Source: Marinobacter arenosus
GTDB lineage: Bacteria; Pseudomonadota; Gammaproteobacteria; Pseudomonadales; Oleiphilaceae
Length of the DNA stretch: 43,059 nt
Direction of reading: 5' to 3'
Assembly (NCBI RefSeq): GCF_019264345.1
Contig: NZ_JAHVAO010000003.1
Location: forward strand, 270,287-313,345
The notes beneath the pieces are model-generated. The model was not told where the DNA came from, made no database searches, and saw nothing but the letters and a program-made list of their open reading frames with translations. The position numbers and the translations under genes were made by a program. Below are positions 1 to 43,059 of this stretch, in pieces. Numbering within the stretch: position 1 is the first letter of the stretch; each line of letters begins with the position of its first letter.

Positions 1-134
1 CGTAGCCCAGGGTGGTCGGACCGCTAATCGAACCGTGCCCCGGCAAGGATCGATAGTCACTGTTGTAGTTGCCACCCCGGCCGCCGTGGCTGCCCCCTGC
101 ATAACGTGGCTGACCTTCGGCCAGGCCATAGCCC
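1..134 (-). repeat. Direct repeat copy A (module of the glycine-rich protein)
   Basis: Bases 1-134 match 1150-1283 with one clear mismatch near the end (124 versus 1273). The offset of 1149 bp is exactly 383 codons, so both copies are read in the same frame. The repeat may extend left of the window. Confidence 0.95.
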
Positions 135-1603
135 GCACCCGACGCGCTCAACACCCCGCCTTCGGCCACCACCAATTCGTTGACATCCAATGCCAAACGG
201 CCACCTTGCTCGGTAGTAGCATCGTAGGGCGACACATTGATCTGACCATTCGCGCCAATTTCTACTCGGTCGTATTGGTGCGTACCTGAGGGCAAAGTCA
301 GCGTATAGTCGTTTACGATCAAAGCCGCAGGATCGCCCGGGCGCACCCAGGTACCACTGTAATCAAAGCGACTGTTAGTGAATGTGTAACTGTCACTGAT
401 CGTCAGGTCATAACCTGCCTGCTTCCAGGTACTGGCGTTCTCAAGCGTCAACGTACTCAACGTCATGGCTTTCGACTGACTGACAGTACTACTGTCCATC
501 GACAGGTTTGTGACGGCATTAGCACCTAACGTGGCGGTGCTGTTGGTCAGCTTTAGCGTCGTGATCACACCGGTGTTCAGGATCATCGTACTGTTATTGG
601 CTACCAGCTCAGGCACTTCCGGCACTGTCAATTCAACGGTCGAATTATCCACGACCAACGGGGGCACCGCGGCCACGTCCAGCTTCACCCGCGCGTTGCG
701 GATCTGTAGTTCGTCCAGATCCAGCGGTAGCGAAGCGATCTCCGTAACGTTGCCATCGCGGCGACCCTCGTTGTCGATCACCAAGGTCCGGGTACCTGCC
801 GAACGGTCTTCCAGCAAGACGGTGCCCGAACCACCGGTATTTGTGGAGTTGTAGCGACCGGACCCAGGCGCCCGAACCGAGTCCTCCAGAGCTCCGTCCA
901 CACTGTCGTATGCCACGTGGACGCGGCCACCACCACCGCCACCGTAATGCTCACTGTATCCACCAGCCGCGTCGATTCGACCCGATGCGCCGATCGTCAG
1001 CGTGCCCACGTCCAACCAGATGGAGCCACCGGCACCGCTGCCATGATATTGGCTCTTGCCCGCGCTGGTGATCGTGCCGGACAGGTCGACTGAAGCCGCC
1101 TGAATCTTCAACGCACCACCGCCGCGGACAACATTGCTATAACGACCGCCGTAGCCCAGGGTGGTCGGACCGCTAATCGAACCGTGCCCCGGCAAGGATC
1201 GATAGTCACTGTTGTAGTTGCCACCCCGGCCGCCGTGGCTGCCCCCTGCATAACGTGGCTGACCTTCGGCCAAGCCATAGCCACGACCCGATACGGTGAT
1301 TTCTGCCCCTTCTTCAATGGTCAAATTCGTCGCAATGCTAAGTTCAATTCTAGCCAGCTCGCCAACAACACCTTCTGCCAGCTCAATGCGCGCATTGTTC
1401 TGTAGTCGGAGACTTTCAAAACGGTGCAGCCCTTGCAGATAAAGCGTTGTGCCATCGACTACGATGTCCTGGTCTATATAGCCAGCATCTCCCTCAGTGA
1501 TCGTTGTCGGTTCGGTAATAACCTGAGCAGCCGATGCAGTTGCCGGAATGGCAAGCAAAACCAATGTGATCAGAACCCAGATTTTTTGATTTACAACGTT
1601 CAC
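1..1603 (-). CDS. Large glycine-rich secreted repeat protein (3' end outside window)
   Basis: An open frame runs from GTG at 1603 to the left edge without a stop, giving 534 codons of a longer gene. The start follows AAGGGATG; the nearby ATG cannot be used because it reads ATG-AAT-TGA. The first ~27 residues are a signal peptide (VLITLVLLAIPATASA) followed by AQVIT. The rest is short beta-rich, Asn/Thr/Gly-rich stretches mixed with glycine-rich loops (GGSHGGRGGNYN, YGGGGGGRVHV), as in right-handed beta-helix or surface repeat proteins. A block of about 45 residues (residues ~108-152) recurs at the left edge, 383 codons later, almost base for base, so the protein is built of long near-identical modules. 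It lies downstream of the transglutaminase and rhodanese genes on the same strand. Function is unknown; a cell-surface or matrix role is inference. Confidence 0.8.
   Translation of the reverse strand, partial: MNVVNQKIWVLITLVLLAIPATASAAQVITEPTTITEGDAGYIDQDIVVDGTTLYLQGLHRFESLRLQNNARIELAEGVVGELARIELSIATNLTIEEGAEITVSGRGYGLAEGQPRYAGGSHGGRGGNYNSDYRSLPGHGSISGPTTLGYGGRYSNVVRGGGALKIQAASVDLSGTITSAGKSQYHGSGAGGSIWLDVGTLTIGASGRIDAAGGYSEHYGGGGGGRVHVAYDSVDGALEDSVRAPGSGRYNSTNTGGSGTVLLEDRSAGTRTLVIDNEGRRDGNVTEIASLPLDLDELQIRNARVKLDVAAVPPLVVDNSTVELTVPEVPELVANNSTMILNTGVITTLKLTNSTATLGANAVTNLSMDSSTVSQSKAMTLSTLTLENASTWKQAGYDLTISDSYTFTNSRFDYSGTWVRPGDPAALIVNDYTLTLPSGTHQYDRVEIGANGQINVSPYDATTEQGGRLALDVNELVVAEGGVLSASGAGYGLAEGQPRYAGGSHGGRGGNYNSDYRSLPGHGSISGPTTLGY
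1150..1283 (-). repeat. Direct repeat copy B (module of the glycine-rich protein)
   Basis: Second copy of the near-identical ~134-bp block at 1-134. It encodes the YGLAEGQPRYAGGSHGG and following glycine-rich segment. Similarity falls off sharply to the right of about 1284. Confidence 0.95.
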
Positions 1604-1695
1604 TCAATTCATCCCTTTACAAGGTCGTATGTAAAACCCTGCCGATCATCCATGAGATCGACTGCTAAGCAGGCATGCAGCCTGCTCCTGTTGGT

Positions 1696-2649
1696 TCAAT
1701 TCATCTCCACCACGACCCTCGGGTCGTAGGAAAAAAAGCGCTGGGAGTTCGTGATGTCACTACTGCCCGTTTTGAGAATGCGAAATGCCACGTACTGGCG
1801 TTCGTCTTTGTTAAAGACATCGCCGTGGGGGTCAGAGAGATGCCACCGAGCAGAATTGCCCTCATCAGTGAAGATGGTCCAGTTGTGGTAATCGGCGGCG
1901 CTTAAAATGCTGCCCTTGCCATTCACCCGGAATCCGGCAATGCCAAGAGCCGGGAGGCCGCTTGCGCGAAAAAGGCCAAGTGCAGCGTGCATGAACTCGG
2001 TACAGTCTCCTTTTCGCTCGCTCAATGCGTAGCTCGCCCCGCGATCGCGGGACACATAGCCCACGTCTCGAAGGTTCTGATGGACCCATTGATGGACGGC
2101 CAGGGCACGCTCCAGGCTTTCTTGCCGGGTGCCTGAATCCTCCAACTCACCCAGTATCCGTTCCACGTAATCTGCACCCTGCGCTACCAACGGCTCCGAT
2201 GCCTCCGATTCGGGCGCCACAAACAGAACACCTGGCCGGCCCAACATACTTAATCTCGCGGTAACGGTGACGACGCGCTGACCGAATGGCGGCAACTCAG
2301 GGATTTCAAAATTCAACGTCTGGTTACCCAGTTCGTCCAAACGTTTGGTGAATGGCCGCGAGGCTTCGATGCTCTCAAGTGTCTGAAAGGCGGTTTTCGG
2401 CACAGGGGCGAAGGTTGAGAAAGAAACATTCTGGAGGGTTTGGTTCGTCGTGTTTTGCAGAGTAAACCCATACCTCACCAGAACATCACTTGCCTTCGGC
2501 GTTGCTGGCGCCAACCCTGGACGATCATTCCAGGCTATCAATGCCCAACCCCCTGCCACACATCCCAGCAAGATAACCACTGCAACACTGAGGCCCCTTT
2601 TACTACCGAGGCGACCGGTTTGAGATCGACTCAAAACTACCCCCTGCAC
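1696..2649 (-). CDS. Transglutaminase-like periplasmic protein
   Basis: 317 residues. One membrane anchor lies at about residues 20-40 (SVAVVILLGCVAGGWALIAW), so the rest should face the periplasm. The C-terminal half carries the transglutaminase-like papain-fold triad: Cys in GDCTEF, His in DYHNWTIF and Asp in HLSDPHGD. Such domains act as proteases, amidases or crosslinkers; the substrate here is unknown. The start is GTG at 2649, inside the last codons of the upstream rhodanese gene (13-bp overlap), with no clear Shine-Dalgarno, so translation is probably coupled; an in-frame TTG a few codons later is possible. Downstream, 92 bp away, is the secreted repeat protein, which could be a substrate (inference from position only). 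Confidence 0.8.
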   Translation of the reverse strand: MQGVVLSRSQTGRLGSKRGLSVAVVILLGCVAGGWALIAWNDRPGLAPATPKASDVLVRYGFTLQNTTNQTLQNVSFSTFAPVPKTAFQTLESIEASRPFTKRLDELGNQTLNFEIPELPPFGQRVVTVTARLSMLGRPGVLFVAPESEASEPLVAQGADYVERILGELEDSGTRQESLERALAVHQWVHQNLRDVGYVSRDRGASYALSERKGDCTEFMHAALGLFRASGLPALGIAGFRVNGKGSILSAADYHNWTIFTDEGNSARWHLSDPHGDVFNKDERQYVAFRILKTGSSDITNSQRFFSYDPRVVVEMN

Positions 2650-3497
2650 CGGTAACGTTCGGGCACTTTCAGCCGTGAACGCGCAAGGGTCTGGGACTTC
2701 TGGTAAGCGCGGGCAATTTGATGGGCCGATTGATTGAGAAGGAATACGGATCGGTGCTGACTGGCGACATCGATGGGAGGCGGGTCAAACCCGATAAGTA
2801 CGACGGGTACAGTGAAACCCTGCTGGTTACTCGAAAGCAGCGATACCAATGCGCGTTCGAGAGACTCCTCCTGGCCGACGCCCTGAACAGCGACGTTCGG
2901 AGGCAAAATTTGCTCCAGGCGTTCTTTCTGTGACTGGGGGGCCACGACCGAAACTCTGCTATGGGCAGCTTCGGAAAAAAAGGCATCGGGGCTGATGGAG
3001 AAAACCTGATCGCGGTCACCGGGCAAGCCGATCAGCGATTTCCCGGAAGCATACCAACTCGACAAGCCCCCTTTAAGAATACGGAAACTCTGGAATCCAG
3101 CATCTCGAGCTGCTGAGCATAGCCTCGCCGATGTCGAGCGGGAAAACCCCTCATCCACCACAATCAGAGGACGATCTTTGAGCGCGGAATTGTTCAGAAG
3201 CTTGGAAGGAGGGAGATTAACACTGCCGGGAATACGGACGCGGCTATATTCCACCGCTTGCCTGATATCGACCACGAGAGCGGCTTCCGTATCGGCCCCA
3301 TCAACATCGACAAAGCAACCGAAATCCTCTCCCGCCCAAACAGATTTCCCATCAACGTTCACCATCTGCATGTAGTCGGCCTCAGCCAAACATTGTGCAG
3401 ACTCACCCTGAGCACTCAGCAAGGAAGAAAATAACACCAGGGGAAAGGCGAAAATCGGCAAAACTCGGGGATGGCTTTCACGTCCATATGAGTACAT
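2637..3497 (-). CDS. Exported rhodanese-like protein lacking the catalytic Cys
   Basis: 286 residues from ATG 3497, preceded by GGAAG at good distance; a TTG one codon upstream also fits. A signal peptide is visible (VLPIFAFPLVLFSSLLSAQG). A rhodanese-like domain spans about residues 60-155 (VVDIRQAVEYSRVRIPGSVN; LKGGLSSWYASG). The loop that normally reads Cys-X5 reads DEGFSRS here, with Asp where the persulfide Cys should be, so sulfur transfer is unlikely and a binding or structural role is more likely. About 130 C-terminal residues (VSVVAPQSQKERLEQILPPN and on) look like a second, degenerate alpha/beta domain. It is first in the unit with the overlapping transglutaminase gene. Confidence 0.75.
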   Translation of the reverse strand: MYSYGRESHPRVLPIFAFPLVLFSSLLSAQGESAQCLAEADYMQMVNVDGKSVWAGEDFGCFVDVDGADTEAALVVDIRQAVEYSRVRIPGSVNLPPSKLLNNSALKDRPLIVVDEGFSRSTSARLCSAARDAGFQSFRILKGGLSSWYASGKSLIGLPGDRDQVFSISPDAFFSEAAHSRVSVVAPQSQKERLEQILPPNVAVQGVGQEESLERALVSLLSSNQQGFTVPVVLIGFDPPPIDVASQHRSVFLLNQSAHQIARAYQKSQTLARSRLKVPERYRCRG

Positions 3498-3708
3498 CAA
3501 GTAACTTCCGTCTCTGGAATACTGCCCTCGTGGAGGACCTCAGAACGCCGAAGTCTAGATTAGGAGAAGATTAAATAAAAGTAACCAGAACTCATGTCAC
3601 CGAGAAAAGTCGACAGAGTCACATATATTTTGCAACTTTTCACAAACTGAAGGAGCCATACCTAAACATTAAAAATCAGGATCTTACTGCACATTGTAAG
3701 GAGAGGCT

Positions 3709-3897
3709 TTGTTAAACCACCTGATCCTTGCCGAACTGGCGGACACGGATTTCAGAACCGACGCCCTCTCCTTCCGGCGCACAGGCATGATGGCTGAGCC
3801 CGCCTGCCTGCCCCAGGTGATGAATCATGTGAGCGGGAAAATCCAGAAGTTCAAGATGCGGGAGATTTCGATTGAGGAGATGGCGCTGAAGAAATAA
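3709..3897 (+). CDS. Small ORF of unknown function (62 aa)
   Basis: The product is not recognised. It has a TTG start five bases after AAGGAG, a basic C-terminus (KIQKFKMREISIEEMALKK), no membrane segment and no signal peptide. A strong stem-loop terminator begins 30 bp after the stop, which supports a real transcription unit. It could be a remnant of a longer gene. Confidence is limited by length and the TTG start. Confidence 0.4.
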   Translation: MLNHLILAELADTDFRTDALSFRRTGMMAEPACLPQVMNHVSGKIQKFKMREISIEEMALKK

Positions 3898-3926
3898 GCG
3901 ATGGCCCAACCCTCGTGGAATCCATC

Positions 3927-3953
3927 AAACCCCGGCACTTTGTCGGGGTTTGT
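3927..3953 (+). terminator. Stem-loop terminator after the small ORF
   Basis: AAACCCCG and CGGGGTTT pair perfectly around a 9-base loop and are followed by a T-rich run (TTTGTTGT). Confidence 0.75.
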
Positions 3954-4144
3954 TGTATTCATACTCGACGCATAGCGCGGCTTTTCACGATTCTGATTTG
4001 ACGACTATTTTATTAGTAAGCGGAACTTAAAAGTGCAATCAGGAAGCGTTCAAAATTGTAGTGCCAACGTGGCGTCTGACTAATCGCGGCAAAGAGTAGC
4101 CTGGTCCGTGTTACATGGGCTCTGCTGACAGGACAGGAGGTCTT

Positions 4145-4687
4145 GTGAAAGCGCTTCTACGGACATGCCAAACAGGCTTGTTGATGATCGGCCTGGGTCT
4201 GATCGGGGCGATGACTGCCAGCGGGGAAACGCTGTCTCTTTCTGGCTCGTATTCACCGTCAGAAGTTGTGGGAGGGCGCCTATCCTATCGCCCCGACCCG
4301 TTGCCAGTGGTTTTTCCAGCGTGGCTCGGAACGCCTACCCTGTTTCTGGAATTTTCTCTAAACACCTGGGTCGAATACCGGCGGGATGACGAGGCGATCA
4401 CTTCCCTTGCACTGTCGCCTGTTATGCAGTGGCCGCTCTTTGGCGATCATGACTCCCTCTTTCTGGAAGCCGGAATTGGTCTGGCGCTGATTGATTTTAT
4501 CCAAATAGCCGGGCATGACCTGTCTTCCCATTTCCAGTTTGAAGACCGGATTGGTTTGAGCTGGGCGTACCGCCGCAATCAGAAGGCGAGCCTGAGCCTG
4601 AATATTTTCCATTACTCCAACGCTGGTCTTAAGCAACCGAACCAGGGTCTGAACCTGTTGGTTCTGGGCTGGAGTTATCGGTTATGA
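4145..4687 (+). CDS. pagL: Lipid A 3-O-deacylase (PagL family)
   Basis: 180 residues from GTG 4145, chosen because AGGAGG sits five bases upstream; an ATG at 4115 would add ten residues but has no ribosome site. A signal peptide is visible (GLLMIGLGLIGAMTASG). The rest is a small outer-membrane beta-barrel with alternating aromatic and hydrophobic strands ending in WSYRL. The C-terminal FHYSNAGLKQPNQGLN holds the His and Ser of the PagL active site. PagL removes the 3-position acyl chain from lipid A in the outer membrane, altering surface charge and immune recognition. The gene stands alone between a terminator and the convergent TPM operon. Confidence 0.88.
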   Translation: MKALLRTCQTGLLMIGLGLIGAMTASGETLSLSGSYSPSEVVGGRLSYRPDPLPVVFPAWLGTPTLFLEFSLNTWVEYRRDDEAITSLALSPVMQWPLFGDHDSLFLEAGIGLALIDFIQIAGHDLSSHFQFEDRIGLSWAYRRNQKASLSLNIFHYSNAGLKQPNQGLNLLVLGWSYRL

Positions 4688-4782
4688 GGGAGTATTGGCA
4701 TTTATTGACCGGGGCGAAGCTGCGCCCGGACACCGATCCGGTCGGTGCCCCGGCACTCCAAAGCGATGGCTCACCTTGCTCA

Positions 4783-5400
4783 TCAGGACAGAATCACCAG
4801 GTGATCGGGCAATTCATTGCGCTCGTGGGTGGCGGGCACATGCTCTTTCAACAATTTGCCACAGGCGGCAATGCAGTCAAGAAACCCCTGCCGGGTCTGG
4901 CCCTGATGCACCTTTGCGGTGAAGTCCGCGACGATGCTTTCCCATACCGAGTTGTCCAGCACATCGGCAATGCCCTGATCCACCAGAATCTCCACGTAGC
5001 GTTCCGCTTCCGAGACGAAGATCAGCATGCCAGTGGAGCCTTCGGTATGGTGCAGGTTCTGCTCCAGGAACTGCCGCCGCGCGAGGTTGGACGCCCGCCA
5101 GTAACGCACCTGCCGGGGAATCAGGCGGGTGTTGATGCCGGGCACCCGGAACAGCAGGCTGAGCAGGATGAACGTACCCCACTGCGCCAGCATCAGCATG
5201 TCGGCACCGAACCAGTTACCGAAGTAATTGGCAATTCCCGGCACCAGCAACGCCAGGATGCCGGCCCAGAGCAGTGGAATATAGCTGTAGTTATCGGACT
5301 GGGCCGTCAGTACGGTGACCAGTTCGGCGTCGGTTTCCCGTTCCACGTCGTTGATGGCGGCGGTAACGGCTTCCTGATCGCTTTTGCTTAATAGGGTCAT
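4783..5400 (-). CDS. TPM-domain membrane protein
   Basis: 205 residues. An N-terminal segment (SDQEAVTAAINDVERETDAELVTV) and the C-terminal half (GMLIFVSEAERYVEILVDQG) form the TPM fold (TLP18.3/Psb32/MOLO-1 type). Two hydrophobic membrane segments lie in between (about 43-61 and 70-88). Last gene of a lemA-TPM-TPM operon, 60 bp after the secreted TPM protein. The pairing with LemA is widespread; the exact role is unsettled, with envelope stress or membrane-protein maintenance suggested for relatives. Confidence 0.85.
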   Translation of the reverse strand: MTLLSKSDQEAVTAAINDVERETDAELVTVLTAQSDNYSYIPLLWAGILALLVPGIANYFGNWFGADMLMLAQWGTFILLSLLFRVPGINTRLIPRQVRYWRASNLARRQFLEQNLHHTEGSTGMLIFVSEAERYVEILVDQGIADVLDNSVWESIVADFTAKVHQGQTRQGFLDCIAACGKLLKEHVPATHERNELPDHLVILS

Positions 5401-5460
5401 GATTCTGTGATTCTCATTGTCAGGTGAAGGGATTCAGCGCGCTCGGTTATCGGTGCAGAG

Positions 5461-6219
5461 CTACCAGCCACCGGAGGCACCGCCGCCGCCGAAGCCGCCT
5501 CCACCGCCGCCAAAGCCACCACCGCCGAAGCCGCCGCCCCGGCCGCCCATGGCACCACCCAGCAGAGCCGCGCCTAACAGGGCGGCGCCACCGCGACCAC
5601 CACGGCCACCGCGACTGCCGATCACGAACACCACGGCCAGCATGATGAAAAAGACCAGCGCCACCATGCTGGGTTTAGGCTTCTCCTGAACGGCACCGGT
5701 CTGCTGGCCCTGGGCAACGGCCATGGGCTCGCCACCGAGCACCTGGATCATGGCGGCGGCGCCGTTAACGATACCGGCCTGAAAATCCCCCTGACGGAAC
5801 GCCGGGGTAATAATGCGATTGATGATCACGGAGGAGTCAGCATCGGTAAGCCGGCCTTCAAGGCCGTAGCCCACCTCAATGCGGATTTTCCGTTCTTCCT
5901 TCGCCACGATCAGCAGGGCGCCATTATCCTCGCCTTCCTGACCGATACCCCAGTGCCGGCCCAGCTGGTAGCCAAAATCCTCAATCGGGAAACCCTGAAG
6001 GTCCGGCAAGGTCACCACCACCACCTGTTCGGTGCTGGCCTGCTCGTGGGCCTGCAGCATCTGGCTCAGGCGCGTTTCCACCTCAGGAGACAGCATCTCC
6101 GCACGGTCCACCACCCGGCCCGTCAGCTCGGGAAATTCGGGGGTGGATTGGGCCCAGGCGGTGGCCGGCAGTAAAACCAGTAACACCAACAGTATGCTTT
6201 TGTGGAGCTGAGCAACCAT
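5461..6219 (-). CDS. YgcG-like TPM-domain protein with Gly-rich tail
   Basis: 252 residues. A signal peptide (SILLVLLVLLPATAWAQ) is followed by a TPM domain from about residue 30 to 150 (TGRVVDRAEMLSPEV; NGALLIVAKEERKIRIEVGYGLEG). One transmembrane helix follows (MVALVFFIMLAVVFVIG), then a nearly pure Gly/Phe tail (GGGFGGGGFGGGG, ending ASGGW). The start overlaps the lemA stop by one base (TGATG), showing tight coupling. The Gly-rich tail is typical of this family and gives the strong C/G skew near 5465-5610. Confidence 0.88.
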   Translation of the reverse strand: MVAQLHKSILLVLLVLLPATAWAQSTPEFPELTGRVVDRAEMLSPEVETRLSQMLQAHEQASTEQVVVVTLPDLQGFPIEDFGYQLGRHWGIGQEGEDNGALLIVAKEERKIRIEVGYGLEGRLTDADSSVIINRIITPAFRQGDFQAGIVNGAAAMIQVLGGEPMAVAQGQQTGAVQEKPKPSMVALVFFIMLAVVFVIGSRGGRGGRGGAALLGAALLGGAMGGRGGGFGGGGFGGGGGGFGGGGASGGW

Positions 6220-6836
6220 CAGAATTCCACCGCGGGCGCTTCATCCGCATTTTCCGTGGTGGCCTCAAAGTTGGCGCGGGGCTCAAGATCGCTGTAAAGA
6301 AGGCTGTGCCAGATCTTGCCCGGGAAGGTGCGGAGTTCGGTGTTGTAGCGCTCCACGGCCTGAATGAAATCCCGGCGCGCGACGGCAATACGGTTTTCCG
6401 TGCCTTCAAGCTGAGACTGCAAGGCCAGGAAGTTCTGATTGGACTTCAGATCCGGATACCGTTCCGACACCGCCATCAGACGGCTCAGGGCGCTGCTAAG
6501 CTCACCCTGGGCCTGCTGGAACTGCTGTAGCTTCTTGGGGTTGTCGAGAATGCTTTCGTCCACCTGAATGGAGGTGGCCTTGGAGCGCGCCTCAATCACC
6601 GCGGTCAGGGTTTCCTGCTCCTGGGCCGCGAAGCCCTTGACGGTTTCCACCAGGTTGGGAATCAGATCGGCCCGGCGCTGGTACTGGTTTTCCACCTGGG
6701 ACCAGGCAGCGGTGACTTTCTCATCGTAGGTGGGAATGTTGTTAATCCCACAGCCACTCAGTAACAGAACCAGTGCCATCAGCGGTGCGAGCTTCCAGAC
6801 AGTCCACTGTTGAAAGGGTTTATAAACGATTCCCAT
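6219..6836 (-). CDS. lemA: LemA family lipoprotein
   Basis: 205 residues from ATG 6836. This start places a lipobox (LLLSGCG) at the end of a hydrophobic signal, so the protein should be lipidated at Cys. A longer frame to 6899 has no ribosome site. The body is the alpha-helical LemA fold (ENQYQRRADLIPNLVETVKG; NRIAVARRDFIQAVERYN; FPGKIWHSLLYSD). First gene of the operon with two TPM proteins. The family is conserved but has no firmly established biochemical activity. Confidence 0.88.
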   Translation of the reverse strand: MGIVYKPFQQWTVWKLAPLMALVLLLSGCGINNIPTYDEKVTAAWSQVENQYQRRADLIPNLVETVKGFAAQEQETLTAVIEARSKATSIQVDESILDNPKKLQQFQQAQGELSSALSRLMAVSERYPDLKSNQNFLALQSQLEGTENRIAVARRDFIQAVERYNTELRTFPGKIWHSLLYSDLEPRANFEATTENADEAPAVEF

Positions 6837-7072
6837 AGTGCTTTTCCCGGTGGTGAATGCATGAAAAAGGGTGGATGCCTGACCCGCAGGCCGAGACATC
6901 GAACTACACTCTAAGTGGGGACAGGGCCAGTGTTTTCAAGGTGGCCAGGGTATTCGCGCCCCACATCCTTCTGTGGAACAGGGCCGTTCCTGAGCGCTAC
7001 AAATCCGAAGGCCCGGTGCCGGGCCACACCCGCGCAGCCTGTTGGTACCGCCGGAGTTTTAAGAACGAGTGA

Positions 7073-7088
7073 TATACGAACTCGTTCG
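7073..7088 (+). repeat. TATACGAACTCGTTCG palindromic motif, left copy
   Basis: The 16-bp word differs by one base from copies at 40343-40358 and 40585-40600. Here it lies 11 bp before a cassette-type boundary GTTAGGC (7100-7106). Its role is unknown: part of an attI-like or short attC-like site, or a mobile palindrome. Confidence 0.6.
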
Positions 7089-7116
7089 CATAAATGGCTG
7101 TTAGGCAGTGGATCGG

Positions 7117-7281
7117 ATGCTAGTTTTAATAGTGATCTTTTTGGCTTTTTCGATGATCTCAGATGCGAAAATGTGGTCATCAGTGGAGCCGCTAGATGAG
7201 CCTGACAAGTCGCTCAAGTTTATTCCGGCCTTTGGCCTCCACCGGACGGCCTTGTCAGGCCGCCGCTTAGCGTGGCGTTAG
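7117..7281 (+). CDS. Possible 54-aa cassette peptide reading through attC
   Basis: ATG at 7117 lies 10 bp after GTTAGGC, a cassette boundary. The frame begins with a hydrophobic segment (MLVLIVIFLAFSMISDA) and runs through the whole downstream attC, stopping at the TAG inside its final GTTAGAC. The C-terminal half (FGLHRTALSGRRLAWR) is therefore translated attC. Frames ending inside attC are common in integron cassettes. No clear Shine-Dalgarno is visible, so it may be non-coding. Confidence 0.3.
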   Translation: MLVLIVIFLAFSMISDAKMWSSVEPLDEPDKSLKFIPAFGLHRTALSGRRLAWR

Positions 7282-7283
7282 AC
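7200..7283 (+). other. attC recombination site (cassette island)
   Basis: 84 bp from GCCTGAC (a variant of the RYYYAAC end) to GTTAGAC (GTTRRRY end). Internal inverted arms read GGCCTTTGGCC and CGGCCTTGTCAGGCCG around CCACCGGAC. It closely resembles the attC sites at 40930-41016 and 42860-42947, showing a common integron origin. Confidence 0.85.
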
Positions 7284-7302
7284 GGCGAGGAGGAATAATC
7301 GT

Positions 7303-7914
7303 ATGAACTGGAAATTTTCTTACGCTATCGGCTTTCATCCTTGGGAGGAAACCGACCAAGAGTTCTTTCAATCCCTAGCGTCGCTCCTCGAACGAGATGA
7401 GCAGGACCGTGGACCGCCCTACGGGCGTGCCTTGGATATAGGTACGGGTAGTGCCATTTGGGGCATCGAGCTGGCCAAGCGGGGCTGGGAAGTGACCGGC
7501 GTAGACTTCGTGGACAAGGCCCTGGAACGGGGACGTGAGCGGGTCAAAGCCGCTGGTGTGGAAATGAAGCTGGTGCAGGCGGACGTTACCCGTCTATCAG
7601 AAAGGGACGTAGGTTCCGGCTTCCGGCTTATCCTGGATACTGGCACCTTCCATGACTTCGATGTTGAACAGCAGCAAGGGATGGCCCGCAGCGTGGACGC
7701 CCTTGCCACCGAGGACGCCACAGTTATATTGCTGTGTTGGCCTCGGCGCATCCGCCCGTTGATCAGGGGCGTGAGCCGCCAAGAAATCGAGTCCGCCTTT
7801 GCGGGTTGGCAGATCACGGACGTGGAGCCGTCCTTCTTTAAACTTCCGTTACCCTTGGAATGGGTGCTGCGCCCAGATGAGCATTGGTATCGCCTGCGCC
7901 GTGGAAGAGTTTGA
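7303..7914 (+). CDS. Class I SAM-dependent methyltransferase (cassette gene)
   Basis: 203 residues. ATG follows GAGGAGG and lies 20 bp after the attC end, the classic cassette position. The SAM-binding motif I is ALDIGTGSAIWGIELAKRG, with the acidic motif II in VTGVDFVDKALERG and motif IV near LILDTGTFHDF. The fold and cofactor are clear; the substrate is not. Small stand-alone methyltransferases of this type include toxic-metalloid and small-molecule thiol methylases, but no signature here decides it. An ATCTAAC end follows six bases after the stop. Confidence 0.82.
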   Translation: MNWKFSYAIGFHPWEETDQEFFQSLASLLERDEQDRGPPYGRALDIGTGSAIWGIELAKRGWEVTGVDFVDKALERGRERVKAAGVEMKLVQADVTRLSERDVGSGFRLILDTGTFHDFDVEQQQGMARSVDALATEDATVILLCWPRRIRPLIRGVSRQEIESAFAGWQITDVEPSFFKLPLPLEWVLRPDEHWYRLRRGRV

Positions 7915-7920
7915 CACGCT

Positions 7921-7962
7921 ATCTAACAACCGTCCGCCGCATCCGGGGAATTATGTGTTACT
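7921..7962 (+). other. Decayed attC-like sequence
   Basis: ATCTAAC fits the 5' end of an attC placed directly after a cassette gene, followed by ACCGTCCGCCGCATCCGG. The expected long arm and a good GTTRRRY end are missing, so the site looks truncated. Confidence 0.4.
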
Positions 7963-7980
7963 ACCAAGGAGTAAGTTCTT

Positions 7981-8313
7981 TTGCCTGAATTGAAAACCGT
8001 TGGCCTTTTCCTCGTTACCGCGTTGGCGGAAATTGTCGGCTGTTATTTGCCTTACCTTTGGCTTCGCGAGGGCAAAACGATCTGGCTTCTGGTGCCAGGT
8101 GCGCTGAGTCTCGCGGCGTTTGCGTGGTTGCTGTCACTGCATCCTACCGCTGCCGGCAGGGTCTATGCTGCGTATGGTGGCGTGTATATCTTCATGGCAA
8201 TACTCTGGCTATGGGCCGTCGACGGTATTCGTCCAACCGCCTGGGACTTGATTGGTTCGGCCGTCGCCTTGGTGGGCATGGCCATCATCATGTTTGCACC
8301 ACGCACCTCATAA
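7981..8313 (+). CDS. ynfA: YnfA family (UPF0060) small membrane protein
   Basis: 110 residues from TTG 7981, with AAGGAG at 7966-7971. Four membrane helices fill the sequence. Family-typical stretches are visible: [37 protein letters not shown] and [20 protein letters not shown]. YnfA proteins resemble small multidrug resistance transporters. It follows the methyltransferase cassette and a damaged attC, so it may be a cassette frozen in place or the native flank. No attC follows its stop. Confidence 0.88.
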
Positions 8314-8563
8314 CCCGGTTTTTTCTCCGCATGGCTATAAAAATGCTCTACCCGCCTCAGAATCTGGTGATATATTAATCAAATCCAGCCAAATCCCATT
8401 CTGGTGGTAGTGAGACCAAGCGTGCCGACAGGATGCGTGTTTCCTGCTGTCAGCCCCGCCTGCCACTTGTGATCTCCTTTGCGTTAGCCCGATGGGCGAT
8501 GGTTCCCGAACCATGCCGGCCGTCGATGTGTGCGAACGGCAACCGTGATTGAGGAGAGATGCC

Positions 8564-9346
8564 ATGAAACCTGCCCTTATTCCGTTCCGCCCTGCCCGTT
8601 CCATCGGCTTGTCGGCACTGCTGGTTCTTTCGGGCTCAGCGATCGCCGCCGAACCCCGGTTTTTTACGGGGGAACCCGTGATGGTCGGAAACGGCTCCGC
8701 GCGCGTGGTTTTGGCGCTAAACGCCGAGAACGAGCCGGAATCCGTCTCGGTGCTAATGACCAGGGACGCCCTGGAAGGGCTGCCGGAAGCCAGCGCCGAG
8801 CAACAAGTTTGGGAGTTCGCATTACCCATGCCGGCCAGCGCCCCGATGACGGGCTACGACCATGTTGTTCTCGACTGGAGTCCGGCCGGGCACCCTCCCG
8901 AAGGCGTTTACGACCTGCCCCATTTTGATGTGCATTTTTACCTGATCGGGACGGACGAGCAGGAGGCGATCACGTTCCACGGCGAGGGCCGTGAACTGGC
9001 GATGGCGGCACCGGATCCTCAACTCGTGCCCGAGGGCTATGTGATCCCGCCTGATGCCGCTATTGAGAGAATGGGGATGCACGGCCTGGATCAGGCCGGT
9101 GCCGAATTCCAGGGGGAGGTGTTCAGCCACAACTTCATTTACGGTTACTACAAAGGTGAGTTGATGTTTGTGGAACCGATGGTGTCCCTGGCTTACCTCC
9201 AGTCACTGCCGGAGATGTCGTCACCGGTTAAAAAGCCACAACGGTACAGTTATCCGGGCTGGTATCCGGGGGCTTACGAGATAGGCTTTGATGCCAGTAA
9301 AGACGAGTACCGGATCGCGATCCGGGATCTACAGAGGTATGAGTGA
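8564..9346 (+). CDS. Secreted protein resembling DUF5602/TTHB210-like family
   Basis: 260 residues from ATG 8564, preceded by GAGGAG seven bases away; an in-frame ATG five codons upstream overlaps that ribosome site. A signal peptide ends at SGSAIAAEP. The motif LPHFDVHFYLIG and the later YVIPPDAAIERMGMHGLD recall a family of secreted proteins with paired histidines that may bind metal (recognition by eye, family name tentative). A strong terminator follows 30 bp after the stop. The preceding 250 bp (8314-8563) shows no gene. Confidence 0.65.
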   Translation: MKPALIPFRPARSIGLSALLVLSGSAIAAEPRFFTGEPVMVGNGSARVVLALNAENEPESVSVLMTRDALEGLPEASAEQQVWEFALPMPASAPMTGYDHVVLDWSPAGHPPEGVYDLPHFDVHFYLIGTDEQEAITFHGEGRELAMAAPDPQLVPEGYVIPPDAAIERMGMHGLDQAGAEFQGEVFSHNFIYGYYKGELMFVEPMVSLAYLQSLPEMSSPVKKPQRYSYPGWYPGAYEIGFDASKDEYRIAIRDLQRYE

Positions 9347-9375
9347 AACAAAGCGCATTAACGACGGTTGAGAGC

Positions 9376-9403
9376 AAAAACCCCGGTCCAGGCCGGGGTT
9401 TTT
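9376..9403. terminator. Bidirectional terminator between convergent genes
   Basis: AAAAACCCCGG and CCGGGGTTTTT pair perfectly around TCCAGG. The A run on one side and T run on the other allow it to serve both the secreted protein (plus) and the GlyGly-CTERM protein (minus). Confidence 0.9.
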
Positions 9404-9422
9404 GTTTTGAGTCGGACGCCAA

Positions 9423-11351
9423 TCAGGCCTTCCGACGCAACCGTCGCCATATGGCCAACGGGGCCAGCAATCCCAGGACAACCCCGAAGGAGCCACCGCC
9501 ACCGCTGCCACCACCGGAAGAACTTTCCGCTACCGAGAGCCCAAACGTCGTGCTCGCAGAAGCTCCATAGGTGTCCGACGCGGTGATAGTGATCGTGTAC
9601 TCTCCTGCCAACTGCACGGTACCGGAAATCACACCGCTCGTCGCGTCAACTACGGCTCCGTTCGGCTCACCGTCGATGGCGTAACTCAGCTGATCCCCAT
9701 CCGGGTCAGTGAAGGCGTCGCTCGCATCCACAGAGAAAGGCACACCCGCGGCTACTTCAACAGCGCCGATAGCGGAGGCGACCGGCGAAAGATTACCCGA
9801 TTCCACAGCACCGATATCGATTACGCCATTGAGAATACGTGCACTGCCTCGCTGATCCGTTTCTGGCTCACCGATGATATTAGGGTCACCCGCCTCTAGC
9901 AGCGGGGAATCGGCCATGGGGAAACGGGTCTTTGTCAGACCACCGTTGTCAGCCAACTCTCCCAGCCCCGGGTCCGCTTCATCCAGGATGTTGGTGGTAT
10001 CAGCAACCGGAGGGGTGCAGCTGGTGTCGTAATTGGTCGTGTTATCCCAAAAGCTGTACTCCAGAACCGCCTGAACTGCCGTTGAAGATTCCCCGACACA
10101 TATATTGCCAGTGCCACCTTGGGTATTACCGGCAATGACCGTGTGACTTATTTCAATACTGGCCGCACCGTCCGCGTTCAAAGCACCCGCGCTATAACCG
10201 GCTGTTCCCACCGACTGATTGTCTGTAATGGTGCTATGGTTGATGGCAATATCGGGAGAGGAGGTGGACCCAATGACAAAAATGCCGCCGCCAGTGGTCT
10301 GAGCCGCATTCCCATGAACTGTAGAGCTTTCAACGACCAAGCCGGGTTGCGGTATACTCGCGTACACCCCGCCGCCGGAGGCACCAGCGCTGTTGTTAGC
10401 AAACGTGGTCTTAGTCAGAGACACGGGCGAGCCGAGGCTGCCATTGCTGACGTAGACTGCGCCTCCGTTCACGTCAGCCTGGTTCTGCTCGAACACGCTG
10501 TCTTGAATATCCAAATCAACAGAGGAGCTTTGAGAAATGGCTCCGCCTGAGCCGGCGGCCTGGTTACCCCGAAATTCACTTCGCAAGACAGCCAAGGTTC
10601 CGGAACTCTCACCCACCTGACTGATCGCTCCGCCTGCGCCCCCCAGTGACTGATTGTCCTCAAAGACAGAATCTTCGATGGTCAAGGTTAGCGTGTTTCC
10701 GGCGATCGCCCCACCAGCGGAGTCAGCCGTGTTGTTACGGAACGTGCTGCCGGTAATCGTTACTGCACCCGAAGTGGCGAAGAGAGCGCCACCTGAGCCG
10801 GAGGCACCAGAGGCGTAGTTATCCTCGAAAACGCTATCCACAACGCTTACCGTTCCGGTTCCAGAAACGACTGCCCCCGAGGCACTTGCCTTGAAACCTA
10901 CGAACGCCGTGTCCTCAAGGCTCAGTGAAGCGTCGCTATTCATTAGTTGGATTAACGACGTTTCGCGAACAGTGTCAGAGCCGGGCAGGAAATTCAGGTC
11001 CCGAATGGTCAGCGAAGTCCCTGTACTCAAATTCGCTACTACTGTTGGACTAACAGATATCGTCGCGGTGCCGCTGGAGGGGCCCGCTAAGGATGAAACA
11101 GTTGATGAGGTCAGGTTATTGGAAGCCCAGTCAAGAGTCTGCCCCGCCAGCGAATCGTCGATACGAATCAATCCACAGAGATCGGTATGTACCAACGCTT
11201 CAGCGAATGTGGTCGTTTCATCCGTATCACTCAACGCGTTAGCCGCCGTCACCACCACATCCGCGCACCCAAACGCCATCTGCGCATTCGCCAATGCAAT
11301 CATTGCGACCAGCGGCTTCAGTACCTGCTTGGCCTTGCTGAGGTCAGTCAT
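9423..11351 (-). CDS. Beta-helix surface protein with GlyGly-CTERM sorting tail
   Basis: 642 residues. An N-terminal signal (PLVAMIALANAQMAFG) is followed by a right-handed parallel beta-helix to about residue 440, with many polymorphic-outer-membrane-protein-like repeats (SVFEDNYASGASGSGGALF; STFRNNTADSAGGAI). An Ig-like putative cadherin-type domain follows (GVPFSVDASDAFTDPDGDQLSY, about 535-605). The last ~33 residues are SSSGGGSGGGGS, a hydrophobic helix (FGVVLGLLAPLAIW) and RRLRRKA: the GlyGly-CTERM signal cut by rhombosortases before type II secretion. A rhombosortase gene lies within 0.8 kb, at 12102. The role is likely surface attachment or matrix binding (inference). Confidence 0.85.
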   Translation of the reverse strand: MTDLSKAKQVLKPLVAMIALANAQMAFGCADVVVTAANALSDTDETTTFAEALVHTDLCGLIRIDDSLAGQTLDWASNNLTSSTVSSLAGPSSGTATISVSPTVVANLSTGTSLTIRDLNFLPGSDTVRETSLIQLMNSDASLSLEDTAFVGFKASASGAVVSGTGTVSVVDSVFEDNYASGASGSGGALFATSGAVTITGSTFRNNTADSAGGAIAGNTLTLTIEDSVFEDNQSLGGAGGAISQVGESSGTLAVLRSEFRGNQAAGSGGAISQSSSVDLDIQDSVFEQNQADVNGGAVYVSNGSLGSPVSLTKTTFANNSAGASGGGVYASIPQPGLVVESSTVHGNAAQTTGGGIFVIGSTSSPDIAINHSTITDNQSVGTAGYSAGALNADGAASIEISHTVIAGNTQGGTGNICVGESSTAVQAVLEYSFWDNTTNYDTSCTPPVADTTNILDEADPGLGELADNGGLTKTRFPMADSPLLEAGDPNIIGEPETDQRGSARILNGVIDIGAVESGNLSPVASAIGAVEVAAGVPFSVDASDAFTDPDGDQLSYAIDGEPNGAVVDATSGVISGTVQLAGEYTITITASDTYGASASTTFGLSVAESSSGGGSGGGGSFGVVLGLLAPLAIWRRLRRKA

Positions 11352-11521
11352 TGCTTGTCCCTACGGCTATTGGTTTATCGTCCTGATTCCCGACCGGCCT
11401 CTTCGGTAGATGGCCTGTTCCACTGGCAATCGTCAGAAAGGTAGGCTTAGAATCCTTTATTCGCTGGGCAAATATTACCCCGCTTCTTTATTCCTATCTT
11501 GTAAATTAATGTGAAATAGTC

Positions 11522-12145
11522 ATGAAAGCTGAGAACCGTCACCATTTCGGCGTCCCCATTCTTGAAGTCCAGCTTCCCGAAGTTCGGGCCCGGCACGAAG
11601 AAATTCGAAACTACCTGGAACGATTGAGAAAAGAAGATACCGGTGGCATTCAGCGGTCAAACCAGCGCGGATGGCATTCCGGCGACTCGCTGCATCAATC
11701 GAAAGAGCCGGTTATGCAATGGCTGACGGAGCAGATCTTTCAGGTGGGCAGCCGGCTGGCACTGCACGCCGAGCGCAAGCCGCCAGAAACGGAGATCTTC
11801 CTGTCGTCACTCTGGGCGAACATCAACGATTTCGGTGCCTGGAACGCGCCCCACGCGCACCTGCCCTGCGAGTGGAGCGGCTGCCTGTACATCGATGTCG
11901 ATGAGAACCCGACCGAAGAGAATGCGGGCATATGCCCGGGCGATATCATGTTCTTTGACCCGATCCCGGTGGGTGCGCCCTATCGGCCGGCACCCACGGT
12001 AAGCTATACCCCGAAGATCGGCACCATGTATGTGTTTCCGGGTTACCTGCTGCACATGGTCGCGCCCCACTACAACGAACGCCCCCGCGTCAGCCTGGCG
12101 TTCAACTTTCGGTTTGGAGAGAACCTGACCCAAATTGCCCGCTGA
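11522..12145 (+). CDS. Putative 2OG-Fe(II) oxygenase, TIGR02466 type
   Basis: 207 residues. N-terminal FGVPILEVQLPEV and central WANINDFGAWNAPHAHLPCE are typical of the TIGR02466 group. His in NAPHAH and the later His in LLHMVAPHY, with Arg in RVSLAFNF, are candidate metal and co-substrate ligands of a double-stranded beta-helix oxygenase. Substrate unknown. It is divergent from the GlyGly-CTERM gene (170 bp apart) and its 3' end overlaps the convergent rhombosortase gene by 44 bp. No Shine-Dalgarno is obvious. Confidence 0.78.
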   Translation: MKAENRHHFGVPILEVQLPEVRARHEEIRNYLERLRKEDTGGIQRSNQRGWHSGDSLHQSKEPVMQWLTEQIFQVGSRLALHAERKPPETEIFLSSLWANINDFGAWNAPHAHLPCEWSGCLYIDVDENPTEENAGICPGDIMFFDPIPVGAPYRPAPTVSYTPKIGTMYVFPGYLLHMVAPHYNERPRVSLAFNFRFGENLTQIAR

Positions 12146-12722
12146 CCCGGCGCCAAAGAACAGCCACCAGTGCCCCCATAACGAAGCCAAGATGGTGGGC
12201 CTGGTGGACCACCCGGAAGTCATGCATCGGATCGCTGCCCACAACGGGCCACCCCGCCGCATCGCCCTCCAGTTTGATCACCACGAGCGCCAGCCCGGCC
12301 AGAGCGAGCCATCGGTGAGTGCTGACCATAAACACCGAGCCCGCCGCAAACAGGCCGTACAAAACGCCGGAAAAGCCTTTGTACCAGAGGATATCGGGGT
12401 AAAGGAGAAACAGCCCGCCGGTCACGGCCAGGCCACAGGCCAGCGTCACCACCAGCCACTTGAGTTGAGATAGGGCACTGCCGAACCACCAAGCCATCAG
12501 CCACAGCCCGGCCAGATTAAATAGCAGGTGGGAGCCGTCAATGTGAGTCAGGTTGGCAGTCAACAGCCGCCACAATTGCCCCTGCCCGAGAAGCGCTCGG
12601 TGGTATTGAAGCCACTGATCAACAGGCAACAGCCAGACCAGCACCATCAAGGCACTGATTGCGATGGGAACGAGAGGCCGGTTTCGAAACATGGACAGCA
12701 AGAACAGCACCCGTAAAGTCAT
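12102..12722 (-). CDS. rrtA: Rhombosortase (rhomboid-family intramembrane serine protease)
   Basis: 206 residues with about six membrane helices. Rhomboid landmarks: NLTHIDGSHLLFNLAGLW, the nucleophile Ser in YKGFSGVLYGLFAAG, and the base His in HQAHHLGFVMG. The short size and this wording fit the rhombosortase branch, which cleaves C-terminal GlyGly-CTERM tails. A matching substrate is encoded nearby at 9423-11351. The start at 12722 is weakly supported; an internal ATG eleven codons later is possible. Its 3' end overlaps the oxygenase gene by 44 bp. Confidence 0.85.
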   Translation of the reverse strand: MTLRVLFLLSMFRNRPLVPIAISALMVLVWLLPVDQWLQYHRALLGQGQLWRLLTANLTHIDGSHLLFNLAGLWLMAWWFGSALSQLKWLVVTLACGLAVTGGLFLLYPDILWYKGFSGVLYGLFAAGSVFMVSTHRWLALAGLALVVIKLEGDAAGWPVVGSDPMHDFRVVHQAHHLGFVMGALVAVLWRRVSGQFGSGSLQTES

Positions 12723-12779
12723 TCAGGTGCCATCATATATCGATCACCCGCCGCCGGTCAGGCTTACCGTGAATGCAAT

Positions 12780-14050
<1,271 letters not shown>

Positions 14051-14950
14051 ATGTCGAAGTTACCCCACCCGCTTTTCTGGACGGGTATTTTTTCAGACCT
14101 GATCAATCCCGCGCAGTTAAACCTTCGCCCATTCAAGTCGCGCCATTCCCTGCTGGGAGACCCCGCGCTCGAACTGGAAACACTGACGGAAACGTTGCTC
14201 AGACTTCCCCAGAACCAGGTCCGTTATACAACCCGCCGGTTAGACGCTGGCGATAACTTTGAAGACACCTTCAGAAAGAACAACGGGAATAAATCGCTCG
14301 AGTCCACGCTGCGAAACATGCTGAGCACAGATGCTCTGATCATGGTGAACTCACCCGAGATTGATCCAATTTTTCAGCCAATCTATGAACAGATCATGGA
14401 CAGCGTTTCTGAATTGGTGGCCTACCGGGACGCCAAACGAAGAATTCTCATGCCCACGCTGTATCTATTCCTCGCATCTCCGAACAGCGTCACGCCGTTC
14501 CACATTGATCGATACTCCACGTTCCTTTTCCAGTTCCGCGGGACGAAAGACGTCTACGTAGGTCATCCATGGGATTCGCGGGTGGTGTCGAACGCAGATT
14601 GTGAAGCCTATGTGTCCTACGCCAATACCCAACTACCTTGGTGCGATGAAAGACAACAACAGCTGGAGCATTTTCACTTTCAACCGGGAGAGGCCCTGCA
14701 CATTCCTTTTGTCTCGGGCCACCTGGTCAAGAACGGTCCGGATGACATTTCCATCTCCCTCTCTGTGATTTTCAACACTGAGCAAACCATGATGTGGCGC
14801 CGGGCCCTAAACTTTAACCATCGAGCCCGGCGAGCACTAAAGCCCTTGAGAGTGGCGCCGGCACCTGTCGGACGAAATGCTCTTCGAGATGCCAGCAAAG
14901 CCAAGCTCTGGCGTACCTTTCAGTCTGCCCGGGGCATGGAAGGCGCTTAA
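14051..14950 (+). CDS. Cupin-like/JmjC-type protein
   Basis: 299 residues from ATG 14051 (AAAGGAAG six bases upstream; ATG 14048 also possible). The central part has the cupin/JmjC metal signature: TPFHIDRYSTFLFQFRG (His-X-Asp) and the later His in IPFVSGHLVKNG, with AYVSYANTQLPWCD between. Bacterial members are often called transcription factor jumonji-like or cupin-like and are presumed Fe(II)/2OG hydroxylases. The C-terminal ~60 residues are basic (FNHRARRALKPLR). Target unknown. Confidence 0.65.
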   Translation: MSKLPHPLFWTGIFSDLINPAQLNLRPFKSRHSLLGDPALELETLTETLLRLPQNQVRYTTRRLDAGDNFEDTFRKNNGNKSLESTLRNMLSTDALIMVNSPEIDPIFQPIYEQIMDSVSELVAYRDAKRRILMPTLYLFLASPNSVTPFHIDRYSTFLFQFRGTKDVYVGHPWDSRVVSNADCEAYVSYANTQLPWCDERQQQLEHFHFQPGEALHIPFVSGHLVKNGPDDISISLSVIFNTEQTMMWRRALNFNHRARRALKPLRVAPAPVGRNALRDASKAKLWRTFQSARGMEGA

Positions 14951-15042
14951 CAGGCTCCCTGCCCCGCTTTGCCCATTCCTATAACGGCGGCCGACTATTC
15001 AGAACAACATTTTCTGCCGGATGGCTACGTCCCCTATTGCCC

Positions 15043-15071
15043 TTGTCGATTTCCGGTAAGGCTGCGCGACT
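15043..15071 (+). promoter_or_regulatory. Putative ECF42-type promoter, upstream of YCII-VOC gene
   Basis: TTGTCGATT (15043-15051), 15 bases, then CGACT (15067-15071). The same two words at the same spacing precede the small DGPF gene (17213-17241). The distance to the start at 15112 suits a promoter. ECF42 targets are known to carry TGTCGA-like -35 elements. Confidence 0.65.
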
Positions 15072-15111
15072 TATCAGTGAAAACACCCAACAATCACTGG
15101 AGGACGACGAT

Positions 15112-15933
15112 ATGAAATTCATGATGATGCGAAAGGCCGATGCTGACACCGAGAACGGCGTCATGCCCTCCGAGGCGATCCTGCAGGCGATGGCAGACTA
15201 CAATGAGCGGATGACACAGGCCGGTGTTTTCGTGGGTGGTCAGGGATTGCGACCAACTCGCGAGGGTTGTCGTATCCGCTTCCGGAACGGCGAGCCAACG
15301 GTCATACGCGGCCCTTTCGAGCAAACCGAGGAACTGCTGGCCGGCTATAGTGTACTTGAGGTGGATTCCCTGGAAGACGCCATCGCCTGGGCAAAACAGT
15401 GGCCGGTGGAAGACGCCGAGGGCAATTCCACCCTGGAGTTACGCCGCTATTTCGAGCTTGAGGATTTTGAGCCCGGCCAGGCCATCGAGAAACATCGCGC
15501 CCTGGGCCAACTGCCGAAAGAAATGAACATTCACCTGACCTTTCCCGGAAACTGTCGGGAAGCCATGGAATTCTACGCGGAGGTGACCGCCGGTACCCTG
15601 GAGGCGGTAATCACTTACGGTGAAACGCCGGCGGCTGCAGATGTGCCCGCCGACATGCAGGATCGCATCGTCCACGCCTCGCTCAACCTCAAGGGGCGCC
15701 GTCTGATGGGCGCGGATATGAATGGCGAGTGTTATCAGCAGCCCCAGGGTGCCCAGGTTCATCTTGAATACGAAGAGACCGAGCAGGCCGAGCGAGTGTT
15801 TAACGCGCTGTCCGAGGGTGGCACGGAGATCATGCCGTTTGCCCAAACTTTCTGGGCACACCGGTTTGGAATGATAAGAGACCGCTTCGGCGTCCAGTGG
15901 ATGATCAGCAGCCAACTTGAACAGTGCCAGTAA
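15112..15933 (+). CDS. YCII/DGPF-domain and VOC (PhnB-like) fusion protein
   Basis: 273 residues from ATG 15112 (GGAGG ten bases upstream). The N-terminal ~120 residues are a YCII/DGPF domain (MKFMMMRKADADTENG; RGPFEQTEELLAGYSVLEV; DSLEDAIAWAKQWP). Residues ~140-270 are a glyoxalase/PhnB-like VOC domain (NIHLTFPGNCREAMEFYAEV; WAHRFGMIRDRFGVQWMI). Proteins of both kinds are regularly encoded beside ECF42 sigma factors, as here. Enzymatic role unknown. Confidence 0.85.
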   Translation: MKFMMMRKADADTENGVMPSEAILQAMADYNERMTQAGVFVGGQGLRPTREGCRIRFRNGEPTVIRGPFEQTEELLAGYSVLEVDSLEDAIAWAKQWPVEDAEGNSTLELRRYFELEDFEPGQAIEKHRALGQLPKEMNIHLTFPGNCREAMEFYAEVTAGTLEAVITYGETPAAADVPADMQDRIVHASLNLKGRRLMGADMNGECYQQPQGAQVHLEYEETEQAERVFNALSEGGTEIMPFAQTFWAHRFGMIRDRFGVQWMISSQLEQCQ

Positions 15934-15966
15934 ACCACCGACCCGGGGAGGAGGCTTTCTGCTGCA

Positions 15967-17196
15967 ATGATCGATGACCAATGGATTGGACGGCTCTATC
16001 AGCAGCACTCCCGACGGGTGCTGTCGACGCTGATTCGCCTGCTGGGGGATTTTGCCCTCGGCGAAGACGCCATGCAGGAAGCCTTTGCCAGCGCCGTCCG
16101 GCAATGGCCAGTTGATGGCGTACCGGACAACCCGACGGCCTGGCTCATCCGTGCCGGGCATCGCAAGGGCATTGATCAGATTCGCCGCAAGCAGACCGCG
16201 CACAAGTATTCCCACTTGGTGGCCCCGCCGGAAGAAACGTTCGAAGAGGCGGACGAGCAGGCCATCGAAGACGATCAGCTCCGCCTGCTGTTCACCTGCT
16301 GCCACCCCGCCCTGCCACTGGATGCCCGGGTCGCCCTCACCCTTCGCGAAATGTGCGGGCTGACCACCGAGCAGGTGGCCAGTGGCCTGCTGCAGAAGCC
16401 AGCGACCCTGGCGCAGCGCATTGTCCGCGCCAAAAAGAAGATACGCGACGCCGGTATTCCCTACGAGGTACCGGAAGCAAGGGATTTGGCTGAACGGCTG
16501 CCCGGCGTCCTGCGGGTGATCTACCTCGTCTTCAACGAAGGCTACTCCCGCAGCGATGGCGATACGGTGGTGGATATCAGCCTGTCGACAGAGGCCATTC
16601 GCCTGGCAGAGGTATTGGCCAGGTTAATGCCCGAGGGCGAGGTGTTCGGGCTGCTGGCGCTGATGCTTCTGCACCACTCCCGACGTCATGCCCGCCAGGA
16701 CGCGTCTGGCGAGCTGATCACCCTGGAGGATCAGGATCGCTGCCAATGGGACGACGCCATGATCCAGGCCGGCCTTAGCTGGCTCGAGGCCGCCCTTTCC
16801 CGCACTCCGACCGGGCCTTACACCCTTCAGGCCTCCATTGCCGCAGTTCACGCCCAGGCTTCGGACGCCCGAGAAACGGATTGGGGCCGCATTGTGCGGC
16901 TCTACGAGGCACTGTACTGCCAGCAGCCTTCACCGGTGATTGCCCTGAACCGCGCGGTCGCCGTCGCCATGCGGGACGGCCCGACAGAAGGGCTGAGATT
17001 GCTGGAGACGCTGCTGAACCAGAGGGAGTTCGTGAATTATTACCTGTTTCATGCCGCCCGGGCCGATCTCCACCGCCGCGCCGGCAACCGGGAGGAAGCC
17101 CAACAGTCTTACCGGCGGGCGCTGGCCCTGGTGACCCAGGGGCCGGAACGGCGCTTTCTCGAACGCAGACTGAATTCACTGAACGAATCTGCCTGA
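15967..17196 (+). CDS. RNA polymerase sigma factor, ECF42 type
   Basis: 409 residues. The sigma-2 region is at the N-terminus (LIRLLGDFALGEDAMQEAF; AGHRKGIDQIRRKQ) and the sigma-4 region at ~110-170 (LTLREMCGLTTEQVASGLL; RIVRAKKKIRDAG). About 230 further residues form the long C-terminal helical extension typical of ECF42 (YLVFNEGYSRSDGD; LMLLHHSRRHARQDASG; ALNRAVAVAMRDGP), which replaces a separate anti-sigma factor. It is flanked by DGPF proteins, the hallmark of this group. GGGGAGGAGG lies 12 bases before the ATG, a long spacing. Confidence 0.9.
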   Translation: MIDDQWIGRLYQQHSRRVLSTLIRLLGDFALGEDAMQEAFASAVRQWPVDGVPDNPTAWLIRAGHRKGIDQIRRKQTAHKYSHLVAPPEETFEEADEQAIEDDQLRLLFTCCHPALPLDARVALTLREMCGLTTEQVASGLLQKPATLAQRIVRAKKKIRDAGIPYEVPEARDLAERLPGVLRVIYLVFNEGYSRSDGDTVVDISLSTEAIRLAEVLARLMPEGEVFGLLALMLLHHSRRHARQDASGELITLEDQDRCQWDDAMIQAGLSWLEAALSRTPTGPYTLQASIAAVHAQASDARETDWGRIVRLYEALYCQQPSPVIALNRAVAVAMRDGPTEGLRLLETLLNQREFVNYYLFHAARADLHRRAGNREEAQQSYRRALALVTQGPERRFLERRLNSLNESA

Positions 17197-17212
17197 ATCA
17201 TTTTCTGGTCTT

Positions 17213-17241
17213 TTGTCGATTCCTTGCGGGGTTGGCCGACT
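17213..17241 (+). promoter_or_regulatory. Putative ECF42-type promoter, upstream of small DGPF gene
   Basis: TTGTCGATT (17213-17221), 15 bases, then CGACT (17237-17241). It is identical in key words and spacing to the site at 15043-15071, and lies just after the sigma factor stop. Confidence 0.65.
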
Positions 17242-17278
17242 GACTACTGAAGAAACAAAAAACAACGGAGGAAAACCG

Positions 17279-17638
17279 ATGAAGTATGTCGCCCTGGTCT
17301 ACTACCAGGAGAGCATCATCAACGCCATGACGGAGCAGGAATGGCATGACCTGAACCAGGAATGCGTCGCAGGTGTCGAGCGTTTGACGGAGCGGGGCAA
17401 CTTTGTGACTGGCCAACCGCTTCAGTCTGTGGAAACAGCCACCACCGTGAGGGTTCGGGATGATGAGGTGTTGATCACCGACGGACCGTTCGCAGAAACC
17501 AAGGAACAGCTGGCCGGGTTCTACCTGCTGGAAGCGCGGGATCTGAACGAGGCCCTGCAACTGGCCAGCCGAATTCCCCCCGCCCGCTTTGGCAGTATCG
17601 AAGTTCGCCCGGCGCGGGAACTGCCGCCTAAAGATTAA
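17279..17638 (+). CDS. YCII/DGPF-domain protein
   Basis: 119 residues from ATG 17279 (CGGAGG upstream). MKYVALVYYQESIINAM and the DGPFAETKEQLAGFYLLEA motif define the DGPF/YCII family. Such proteins are the usual partners of ECF42 sigma factors; the fold is ferredoxin-like and the function uncertain. It has its own predicted ECF42 promoter and is followed 13 bp later by the DUF1428 gene. Confidence 0.9.
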   Translation: MKYVALVYYQESIINAMTEQEWHDLNQECVAGVERLTERGNFVTGQPLQSVETATTVRVRDDEVLITDGPFAETKEQLAGFYLLEARDLNEALQLASRIPPARFGSIEVRPARELPPKD

Positions 17639-17651
17639 CAGGAGCATTGTC

Positions 17652-18005
17652 ATGAGCTATGTCGATGGATTTGTTGCCGCTGTGCCAACCGCAAACAAGG
17701 AAAAGTACATCAAGCACGCGAGTGATGCGGCCGCGGTATTCAAGGAGCACGGTGTACTCAAAATGGTCGAGTGCTGGGGCGATGACGTGCCCGAGGGCAA
17801 CCTGACGTCATTTCCCATGGCCGTTAAATGCAAGCCGGACGAAACCGTTGTATTCTCCTGGCTGATCTGGCCCTCCCGCGAGGTTCGGAACGAAGCCATG
17901 CCCAAAATCATGGAGGACCCCCGCCTTCAGCCTGACGTAAACCCCATGCCGTTTGACGGCAAGCGGCTGATATATGGCGGATTCTCTGTGATCGTTGACG
18001 AATAG
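17652..18005 (+). CDS. DUF1428 family protein
   Basis: 117 residues from ATG 17652, with AGGAG seven bases upstream. Family-typical stretches: MSYVDGFVAAVPTANKEKYI, LKMVECWGDDVPEGN, FSWLIWPSREVRNEAMPKIM, MPFDGKRLIYGGFSVIVD. A dimeric alpha/beta-barrel fold is expected. Last gene of the sigma-factor unit, likely co-transcribed with the small DGPF gene. Confidence 0.9.
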   Translation: MSYVDGFVAAVPTANKEKYIKHASDAAAVFKEHGVLKMVECWGDDVPEGNLTSFPMAVKCKPDETVVFSWLIWPSREVRNEAMPKIMEDPRLQPDVNPMPFDGKRLIYGGFSVIVDE

Positions 18006-18123
18006 ACCCCAATAACCAGAACGCTGTCGGGGCGCGGCTGTCAACCATGAAGCTGTCCCCGACCGCGGCCCTGCCTGCCCACCCCGTCTCAAACCTGCTG
18101 CCTCCGGAACACCGAAAATTGAG

Positions 18124-18174
18124 TTGACAGACCTTGCCTACCTGATATGTTATCGGTGTTAACAATGTTATCGG
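18124..18174 (+). promoter_or_regulatory. TetR gene promoter with repeated TGTTATCGG operator
   Basis: TTGACA (18124-18129), 16 bp, then TATGTT (18146-18151) make a strong sigma-70 type promoter. TGTTATCGG occurs at 18148-18156 and again at 18166-18174, 18 bp apart, overlapping the -10 and the leader. This suits autorepression by the TetR protein that starts at 18185. Confidence 0.65.
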
Positions 18175-18184
18175 CAGTAACTCA

Positions 18185-18793
18185 ATGAGCGCAAAAGCAC
18201 GGATGACCTATCACCATGGGGACCTGCCCCAGCAAGTTCACCAGCTCGCCCTGGAGACACTTCGTCAACACGGCGACGCGGCCATCAGTTTGCGGGCGCT
18301 GGCCAAAGACATCGGGGTCAGCGCCCCGGCGCTGTACCGGCATTTCATTGATCGCGAAAGTCTGCTCGCCGAGCTCGCGGTCACCGGTTTTGAGGCGCTG
18401 CGCGAGCGACTGCAGGCGATAGACACATCCAACCCGCGCCAGGCATTGATTGATATTGGCCTGGTGTACGTATCTTTTGCCCAGGACGAACCCAACCTGT
18501 ATCGGTTGATGTTTGGTGGGCGGGTGTTGCCCCGGGGCATTCATCCGCGCCTGGACGCAGCCGGAAAGGGCGCGTTCCAGGTACTGGAAGACACCATCGC
18601 CCGGGCTCAGCAGGTCGGTTACCTGAAGCCTATGCCGCTGGCCCTGATGACGGCTGCGGCCTGGTCGCTGGTGCACGGTCTGTCCCAACTCACGATCGAT
18701 GGCCATTTACCGGTGGCCGAGGCGGAACCGCAATTGGCTGAGGGGGTCCTCACCCTCCTGCTGGACGGTTCCAGAAACAGCGCCCAACAATAA
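18185..18793 (+). CDS. TetR/AcrR family transcriptional regulator
   Basis: 202 residues. The N-terminal helix-turn-helix is HHGDLPQQVHQLALETLRQH ... ISLRALAKDIGVSAPALYRHF. The C-terminal part (ALMTAAAWSLVHGLSQLTIDG) looks like the WHG ligand domain. It likely represses its own promoter and the adjacent flavoprotein gene, 19 bp downstream. Fatty or hydrophobic ligands are typical of this group (inference). Confidence 0.9.
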   Translation: MSAKARMTYHHGDLPQQVHQLALETLRQHGDAAISLRALAKDIGVSAPALYRHFIDRESLLAELAVTGFEALRERLQAIDTSNPRQALIDIGLVYVSFAQDEPNLYRLMFGGRVLPRGIHPRLDAAGKGAFQVLEDTIARAQQVGYLKPMPLALMTAAAWSLVHGLSQLTIDGHLPVAEAEPQLAEGVLTLLLDGSRNSAQQ

Positions 18794-18812
18794 ACACGCA
18801 AGGACCCGCACT

Positions 18813-20438
18813 ATGAGCAGCCCCAAACCCAGCACCATCCGAGTCGGTCGCCGTTATCGCGCCAATCGCCTGGATGGCCCCTACGACGCCATTGTCATCG
18901 GCTCCGGCATTGGCGGCCTCACCGCCGCAGCCTGCATGAGCAAGCTCGGCAAGAAAGTGGTGGTGTTCGAGCAGCACTACACGGCCGGCGGATTCACCCA
19001 CAGTTACGATCGCAATGGCTACGAATGGGATGTGGGCGTGCACTACATCGGTGACATGGGCGCGGACCACACCCTGAGCAAGCGGCTGTTCGACCACATC
19101 ACCGATGGCCAGCTCAAATGGGCGCCGATGGACGATCATTACGACCGGATCTTTCTCGGCGACCGGCACGTCGACCTGGTGGCCGGACCGGACGCCTTCA
19201 AGGCGGAACTGAAACAGGCGTTCCCCGGCGAGGAACAGGCCATCGACACCTACCTGGATTACCTGCGCCAGGTTGCCAAGGCCATGCCGGGCCTGGTGGT
19301 GGGCAAGGTGTTACCGGACCTGGCCGCCGGCCCCTTGCGAAAACTGGTCGGCAAGACCGCACCGGACTTCCTCAACAAGCCGACCCGGGACGTGCTGGAA
19401 AGCCTGACCAGCAACCAGGAACTGATTGCCGTGCTGGCCGGCCAGTGGGGCGACAACGGCCTGCCACCAGCGGAATCCAGCTTTATCATCCACGCCCTGA
19501 TCGCCCGGCACTACCTGTACGGCGGTTACTACCCCATTGGCGGGGCGTCGGAGATGGCGAAGACCATCATTCCGGTCATCCAGCACGGTGGCGGGGAAGT
19601 GTTCACCTACGCGGATGTCACGGAAATCCTGATCGACAAGGGCAAGGCCGTGGGCGTTCGCATGGCGGATGGCGAAGAGGTGCGGGCGCCACTGGTGATC
19701 AGCAACGCCGGCGTGTTCAACACCTTCGGCACGCTGCTGCCCGACTCGGCGCCGGAGAAAGCCTACTACCAGCAGAAGCTGCAAACGGTCGAGCGCTCCA
19801 TGGCCAGCAACTGCCTGTACATCGGCCTGAAGGATACGGCGGAGAACCTGAAACTGCCCAGGACCAACTACTGGATTTACCCCGGCCCAGACTACGAGAA
19901 AAACCTCAGCGATTTCATGGCCTCACCCGAGACCGCCGACATTCCGCTGACCTACATCTCCTTCCCCTCGGCCAAGGACCCGAGCTTTGAAGAGCGCTAT
20001 CCCGGACGCGCGACCATCGAAATCGTCGCTCCCGGACCCTACGCGTGGTACGCGCAGTGGGCCGACAAACCCTGGGGCAAGCGGGGTGAGGATTACGAGG
20101 CCGAGAAAGAGGCCTATGCCCAGCGTCTGCTGAAGAAACTGTACGAGAAATTCCCGCACCTGGAAGGCAAGGTGGATTACTACGAGCTGTCGACGCCCCT
20201 GTCCACCGACTACTTCTGCCGCTACAGCGCGGGCGAGATCTATGGTCTCAACCACACTCCGGACCGCTTCGAGCAGGACTGGCTGAAGCCGAAGACCCGC
20301 ATTCCCGGCCTCTATCTGACTGGCCAGGATGTGATGACCTGCGGCGTGGTAGGCGCCATGATCGGCGGCCTGCTGACCACCATTGCGGTCAGTGGCCTGA
20401 AAGGGCTGCCACTGGCCAAGAGGATGTTTGTCGGCTAG
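18813..20438 (+). CDS. CrtI/retinol-saturase-like FAD-dependent oxidoreductase
   Basis: 541 residues from ATG 18813 (AAGGA upstream). The dinucleotide-binding site is DAIVIGSGIGGLTAAACMSK, followed by VVVFEQHYTAGGFTHSY, typical of phytoene desaturase and all-trans-retinol 13,14-reductase relatives. The C-terminal FAD motif is GLYLTGQDVMTCGVVGAMIG. It probably acts on a long hydrophobic polyene or lipid; the substrate is not determined by sequence. Co-directional with the TetR gene; its stop overlaps the convergent RND pump gene by 4 bp. Confidence 0.85.
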   Translation: MSSPKPSTIRVGRRYRANRLDGPYDAIVIGSGIGGLTAAACMSKLGKKVVVFEQHYTAGGFTHSYDRNGYEWDVGVHYIGDMGADHTLSKRLFDHITDGQLKWAPMDDHYDRIFLGDRHVDLVAGPDAFKAELKQAFPGEEQAIDTYLDYLRQVAKAMPGLVVGKVLPDLAAGPLRKLVGKTAPDFLNKPTRDVLESLTSNQELIAVLAGQWGDNGLPPAESSFIIHALIARHYLYGGYYPIGGASEMAKTIIPVIQHGGGEVFTYADVTEILIDKGKAVGVRMADGEEVRAPLVISNAGVFNTFGTLLPDSAPEKAYYQQKLQTVERSMASNCLYIGLKDTAENLKLPRTNYWIYPGPDYEKNLSDFMASPETADIPLTYISFPSAKDPSFEERYPGRATIEIVAPGPYAWYAQWADKPWGKRGEDYEAEKEAYAQRLLKKLYEKFPHLEGKVDYYELSTPLSTDYFCRYSAGEIYGLNHTPDRFEQDWLKPKTRIPGLYLTGQDVMTCGVVGAMIGGLLTTIAVSGLKGLPLAKRMFVG

Positions 20439-23400
20439 GCGGCTCGTGACCGCCGGTCCCGCAGCGACTGGATCCATTTGTAGAAAATCGGGACCAGGAG
20501 CGTGCCCAGGATGGTCGCCATCACCATGCCGCTCAGCACGGTAATACCGAGGCTGATGCGGCTGGCCGCTCCCGCTCCGCTGGCCAGCACCAGCGGCAGT
20601 ACGCCCAGCACGAAGGACAACGCCGTCATCAGCACCGCCCGGAATCGCAGGACGGCGGCCTTGTTGGCGGCGTCTTCGGCACTCAGCCCCGACTGCCGGA
20701 GCTGCATGGCGAATTCCACGATCAGGATGGCGGTCTTGGTCGACAGCCCCACCAGCAGGACCAGCCCGACCTGGGCGTAGATGTTGTTAGCCAGCCCCAC
20801 CAGCCAGAGCCCCGCCAAAGCGCCAAAGATGGCCATGGGCACGGCGCCGATGACCGCAAACGGCAGGCTCCAGCTTTCGTACTGGGCCACCAGGAACAGG
20901 TACACGAAGACGATGGCCAGCAGGAATATAACGATGGCCAGGTTCCCGGCCTGGATTTCCTGCAGGCTCTGCCCGGCCCAGCTGAACTCGTAGCCCTGTG
21001 GCAGGCTCGATGCGAGCGCTTCCATGGTGCTGATGGCGTCGCCACTGGCAAAGCCGGCCGCGGCCTCACCGGATATCGTCACCGAGCGTTTGAGATTGAA
21101 ATGCTGGATACTGGACGCTCCAAGTACCGGCCGCAACGAGGCCAGGGTGGTCAGGGGCACCATGCTGCCCTCGCTGTTGCGGACATAATAGTAAGACAGA
21201 TCCTCGGGCCGCTGACGGAACTCCCCTTCCGCCTGCAGCAACACCCGGTAGTTCTTGCCGAAGCGGGTAAAGTCGTTCACGTAGAGCGAACCCAGCTGGG
21301 TCTGCAGCGTGGAGAAAATATCGGACAACTGGATGCCCAGCGCCTTGGCCTTGTTGCGGTCCACTTCCAGCAGGTACTGGGGAATATTGGCGCGATAGGT
21401 GCTGTACACCCGCGAGAGCGCTTCCTCCTGGTTTGCCTCGAAGATAAGGCCATTCATGACCTGGGCCAGTTCGGAGACGTCCCGTCCGAGGTTGTCCTGC
21501 AGCCGGAAATCGAAACCTGATGACGTACCCAGCCCGGGAATCGGGGGCGGATTGAATACCATGATCTGCGCTTCGGAAACGGCCCATAGCCCGGAGTACA
21601 ATCGTGGCACTATGGCTCGAAGCCCCAGCTCCGGCTCTTCCCGCTCTTCCCAGTCCTTAAGCATGGCAATGCCGAGACCATTGTTGGAACCGCTGCCCCC
21701 CAGAAGCGAGAATCCGGAGACCGAGATAAAATCGGTGACGGCGGGATCCTCCAACACCATGTCGGTGACCTTGGCCAACACCGCATCCGTCCGTTCCAGC
21801 GATGAGGCATCCGGCAACTGCACATCCACAAACAGGAAGCCCTGATCCTCCGGCGGCACAAACGCCGTTGGAACGGACTTGAACAGGCCCACCATGCCCG
21901 CCAGCACCGCAACCAGGGCCACTGCCACCAGGGCACTCTTGCGGAGCAGCCGGCCGACCACCGCCGAATAGCCCCGCGTGCCCACGGTGATGGCCTGCTC
22001 GAACGGTTTGAGCCAGCCGATGGACTGGTTACCCTTGCCCAACAGGGAGACACAGAGGGCGGGGCTCAATGTCAGCGCGTTGATGGACGAGATGATCACG
22101 GCCACGGAAATGGTCACTGAGAACTGCTGGTACAACGTGCCGGTAATGCCGGGCATGAAGCCGACCGGCACAAACACTGCCAGCAGCACCAACGTGGTCG
22201 CAATCACCGGCCCGGTCACTTCTTGCATGGCCTTGGTGACCGCTTCGCGGATCGGCAGTTTTTCTTCCTGAAGAATACGCTCGACGTTCTCGATGACCAC
22301 GATGGCGTCATCCACCACAATCCCGATCGCCAGCACCAGTCCAAACAGGGTGATGGTGTTGATGGAATACCCGAGCAGGGCCATCACGGCGAAGGTGCCG
22401 ATCAAGGAAACCGGAATCGCAATGGACGGAATCAGCGTGGCCCGCCAGTTCTGCAGGAACAGGAACACCACCAGGATGACCAGGCCGACCGCCTGGAAAA
22501 GCGTGACGATGACCTCGTCGATGGAGCGGGTAATGAACTCGGTGGTGTCGTACAGAATGGCGTGAGAGACGCCGTCCGGGAAGGTGGTGGCCGCCTCGTT
22601 CACTACCCGCTTGACCTGCTCGGCGACATCGAGGGCATTGGCGTCCGGCAACTGGTAGATGACCACGAAGGCGGTGTCCTGGTTGTTCAGTTTCGCGGTG
22701 GAGGTGTAGGAACGGGACCCCAGCTCTATTCGCCCGACATCCTGCAGCCTCAGGAAACCGCCACCCGGCCTCGCCCGGATAATCATCTGGCCGAATTCCT
22801 CGGGGTCCGACAGCCGCTCCTTGCTCTGGATGGTGTAGACGAACTGCTGCCCTTCCGGCACCGGTGCCTGCCCCAGCTTGCCCGCCGCGACGATCTGGTT
22901 CTGCTCCTGTATGGCCGCCGCGACCTCGGTCACGGTGACGTCCAGGGACGCCATACGCCGCGGGTCGAGCCAGATGCGCATGCTGTAGTCCTTGGCACCC
23001 ATAACCTCAGCAGACGCCACGCCCGGGACCCGGCCGAGGGTTTCCACCAGATTGTTCGAGGCGTAGTTGCTGAGGAAGATGCCGTCCAGGTCCGGCCGCT
23101 CGGACGTCAGGTTGATCCCCAGCAGCATGTTGCCGGACTGCTTGCTGACCACGACGCCCTGTCGCCGGACCTCATCGGGCAGAAAGGGTTCCGCCAGCGC
23201 GACCCGGTTCTGCACGTTTACCTGGGCAATATCCGTGTCGGTGCCGCTCTCGAAGGTCAGCGTGATGGTCACCGTGCCTTCGCTGGAGGCGGTGGACTCG
23301 ATGTAGATCATGTCCTCCACGCCATTGAGCTGCTGCTCGATGGGGCGGGTCACGGCTTCTTCCACCACCTGGGCGCTCGCCCCCGGTAGCGTCGCCGTCA

Positions 23401-23536
23401 CCTGGACCTGAGGCGGTGCCATGTCCGGGTACATGTTGACGGGTAGGAGCCGTACGGCCAGCAGGCCGGCCATGGTAATCAGAATGGAGATGACAAAGGC
23501 GAATTTCGGGCGCTGGATAAAGACGCTGCTGATCAT
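20435..23536 (-). CDS. RND efflux pump inner-membrane transporter (HAE-1 type)
   Basis: 1033 residues with the RND 1+6, 1+5 helix layout. N-terminal FIQRPKFAFVISILITMAG; proton-relay Asp pair in TM4 (LAIGIVVDDAIVVIENVERI); relay Lys in TM10 (LVGLSTKTAILIVEFAMQL). It exports hydrophobic drugs or metabolites using the proton gradient, in complex with the adaptor encoded upstream (4-bp overlap). No TolC-like channel gene is present here, so a channel from elsewhere must be shared. Confidence 0.95.
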   Translation of the reverse strand: MISSVFIQRPKFAFVISILITMAGLLAVRLLPVNMYPDMAPPQVQVTATLPGASAQVVEEAVTRPIEQQLNGVEDMIYIESTASSEGTVTITLTFESGTDTDIAQVNVQNRVALAEPFLPDEVRRQGVVVSKQSGNMLLGINLTSERPDLDGIFLSNYASNNLVETLGRVPGVASAEVMGAKDYSMRIWLDPRRMASLDVTVTEVAAAIQEQNQIVAAGKLGQAPVPEGQQFVYTIQSKERLSDPEEFGQMIIRARPGGGFLRLQDVGRIELGSRSYTSTAKLNNQDTAFVVIYQLPDANALDVAEQVKRVVNEAATTFPDGVSHAILYDTTEFITRSIDEVIVTLFQAVGLVILVVFLFLQNWRATLIPSIAIPVSLIGTFAVMALLGYSINTITLFGLVLAIGIVVDDAIVVIENVERILQEEKLPIREAVTKAMQEVTGPVIATTLVLLAVFVPVGFMPGITGTLYQQFSVTISVAVIISSINALTLSPALCVSLLGKGNQSIGWLKPFEQAITVGTRGYSAVVGRLLRKSALVAVALVAVLAGMVGLFKSVPTAFVPPEDQGFLFVDVQLPDASSLERTDAVLAKVTDMVLEDPAVTDFISVSGFSLLGGSGSNNGLGIAMLKDWEEREEPELGLRAIVPRLYSGLWAVSEAQIMVFNPPPIPGLGTSSGFDFRLQDNLGRDVSELAQVMNGLIFEANQEEALSRVYSTYRANIPQYLLEVDRNKAKALGIQLSDIFSTLQTQLGSLYVNDFTRFGKNYRVLLQAEGEFRQRPEDLSYYYVRNSEGSMVPLTTLASLRPVLGASSIQHFNLKRSVTISGEAAAGFASGDAISTMEALASSLPQGYEFSWAGQSLQEIQAGNLAIVIFLLAIVFVYLFLVAQYESWSLPFAVIGAVPMAIFGALAGLWLVGLANNIYAQVGLVLLVGLSTKTAILIVEFAMQLRQSGLSAEDAANKAAVLRFRAVLMTALSFVLGVLPLVLASGAGAASRISLGITVLSGMVMATILGTLLVPIFYKWIQSLRDRRSRAA

Positions 23537-24714
23537 TGTTCAGCCTCTTCCGTCTCCCTGAGCGCGCCGGTTTGCGGATCAATCCATTTCCGGACCGGAC
23601 TGACGGTGATGCCAGACCGGACTTTTTGCAGGCCCTCAACAATGACCCGGTCGCCGGCTTCCAGGCCACTTTCCAGCACCATCATTGCGCCACGGCGCGG
23701 CCCGGTGGTCACGAAGCGCTGTATCACCTCCTGCTGATCGTTGACCAACAGCACGAATTTGCCTTCGATGGTTTCCTGGATCGCCACTTGCGGCACCAGA
23801 ACCTGCATCTCGCCGGATTGACCTTCGATCAGCAAGGTGACATAGAGCCCGGGCAACAGAATCGAGTTGGGGTTTGGGAACACGGCGCGCATCGGAACGG
23901 TACCGGTGCTGCTTTCGGTTCGGACATCGGCAAAATCGAGAACCCCGTTCTGGTCATAGCTCTCCCCATCGGGCAGGGTGAGCGACAGCGACAACTGAGT
24001 GGCAATGTCCCGGGTTGAGCCGGTGTTTGCGCGGCGGAACGAGATGTAGTCCCCTTCATTGACTTCAAACTGAACGTAGATGGGATCGGTGACCAGCACT
24101 TCGGTGATCGGCCCGCTCGACGGGCTCACCACGGACCCGACATCAAAGTTAAGGCGGCCAACCCAGCCGTCAAAGGGGGCCCGGATCTCCGCGTAGTCGA
24201 GGTTGGTTCTGGCCTTGTCTACCGCAGCCTCCGCCGATTGCAGTCGGCTTTCGGCGGCGCTGAACCGATCCTTCAGCTGATCCAGATCCGCATCTGAGAG
24301 GAATCCCTTGCCCGCCACTTCCTCGCCACGACGGAGATTCTTGGAGGCGGAGTCAACTTCCGCCCTGGCCGCCGCCAACTCTGCCTCCGCCTGTTTGAGA
24401 CTGGCACTGGCCGTGGTGTCCTCCAGACGGAACAGCACCTGCCCCTGACTGACCCGGGCACCCTCCTCGAACAGAGCCTCGCGGATTTCGGCTTCAATGC
24501 GAGCGGTGATGTCGGCTTTTGCAGAGGCGGCGGTTCTCGCCACGAACTCACGGGAGGGCCTGACCTCCGAGTTCTCAACCACCACCACGGATACCGACGG
24601 CGGCGCGGCCTTCGGCGGCTCCGGAGCCTCGGAGCATCCCACGACGAGGCTCAAGGCCAGGGCAACCATCACCGGATGCCGGACGCGTTCCTTTCGTACA
24701 ACAAAGCTGGACAT
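23533..24714 (-). CDS. RND efflux periplasmic adaptor (membrane fusion lipoprotein)
   Basis: 393 residues. The signal with lipobox (LSLVVGCSEAP) predicts an inner-membrane lipoprotein. It has a biotinyl-lipoyl-like half-motif (ALFEEGARVSQGQVLFRLED), an alpha-helical hairpin (~95-170, KQAEAELAAARAEVDSASKN), a second lipoyl half (IRAPFDGWVGRLNFDVGSVV), a beta-barrel and a membrane-proximal domain (GLEAGDRVIVEGLQKVRSG). First gene of the pump operon; the start of the transporter overlaps its stop. Confidence 0.93.
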   Translation of the reverse strand: MSSFVVRKERVRHPVMVALALSLVVGCSEAPEPPKAAPPSVSVVVVENSEVRPSREFVARTAASAKADITARIEAEIREALFEEGARVSQGQVLFRLEDTTASASLKQAEAELAAARAEVDSASKNLRRGEEVAGKGFLSDADLDQLKDRFSAAESRLQSAEAAVDKARTNLDYAEIRAPFDGWVGRLNFDVGSVVSPSSGPITEVLVTDPIYVQFEVNEGDYISFRRANTGSTRDIATQLSLSLTLPDGESYDQNGVLDFADVRTESSTGTVPMRAVFPNPNSILLPGLYVTLLIEGQSGEMQVLVPQVAIQETIEGKFVLLVNDQQEVIQRFVTTGPRRGAMMVLESGLEAGDRVIVEGLQKVRSGITVSPVRKWIDPQTGALRETEEAEQ

Positions 24715-24848
24715 CGATTCCCTTCCCTCTTTGGCGCCATCACGTGCCGTAATACTTCATGGATTTGCTTTTTAGAGTAGTCCATCGCCCGGGAGACGCG
24801 GGGAGATCCCGCCTACAAGACACATGTCGCCATACCCGAAACAGGCTC

Positions 24849-25733
24849 TCAGTCAGTAACCTGTTGGTACCAACGACCATTTTCATCCCGGCAAATCGTT
24901 AGGTCCTGCTGCTTCAACAGGTTTCCCTTCCTGAAGCTTTTAAGCACGACGGTCCGGCACAGTTCGCCTTTTTCGAAGGAATCCGAAATCACTTCAAACC
25001 GCATCGTGATCGCGCCATCCGAGGTCACGAATTCCTCGGAATCCCGGATCTCCGCCGTTGCCAGAAAGGTCTGTAACCTGCTCTCGAGACTGGCACGATC
25101 CTCGTCCGAAAGCTTGACGTCCGCAGGCAAAAACCACTGGGCGGCATTTCCCAGCAAATTGATTGGTGCTTTGAGGATTCCGGTAATCACGCCGGTAAAG
25201 GCGCTTTCACCAGCCTCGGAGGCAATTTCGTTGGCATCCAGAACGATTTTCTCTACGCGATCAAGCGTTGGCGGGATGATCAGCCGGATGTTCTGACTTT
25301 CCGCAAGAACGGATGGAACAAGGGCCCGGTAGGCATCAAGCTCAGCAATAACCTGGGGCACCATCGCCCGCACCAGGGCCATTTCGGTGCGCACTTTTTC
25401 CGATTCGAGTCGCCATGCGTCGGCTTGCTGCAAAACCGGAGGCAGCGTTTTTCGGATGGCTTCCGATTCATCCAGCACCGACGGGATCAATAATCGAACC
25501 GCCTCCGTCTCGGCCAGGGCATCTCGGGCAAGCGCCCTCAACTGCTCTGACTCCTTGAGAAAATCCGGTGCCAACTCAACCGCCGGTTGGATCGACGCGG
25601 AAATCTCCGAGACCTTTTCAAGGCTCACGGATAGCTTCTCAACGCTCTGGAGTATGGCGTAACCGAAAAAGAAAATAGAGGCCGCGAGCACCAGTATGCT
25701 CAGGGATCGGAAGGTTTCGGAAAATGTCCTCAC
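24849..25733 (-). CDS. Membrane-anchored coiled-coil protein of unknown function
   Basis: 294 residues. One N-terminal membrane anchor (LSILVLAASIFFFGYAIL) is followed by a long helical region to about residue 175. Inside it a ~22-residue unit recurs (RLLIPSVLDESEAIRKTLPP; RALVPSVLAESQNIRLIIPP), with PSVL and PPVL turns between helices. A short membrane-associated stretch follows (GVITGILKAPINLLGNAAQWF), then a C-terminal ~70-residue domain with two cysteines (ELCRTVVLK; TICRDENGRWYQ) that recalls the end of 17-kDa surface antigens. Divergent from the DUF4239 gene 190 bp away. No function assigned. Confidence 0.75.
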   Translation of the reverse strand: MRTFSETFRSLSILVLAASIFFFGYAILQSVEKLSVSLEKVSEISASIQPAVELAPDFLKESEQLRALARDALAETEAVRLLIPSVLDESEAIRKTLPPVLQQADAWRLESEKVRTEMALVRAMVPQVIAELDAYRALVPSVLAESQNIRLIIPPTLDRVEKIVLDANEIASEAGESAFTGVITGILKAPINLLGNAAQWFLPADVKLSDEDRASLESRLQTFLATAEIRDSEEFVTSDGAITMRFEVISDSFEKGELCRTVVLKSFRKGNLLKQQDLTICRDENGRWYQQVTD

Positions 25734-25922
25734 GGGGCTGCCTCACCTAACCCCGAACCCGGCCTGGGATGGCCTTTGGCCCGGATCTCGTTGCCGAGAA
25801 TGACAAGAAAAGAGTAGACCAGCTCCTATCGGGCGTCCACGGTGCGAAAACGACCGGAAACTTCGCCTGCCGGATCAGCAAAGGTGGCTATACTCATTGG
25901 AATCGGCAGGGAGCGGACAAAA

Positions 25923-26732
25923 ATGAGCTACCAGGTATGGTTGGACTCACTTTCTATCGGGCAGATTTTTATCGTCTTCGTGCTGGGTGGCGCCGTGATT
26001 GGAGAGTGCGGCTACCGGGTGGGTCGCTGGTGGCAGTTTCGTACGCCCGGTAACAAAGAGGGCCCCACCCAGATGCTCGTGGGTTCGCTCCTGGGCCTGC
26101 TTGCCTTCCTGCTTGCAGTCACCATGGGCATGGCCTCGGACCGTTTTGACACCCGGCGGGGCATGATTGTCACCGAAGCGAACATGATCGGAACCGTCTA
26201 TCTGCGGGCCGGCTTCCTGCCTGATGCCGAAGCTGCGAAAAGCCGGAGCCTGCTTCGAGAATACGCCCCACTCCGGGTCCTCTCGGACCAGCCGCGGGAT
26301 GTTCCACAAAGGATTGCGCGGTCACTGGAACTGCATCAGGAACTCTGGACCATTGCCGAAACACTGGCCCATTCAATGCCCGAATCCGTGGTTCTGTCAC
26401 TCTACATTGATGCCCTGAACGAGATGATAGACATACATGAATCACGGGTGACGGCCGGTATCTACGGGCGACTGCCCGCGACCATCTTCATACTTCTGCT
26501 GATCAGTTCGGTACTGACCCTCAGCATGGTCGGTTACAGTGCCGGCCTGACCGGCCGCCGCAGCCCACCCACCGCCATCGTGATGATTGTTGTACTGGGC
26601 GCCGTTATTACCCTGCTGGTTGATCTCGATCGCGGTCACGGAGGTTTAATCACCATCAATCAGCAACCACTGATTGATCTGCAGCAGAGCATGGGTGTCG
26701 ATATCGGGAGCACTCCACGCCAGGGCGACTGA
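25923..26732 (+). CDS. DUF4239-like (bestrophin-like) membrane protein
   Basis: 269 residues from ATG 25923 (GGGAG upstream). Two N-terminal helices (IFIVFVLGGAVIGECGYRVG; LVGSLLGLLAFLLAVTMGMA), a soluble helical middle with FDTRRGMIVTEANMIGTVYL, and two C-terminal helices (TIFILLLISSVLTLSMVGY; AIVMIVVLGAVITLLVDLDR). This arrangement fits the DUF4239 family, distantly related to bestrophin channels. Ion-channel function is possible but not shown. Confidence 0.8.
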   Translation: MSYQVWLDSLSIGQIFIVFVLGGAVIGECGYRVGRWWQFRTPGNKEGPTQMLVGSLLGLLAFLLAVTMGMASDRFDTRRGMIVTEANMIGTVYLRAGFLPDAEAAKSRSLLREYAPLRVLSDQPRDVPQRIARSLELHQELWTIAETLAHSMPESVVLSLYIDALNEMIDIHESRVTAGIYGRLPATIFILLLISSVLTLSMVGYSAGLTGRRSPPTAIVMIVVLGAVITLLVDLDRGHGGLITINQQPLIDLQQSMGVDIGSTPRQGD

Positions 26733-26755
26733 CAGGCACCGGAACTCCCATAAAA

Positions 26756-26779
26756 AAAGCCGCTACGCATAGCGGCTTT
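26756..26779. terminator. Bidirectional terminator between convergent genes
   Basis: AAAGCCGCTA and TAGCGGCTTT pair perfectly around a 4-base loop, with an A run before and T run after. It serves the DUF4239 gene (plus) and the liv operon end (minus). Confidence 0.85.
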
Positions 26780-26801
26780 CTCGCTGCTCGGAGCCCAGCT
26801 C

Positions 26802-27797
26802 CTAGCCCAGGTTCTTCTTCACAAACTTCTGGATCTCGCCAACGATGCCGCTGCGGAATGCCAACACCGTGAGAATGAAGATTCCGCCGAGGATCGGATC
26901 AACCCAATCCCTCAACGCGCCCTGGGACAACTGGTACTCGACGTTCACCACGAAGGTGGCGCCAACCACCGGTCCGAGCAATGTGCCCATACCACCGACC
27001 AGGGTCATCAGGATCACTTCACCCGACATATGCCAGTGGGCATCGTTCAGGGAAGCCAACTGGAACACCACCGACTTCATTGACCCGGCCAGGCCCGCCA
27101 GGGCGGCAGAGATCACAAAGGCCAGCACCTTGTAACGGTTCACGTTGTAGCCCAGAGAGATGGCACGGGGCTCGTTCTGCTTGATCGACTTGAGTACCTG
27201 ACCATAAGGACTGCTGACAATGCGTTGAACCAGCAGGTAACACCCGAGGAAAACCGCCAGCACGAAGTAGTACATGTTCAGGTTGTTCTCGAGGTTGATC
27301 AGGCCGAACAGGTGGCCACGGGGGATGCCGTGCATGCCATCCTCGCCGCCGGTGAATTCCGACTGCACGAAGAAGAAGAACACCAGTTGGGCCAGCGCCA
27401 GGGTGACCATGGCGAAATAGATACCCTGACGACGGATCGACAGCAGGGCAAACGCCAGGCCCAGCAGGGTGGCCAGGGCCGTACCCGCGAGAATCCCCAT
27501 TTCTGTGGTCAGGCCGGAAAAGTTACTCAGCAGGTACCCGGTGGTGTACCCCCCGGTTGCCAGGAACGCGGCGTGGCCGAAGGACAGCAGGCCGGTGAAG
27601 CCGAATAGAAGGTTAAAGGCGACCGCGAACAGCGCGAAGCACAAAATCTTCATCAGGAAGACCGGGTACATGACGAATGGCGCCGCCACCAGAAGCAGGA
27701 CCAGTACGCCATTGAGCATCATTTTCTTGCGATCTTCGATCTTCTGCTGTTCCAGGATGGCTTTTTGGATGTCGGCCGGATTGAATGACTGGCTCAT
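26802..27797 (-). CDS. livM: Branched-chain-type ABC transporter permease LivM
   Basis: 331 residues with about 9 membrane helices. Typical LivM stretches: CFALFAVAFNLLFGFTGLLSFGHAAF, AISLGYNVNRYKVLAFVISAALAGLAG and VGGMGTLLGPVVGATFV. Last gene of livG-livF-binding protein-livH-livM, two bases after livH. Together they import a carboxylated substrate such as a branched amino acid or organic acid across the inner membrane; the sequence does not fix the substrate. Confidence 0.93.
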   Translation of the reverse strand: MSQSFNPADIQKAILEQQKIEDRKKMMLNGVLVLLLVAAPFVMYPVFLMKILCFALFAVAFNLLFGFTGLLSFGHAAFLATGGYTTGYLLSNFSGLTTEMGILAGTALATLLGLAFALLSIRRQGIYFAMVTLALAQLVFFFFVQSEFTGGEDGMHGIPRGHLFGLINLENNLNMYYFVLAVFLGCYLLVQRIVSSPYGQVLKSIKQNEPRAISLGYNVNRYKVLAFVISAALAGLAGSMKSVVFQLASLNDAHWHMSGEVILMTLVGGMGTLLGPVVGATFVVNVEYQLSQGALRDWVDPILGGIFILTVLAFRSGIVGEIQKFVKKNLG

Positions 27798-27799
27798 GG

Positions 27800-28687
27800 T
27801 TACGCCTCCTTACCAAACAGGCCTGCGGGCCGGAACATCAGAACCACCACCATGACCAGGAAGATCACCGCGGACGAAGCAGGCGGATAGAAGGTTTTCG
27901 TGAGCCCTTCGATCACCCCCATCAGGATACCGGTAATGATCGCGCCCCCGATGGAGCCCATGCCGCCGATGACAACCACCGCAAACACGGTAATCAGGAT
28001 GTGGGAGCCCATCACCGGCGTGACCGAGTAGATCGGTGCCGCCAGAACCCCGGCGAACGCCGCCAACATGACACCAAAGCCGTAGGTGAGGCTCACCAGC
28101 AGCGGCACGTTGATCCCAAAGCCCTGCATGAGCTGGGCGTCTTCAGTGCCCGCACGCAGGTAGGCACCAAGCTTGGTCTTTTCGATCATGAACCAGGTGC
28201 CAAAGCAGACCACCAGGGCGATCACGATGACCCAGGCCCGATAATACGGCAGGAACATGAAGCCGAGGTTCATCCCGCCCTGGAACAGGTCCGGCATGGA
28301 GTAGCGCATGCCGGACACACCATAGATGTTGGTCAGCACGCCCTGCATGAGCAAGGCAATACCGAAGGTCAGCAACAGACTGTAGATATGATCCTGGCCC
28401 GCGATGCGGCGGAGCAGGAAATACTCGATGATCACCCCGACCACACCAACCAGCAGTGGCGCCAGGAACAGCGCGACCCAGTAGTTGACACCCAGTACGT
28501 CGAACAGGATGACGGTGGCCATTGCACCGAGCATGTACATCGCCCCGTGGGCAAAGTTAATAATCTTGAGCAGGCCGAAAATAACCGCCAACCCGAGACT
28601 CAACAGCGCGTAGAAAGCGCCGTTAATGACCCCGATCAGAAGCTGACCAGACAGCACCGCAAGGGGGACACCAAAAATCATGGACAT
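27800..28687 (-). CDS. livH: Branched-chain-type ABC transporter permease LivH
   Basis: 295 residues, about 8 helices. Typical LivH wording: LLIGVINGAFYALLSLGLAVIFG, INFAHGAMYMLGA and VIGGMGSIGGAIITGILMG. Partner of LivM in the translocation pore. It lies downstream of a strong hairpin that separates it from the binding-protein gene. Confidence 0.93.
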   Translation of the reverse strand: MSMIFGVPLAVLSGQLLIGVINGAFYALLSLGLAVIFGLLKIINFAHGAMYMLGAMATVILFDVLGVNYWVALFLAPLLVGVVGVIIEYFLLRRIAGQDHIYSLLLTFGIALLMQGVLTNIYGVSGMRYSMPDLFQGGMNLGFMFLPYYRAWVIVIALVVCFGTWFMIEKTKLGAYLRAGTEDAQLMQGFGINVPLLVSLTYGFGVMLAAFAGVLAAPIYSVTPVMGSHILITVFAVVVIGGMGSIGGAIITGILMGVIEGLTKTFYPPASSAVIFLVMVVVLMFRPAGLFGKEA

Positions 28688-28747
28688 GTTGCTAACTCCA
28701 AAAGCAGCGCGACGATTTAGCTGACACCGTCGTTGCAGATTCGGGGG

Positions 28748-28775
28748 GCTAGCCCGGCCAAGACGGCCGGGTAGC
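28748..28775 (-). promoter_or_regulatory. Hairpin between binding protein and livH
   Basis: CCCGGCC/GGCCGGG (7 bp) extended by GCTA/TAGC around loop AAGA, in the 105-bp gap after the binding-protein gene. There is no U tract on the minus strand, so it is more likely an RNA-stabilising or partial-attenuation element giving excess binding protein. Confidence 0.6.
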
Positions 28776-28792
28776 TCCCTGGGGTCACGCTC

Positions 28793-30007
28793 TTACTTGC
28801 TGGTTACCAGCGGGCACTTGCTCTCGGAGAGCGGACGGTAGGCTTCATCTGCGGGAATGGTGCGCAGAATCTTGTACAGGTCCCACTCGTTCTCGGACTC
28901 GTCCGGAGTTTTCACCTCGGCCAGGTACATGTCGTGCACCATCCGACCGTCTTCGCGGATCTTGCCGTTGGTCGCGAACATGTCGTTGATCGGCGTATCC
29001 ATCATCTGCTTGCGCACGGTCTGGGCATCGTCAGAGCCGGTTGCTTCAACCGCTTTCAGGTACTGCATGGTGCTGGAGTAGACGCCGGCATGAACCATGG
29101 TCGGACGCACGCCGGTCTCTTCCATGAAGCGGTCGGACCACGCACGGGTCTCGTCGTTCATGTCCCAGTACCAGCCCGTGGTGAGCTGGATACCCTGTGC
29201 GGCCTCAACACCCAACGCGTTTACGTCGGTCAGGAACAGCAGCAGTGCGGCAAGGGTCTGGCCGGACTGGGTCACACCAAACTCACTGGCGGTGTTGATC
29301 GCGTTGGTGGTGTCGGCACCGGCGTTTGCCAGGGCGACCACGTCAGCACCAGACGCCTGGGCCTGCAGGATGAATGAAGAGAAATCCGGTGTCGGGAACG
29401 GATGGCGCAGGGTGCCGATCACTTCCCCGCCGTTTTCCTTGACCACGCGGGACACATCGCCCTCCAGGGCATGGCCGAAGGCGTAGTCGGCCGTCAGGAT
29501 GTACCAGGTCTTGCCACCCTCTTTCACAACTGCGCTGGCCGTACCGTTGGCCAGTGGATAGGTGTCATACACGTAGTGGATGTGGTTCGGGGTGCAGTGT
29601 TCGTTGGTGATGCTGGAGGCGGCGGAACCGGAAATAATACCCAGCTTGTCGTTCTCTTCGAGAATGTCGCTCACCGCGATTGAGACTGACGAGGCCACGA
29701 GACCGGCCACCAGGTCGACGTCTTCGTTTTCAACCCAGCGACGCACAGTGGAAGAGGCAACGTCGGCACTGTTGCGGTCGTCGGCGCTGACGACCTCGAT
29801 CTTGGCGCCATTCACCTTGCCGCCGAAGTCGGCGATCGCCATTTCCATCGCTTTCAGGCCGTTTGGACCTGCCAGATCCCGGTAAGTACCAGACATATCC
29901 GCCAGATAGCCGATCTTGACGGTATCGTTCGAAATGGCGGCCTGGGCACCGCTGGCCATCATGGCTGAGGCAACGGCTGTGGTCAGAAGCTTTTTCATCA
30001 TTGTCAT
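28793..30007 (-). CDS. ABC transporter substrate-binding protein (LivJ/K-like)
   Basis: 404 residues. A signal peptide (KLLTTAVASAMMASGAQA) precedes a type I periplasmic-binding fold: NDTVKIGYLADMSGTYRDLAG, VDLVAGLVASSVSIAVSDI, WYILTADYAFGHALEGDV, ADVVALANAGADTTNAI. GGAG lies eight bases before the ATG. It captures the substrate in the periplasm for LivHMGF. The absence of strong amino-acid signature motifs and the acyl-CoA neighbours leave organic or aromatic acids as options. Confidence 0.92.
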   Translation of the reverse strand: MTMMKKLLTTAVASAMMASGAQAAISNDTVKIGYLADMSGTYRDLAGPNGLKAMEMAIADFGGKVNGAKIEVVSADDRNSADVASSTVRRWVENEDVDLVAGLVASSVSIAVSDILEENDKLGIISGSAASSITNEHCTPNHIHYVYDTYPLANGTASAVVKEGGKTWYILTADYAFGHALEGDVSRVVKENGGEVIGTLRHPFPTPDFSSFILQAQASGADVVALANAGADTTNAINTASEFGVTQSGQTLAALLLFLTDVNALGVEAAQGIQLTTGWYWDMNDETRAWSDRFMEETGVRPTMVHAGVYSSTMQYLKAVEATGSDDAQTVRKQMMDTPINDMFATNGKIREDGRMVHDMYLAEVKTPDESENEWDLYKILRTIPADEAYRPLSESKCPLVTSK

Positions 30008-30085
30008 TGTTGTATCTCCGCTACTGTGTTGCGTTGGTTCGGGTTTATTGTTGCTTTTGTTGCTTTCGCTCTTACCTATCCGGGA

Positions 30086-30808
30086 TCACACACCCAAATA
30101 GCGATCCAGCACCGACTGTTTGGCACTCAACTCATCGGCACCGATTTCTTCCACAATCTGCCCATGCTCAACCACGTAATGGCGATCGGCCAGGGGCGCT
30201 GCGAAGTGGAAATTCTGTTCGACCAGTACAATGGTCAACCCCTTTTCCTTGAGCTTCACCAGCACTTCGCCCAACTTCTCGACGATGACCGGCGCAAGAC
30301 CTTCGGTAATCTCGTCCAGCAGCAGCATGTTGGCGCCGGTGCGCAGGATGCGGGCCATGGCCAGCATCTGCTGCTCGCCACCGGAGAGCTTGGTGCCCTG
30401 GCTGAAGCGACGTTCGTAGAGGTTGGGGAACATGGTGTAAATCTCTTCCAGGCCCATGCCGCCGCTGCGCACCACCGGTGGCAGGGTGAGGTTTTCCTGG
30501 ACGCTGAGCGCGGAAAAAATGCCCCGATGCTCGGGGCAATACCCGACACCCAACCTGGCAATATGGTGCGGGGCGCAGGACATCGTCTCTTCCCCGTTGA
30601 TCATGATCGAGCCCGTGCGGCGACCGACCATGTTCATGATCGCCTTCAGGGTGGTGCTGCGGCCGGCACCATTGCGGCCCAGCAACGTCACCAGCTCACC
30701 GCGGTTAACCACCAGATCAATGCCGTGCAGAATGTGGGACTCGCCGTAAAAGGCGTGCAGCCCCGAAACGCGCAACTGTTCGTATTCCCGGTCCAGACGC
30801 TGACTCAT
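30086..30808 (-). CDS. livF: ABC transporter ATP-binding protein LivF
   Basis: 240 residues. Walker A reads GRNGAGRST, with Arg in place of the usual Lys; signature LSGGEQQMLAMARIL; Walker B LLLDEITEGLAP; switch His in VLVEQNFHFA. The Arg form is found in some LivF paralogues, and catalysis may rely on LivG. The start overlaps the livG stop by 4 bp. Confidence 0.92.
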   Translation of the reverse strand: MSQRLDREYEQLRVSGLHAFYGESHILHGIDLVVNRGELVTLLGRNGAGRSTTLKAIMNMVGRRTGSIMINGEETMSCAPHHIARLGVGYCPEHRGIFSALSVQENLTLPPVVRSGGMGLEEIYTMFPNLYERRFSQGTKLSGGEQQMLAMARILRTGANMLLLDEITEGLAPVIVEKLGEVLVKLKEKGLTIVLVEQNFHFAAPLADRHYVVEHGQIVEEIGADELSAKQSVLDRYLGV

Positions 30809-31608
30809 TGGGCCGCCTCCGCCTGGTCTTCCGAGTTCGGGGTACCGCGTTCACCGCTATCGCTGCTGCCCATGTACACCTCGCGGACGCGGGGGTCTGC
30901 TGACACGGTCTCGTAATCCCCTTCGGTGAGTACCGCGCCCTGGGCCAGTACCGTGATCCGGTCACACAGTTTGCTGACAACACTGAGGTTGTGCTCAACC
31001 ATCAGTACCGTGCGGCCCTGGGCGGCCTTGCGCACCAGCTCCACCACCCGGTCAACGTCTTCCGCGCCCATGCCCTGGGTGGGTTCGTCCAGCAGCAACA
31101 GCTGCGGCTCCATCGCCAGGGTTGTCGCCAGTTCCAGGGCCCGCTTGCGCCCGTAGGCCAGCTCAACGGTGGTGGTGTTGGCGTATTCCGCCAGCCCGAC
31201 CGAGTCCAGCAGCTCCATGCAACGCTCGTTGAGTTTGTTCAGTGAGGTTCCGGATTTCCAGAAACTGAACGAGGTACCCTCGAAGCTTTGCAGGGCCACC
31301 CGGATATTCTCCAGAGCCGTCATGTGGGGGAACACGGCCGAAATCTGGAAAGATCGCACCACCCCTTTGCGGGCGATGGCAGCAGACTTCATCGCGGTAA
31401 TGTCCTGGCCGTTGAACAGAATCTGGCCACGGGTCGGAATCAGGAACTTGGTCAGCAGGTTGAAGACCGTGGTCTTGCCTGCACCGTTGGGACCGATCAG
31501 GGCGTGTATGTGGCCTTTCTGAATCTTCAGATTCACGTCGTCGACCGCGACAAAGCCCTTGAACTCTTTGACAAGGTTGCGGGTCTCCAGAACGTACTGT
31601 TCACTCAT
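30805..31608 (-). CDS. livG: ABC transporter ATP-binding protein LivG
   Basis: 267 residues. Walker A GPNGAGKTTVF, signature region ELAYGRKRALELATTLAM, Walker B LLLLDEPTQGMG, switch VLMVEHNLSVV. First gene of the liv unit, behind the MerR-type operator at 31645-31683. The C-terminal ~20 residues (GSSDSGERGTPNSEDQAEAAQ region) are hydrophilic and unusual. Confidence 0.93.
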   Translation of the reverse strand: MSEQYVLETRNLVKEFKGFVAVDDVNLKIQKGHIHALIGPNGAGKTTVFNLLTKFLIPTRGQILFNGQDITAMKSAAIARKGVVRSFQISAVFPHMTALENIRVALQSFEGTSFSFWKSGTSLNKLNERCMELLDSVGLAEYANTTTVELAYGRKRALELATTLAMEPQLLLLDEPTQGMGAEDVDRVVELVRKAAQGRTVLMVEHNLSVVSKLCDRITVLAQGAVLTEGDYETVSADPRVREVYMGSSDSGERGTPNSEDQAEAAQ

Positions 31609-31644
31609 GAGCCAGTCTACCTTTGTTATTGTTGTACATTTGAA

Positions 31645-31683
31645 CTACTCTACAGAGTAGATTGACGTATACGTAAACGTCAA
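31645..31683 (-). promoter_or_regulatory. MerR-type operator/promoter before livG
   Basis: On the minus strand TTGACG and TACTCT are 18 bp apart, a long spacer as in MerR-family promoters. The spacer lies in a perfect inverted repeat (TTGACGT-N8-ACGTCAA, 31662-31683); a second repeat CTACTC-N4-GAGTAG (31645-31660) covers the -10. The TTTACGTA core also occurs at 34628-34648. Confidence 0.6.
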
Positions 31684-31700
31684 CAGCTATTTTCGGTTTT

Positions 31701-32504
31701 TCAAGCCGTTTCTCTTAGCAAAAAGTCGCAGATCAGTTCCAGAACCTGGTCCGGCTTTTCAAGGTGGGGCGAATGCCCGACCTCCGGCAAGAACACAGCC
31801 TGGGCCGTTGGCCCAATGCCCGCGACGATATCGGTCACCTGCTCCGGCACACCGTATTCATCGTCTTCCCCCTGAATGATCATAGACGGGCATTGGATAG
31901 CCGCCAGCCAGCGCTCGAAATTCATGTAGGCCTGAAAGCCTTCATCCAGCCAGACGGATTGCCAGGCGTTAAACAGATCATCGGTCCGATCGCCGTGGTA
32001 ACGCTGCAGCTTGTCGCGCAGGTCCGTTTCCCGGTATCGCACCGCCATCTCCCGGATGCCGGCAATGGTGAGGTGGTCAGCGTAGATGTGCGCCGCCATG
32101 GTGGCCAGCGCCCTCACCCTCGCACCCAGGGCACCGGCCGCAATCAGGGCAATCGAACCGCCATCGCTGTGGCCAATGAGCACCACGTCGTCGATGCCAA
32201 GTTCGTCCAGCAGGGCGGGCAACAGAACCTCGCCTTCCTTTTCCTGGTAACCGTAGGGGCGCGGCAGGGGTTCATCGGAAGACTGGCCATACCCGAGACG
32301 GTTGTAGATCAGCGCATCGAAGCCGGTCGCCTTGGCGAGACGCTCGGGAAACCGTCGCCACAGCGCAATGCTGCCGAGCGACTCGTGCAGGAAGACCAGG
32401 GTAGGCCTCTGCTCGCCATCCCGGCGGCCGTCGATATGGCGGATGCGGCGAACTTCCACGGCCACCCCACCCTCCAATGCCACCATCGTGTCGCGGATCT
32501 GCAT
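31701..32504 (-). CDS. Alpha/beta hydrolase
   Basis: 267 residues of the alpha/beta-hydrolase fold. Oxyanion region VFLHESLGSIALWRRFP, nucleophile elbow IGHSDGGSIALIAAG (Ser), acid in QGEDDEYGVPEQ, and His in VGHSPHLEKPDQ. Four bases after the thioesterase gene, so co-transcribed with the synthetase. It probably cleaves an ester or a ring-fission type intermediate in the same pathway (inference). Confidence 0.9.
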   Translation of the reverse strand: MQIRDTMVALEGGVAVEVRRIRHIDGRRDGEQRPTLVFLHESLGSIALWRRFPERLAKATGFDALIYNRLGYGQSSDEPLPRPYGYQEKEGEVLLPALLDELGIDDVVLIGHSDGGSIALIAAGALGARVRALATMAAHIYADHLTIAGIREMAVRYRETDLRDKLQRYHGDRTDDLFNAWQSVWLDEGFQAYMNFERWLAAIQCPSMIIQGEDDEYGVPEQVTDIVAGIGPTAQAVFLPEVGHSPHLEKPDQVLELICDFLLRETA

Positions 32505-32508
32505 GGTG

Positions 32509-32925
32509 CTATCGTTCAGGAGGAATGGAGTAAGTCATGGTGGAATGGGCCACCGGTTCCTCGGCGCCTTCCGAGTAAACAAACACCTCCCCGACCCCCA
32601 TGGTGCGACCAACCTTCAGCATGGTGGCCTTCGCCCAGATGGGCTTGTGGGCCACCGGCTTGCGCAGAAAGTTGATGTTGAGGTTGGTGGTCACCGCCAG
32701 CGGCACCAGCCCGATCTTGCTGAGCAGCGCGGCGTACAGCGTAACGTCTGCCAACCCCATCATGGCGGGCCCGGAGACCGTTCCTCCCGGCCTCAGATGC
32801 TCTTCGTCCACGTCCAATTTCATTTCCGCCCAGCCGTCTCCGAGCTTCTGCAGGGAGCCGTATGCGGCCCCCTGCGGAAACTGCTCGTCGAGAAACGCCT
32901 GCAGCTCTTCAAACGTGATGATCAT
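32509..32925 (-). CDS. PaaI-like hotdog thioesterase
   Basis: 138 residues. The hotdog fold is visible in RPGGTVSGPAMMGLADVTLY, followed by LAVTTNLNINFLRKPV and KPIWAKATMLKVGRTMGVGE. It hydrolyses acyl-CoA thioesters in the cytoplasm. Its start overlaps the synthetase stop by 4 bp, so synthetase and thioesterase are made together, perhaps to relieve CoA trapping. Confidence 0.88.
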   Translation of the reverse strand: MIITFEELQAFLDEQFPQGAAYGSLQKLGDGWAEMKLDVDEEHLRPGGTVSGPAMMGLADVTLYAALLSKIGLVPLAVTTNLNINFLRKPVAHKPIWAKATMLKVGRTMGVGEVFVYSEGAEEPVAHSTMTYSIPPER

Positions 32926-34571
32926 GCGCCCTTTTCTTCCTGAGCCCGGTTGCGAAGAACGAAGCGCTGGATCTTGCCGCTCGGCGTTTTCGGCAGCTCA
33001 TCCACAAACTCGATCTCGCGCGGGAAGGCGTGGGTAGACAGGCGACGGCGCACCAGGTCTTGCAACTCGTCCTTCAGGGCCTGCTCATCCCCGGCGGCCT
33101 GATCGCCCTTGATCACCACGTAGGCCTTGATGATGGAACCGCGCTTTTCATCGGGCTTGCCCACCACGCCGGACTCGGCCACGGCGGCATGCTCCAGCAG
33201 CGTGCTTTCCACATCGGCCGGGCCGACCCGATAACCCGCGGTGGTGATGATGTCGTCATCCCGGCCGCTGAAGGAGAAGCAGCCGTCACCGTGGCAGATC
33301 ACCATGTCACCGGTGAGGTAATAGCCCTTCACAAACGGGTCTTTCTCGCCCCAGGTGTAGCCATCGAAATGGAACAGTGGCGAGGCGGCAACGTCCACGG
33401 CGAGCTGCCCGACTTCCCCGGCGCCCACCTCTTCGTTCTTCTCGTTCAGGGCGACCACCTTGTGGCCCGGCGACGCGTAGCCCATGGAGCCTTCACGCAC
33501 CGGGTGTTCCAAGCCGTGGAAGTTGCAGCAGGTCATACCGGTTTCCGTCTGGCCGTAGTGATCCTTGACCGGGCAGAAATGCCGGTTCTTGATCCAGTTC
33601 ACCACTTCCGGGTTCAGTGGCTCGCCGGCACTGCTGGCCACCCGCAGGCCCAGGTTCTCACCCTCGGGCAGCACATGATCGTTGGCCTTGAGCAGACGGT
33701 ACGCCGTCGGCGCCGCCGCCAGGTTGGTGATCTTGTACTTGCGGATCATGTCGTAGGTGGATTCCGGCGTGAAACCGCCCGGATTGAAATGAGTGGCGTG
33801 GCCCATCAGCAGCGGCCCGACCACGGCGTAGTACAGCCCATAAGCCCAGCCCGGATCGGCCACGTTCCAGAACTTGTCGTCTTCACGCAGATCGATGGCG
33901 TACTTCATGTACACATAGAACGCCAGCAGGGCCCGGGCCGGAACGGCGACGCCCTTGGATTTGCCGACGGTACCGGAGGTGAACATCTGCAGGAACGGAT
34001 CGTCCCCGGTCACCATCACGGGCTCGAAATCGCTGGACTGGCTGGCCAGGGTGGCTTCGAAATCGGGAATCTCGGCGTCAATGGCGCTGGCGTCAACGCC
34101 CACGACCGGTGGGCAGTCTTTCACATCGGTCAGCTTGGGGTAGTTCTCCGGGTTGGTGACCACCAGCTTGGTGCTGGCACGCTCAAACCGATACTCGATG
34201 GCCCCGGAACCAAACGCGGTAAACAGCGGCTGATAAACGGCGCCGGCACGCAGGGTACCCGCGATCACGATCAGCAGTTCCGGCGTCCGCGGCAGCAGCG
34301 CGGCAACCCGGTCACCTTTACCGATGCCGCGGGATGTCAGGTAATTGGCAAAACGGGCCGAGGCTTCCTTCAGTTCGGCAAAGGTCAGCGTGCCCTCACC
34401 GCCACCGTCTTTCTCGTAATAGAGCGCGACTTTCTGCGGATCATTCGCCCACTTGTCACAGATCTCGTGGCATACGTTCAGACCGCTGTCCAGGCGGCCA
34501 TCCAGGACCTCGGCCTCCAGTGCGATCGGATCGAAATTGTTGTACACGGCGGTATATTCCGGAAGGCTCAT
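32922..34571 (-). CDS. AMP-forming acyl-CoA synthetase
   Basis: 549 residues from ATG 34571, with AGGAG seven bases upstream; a longer frame to 34613 lacks a ribosome site. P-loop-like motif FTSGTVGKSKGVAVP, A5 YGQTETGMTCC, A7 YYLTGDMV, A8 FSGRDDDIITTAGYRVGP and the acyl-adenylating Lys in KTPSGKIQRF. The acetyl/medium-chain synthetase branch is most likely; the exact acid is open. First gene of the synthetase-thioesterase-hydrolase unit, behind the operator at 34628-34648. Confidence 0.92.
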   Translation of the reverse strand: MSLPEYTAVYNNFDPIALEAEVLDGRLDSGLNVCHEICDKWANDPQKVALYYEKDGGGEGTLTFAELKEASARFANYLTSRGIGKGDRVAALLPRTPELLIVIAGTLRAGAVYQPLFTAFGSGAIEYRFERASTKLVVTNPENYPKLTDVKDCPPVVGVDASAIDAEIPDFEATLASQSSDFEPVMVTGDDPFLQMFTSGTVGKSKGVAVPARALLAFYVYMKYAIDLREDDKFWNVADPGWAYGLYYAVVGPLLMGHATHFNPGGFTPESTYDMIRKYKITNLAAAPTAYRLLKANDHVLPEGENLGLRVASSAGEPLNPEVVNWIKNRHFCPVKDHYGQTETGMTCCNFHGLEHPVREGSMGYASPGHKVVALNEKNEEVGAGEVGQLAVDVAASPLFHFDGYTWGEKDPFVKGYYLTGDMVICHGDGCFSFSGRDDDIITTAGYRVGPADVESTLLEHAAVAESGVVGKPDEKRGSIIKAYVVIKGDQAAGDEQALKDELQDLVRRRLSTHAFPREIEFVDELPKTPSGKIQRFVLRNRAQEEKGA

Positions 34572-34627
34572 TTTCGACTCCTGTTGTTGTTGTCGTTGAA
34601 TCCACGTGACCAAGGTTTATCACAGGG

Positions 34628-34648
34628 TTCACCTTACGTAAAGGTAAA
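34628..34648 (-). promoter_or_regulatory. MerR-type operator before acyl-CoA synthetase
   Basis: On the plus strand TTCACCTT-N5-AAGGTAAA, an inverted repeat with one mismatch. On the minus strand it reads TTTACC, about 20 bp, then TGATAA, a long-spacer promoter. It shares TTTACGTA with the site before livG. MerR regulators such as LiuR, which control branched-chain acid breakdown, bind similar words (from memory). Confidence 0.55.
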
Positions 34649-34718
34649 CTTTAGACCAAAAAGGCAGGACATCCAGCTCTTTTATTCGGGGCAAGAGAGG
34701 GCGCGACGGCCGGGCCGC

Positions 34719-35771
34719 CTACCCGGTTGGCGGGGCGTGGCGGCTGGACAGGATGTGGCGAAGGCTATCGCATTCCACCATGGGGTCGTCGCAGTTCACC
34801 ACGATATCGGAGCGGGCAATGACATAGCCCCTGCCAGTGATGTGGTTCTTCACCACCTGGTATTCCCCTTCCTGCTCAACCGCACTGAACTGGCCAATGA
34901 AACCGGTTTCTCGGAGGGAGACGGTTTCCAGCCGGTCGCCGGGCTTGATGGTGCCCTGGTAATGCATCAGGGCCAGCCGCGCCGAGGTACCGGTACCGGT
35001 GGTGCTTCGGCAGATCACGCCTGGATGCACGTAGGTGGCTGAACGGGAACGGTAGTACCCCTCCGCCACCTGCTCCACCGGCCCCATGAAATGCAGGAAC
35101 GGCAGCGGCCCCACGTCGCCCAGCGTGTAATGCGAAAACCCACGCTCGGCCTGGATGGCCTCGACAATGGTGTGGGCGGTTTCGGCCAGCTTGCGCTCTT
35201 CGTCCAGGGTCAGGTCAAAACCCAGTTCCGTGGCATCCACCAGGGCGTAGAAACCGCCACTGTAAGCCACGCTGTAGTTCACGGTGCCGAGGGACGGCAC
35301 GTCAATGTTGGCCTGGTAGGTGTGAATGTAGCTGGGCAGGCCCTCGCAGGTAATGGCTTCGACTACTCCGTCACGCACCAACGCCTCAATCTGGACCAGC
35401 CCGGCCGGGGACTCCAGCATAAAGTGCTGCCGGCCTTCCCGCTTGGGCACGATGCCTGCCTCAAGCACAGCGGTAGCCGTGCAGATGGTGTTGGAGCCGG
35501 AATAGATGGGGTACCCCATCACCTCCATGATGATGTACCCGGCCGCCGCCCGGGGATCTGTCGGCGGCACCAACAGGTCCACCGACATCTCGGGTATGCC
35601 ATAGGGCTCTTCCAGCAACAGCCTGCGCAGGCCGTCGGCATCGTCCCGCAGGTATTCCATCTGGGCCCGCACGGTGTCGCCGGGGAGCGGATCAATGCCG
35701 CCGGTCACAATGCGGCTGACGTCACCGCCGGCGTGGGTGTCCATCAACTGAAGGGTCAGTTCCGGTTTCAT
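34719..35771 (-). CDS. Proline racemase family protein with altered active site
   Basis: 350 residues from ATG 35771. The fold is clear (MDTHAGGDVSRIVTGGIDPL; CDDPMVECDSLRHIL region). The first catalytic motif, MCGHGT in racemases, reads YSGSNT, with Ser for Cys and Ser for His; the second, normally SPCGTGT, reads STTGTGT, with Thr for Cys. It is therefore not a classic two-Cys racemase or epimerase. Hydroxyproline dehydratases replace the second Cys with Thr; both replaced is unusual. The start meets the MDR stop in one base, so the two are coupled. Confidence 0.82.
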   Translation of the reverse strand: MKPELTLQLMDTHAGGDVSRIVTGGIDPLPGDTVRAQMEYLRDDADGLRRLLLEEPYGIPEMSVDLLVPPTDPRAAAGYIIMEVMGYPIYSGSNTICTATAVLEAGIVPKREGRQHFMLESPAGLVQIEALVRDGVVEAITCEGLPSYIHTYQANIDVPSLGTVNYSVAYSGGFYALVDATELGFDLTLDEERKLAETAHTIVEAIQAERGFSHYTLGDVGPLPFLHFMGPVEQVAEGYYRSRSATYVHPGVICRSTTGTGTSARLALMHYQGTIKPGDRLETVSLRETGFIGQFSAVEQEGEYQVVKNHITGRGYVIARSDIVVNCDDPMVECDSLRHILSSRHAPPTG

Positions 35772-36913
35772 CAGGCGTTCTCCAGCGACCAGGATTTGCC
35801 GTGATCGTCCCACTGGGCGTCGGGAACAATCACGATCTTGCCGAGATAATTGCTACCCCGGTTCACAAAATACTCCTCGGCATGGTGCAGATCTGACAGC
35901 CGGAAGGCGCCGTGCAGAACCGGCTTCAGCTGGCCGTCCCGAATCCAGGCCATGAGCTGGTCGGCTTCCTCGCGGGTGCCGTGGGACACGCCAAAAATCT
36001 GCACCTGGTAGAGGTAGATCCGGGTCCACAGGATTTCACTGATGTTGCCGCCGCTGGCCCCGGCAATACTCAGGCGCGGGTAGGTGCTGCGGGCGTTCAT
36101 ATCGAAGATCATGGTGTCGATGAAGATGTCGGTCATCTCGCCGCCGACCAGGTCCATCACCACATCAATGGGCCTGCCCCCGGTCTCGGCCTTTACCCGG
36201 TCAACAAAGCTGTCCATGTCCGAGCGATCCAGAACCGCCTCGGCGCCCAGCTTGATCAGGGCCTCCGCCTTGTCCTGTTTGCTCAGGGCATAGGGCACGG
36301 CGCCGATAATGCGGCACAGCTGAATCAGTGCGGTACCCACACCGCCGCTGGCGCCCGTGACCAGCACCCGTTCGCCGGCCTGGATGTTGGCGGAGGTCAC
36401 CATGTGGTAGGCGGTCTGGTAGGAACACATGCCCATGGACGCCACCTCGGCGTCGGACAGCTCCGGGTTCGGGATGTGATGAAACTGGTCGGAAGGCAAG
36501 GCCACGTACTCGGCATACCCGCCATCGGCTCCATGACCGAAGTAGTCCGGCGTCAGATTGATGTCGCGGCGATCGTTGGCGTAGATGTTGAAATCCAGCA
36601 ACCCCCGCTCACCCACGCGGCCCGGGTCAACGCCCTCCCCGACGGCCACAACCCGGCCGGCGATGTCCGCGCCCTGAATACGGGGAAAGAGCAACGTCGG
36701 CTTGCCGCCCATCTGGAACGAGGTCATTTCACCCTTTTTGGTGGGGTACAGACCCTCCCGGGCCTTGCGGTCGGTGTTGTTCTTGGCCGTCGCCGTCACC
36801 TGAACCAGCACCTGTCCCGCTCCCGGCTTTGGTGTCGGTACGTCCTGGTACTCAAGTTTGTCGACGCCGCCGTGTCCGGTCAGCACCATGGCTTTCATGG
36901 TCGTGGGTATCAT
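35771..36913 (-). CDS. MDR-family (quinone reductase-like) oxidoreductase
   Basis: 380 residues. N-terminal GroES-like domain (PTPKPGAGQVLVQVTATAKN; PRIQGADIAGRVVAVGEGVD) and a Rossmann domain with the NADPH loop VLVTGASGGVGTALIQL. Structural-zinc cysteines are absent, which favours a quinone/enoyl reductase type over a zinc alcohol dehydrogenase. GGGAGG lies about ten bases before the ATG at 36913. First gene of the unit with the racemase-like protein. Confidence 0.85.
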   Translation of the reverse strand: MIPTTMKAMVLTGHGGVDKLEYQDVPTPKPGAGQVLVQVTATAKNNTDRKAREGLYPTKKGEMTSFQMGGKPTLLFPRIQGADIAGRVVAVGEGVDPGRVGERGLLDFNIYANDRRDINLTPDYFGHGADGGYAEYVALPSDQFHHIPNPELSDAEVASMGMCSYQTAYHMVTSANIQAGERVLVTGASGGVGTALIQLCRIIGAVPYALSKQDKAEALIKLGAEAVLDRSDMDSFVDRVKAETGGRPIDVVMDLVGGEMTDIFIDTMIFDMNARSTYPRLSIAGASGGNISEILWTRIYLYQVQIFGVSHGTREEADQLMAWIRDGQLKPVLHGAFRLSDLHHAEEYFVNRGSNYLGKIVIVPDAQWDDHGKSWSLENA

Positions 36914-37013
36914 GGGCGGGCGATCCTCCCGGTCTGCTGCATATAGGGTATCGAATCAGCATAGGTTAGATCGGTAGAGGTGTCAGTCGGTGTAGCGGGT
37001 ATCCGTTATGCGC

Positions 37014-38189
37014 CTAACGCGCAATCACCCGGTACACCGGCCGGAGCTTCGGAATCTGTTTGAGCACCACCTGGATCACCGTCATCAGGGGCACCGCGAG
37101 CAGTACCCCCACCGGCCCTCAGAGCCAGCCCCAAAAGAAGATCGACACAAAGATGACCACCGGGTTGATGGCCATGCGAAAACCGTGGACCCAGGGCTCG
37201 ATGAAAAAGCCCACCAGTGTGGTGAGCGTCAGGAAGCCCAGTGGCGCAACCGCCATCATCCAGACGATATCCAGACTGATCGCCGACACCACCGCCAGCA
37301 GGGAGATGGTCAGAATCACGCCAAGATAGGGAATGAACCGGGCCAGGCCGGCAATCAGCCCCCACACCGCAGGGTCCGGCAGGCCCACCGCCCAGCACAT
37401 TATCCCGGTCGCCACGCCCACCGCTGTGTTGCTCAGGGCCAGGACCCCAAGGTATTGCGCGATCTCGTGCTGGGAATCGTGGGTGATGCGAAGCACGGTT
37501 TTTCGCTGGTCTTTGGGCAGTTGCCGCACAAAATTCCTGATGATCCGATCACCGCCCACCAGCAGGAAATAGGTCAGCGCCATGGCCAGCAACAAGCCGG
37601 CGATGCCATTTCGGGCCTTGCTCAGCAACTGGCTTCGCCAGGACTCCGTCTGCAGGACCACGGTGGCGGGCTTCGCCTTGTTACTCTCCGACAGCTCCTC
37701 CATGGATTTTTCGACCTGCTCGGCCGATTCCGTCACCTTGCTGATCTGCCGCTTGATCTCACTCTGCCCTACCAGCAACCGGGAAATGCCCTGGGGCGCT
37801 TGTTCCGCCCACTTCACCACCGGCGTTGCGACCGCATAGGTGATCCCGGCGATCCCCGCCAGCACCAGCAGCACCAGGAACAGGGCGCTGACCATCCGGG
37901 GAATGCGCAGGGTCACGTAAAGCTTTTTCACGATGGGTGACAGCAACAGGCTGGTCAGAATGGCCAGGATGATGGGCAGGACAATCTGGTGCGCAACGTA
38001 CAGCGTGTACAGGATGCCAAGGGTAAACAGCCCGTAGATCGGCGTGGAAAGATCGGAGGAGATGAGCGGCCGCTTGCTGCCATCCGCTGGCGGGTTGTTC
38101 GTTTGCTGGTCGTCCACGATGTGCGTGCTGTCCCTGTTCTGAACCTGTTCTGCTGGACAGCCGACGTTGTGCCATCGGCAGCCCGGCAC
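37014..38189 (-). pseudogene. AI-2E family transporter gene interrupted by in-frame TGA
   Basis: The frame from 38189 stops at TGA (37121-37119) right after FFWGWL, 356 residues in. The same frame goes on for 34 codons (GPVGVLLAVPLMTVIQ ... YRVIAR) to TAG at 37016-37014, giving the normal C-terminus. A TGG-to-TGA change would explain it, since family members have Trp here. The body has about 8 helices (IYGLFTLGILYTLYVAHQIV; GLARFIPYLGVILTISLL). The truncated 356-residue form might still insert. Export of AI-2 or Na+/H+ exchange are known roles of relatives. The N-terminal start is uncertain; a GTG about 25 codons in is possible. Confidence 0.75.
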
Positions 38190-38252
38190 CTGAATAGCGC
38201 TACTCTAACCCGTTCAGGCACCGGACCGCATCCGCGAGACGTTACTGTCGGG

Positions 38253-40184
38253 TCACGTGTCGATACCCCGGGGCCTTTCCGGCGGCTGCGCAGACTGTCC
38301 GGTGCCTCGGCCCGGCCCGCCGCCTGAATTCACCCGGACAAGCGGACCGGACACGGTTACACCACTGGGGTCCACCTTCACGAAACTGCCGCCCGCCACG
38401 AGGGTGACTTCAGCGCCGGCCTCGATCACAACCTTCACACCGGCCTTGTGATGGATCTCGCTGCCTGCCTCCACAAGCTGCGCAGCCCCCTGAGCGCTGG
38501 AACAATTGCCACTCACCGTCAGGCTGTAATCGCCGCCGATTTTTTCCCGCCGGTCGCCACTCACGGTTCCGTGGGCATCGCCCTTCACCTGGGTGAACCG
38601 GTTGCGCTCAACCGTGAGATGCCGGTCATTTTTGATCACCTCGGTGCGGTTGCGGCCGACAAGCAGATCCAGGTTCTTCTGGGCGTGAAGGTAGACCTGT
38701 TCCCGGCCGGCCTCATCCTCAAACCGCAGCTCGTTACTGCCCTCCCCTTTGTGGGTTCGGGTTTTCAGGGTGGTGCGGGTCTTGTGTTCAGGCAAGGCGT
38801 ACGGTGGCCGGTTGGCCCCGTGGTAGGTTCGCCCGGTAATGATCGGCTGGTCGGGATCGCCATCGAGGAACGAGACGATCACTTCGTGGCCGATTCTTGG
38901 CAGCGCCATGAAACCATACCCGCCGCCGGCCCAGCCCTGACTCACCCGCAACCAGGTACTGCTGTGTTCGTTGTTTCGACCGTAGCGATCCCAGGGAAAA
39001 CGCACCTTGACCCGGCCGTGTTCGTCACAATGAATCTCCTCGCCTTCCGGGCCGGTCACCATGGCGATCTGGGGACCGTCCATCAACGGACGACTCGGTA
39101 GGCGAGGACGCCAGCGGGTATCCGCAGGCACCGCATTGAAAAAGTTATGGTAAGACGTCGGTTCACTCCCCGCCTCTTCCTCCAACGCCTGGGACTGCTT
39201 GCCGACGTGGGTGACCGCCGTAAGCAGCCAATCCCGATTCAGATCGGACCGGGTGTGACCGGTGAGTTTTGTCCACGCACCCGCGACGAAGTCTGGCCGA
39301 TTGCTCTCACCGGTCGCAGTGCTGGCATCGTTTCGGAGGGCATCACGGCGGGAATCGGTAAACGGGCGTCCACTTGCATCGGTTTTGAAGCGGCCCGGAT
39401 AGTCGAAGTGCTGGTAGTCGTGCCGGTGGCTGGGACTGCTGGCGCTGCTCTCATGCATCAACTCGTAAGCGGGATTCCGGAACGTGTAGTCCTTCATGAC
39501 CACCGACGCCGCACGGACCCGCTCCTGGTTGGCGAAGCGGAAAACGCCGCGCTGGCGCACGCTGCCACCGCCCATGGCCGTGTACGGGGACGGCGGCAAT
39601 GTCGGGGCATCGCCGTGGTGGTCCGCGAAGATCAGCGCCGGCTGCTCGCTCCCATCCACGCTGCCGTGCTGATACCGGTAGTGCCAGCCCTCCTCGGCGG
39701 CAAGACGCTCAACAAACGCCAGGTCGCTTTCCCGGTGCTGAACGCAATATTCCCGCTCCTCCACCGAACGCTTCAGATCAAACACGGCATTCGCGATCCC
39801 ACGCTCTTCCAGCAAGGTTCGCACGATGGCGTCGGTGGTTCGGGACTGGAAGATTCGGCTGTTCTGCATGAGACCCAGACGCCAAAGCGGCGGCTGGAAC
39901 ACCACCTCATACCGGGTGCGGCGATGGCCGGAATCGCCCCGCACACATTCACTGACCACACCGGTAAACCGGCGAACGGGCTCGCCATCCTGCCAGATCA
40001 GCAGGTCCACGGGCTGCTCCAGCAGATCCTCTGCACGAACGCCTGGATCGGTACTGGCCAGTTGCAACCGGCCATGGGAAAGCTGAGAAAGGCCTTCGGT
40101 CAGCGCAAAGCTGACAACGGCGAATACATCCGGGGCATGTTCACCAATACGGGCGGTGAACTGCAATCCACTTGCCTGGGGCAT
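38253..40184 (-). CDS. vgrG: Type VI secretion spike protein VgrG
   Basis: 643 residues from ATG 40184, preceded by AGGA; a longer frame to 40280 lacks such a site. N-terminal gp27-like part (LQFTARIGEHAPDVFAVVSF; CVQHRESDLAFVERLAAEEG), OB-fold gp5 part (ATVTGPEGEEIHCDEHGRVK written as VTGPEGEEIHCDEHG; WLRVSQGWAGGGYGFMALPR; GHEVIVSFLDGDPDQPII) and a gp5-like needle (NRTEVIKNDRHLTVERNRFT). It ends soon after the needle with a Gly/Pro tail (NSGGGPGRGTGQSAQPP) and has no effector domain. No other type VI gene or obvious effector lies in the window. Confidence 0.93.
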   Translation of the reverse strand: MPQASGLQFTARIGEHAPDVFAVVSFALTEGLSQLSHGRLQLASTDPGVRAEDLLEQPVDLLIWQDGEPVRRFTGVVSECVRGDSGHRRTRYEVVFQPPLWRLGLMQNSRIFQSRTTDAIVRTLLEERGIANAVFDLKRSVEEREYCVQHRESDLAFVERLAAEEGWHYRYQHGSVDGSEQPALIFADHHGDAPTLPPSPYTAMGGGSVRQRGVFRFANQERVRAASVVMKDYTFRNPAYELMHESSASSPSHRHDYQHFDYPGRFKTDASGRPFTDSRRDALRNDASTATGESNRPDFVAGAWTKLTGHTRSDLNRDWLLTAVTHVGKQSQALEEEAGSEPTSYHNFFNAVPADTRWRPRLPSRPLMDGPQIAMVTGPEGEEIHCDEHGRVKVRFPWDRYGRNNEHSSTWLRVSQGWAGGGYGFMALPRIGHEVIVSFLDGDPDQPIITGRTYHGANRPPYALPEHKTRTTLKTRTHKGEGSNELRFEDEAGREQVYLHAQKNLDLLVGRNRTEVIKNDRHLTVERNRFTQVKGDAHGTVSGDRREKIGGDYSLTVSGNCSSAQGAAQLVEAGSEIHHKAGVKVVIEAGAEVTLVAGGSFVKVDPSGVTVSGPLVRVNSGGGPGRGTGQSAQPPERPRGIDT

Positions 40185-40342
40185 GTCTTCAGTCCTTTGA
40201 AGGTATGGCAATGTGATGACAGGACTCCCAGCGCAATCCGTGGCCGGAAACTCCATAAACCGAGCGAAAAGTACCAGCACCGCACGGGATAATCAACGAA
40301 CCAGCCACCCGGCTGACCTGCCCTACCCCACATAACCGGAAT

Positions 40343-40358
40343 TATACGAACGCGTTCG
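40343..40358 (+). repeat. TATACGAACGCGTTCG palindromic motif, copy 2
   Basis: Part of GGAATTATACGAACGCGTTCG (40338-40358). CGAACGCGTTCG is a perfect palindrome. Identical 16-bp word at 40585-40600; one-base variant at 7073-7088. Confidence 0.8.
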
Positions 40359-40584
40359 CAAAAGTCCGTGAGTAAAGGCGGGAATCTGCTGTAAGTATCT
40401 GATAGGTTTATAACTACGCAGAGACTCCCTTGGAATTATACGCCCTGAGCGACACGGCAACCTTGCGGCGAGATGGGCGAATAACTCCGGTGAGTGCCAA
40501 GCGGAAATTTGCTAAGGCATTGATAAGTTGGAAGCTTCAGGTCATTTCAAAGCTTTCCAGAACTGGAATTATACGAATGGGCGT

Positions 40585-40600
40585 TATACGAACGCGTTCG
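40585..40600 (+). repeat. TATACGAACGCGTTCG palindromic motif, copy 3
   Basis: Same word as 40343-40358. It lies 11 bp before GTTAGAT, the same geometry as the copy at 7073-7088, which lies 11 bp before GTTAGGC. Confidence 0.8.
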
Positions 40601-40629
40601 TTGAATACGCTGTTAGATAGGTACATAAA

Positions 40630-40923
40630 GTGTCGAACTATAGGTACTTCATAATTCAAACTTATGACAACCCTGGAGAGCCTTCGAAAAAGAGGGTTCG
40701 GGCCAAAGCTGTGCCTGGGCAGGGAGTTGCTACAGAGCGGAAAGTAGAGTGCTCTGAAGATATGCGGCTTTCCCATCCGATCGGCACTTACTTCAAAGTG
40801 GAATGCAAAGTAACTGATCGAGAGGGCGGAACGCCGTTTTTGTATCGACACCACTCCTGGCCTTATGAAGTAGTAACCGAGAAAGAGGCAAAAGAATTCA
40901 TTAAGAAAAATTTCGGTGGTTAA
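40630..40923 (+). CDS. Cassette ORF 1, hypothetical protein (97 aa)
   Basis: Not recognised. GTG start 11 bases after the boundary GTTAGAT; no Shine-Dalgarno. The sequence is soluble and basic (NYRYFIIQTYDNPGEPSKKR; FLYRHHSWPYEVVTEKEAKEFI), with alternating strands suggesting a small beta-rich fold. Stop lies six bases before an attC. More AT-rich than the vgrG region. Confidence 0.7.
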   Translation: MSNYRYFIIQTYDNPGEPSKKRVRAKAVPGQGVATERKVECSEDMRLSHPIGTYFKVECKVTDREGGTPFLYRHHSWPYEVVTEKEAKEFIKKNFGG

Positions 40924-40929
40924 TCATCG

Positions 40930-41016
40930 ATCTAACAATACCATTAAGGTTGTTACGGGCCTTTGGCCCTCCACCGGACGCCCTTTTCAGGGCGCCGCTT
41001 ATGGCTGGCGTTAGAG
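40930..41016 (+). other. attC site 1 of the cassette array
   Basis: 87 bp from ATCTAAC to GTTAGAG, with arms GGGCCTTTGGCCC and CGCCCTTTTCAGGGCG around TCCACCGGA. Very like 7200-7283 and 42860-42947. Confidence 0.92.
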
Positions 41017-41022
41017 AGCATT

Positions 41023-41601
41023 ATGAAGTACGCAGAAGATTACTCAGGCTGGGGAAACGAAGTGCTCTATCGGATGTGCTCTGAAAGACCCCTTCATGAT
41101 GATGTTGACACCGTCGTCGGAAAGCTTTGGATTATTGGGCGCGCCTACTCCGCAAGCATTGAGCGTAAGGCTGGTGGGGATTTCAATATTGAAGACGCGG
41201 CACAGCTGTTAATTGAATCTGGCATTGATGTTCTGATCAATTCTTTGAATAAGATTGATAGGGTTACAGCTGACAATATCCACGAAGTATTAAAGGCACA
41301 TAAGGTTCTTACTGATACCTTTGCAAATGCTACGGGGATCGAAAAGCGCTCTCTAGCCTCTAAATACCTTCACTTTCATGCTCCAAGGTCGGTTTTCATC
41401 TATGACTCTATTGCAAATAGAGAGATTAGAGCCCGACTAGAGAGAAAAAGATTTGATATTCCTCGTGAGTTCGATGATGCGTATTCTGCATTCTGCTACC
41501 GTTGCCTGCACTATCGGGACTTCGAGTTTGAGCCAAGGTTAGGTGAGCTGGCGACCCCTAGGAAACTGGATATGGAGCTTTTAGGTTATCGAGCTCTCTA
41601 A
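41023..41601 (+). CDS. Cassette ORF 2, hypothetical protein (192 aa)
   Basis: Not recognised. ATG 41023, six bases after the attC end; a longer frame to 40963 would translate attC. All-helical, soluble: SERPLHDDVDTVVGKLWIIG, AAQLLIESGIDVLINSLNKI, RSLASKYLHFHAPRSVFIYD, RCLHYRDFEFEPRLGE. The conserved-looking SLASKYLHFH...FIYDS stretch resembles a recurrent motif in uncharacterised accessory proteins. Stop overlaps the next attC. Confidence 0.8.
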   Translation: MKYAEDYSGWGNEVLYRMCSERPLHDDVDTVVGKLWIIGRAYSASIERKAGGDFNIEDAAQLLIESGIDVLINSLNKIDRVTADNIHEVLKAHKVLTDTFANATGIEKRSLASKYLHFHAPRSVFIYDSIANREIRARLERKRFDIPREFDDAYSAFCYRCLHYRDFEFEPRLGELATPRKLDMELLGYRAL

Positions 41602-41679
41602 CAATCGCAGGCACAGCGACGGCTTTTCCATTGCGGCTGCGCCTTCATTACAAAACCGCGCGTGCTGCGGGCGTTAAAG
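41596..41679 (+). other. attC site 2 of the cassette array
   Basis: 84 bp from CTCTAAC to GTTAAAG. Arms include GCGACGGCTTTTCCATTGC and GCGCGTGCTGCGGGCG. Different arm sequence from sites 1 and 5. Confidence 0.78.
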
Positions 41680-41683
41680 CCCT

Positions 41684-42067
41684 ATGAGAATCGAACCATT
41701 TTCCAAGCTGGATGATGTTTCCCTGAGTGCGAACCGGGATGAGTTGAGCCGACTGCTTGGCGCTCCAGTGAACAACAACGTTAATCGGTTGGGCCTGGAC
41801 GAGTTTGATTATGGGGGCCGAGTTTTTCGATTTGAGCCAAGTGGATGTTTGAGTGAGGTAACCATCGAGGCTGAGCGAGTAGAGTTTGGCCAAGTCAGTG
41901 TTCCGTTTACTGCGCTGTCTGATTTTATCTCATCCAGCGATCCTGACTCTTTTGAAAGGTATGGGTTCATAGTTAGCCCAGCTTACGGAATAGCTTTCGA
42001 TCCAGAGCATCACCCTTGGGTTACAGTTCTAACCAGAGCAGGGCTAGACGGATGGAAAAAGCTTTAA
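41684..42067 (+). CDS. Cassette ORF 3, hypothetical protein (127 aa)
   Basis: Not recognised. ATG four bases after the attC end. Soluble, acidic (LSANRDELSRLLGAPVNNN; DEFDYGGRVFRFEPSG; FDPEHHPWVTVLTRAGLDGW). The wording FDYGGRVFRFEPSGCLSEVT suggests a small SMI1/immunity-like or SnoaL-like fold, but this is not established. Stop lies inside the next attC. Confidence 0.75.
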   Translation: MRIEPFSKLDDVSLSANRDELSRLLGAPVNNNVNRLGLDEFDYGGRVFRFEPSGCLSEVTIEAERVEFGQVSVPFTALSDFISSSDPDSFERYGFIVSPAYGIAFDPEHHPWVTVLTRAGLDGWKKL

Positions 42068-42122
42068 CAAGCCGCGTAAGTCGGACGTCCCTGACGGGCC
42101 GCCGCTTCGCTCCGCGTTAGGC
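42062..42122 (+). other. attC site 3 of the cassette array
   Basis: 61 bp from CTTTAAC to GTTAGGC, a short-form attC with GTCGGACGTCCCTGACGGGC and CCGCTTCGCTCCGC. Confidence 0.82.
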
Positions 42123-42127
42123 ATTTT

Positions 42128-42499
42128 ATGGAAGTATCGAAGCTCAGCATCTGGGCTCTTTTAACGCTCCCGTTTTATCGTTCAGTTACTTGGCAAGAGT
42201 CACTTTCTGAGCTTGGTAGTCGTGGCCTCCCAAACCTTCTTGTCCGGCTTGTCTGGATACTTTTGTTTCCTTTCGTGGCGTTTTCCCGGACCGATGATGA
42301 CTACGCAATTATGGATGTGGCCCCGGATTTAGGTGACTGCATTTGGTCGCTTGGCACTTTTTCGTTGCTTGCGGGATTTGTGACATTGCCAATATTTGCA
42401 GTAATCGACGGTCTTCCTACCTGGCTTTCTGGCCTACTTATCGCAGGCTGGCCAGTGTGCAAGTTTCTTTCGATACCGTTTACCAAGAGGAACCTTTGA
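42128..42499 (+). CDS. Cassette ORF 4, membrane protein of unknown function (123 aa)
   Basis: Not recognised. ATG five bases after the attC end. Three likely membrane helices (LLVRLVWILLFPFVAFS; LGTFSLLAGFVTLPIFAV; WLSGLLIAGWPVCKFLSI) with a short acidic loop (RTDDDYAIMDVAPDLGD). Stop sits one base before the next attC. Confidence 0.75.
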   Translation: MEVSKLSIWALLTLPFYRSVTWQESLSELGSRGLPNLLVRLVWILLFPFVAFSRTDDDYAIMDVAPDLGDCIWSLGTFSLLAGFVTLPIFAVIDGLPTWLSGLLIAGWPVCKFLSIPFTKRNL

Positions 42500-42500
42500 T

Positions 42501-42590
42501 GCCTAACAAGTCGGTCAACCGGACGCCAAAAGCGTACCGCTTTTGGTTCCCTCCGCTGCGCTACGGCGCCGGTTACCATCAGCGTTATGT
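42501..42590 (+). other. attC site 4 of the cassette array
   Basis: 90 bp from GCCTAAC to GTTATGT. A long hairpin is evident: CCAAAAGCG and CGCTTTTGG, flanked by CCGGACG and CGGCGCCGG. Confidence 0.82.
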
Positions 42591-42607
42591 GTTCATAGGA
42601 ATCAAAC

Positions 42608-42856
42608 ATGGGTGAAAAGGAATCGGAAAAGCTGCTTGTTGAGATCCGAGATGAGATCAAGGAAATGAATGCCCATTTCAGGTGGTTCCGTACGCAAGCC
42701 GAGAAAGAATTCGAAAGTGGCGCAGTGCCAGATGAATCTAATCAGGGAAGGTTTGGAATCGACACCAAAAAGCTCAAAACTGAATTTGTGCTAATTGGTG
42801 TGTTTGCTGGTCTATTTGCCATTGGCTACGCCCTGAACAAGCTTGGCTACTTGTGA
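42608..42856 (+). CDS. Cassette ORF 5, tail-anchored small protein (82 aa)
   Basis: Not recognised. A charged helical N-terminus (KESEKLLVEIRDEIKEMNAH) is followed by a C-terminal membrane helix (FVLIGVFAGLFAIGYALNKL). Stop lies four bases before the next attC. Confidence 0.75.
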   Translation: MGEKESEKLLVEIRDEIKEMNAHFRWFRTQAEKEFESGAVPDESNQGRFGIDTKKLKTEFVLIGVFAGLFAIGYALNKLGYL

Positions 42857-42859
42857 CGC

Positions 42860-42947
42860 ACATAACCAGTCATTCCAGTTCGTTACGGCCCTGAAGGGCC
42901 TCCACCGGACGCCCTTGTCAGGGCGCCGCTGAATATTGGCGTTAGTT
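42860..42947 (+). other. attC site 5 of the cassette array
   Basis: 88 bp from ACATAAC to GTTAGTT, with arms CGGCCCTGAAGGGCC and CGCCCTTGTCAGGGCG around TCCACCGGA, nearly the same as site 1. Confidence 0.92.
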
Positions 42948-42962
42948 GCTAAAGGAGAGCGA

Positions 42963-43059
42963 GTGAGAGTCCTGCTGATCCTGAGTGCTTTTTTAGTAGG
43001 CTGCTCAAGTGAAGAAATACTTTATGTGCCGGGTCCTGATTTTTACCAGCGCGTGGATT
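42963..43059 (+). CDS. Cassette ORF 6, lipoprotein (3' end outside window)
   Basis: GTG 42963 after AAAGGAG. The visible 32 residues are a signal with lipobox (LLILSAFLVGCSSEE), so a lipoprotein is predicted. The frame is open to the right edge. Function cannot be judged. Confidence 0.7.
   Translation, partial: MRVLLILSAFLVGCSSEEILYVPGPDFYQRVD

What the first reader, a model, noticed from the sequence alone, without database searches (positions are those of the whole stretch)
40338..43059. Integron cassette array without an integrase at its upstream end
Five attC sites separate small genes of unknown function, all on the plus strand. The attI and integrase gene should lie left of the first cassette, but vgrG is there. 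This fits a cluster of attC sites lacking integrase, or a displaced array.
Basis: partly seen in the sequence, partly recalled or inferred. Interest (0 to 1): 0.7.

Follow-up and report, generated by a model that had tools for sequence, protein, structure and literature searches.

The report
Integron array with integrase elsewhere
This bacterium keeps a gene-capturing array far from the one enzyme that should fill it, but the array has its own copy of the enzyme's docking site and appears to have gained a gene there recently, and many related species carry one or more such detached docking sites.

Summary
In detail: five attC sites on the plus strand, small unknown genes, no integrase between vgrG and the array. 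The inference that attI is missing is wrong. Window 40338-40612 is a diverged copy (66% over 283 bp; 94% over the last 52) of the leader+attI beside the genome's only intI, on contig C5. The window ends at its contig's end; contig ends fit two arrays, one headed by intI+attI, one by this orphan attI. A shortened second orphan attI lies at 7053-7100.

The genus is Marinobacter. The attI model hits 77 of 124 genomes; of 124 strong sites tallied, 94 are not beside intI. Forty-one examined copies fall into 16 chromosomal contexts. In 18 of 34 same-locus pairs the alignment runs through flank and block and stops at the crossover. Cassette 1 here is 398/398 identical to a cassette on contig C7, bounded exactly by crossovers; in closed genome G056 an orphan attI and the intI attI carry the same first cassette (433/433).

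Best reading: one integrase serving several dispersed attI platforms in trans. This is inferred from sequence, not assayed; 11 of 17 same-genome array pairs shared no long cassette, and how blocks spread is unknown.

The parts
38253..40184 (-). vgrG (type VI secretion spike), chromosomal gene left of the array; ORF listed to 40280, ATG at 40184 taken as the likely start
   Evidence: Phage_GPD E 7e-78, Gp5_trimer_C, Phage_base_V
40338..40612 (+). orphan leader+attI block: diverged copy of the leader and attI beside the only intI (contig C5:120-395)
   Evidence: (66% over 283 bp, ending at the crossover)
40338..40367 (+). left-end palindrome of the block (family consensus GGAGTTATACGAACGCGTTCGCAAAACTCC)
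   Evidence: this copy does not fold better than shuffles
40432..40488 (+). internal inverted repeat GGAATTATACGCCC...GGGCGAATAACTCC, conserved in the family
40562..40615 (+). attI proper with core CGAACGCGTTCG; crossover CGCTG^TTA, G at 40612
   Evidence: 64.3 bits, E 2.7e-18; model includes this copy
40613..41010 (+). cassette 1 (ORF 40630-40923, 97 aa), 398/398 identical to C7:4260-4657, neighbours differ exactly at the crossovers
40930..41015 (+). attC of cassette 1
41011..41673 (+). cassette 2 (ORF 41023-41601, 192 aa, unknown)
41596..41678 (+). attC of cassette 2
41674..42116 (+). cassette 3 (ORF 41684-42067, 127 aa, unknown)
42062..42121 (+). attC of cassette 3
42117..42584 (+). cassette 4 (ORF 42128-42499, 123 aa, hydrophobic stretches by eye, unknown)
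42501..42589 (+). attC of cassette 4
42585..42941 (+). cassette 5 (ORF 42608-42856, 82 aa, unknown)
42860..42945 (+). attC of cassette 5
42942..43059 (+). cassette 6, cut by the contig end; the last 123 bases of the window are also the end of array contig C6
7053..7100 (+). second, shortened orphan attI upstream of lemA; crossover ATGGCTG^TTA, G at 7100
   Evidence: E 3.7e-11; full-length block at the same locus in G002 and G056
7101..7277 (+). cassette at the second orphan attI, with attC 7200-7282
7278..7962 (+). probable methyltransferase cassette (ORF 7303-7914) with a degenerate attC-like end seen by eye and not found by the models, followed by a ynfA-like ORF 7981-8313; right limit approximate

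Best explanation
The array is a satellite platform of a distributed chromosomal integron. SHOWN: it is headed by its own attI, inside a leader block homologous to the leader of the genome's only integron integrase over the model cut-off; it carries bona fide attC cassettes; its first cassette is an exact, crossover-bounded duplicate of a cassette elsewhere; attI blocks with arrays and no adjacent intI occur at many loci across the genus. INFERRED: IntI from contig C5 acts in trans, taking folded attC cassettes excised from any array and inserting them at whichever attI (canonical or orphan) it binds, so one integrase feeds several arrays. INFERRED: the blocks arose by copying of the leader+attI unit without intI; both ends carry cores that follow the integrase type, so the integrase may be involved. 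Cassette turnover continues at some loci; others lose intI or shrink and become static.
For: Homology of 40338-40615 to the C5 leader, ending at the crossover; one integron-integrase gene over the model cut-off in the genome, aligned end to end with V. cholerae IntI 2a3v. Blocks: 69 of 124 genomes of the genus by DNA, 77 of 124 by the attI model, own genome and intI-linked copies included. Of 124 attI sites of at least 40 bits that I tallied, 30 lie within 1.5 kb of an intI hit and 94, in 63 genomes, do not. 16 left-flank contexts among 41 regions; 34 of 41 have no intI match in up to 2.5 kb upstream. 115 of 115 attC hits in the window and regions L081-L100 lie downstream of an attI on its strand. 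In 18 of 34 same-locus pairs one alignment runs through flank and block and stops at position 0 to +2 from the crossover. Cassette copies: 398/398 in this genome; 433/433 between orphan and canonical attI in closed genome G056, 99.3-100% in G107, 97.5% over 606 nt in G061. Left-end and attI cores differ together between integrase subclades in most leaders read.
Against: No recombination was measured. In this genome the orphan block is only 60.6% identical to the intI-linked block over its length (one G056 copy 69.5%), against 82-94.5% for 8 other orphans in seven genomes; only the attI end is well kept here. C7, which carries the identical cassette, is not placed in either array, so exchange between the two arrays is not proved here. 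11 of 17 same-genome array pairs shared no stretch of 180 nt or more. In 12 of 34 same-locus pairs the alignment stopped before the end of the block or none was listed. 20 orphan-bearing genomes have no intI at E<=1e-60, so their arrays may be dead. No clean empty site was found at the loci tried.
Confidence: 0.78

Rival explanations
1. Decayed integron: a complete second integron once stood beside vgrG and lost its intI in situ; attI and cassettes are a fossil (the usual view of integrase-less clusters).
For: Truncated intI genes occur at the canonical integron locus in some species (L086, L088, L252); 20 orphan-bearing genomes have no intI at E<=1e-60; the orphan block here is diverged.
Against: No intI match within 2.5 kb upstream of the vgrG-locus block in any of the six genomes examined; the same left edge recurs in unrelated contexts; cassette 1 is a 100% identical duplicate; in G056 an orphan's first cassette equals the one at the intI attI.
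Confidence: 0.25
2. Assembly or position artefact: the array belongs to the C5 integron and intI lies just beyond the window.
For: The window ends at a contig break in a repetitive array; C5 and C7, C3 and C6, C1 and C2 share 123-bp ends.
Against: The missing part is at the far end of the array, not its head; vgrG, block and cassette 1 are on one contig; C5 has its own attI; two heads (C3, C5) match two far ends (C1, C2); the vgrG-locus block is found without intI in five further genomes, two of them single-contig (G007, G065).
Confidence: 0.02
3. Cassettes were inserted at an attG-type secondary genomic site; the resemblance of the left flank to attI is chance.
For: Such insertion at non-attI sites is described (attG; seen only as cited in passages of PMC12444791).
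Against: A 283-bp homologous leader is not a short consensus site; the attI model gives E 2.6e-17 for this site in its own genome (the model includes this copy) and only 2 weak hits outside the genus in a 390-genome order sample under the stricter filters of that search.
Confidence: 0.02
4. The block is a MITE-like or other transposable unit moved by a transposase, and cassettes gather at it later.
For: Discrete ends shared by copies with unrelated flanks; in the orphan blocks of the second core type the left core is the reverse complement of the attI core.
Against: 39 of 40 fetched regions have attC hits downstream of the attI on its strand; no target duplication or empty site shown; one block used as query had no match in plasmid or phage records.
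Confidence: 0.15

Closest known systems
[quoted passage not shown] IntegronFinder, PMC9024848, passages seen)
   Same: attC array with cassettes and no adjacent intI; said to be mobilisable in trans by a functional IntI (PMC12444791, passage seen).
   Different: This one has an attI with full leader; [quoted passage not shown]
Sedentary chromosomal integron (Vibrio-type; recalled, with IntI structure 2a3v)
   Same: IntI family, attI, attC arrays of dozens of cassettes.
   Different: Several attI platforms, dispersed on the chromosome, with one integrase; [quoted passage not shown]
Delta-attI-type cassettes of class 1 and 2 integrons (PMC12901181, abstract and passages seen)
   Same: attI sequence found away from its usual place; one variant keeps 244 nt of the attI2 region.
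   Different: There the attI piece replaces the attC downstream of an ORF inside an array; here the whole leader+attI follows chromosomal DNA and heads the array.
attG insertion (cited in PMC12444791; the original paper not read)
   Same: Cassettes outside the canonical platform.
   Different: Target here is a homologous attI, not a short non-classical site.

Membership tests
Complete integron | intI adjacent to attI | tested here: not met
   No integrase between vgrG and array; single integron integrase over cut-off on contig C5
Complete integron | attI at the head of the cassettes | tested here: met
   40338-40612
Complete integron | attC cassettes in one orientation | tested here: met
   five of five on + strand
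Complete integron | site-specific recombination by IntI at this attI | not testable with these tools
   indirect only: identical crossover-bounded cassettes
CALIN | at least two attC sites and no integron integrase nearby | tested here: met
CALIN | relic state without attI or exchange (usual interpretation, not a formal criterion) | tested here: inconclusive
   attI is present and copies suggest turnover, but activity was not assayed
attG insertion | target is not attI or attC | tested here: not met
   283-bp homology to the canonical leader+attI
Delta-attI-type cassette | attI fragment replaces the attC downstream of a cassette ORF | tested here: not met
   block follows chromosomal DNA and precedes cassette 1
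Integron integrase (C5 gene) | TIGR02249 over cut-off; alignment with a solved IntI through the IntI-specific extra region (position of that region recalled) | tested here: met
   427 bits against cut-off 265; residues 13-324 aligned with 2a3v

The most novel reading that the evidence does not exclude
The ~278-bp leader+attI block is itself a discrete dispersing element of the integron: a platform-founding unit, bounded by integrase-type-specific sites, which the integrase (or replication of folded strands) copies to new chromosomal places, so that one IntI builds and runs a network of arrays.
Probability: 0.3. Interest if true: 0.87.

Novelty: new variant of a known kind. Interest (0 to 1): 0.72.

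Why it matters
Integrons are described as one integrase with one attI, and integrase-less attC clusters as relics. If Marinobacter runs several attI platforms from one integrase, many CALINs elsewhere may be live satellites that current software cannot recognise because it does not look for attI. It also gives a genus with natural replicates (16 contexts, several integrase subclades) for asking how attI is recognised, how cassettes choose a platform, and how integrons are founded at new sites. A directly testable question follows: does one IntI insert cassettes at an unlinked attI at comparable frequency?

Tried and rejected
Rfam search of the window: no family at gathering threshold. Simple hairpin scans for attC gave mostly false hits or missed sites and were replaced by covariance models. 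Empty sites: the nrdB locus, a second locus and lemA gave no clean occupied/empty pair; G091 at lemA keeps a left remnant of the block joined to the right flank, so it is a deletion, not an empty site. I first took the nrdB-side type in L212, L213 and L224 for the leader of the 47%-identical integrase; the leaders of that integrase look different, and the match is to the 64-70% subclade. A hairpin pattern search in the own genome gave 0. No promoter-like pair in 40180-40720. One block (from G014) had no match in plasmid or phage records; one exact 33-base attI string had none in viral contigs. One paper search matched 'attitude' and was useless. Searches for prior reports of extra or orphan attI gave no listing that I recognised as describing it; most listed papers were not opened.

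Weak points in counts. One search uses 124 rows of at least 40 bits typed from the listing, which was cut ('more matches are not listed'); rows below 40 bits were left out; some 'orphans' sit beside truncated intI genes below the 1e-60 limit or at contig ends. One search scored 150 of 2885 first-look candidates, so 77 attC sites is a lower bound. One search kept 12 of 45 blocks whose left motif was not found and cut them at a fixed length, so their identities are lower bounds; one search dropped 6 of 45. R1 was built from 41 copies that include the window's, so its window score is not independent; the DNA searches are. R2 included the window attC sites; R3 did not. The 34 pairs are those of seven same-locus groups; the intI-locus group was not compared, and the window was left out of its group; only alignments over 150 bp were listed.
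Full report
What is there. The window is contig C3:270287-313345 of a 4.11-Mb, 8-contig genome, and the window end is the contig end. To the right of vgrG (minus strand) lie five complete attC sites and a sixth cassette cut by the contig end. An attC model made from 19 sites of contigs C1 and C2 only finds these five and one at 7200-7282, and nothing else up to E 1 in 67,475 bases. The cassette proteins have no recognised family.

The attI. The genome has one gene over the cut-off of the integron-integrase model, C5:465-1460 (427 bits, cut-off 265), which aligns end to end with V. cholerae IntI, PDB 2a3v. Its leader and attI lie at C5:120-395. The window stretch 40338-40615 matches this at 66% over 283 bp, the homology stopping at the crossover CGCTG^TTA; the last 52 bases are 94% identical. 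So an attI heads the array, with no integrase beside it.

Two arrays. The attC model finds at least 77 sites in the genome (150 of 2885 first-look candidates scored): on the ends of C1, C2 and C3, on array contigs C6 and C7, and a few alone. C3 and C5 give two heads, C1 and C2 two far ends. Contig ends are shared in pairs over 123 bp (C1/C2, C3/C6, C5/C7). This fits two long arrays broken at repeated cassettes; the places of C6 and C7 are not known. Cassette 1 of the orphan attI (40613-41010) is 398/398 identical to C7:4260-4657; the flanking bases differ on both sides at G^TT. The first cassette at the C5 attI also recurs, over the stretch present on C5, at the end of C7.

A second orphan. 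At 7053-7100, upstream of lemA, lies a shortened attI (E 3.7e-11 in its own genome) with one clear cassette and a probable second. At the same locus G002 and G056 have the full block, G003 a short form like this one, and G091 only a left remnant followed by the window's own right flank; other genomes read there show no full block.

The genus. The block matches 69 of 124 genomes of the genus by DNA and the 55-base attI model 77 of 124, own genome included. In an order-wide sample of 390 genomes 14 had a match: 12 of the genus (own included) and two others, weak. Of 124 sites of at least 40 bits that I tallied, 30 are within 1.5 kb of an intI hit; 94, in 63 genomes, are not; 21 genomes have both kinds and 20 orphan-bearing genomes have no intI at E<=1e-60.

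Contexts. Forty-one block-bearing regions fall into 16 left-flank contexts: the vgrG locus (6 genomes), downstream of nrdB (3), the intI locus (8 regions: 4 with full-length intI, 3 truncated, 1 none), and others; 34 of 41 have no intI match in up to 2.5 kb upstream. Most copies read, orphan or intI-linked, share the left edge GGAGTTATACGAAC, and all those selected end at attI; 12 of 45 blocks did not match my left-edge motif at the expected place, in part because the edge is varied or shifted, in part because it is lost. In G014 three copies, one beside intI, are 89-94.5% identical inside the block with unrelated flanks. In the first 20 regions plus the window all 115 attC hits lie downstream of an attI on its strand; in the next 20 regions 19 have such attC hits, L247 none, its attI lying about 0.8 kb from the end of the fetched stretch.

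Turnover. Of 34 pairs within seven same-locus groups, 18 give one alignment through the left flank and block that stops 0 to +2 bases from the crossover, for example L094/L098 7,164 bp at 92.7%, L095/L257 8,079 bp at 92.2%, L083/L085 7,008 bp at 88.6%, L084/L089 6,684 bp at 93.5%; 3 more do so in two pieces, 1 stops at +19/+21, and 12 stop before the end of the block or show no listed alignment. Some shared stretches return farther down. In closed genome G056 the first cassette of the lemA-locus orphan and the first cassette at the intI attI are identical over 433 nt; G107 has 99.3-100% copies, G061 97.5% over 606 nt, G014 about 93%; 6 of 17 same-genome pairs shared a stretch of at least 180 nt and 11 did not. 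In G014 (two copies), G056, G107, G035, G068, G117 and G004 an orphan block is 82-94.5% identical to that genome's intI-linked block; exceptions are G000 (60.6%) and one G056 copy (69.5%). This looks like homogenisation by conversion or repeated copying in genomes with an integrase; which of the two is open.

Ends. The consensus has four modules: left palindrome, a CTATCTGATAG motif, an inverted repeat GGAGTTATACGCCC/GGGCGTATAACTCC, and attI. Integrases 74-100% identical to the C5 one have attI core CGAACGCGTTCG or close variants; most of those at 64-70% have CGTCATTTGTCG or close variants. Of 13 leaders of that second group, 7 carry GACAAATGACGC within two mismatches near +83 to +91 from the start of the integrase match, 3 more a related near-palindrome there in the other sense, 3 neither; 9 carry it also near +202 to +210; attI lies near +320. 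Orphan blocks of that type stand after nrdB in L212, L213 and L224, and there the left core CGACAAATGACG is the exact reverse complement of the usual attI core. That the left end follows the integrase type suggests the integrase reads both ends; this is inference. The window's left palindrome does not fold better than shuffles.

What is known. [quoted passage not shown] PMC12444791 (passages) says CALINs can be mobilised in trans and cites attG insertion. PMC3607928 (passages) states one attI per integron. PMC12901181 (abstract, passages) describes Delta-attI cassettes. PMC10295459 (passages) lists one CALIN and one In0 for Marinobacter sp. LQ44; the passages seen mention no attI in it. PMC9229058 (passages, Shewanella) reports CALINs and single attC sites in genomes with and without intI. 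My searches showed no report that I recognised of integrase-less arrays with their own attI; the library holds only open-licence papers and most listed papers were not opened.

Verdict. Observation confirmed; interpretation half right. The array is an intI-less, attI-bearing satellite of what looks like a distributed chromosomal integron. Trans service by one IntI is supported by sequence but not assayed; the origin of the blocks is open.

Noticed in passing
window 7053-8313: Shortened orphan attI upstream of lemA with a small cassette, a probable methyltransferase cassette and a ynfA-like gene; the deletion that shortened it seems to lie between GGAGTT repeats of the block.
   Followed up: yes
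G000:C1:2209010-2209246 (L019): A 106-aa open frame matching only the first quarter of the integron-integrase model (56 bits): perhaps a remnant of another intI or a Xer-like fragment.
   Followed up: no
G000:C1:1636274, C1:1493455, C1:1398939, C1:26373: Isolated single attC hits away from the arrays, possible attG-type insertions.
   Followed up: no
L216, L223, L227, L238, L239: A second integrase type (segments 44-59% identical to the C5 IntI) stands beside nrdB in several genomes, with a leader unlike the block in the four that were read.
   Followed up: partly
L212, L213, L224: Orphan blocks of the other core type (CGTCATTTGTCG) 12-13 bp after the nrdB stop codon.
   Followed up: partly
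L231: At the nrdB locus of G057 the block has lost over a hundred internal bases but keeps both ends.
   Followed up: no
window 42942-43059: Cut-off cassette 6 begins with a lipoprotein-like signal (LILSAFLVGC); motif recognised from memory.
   Followed up: no
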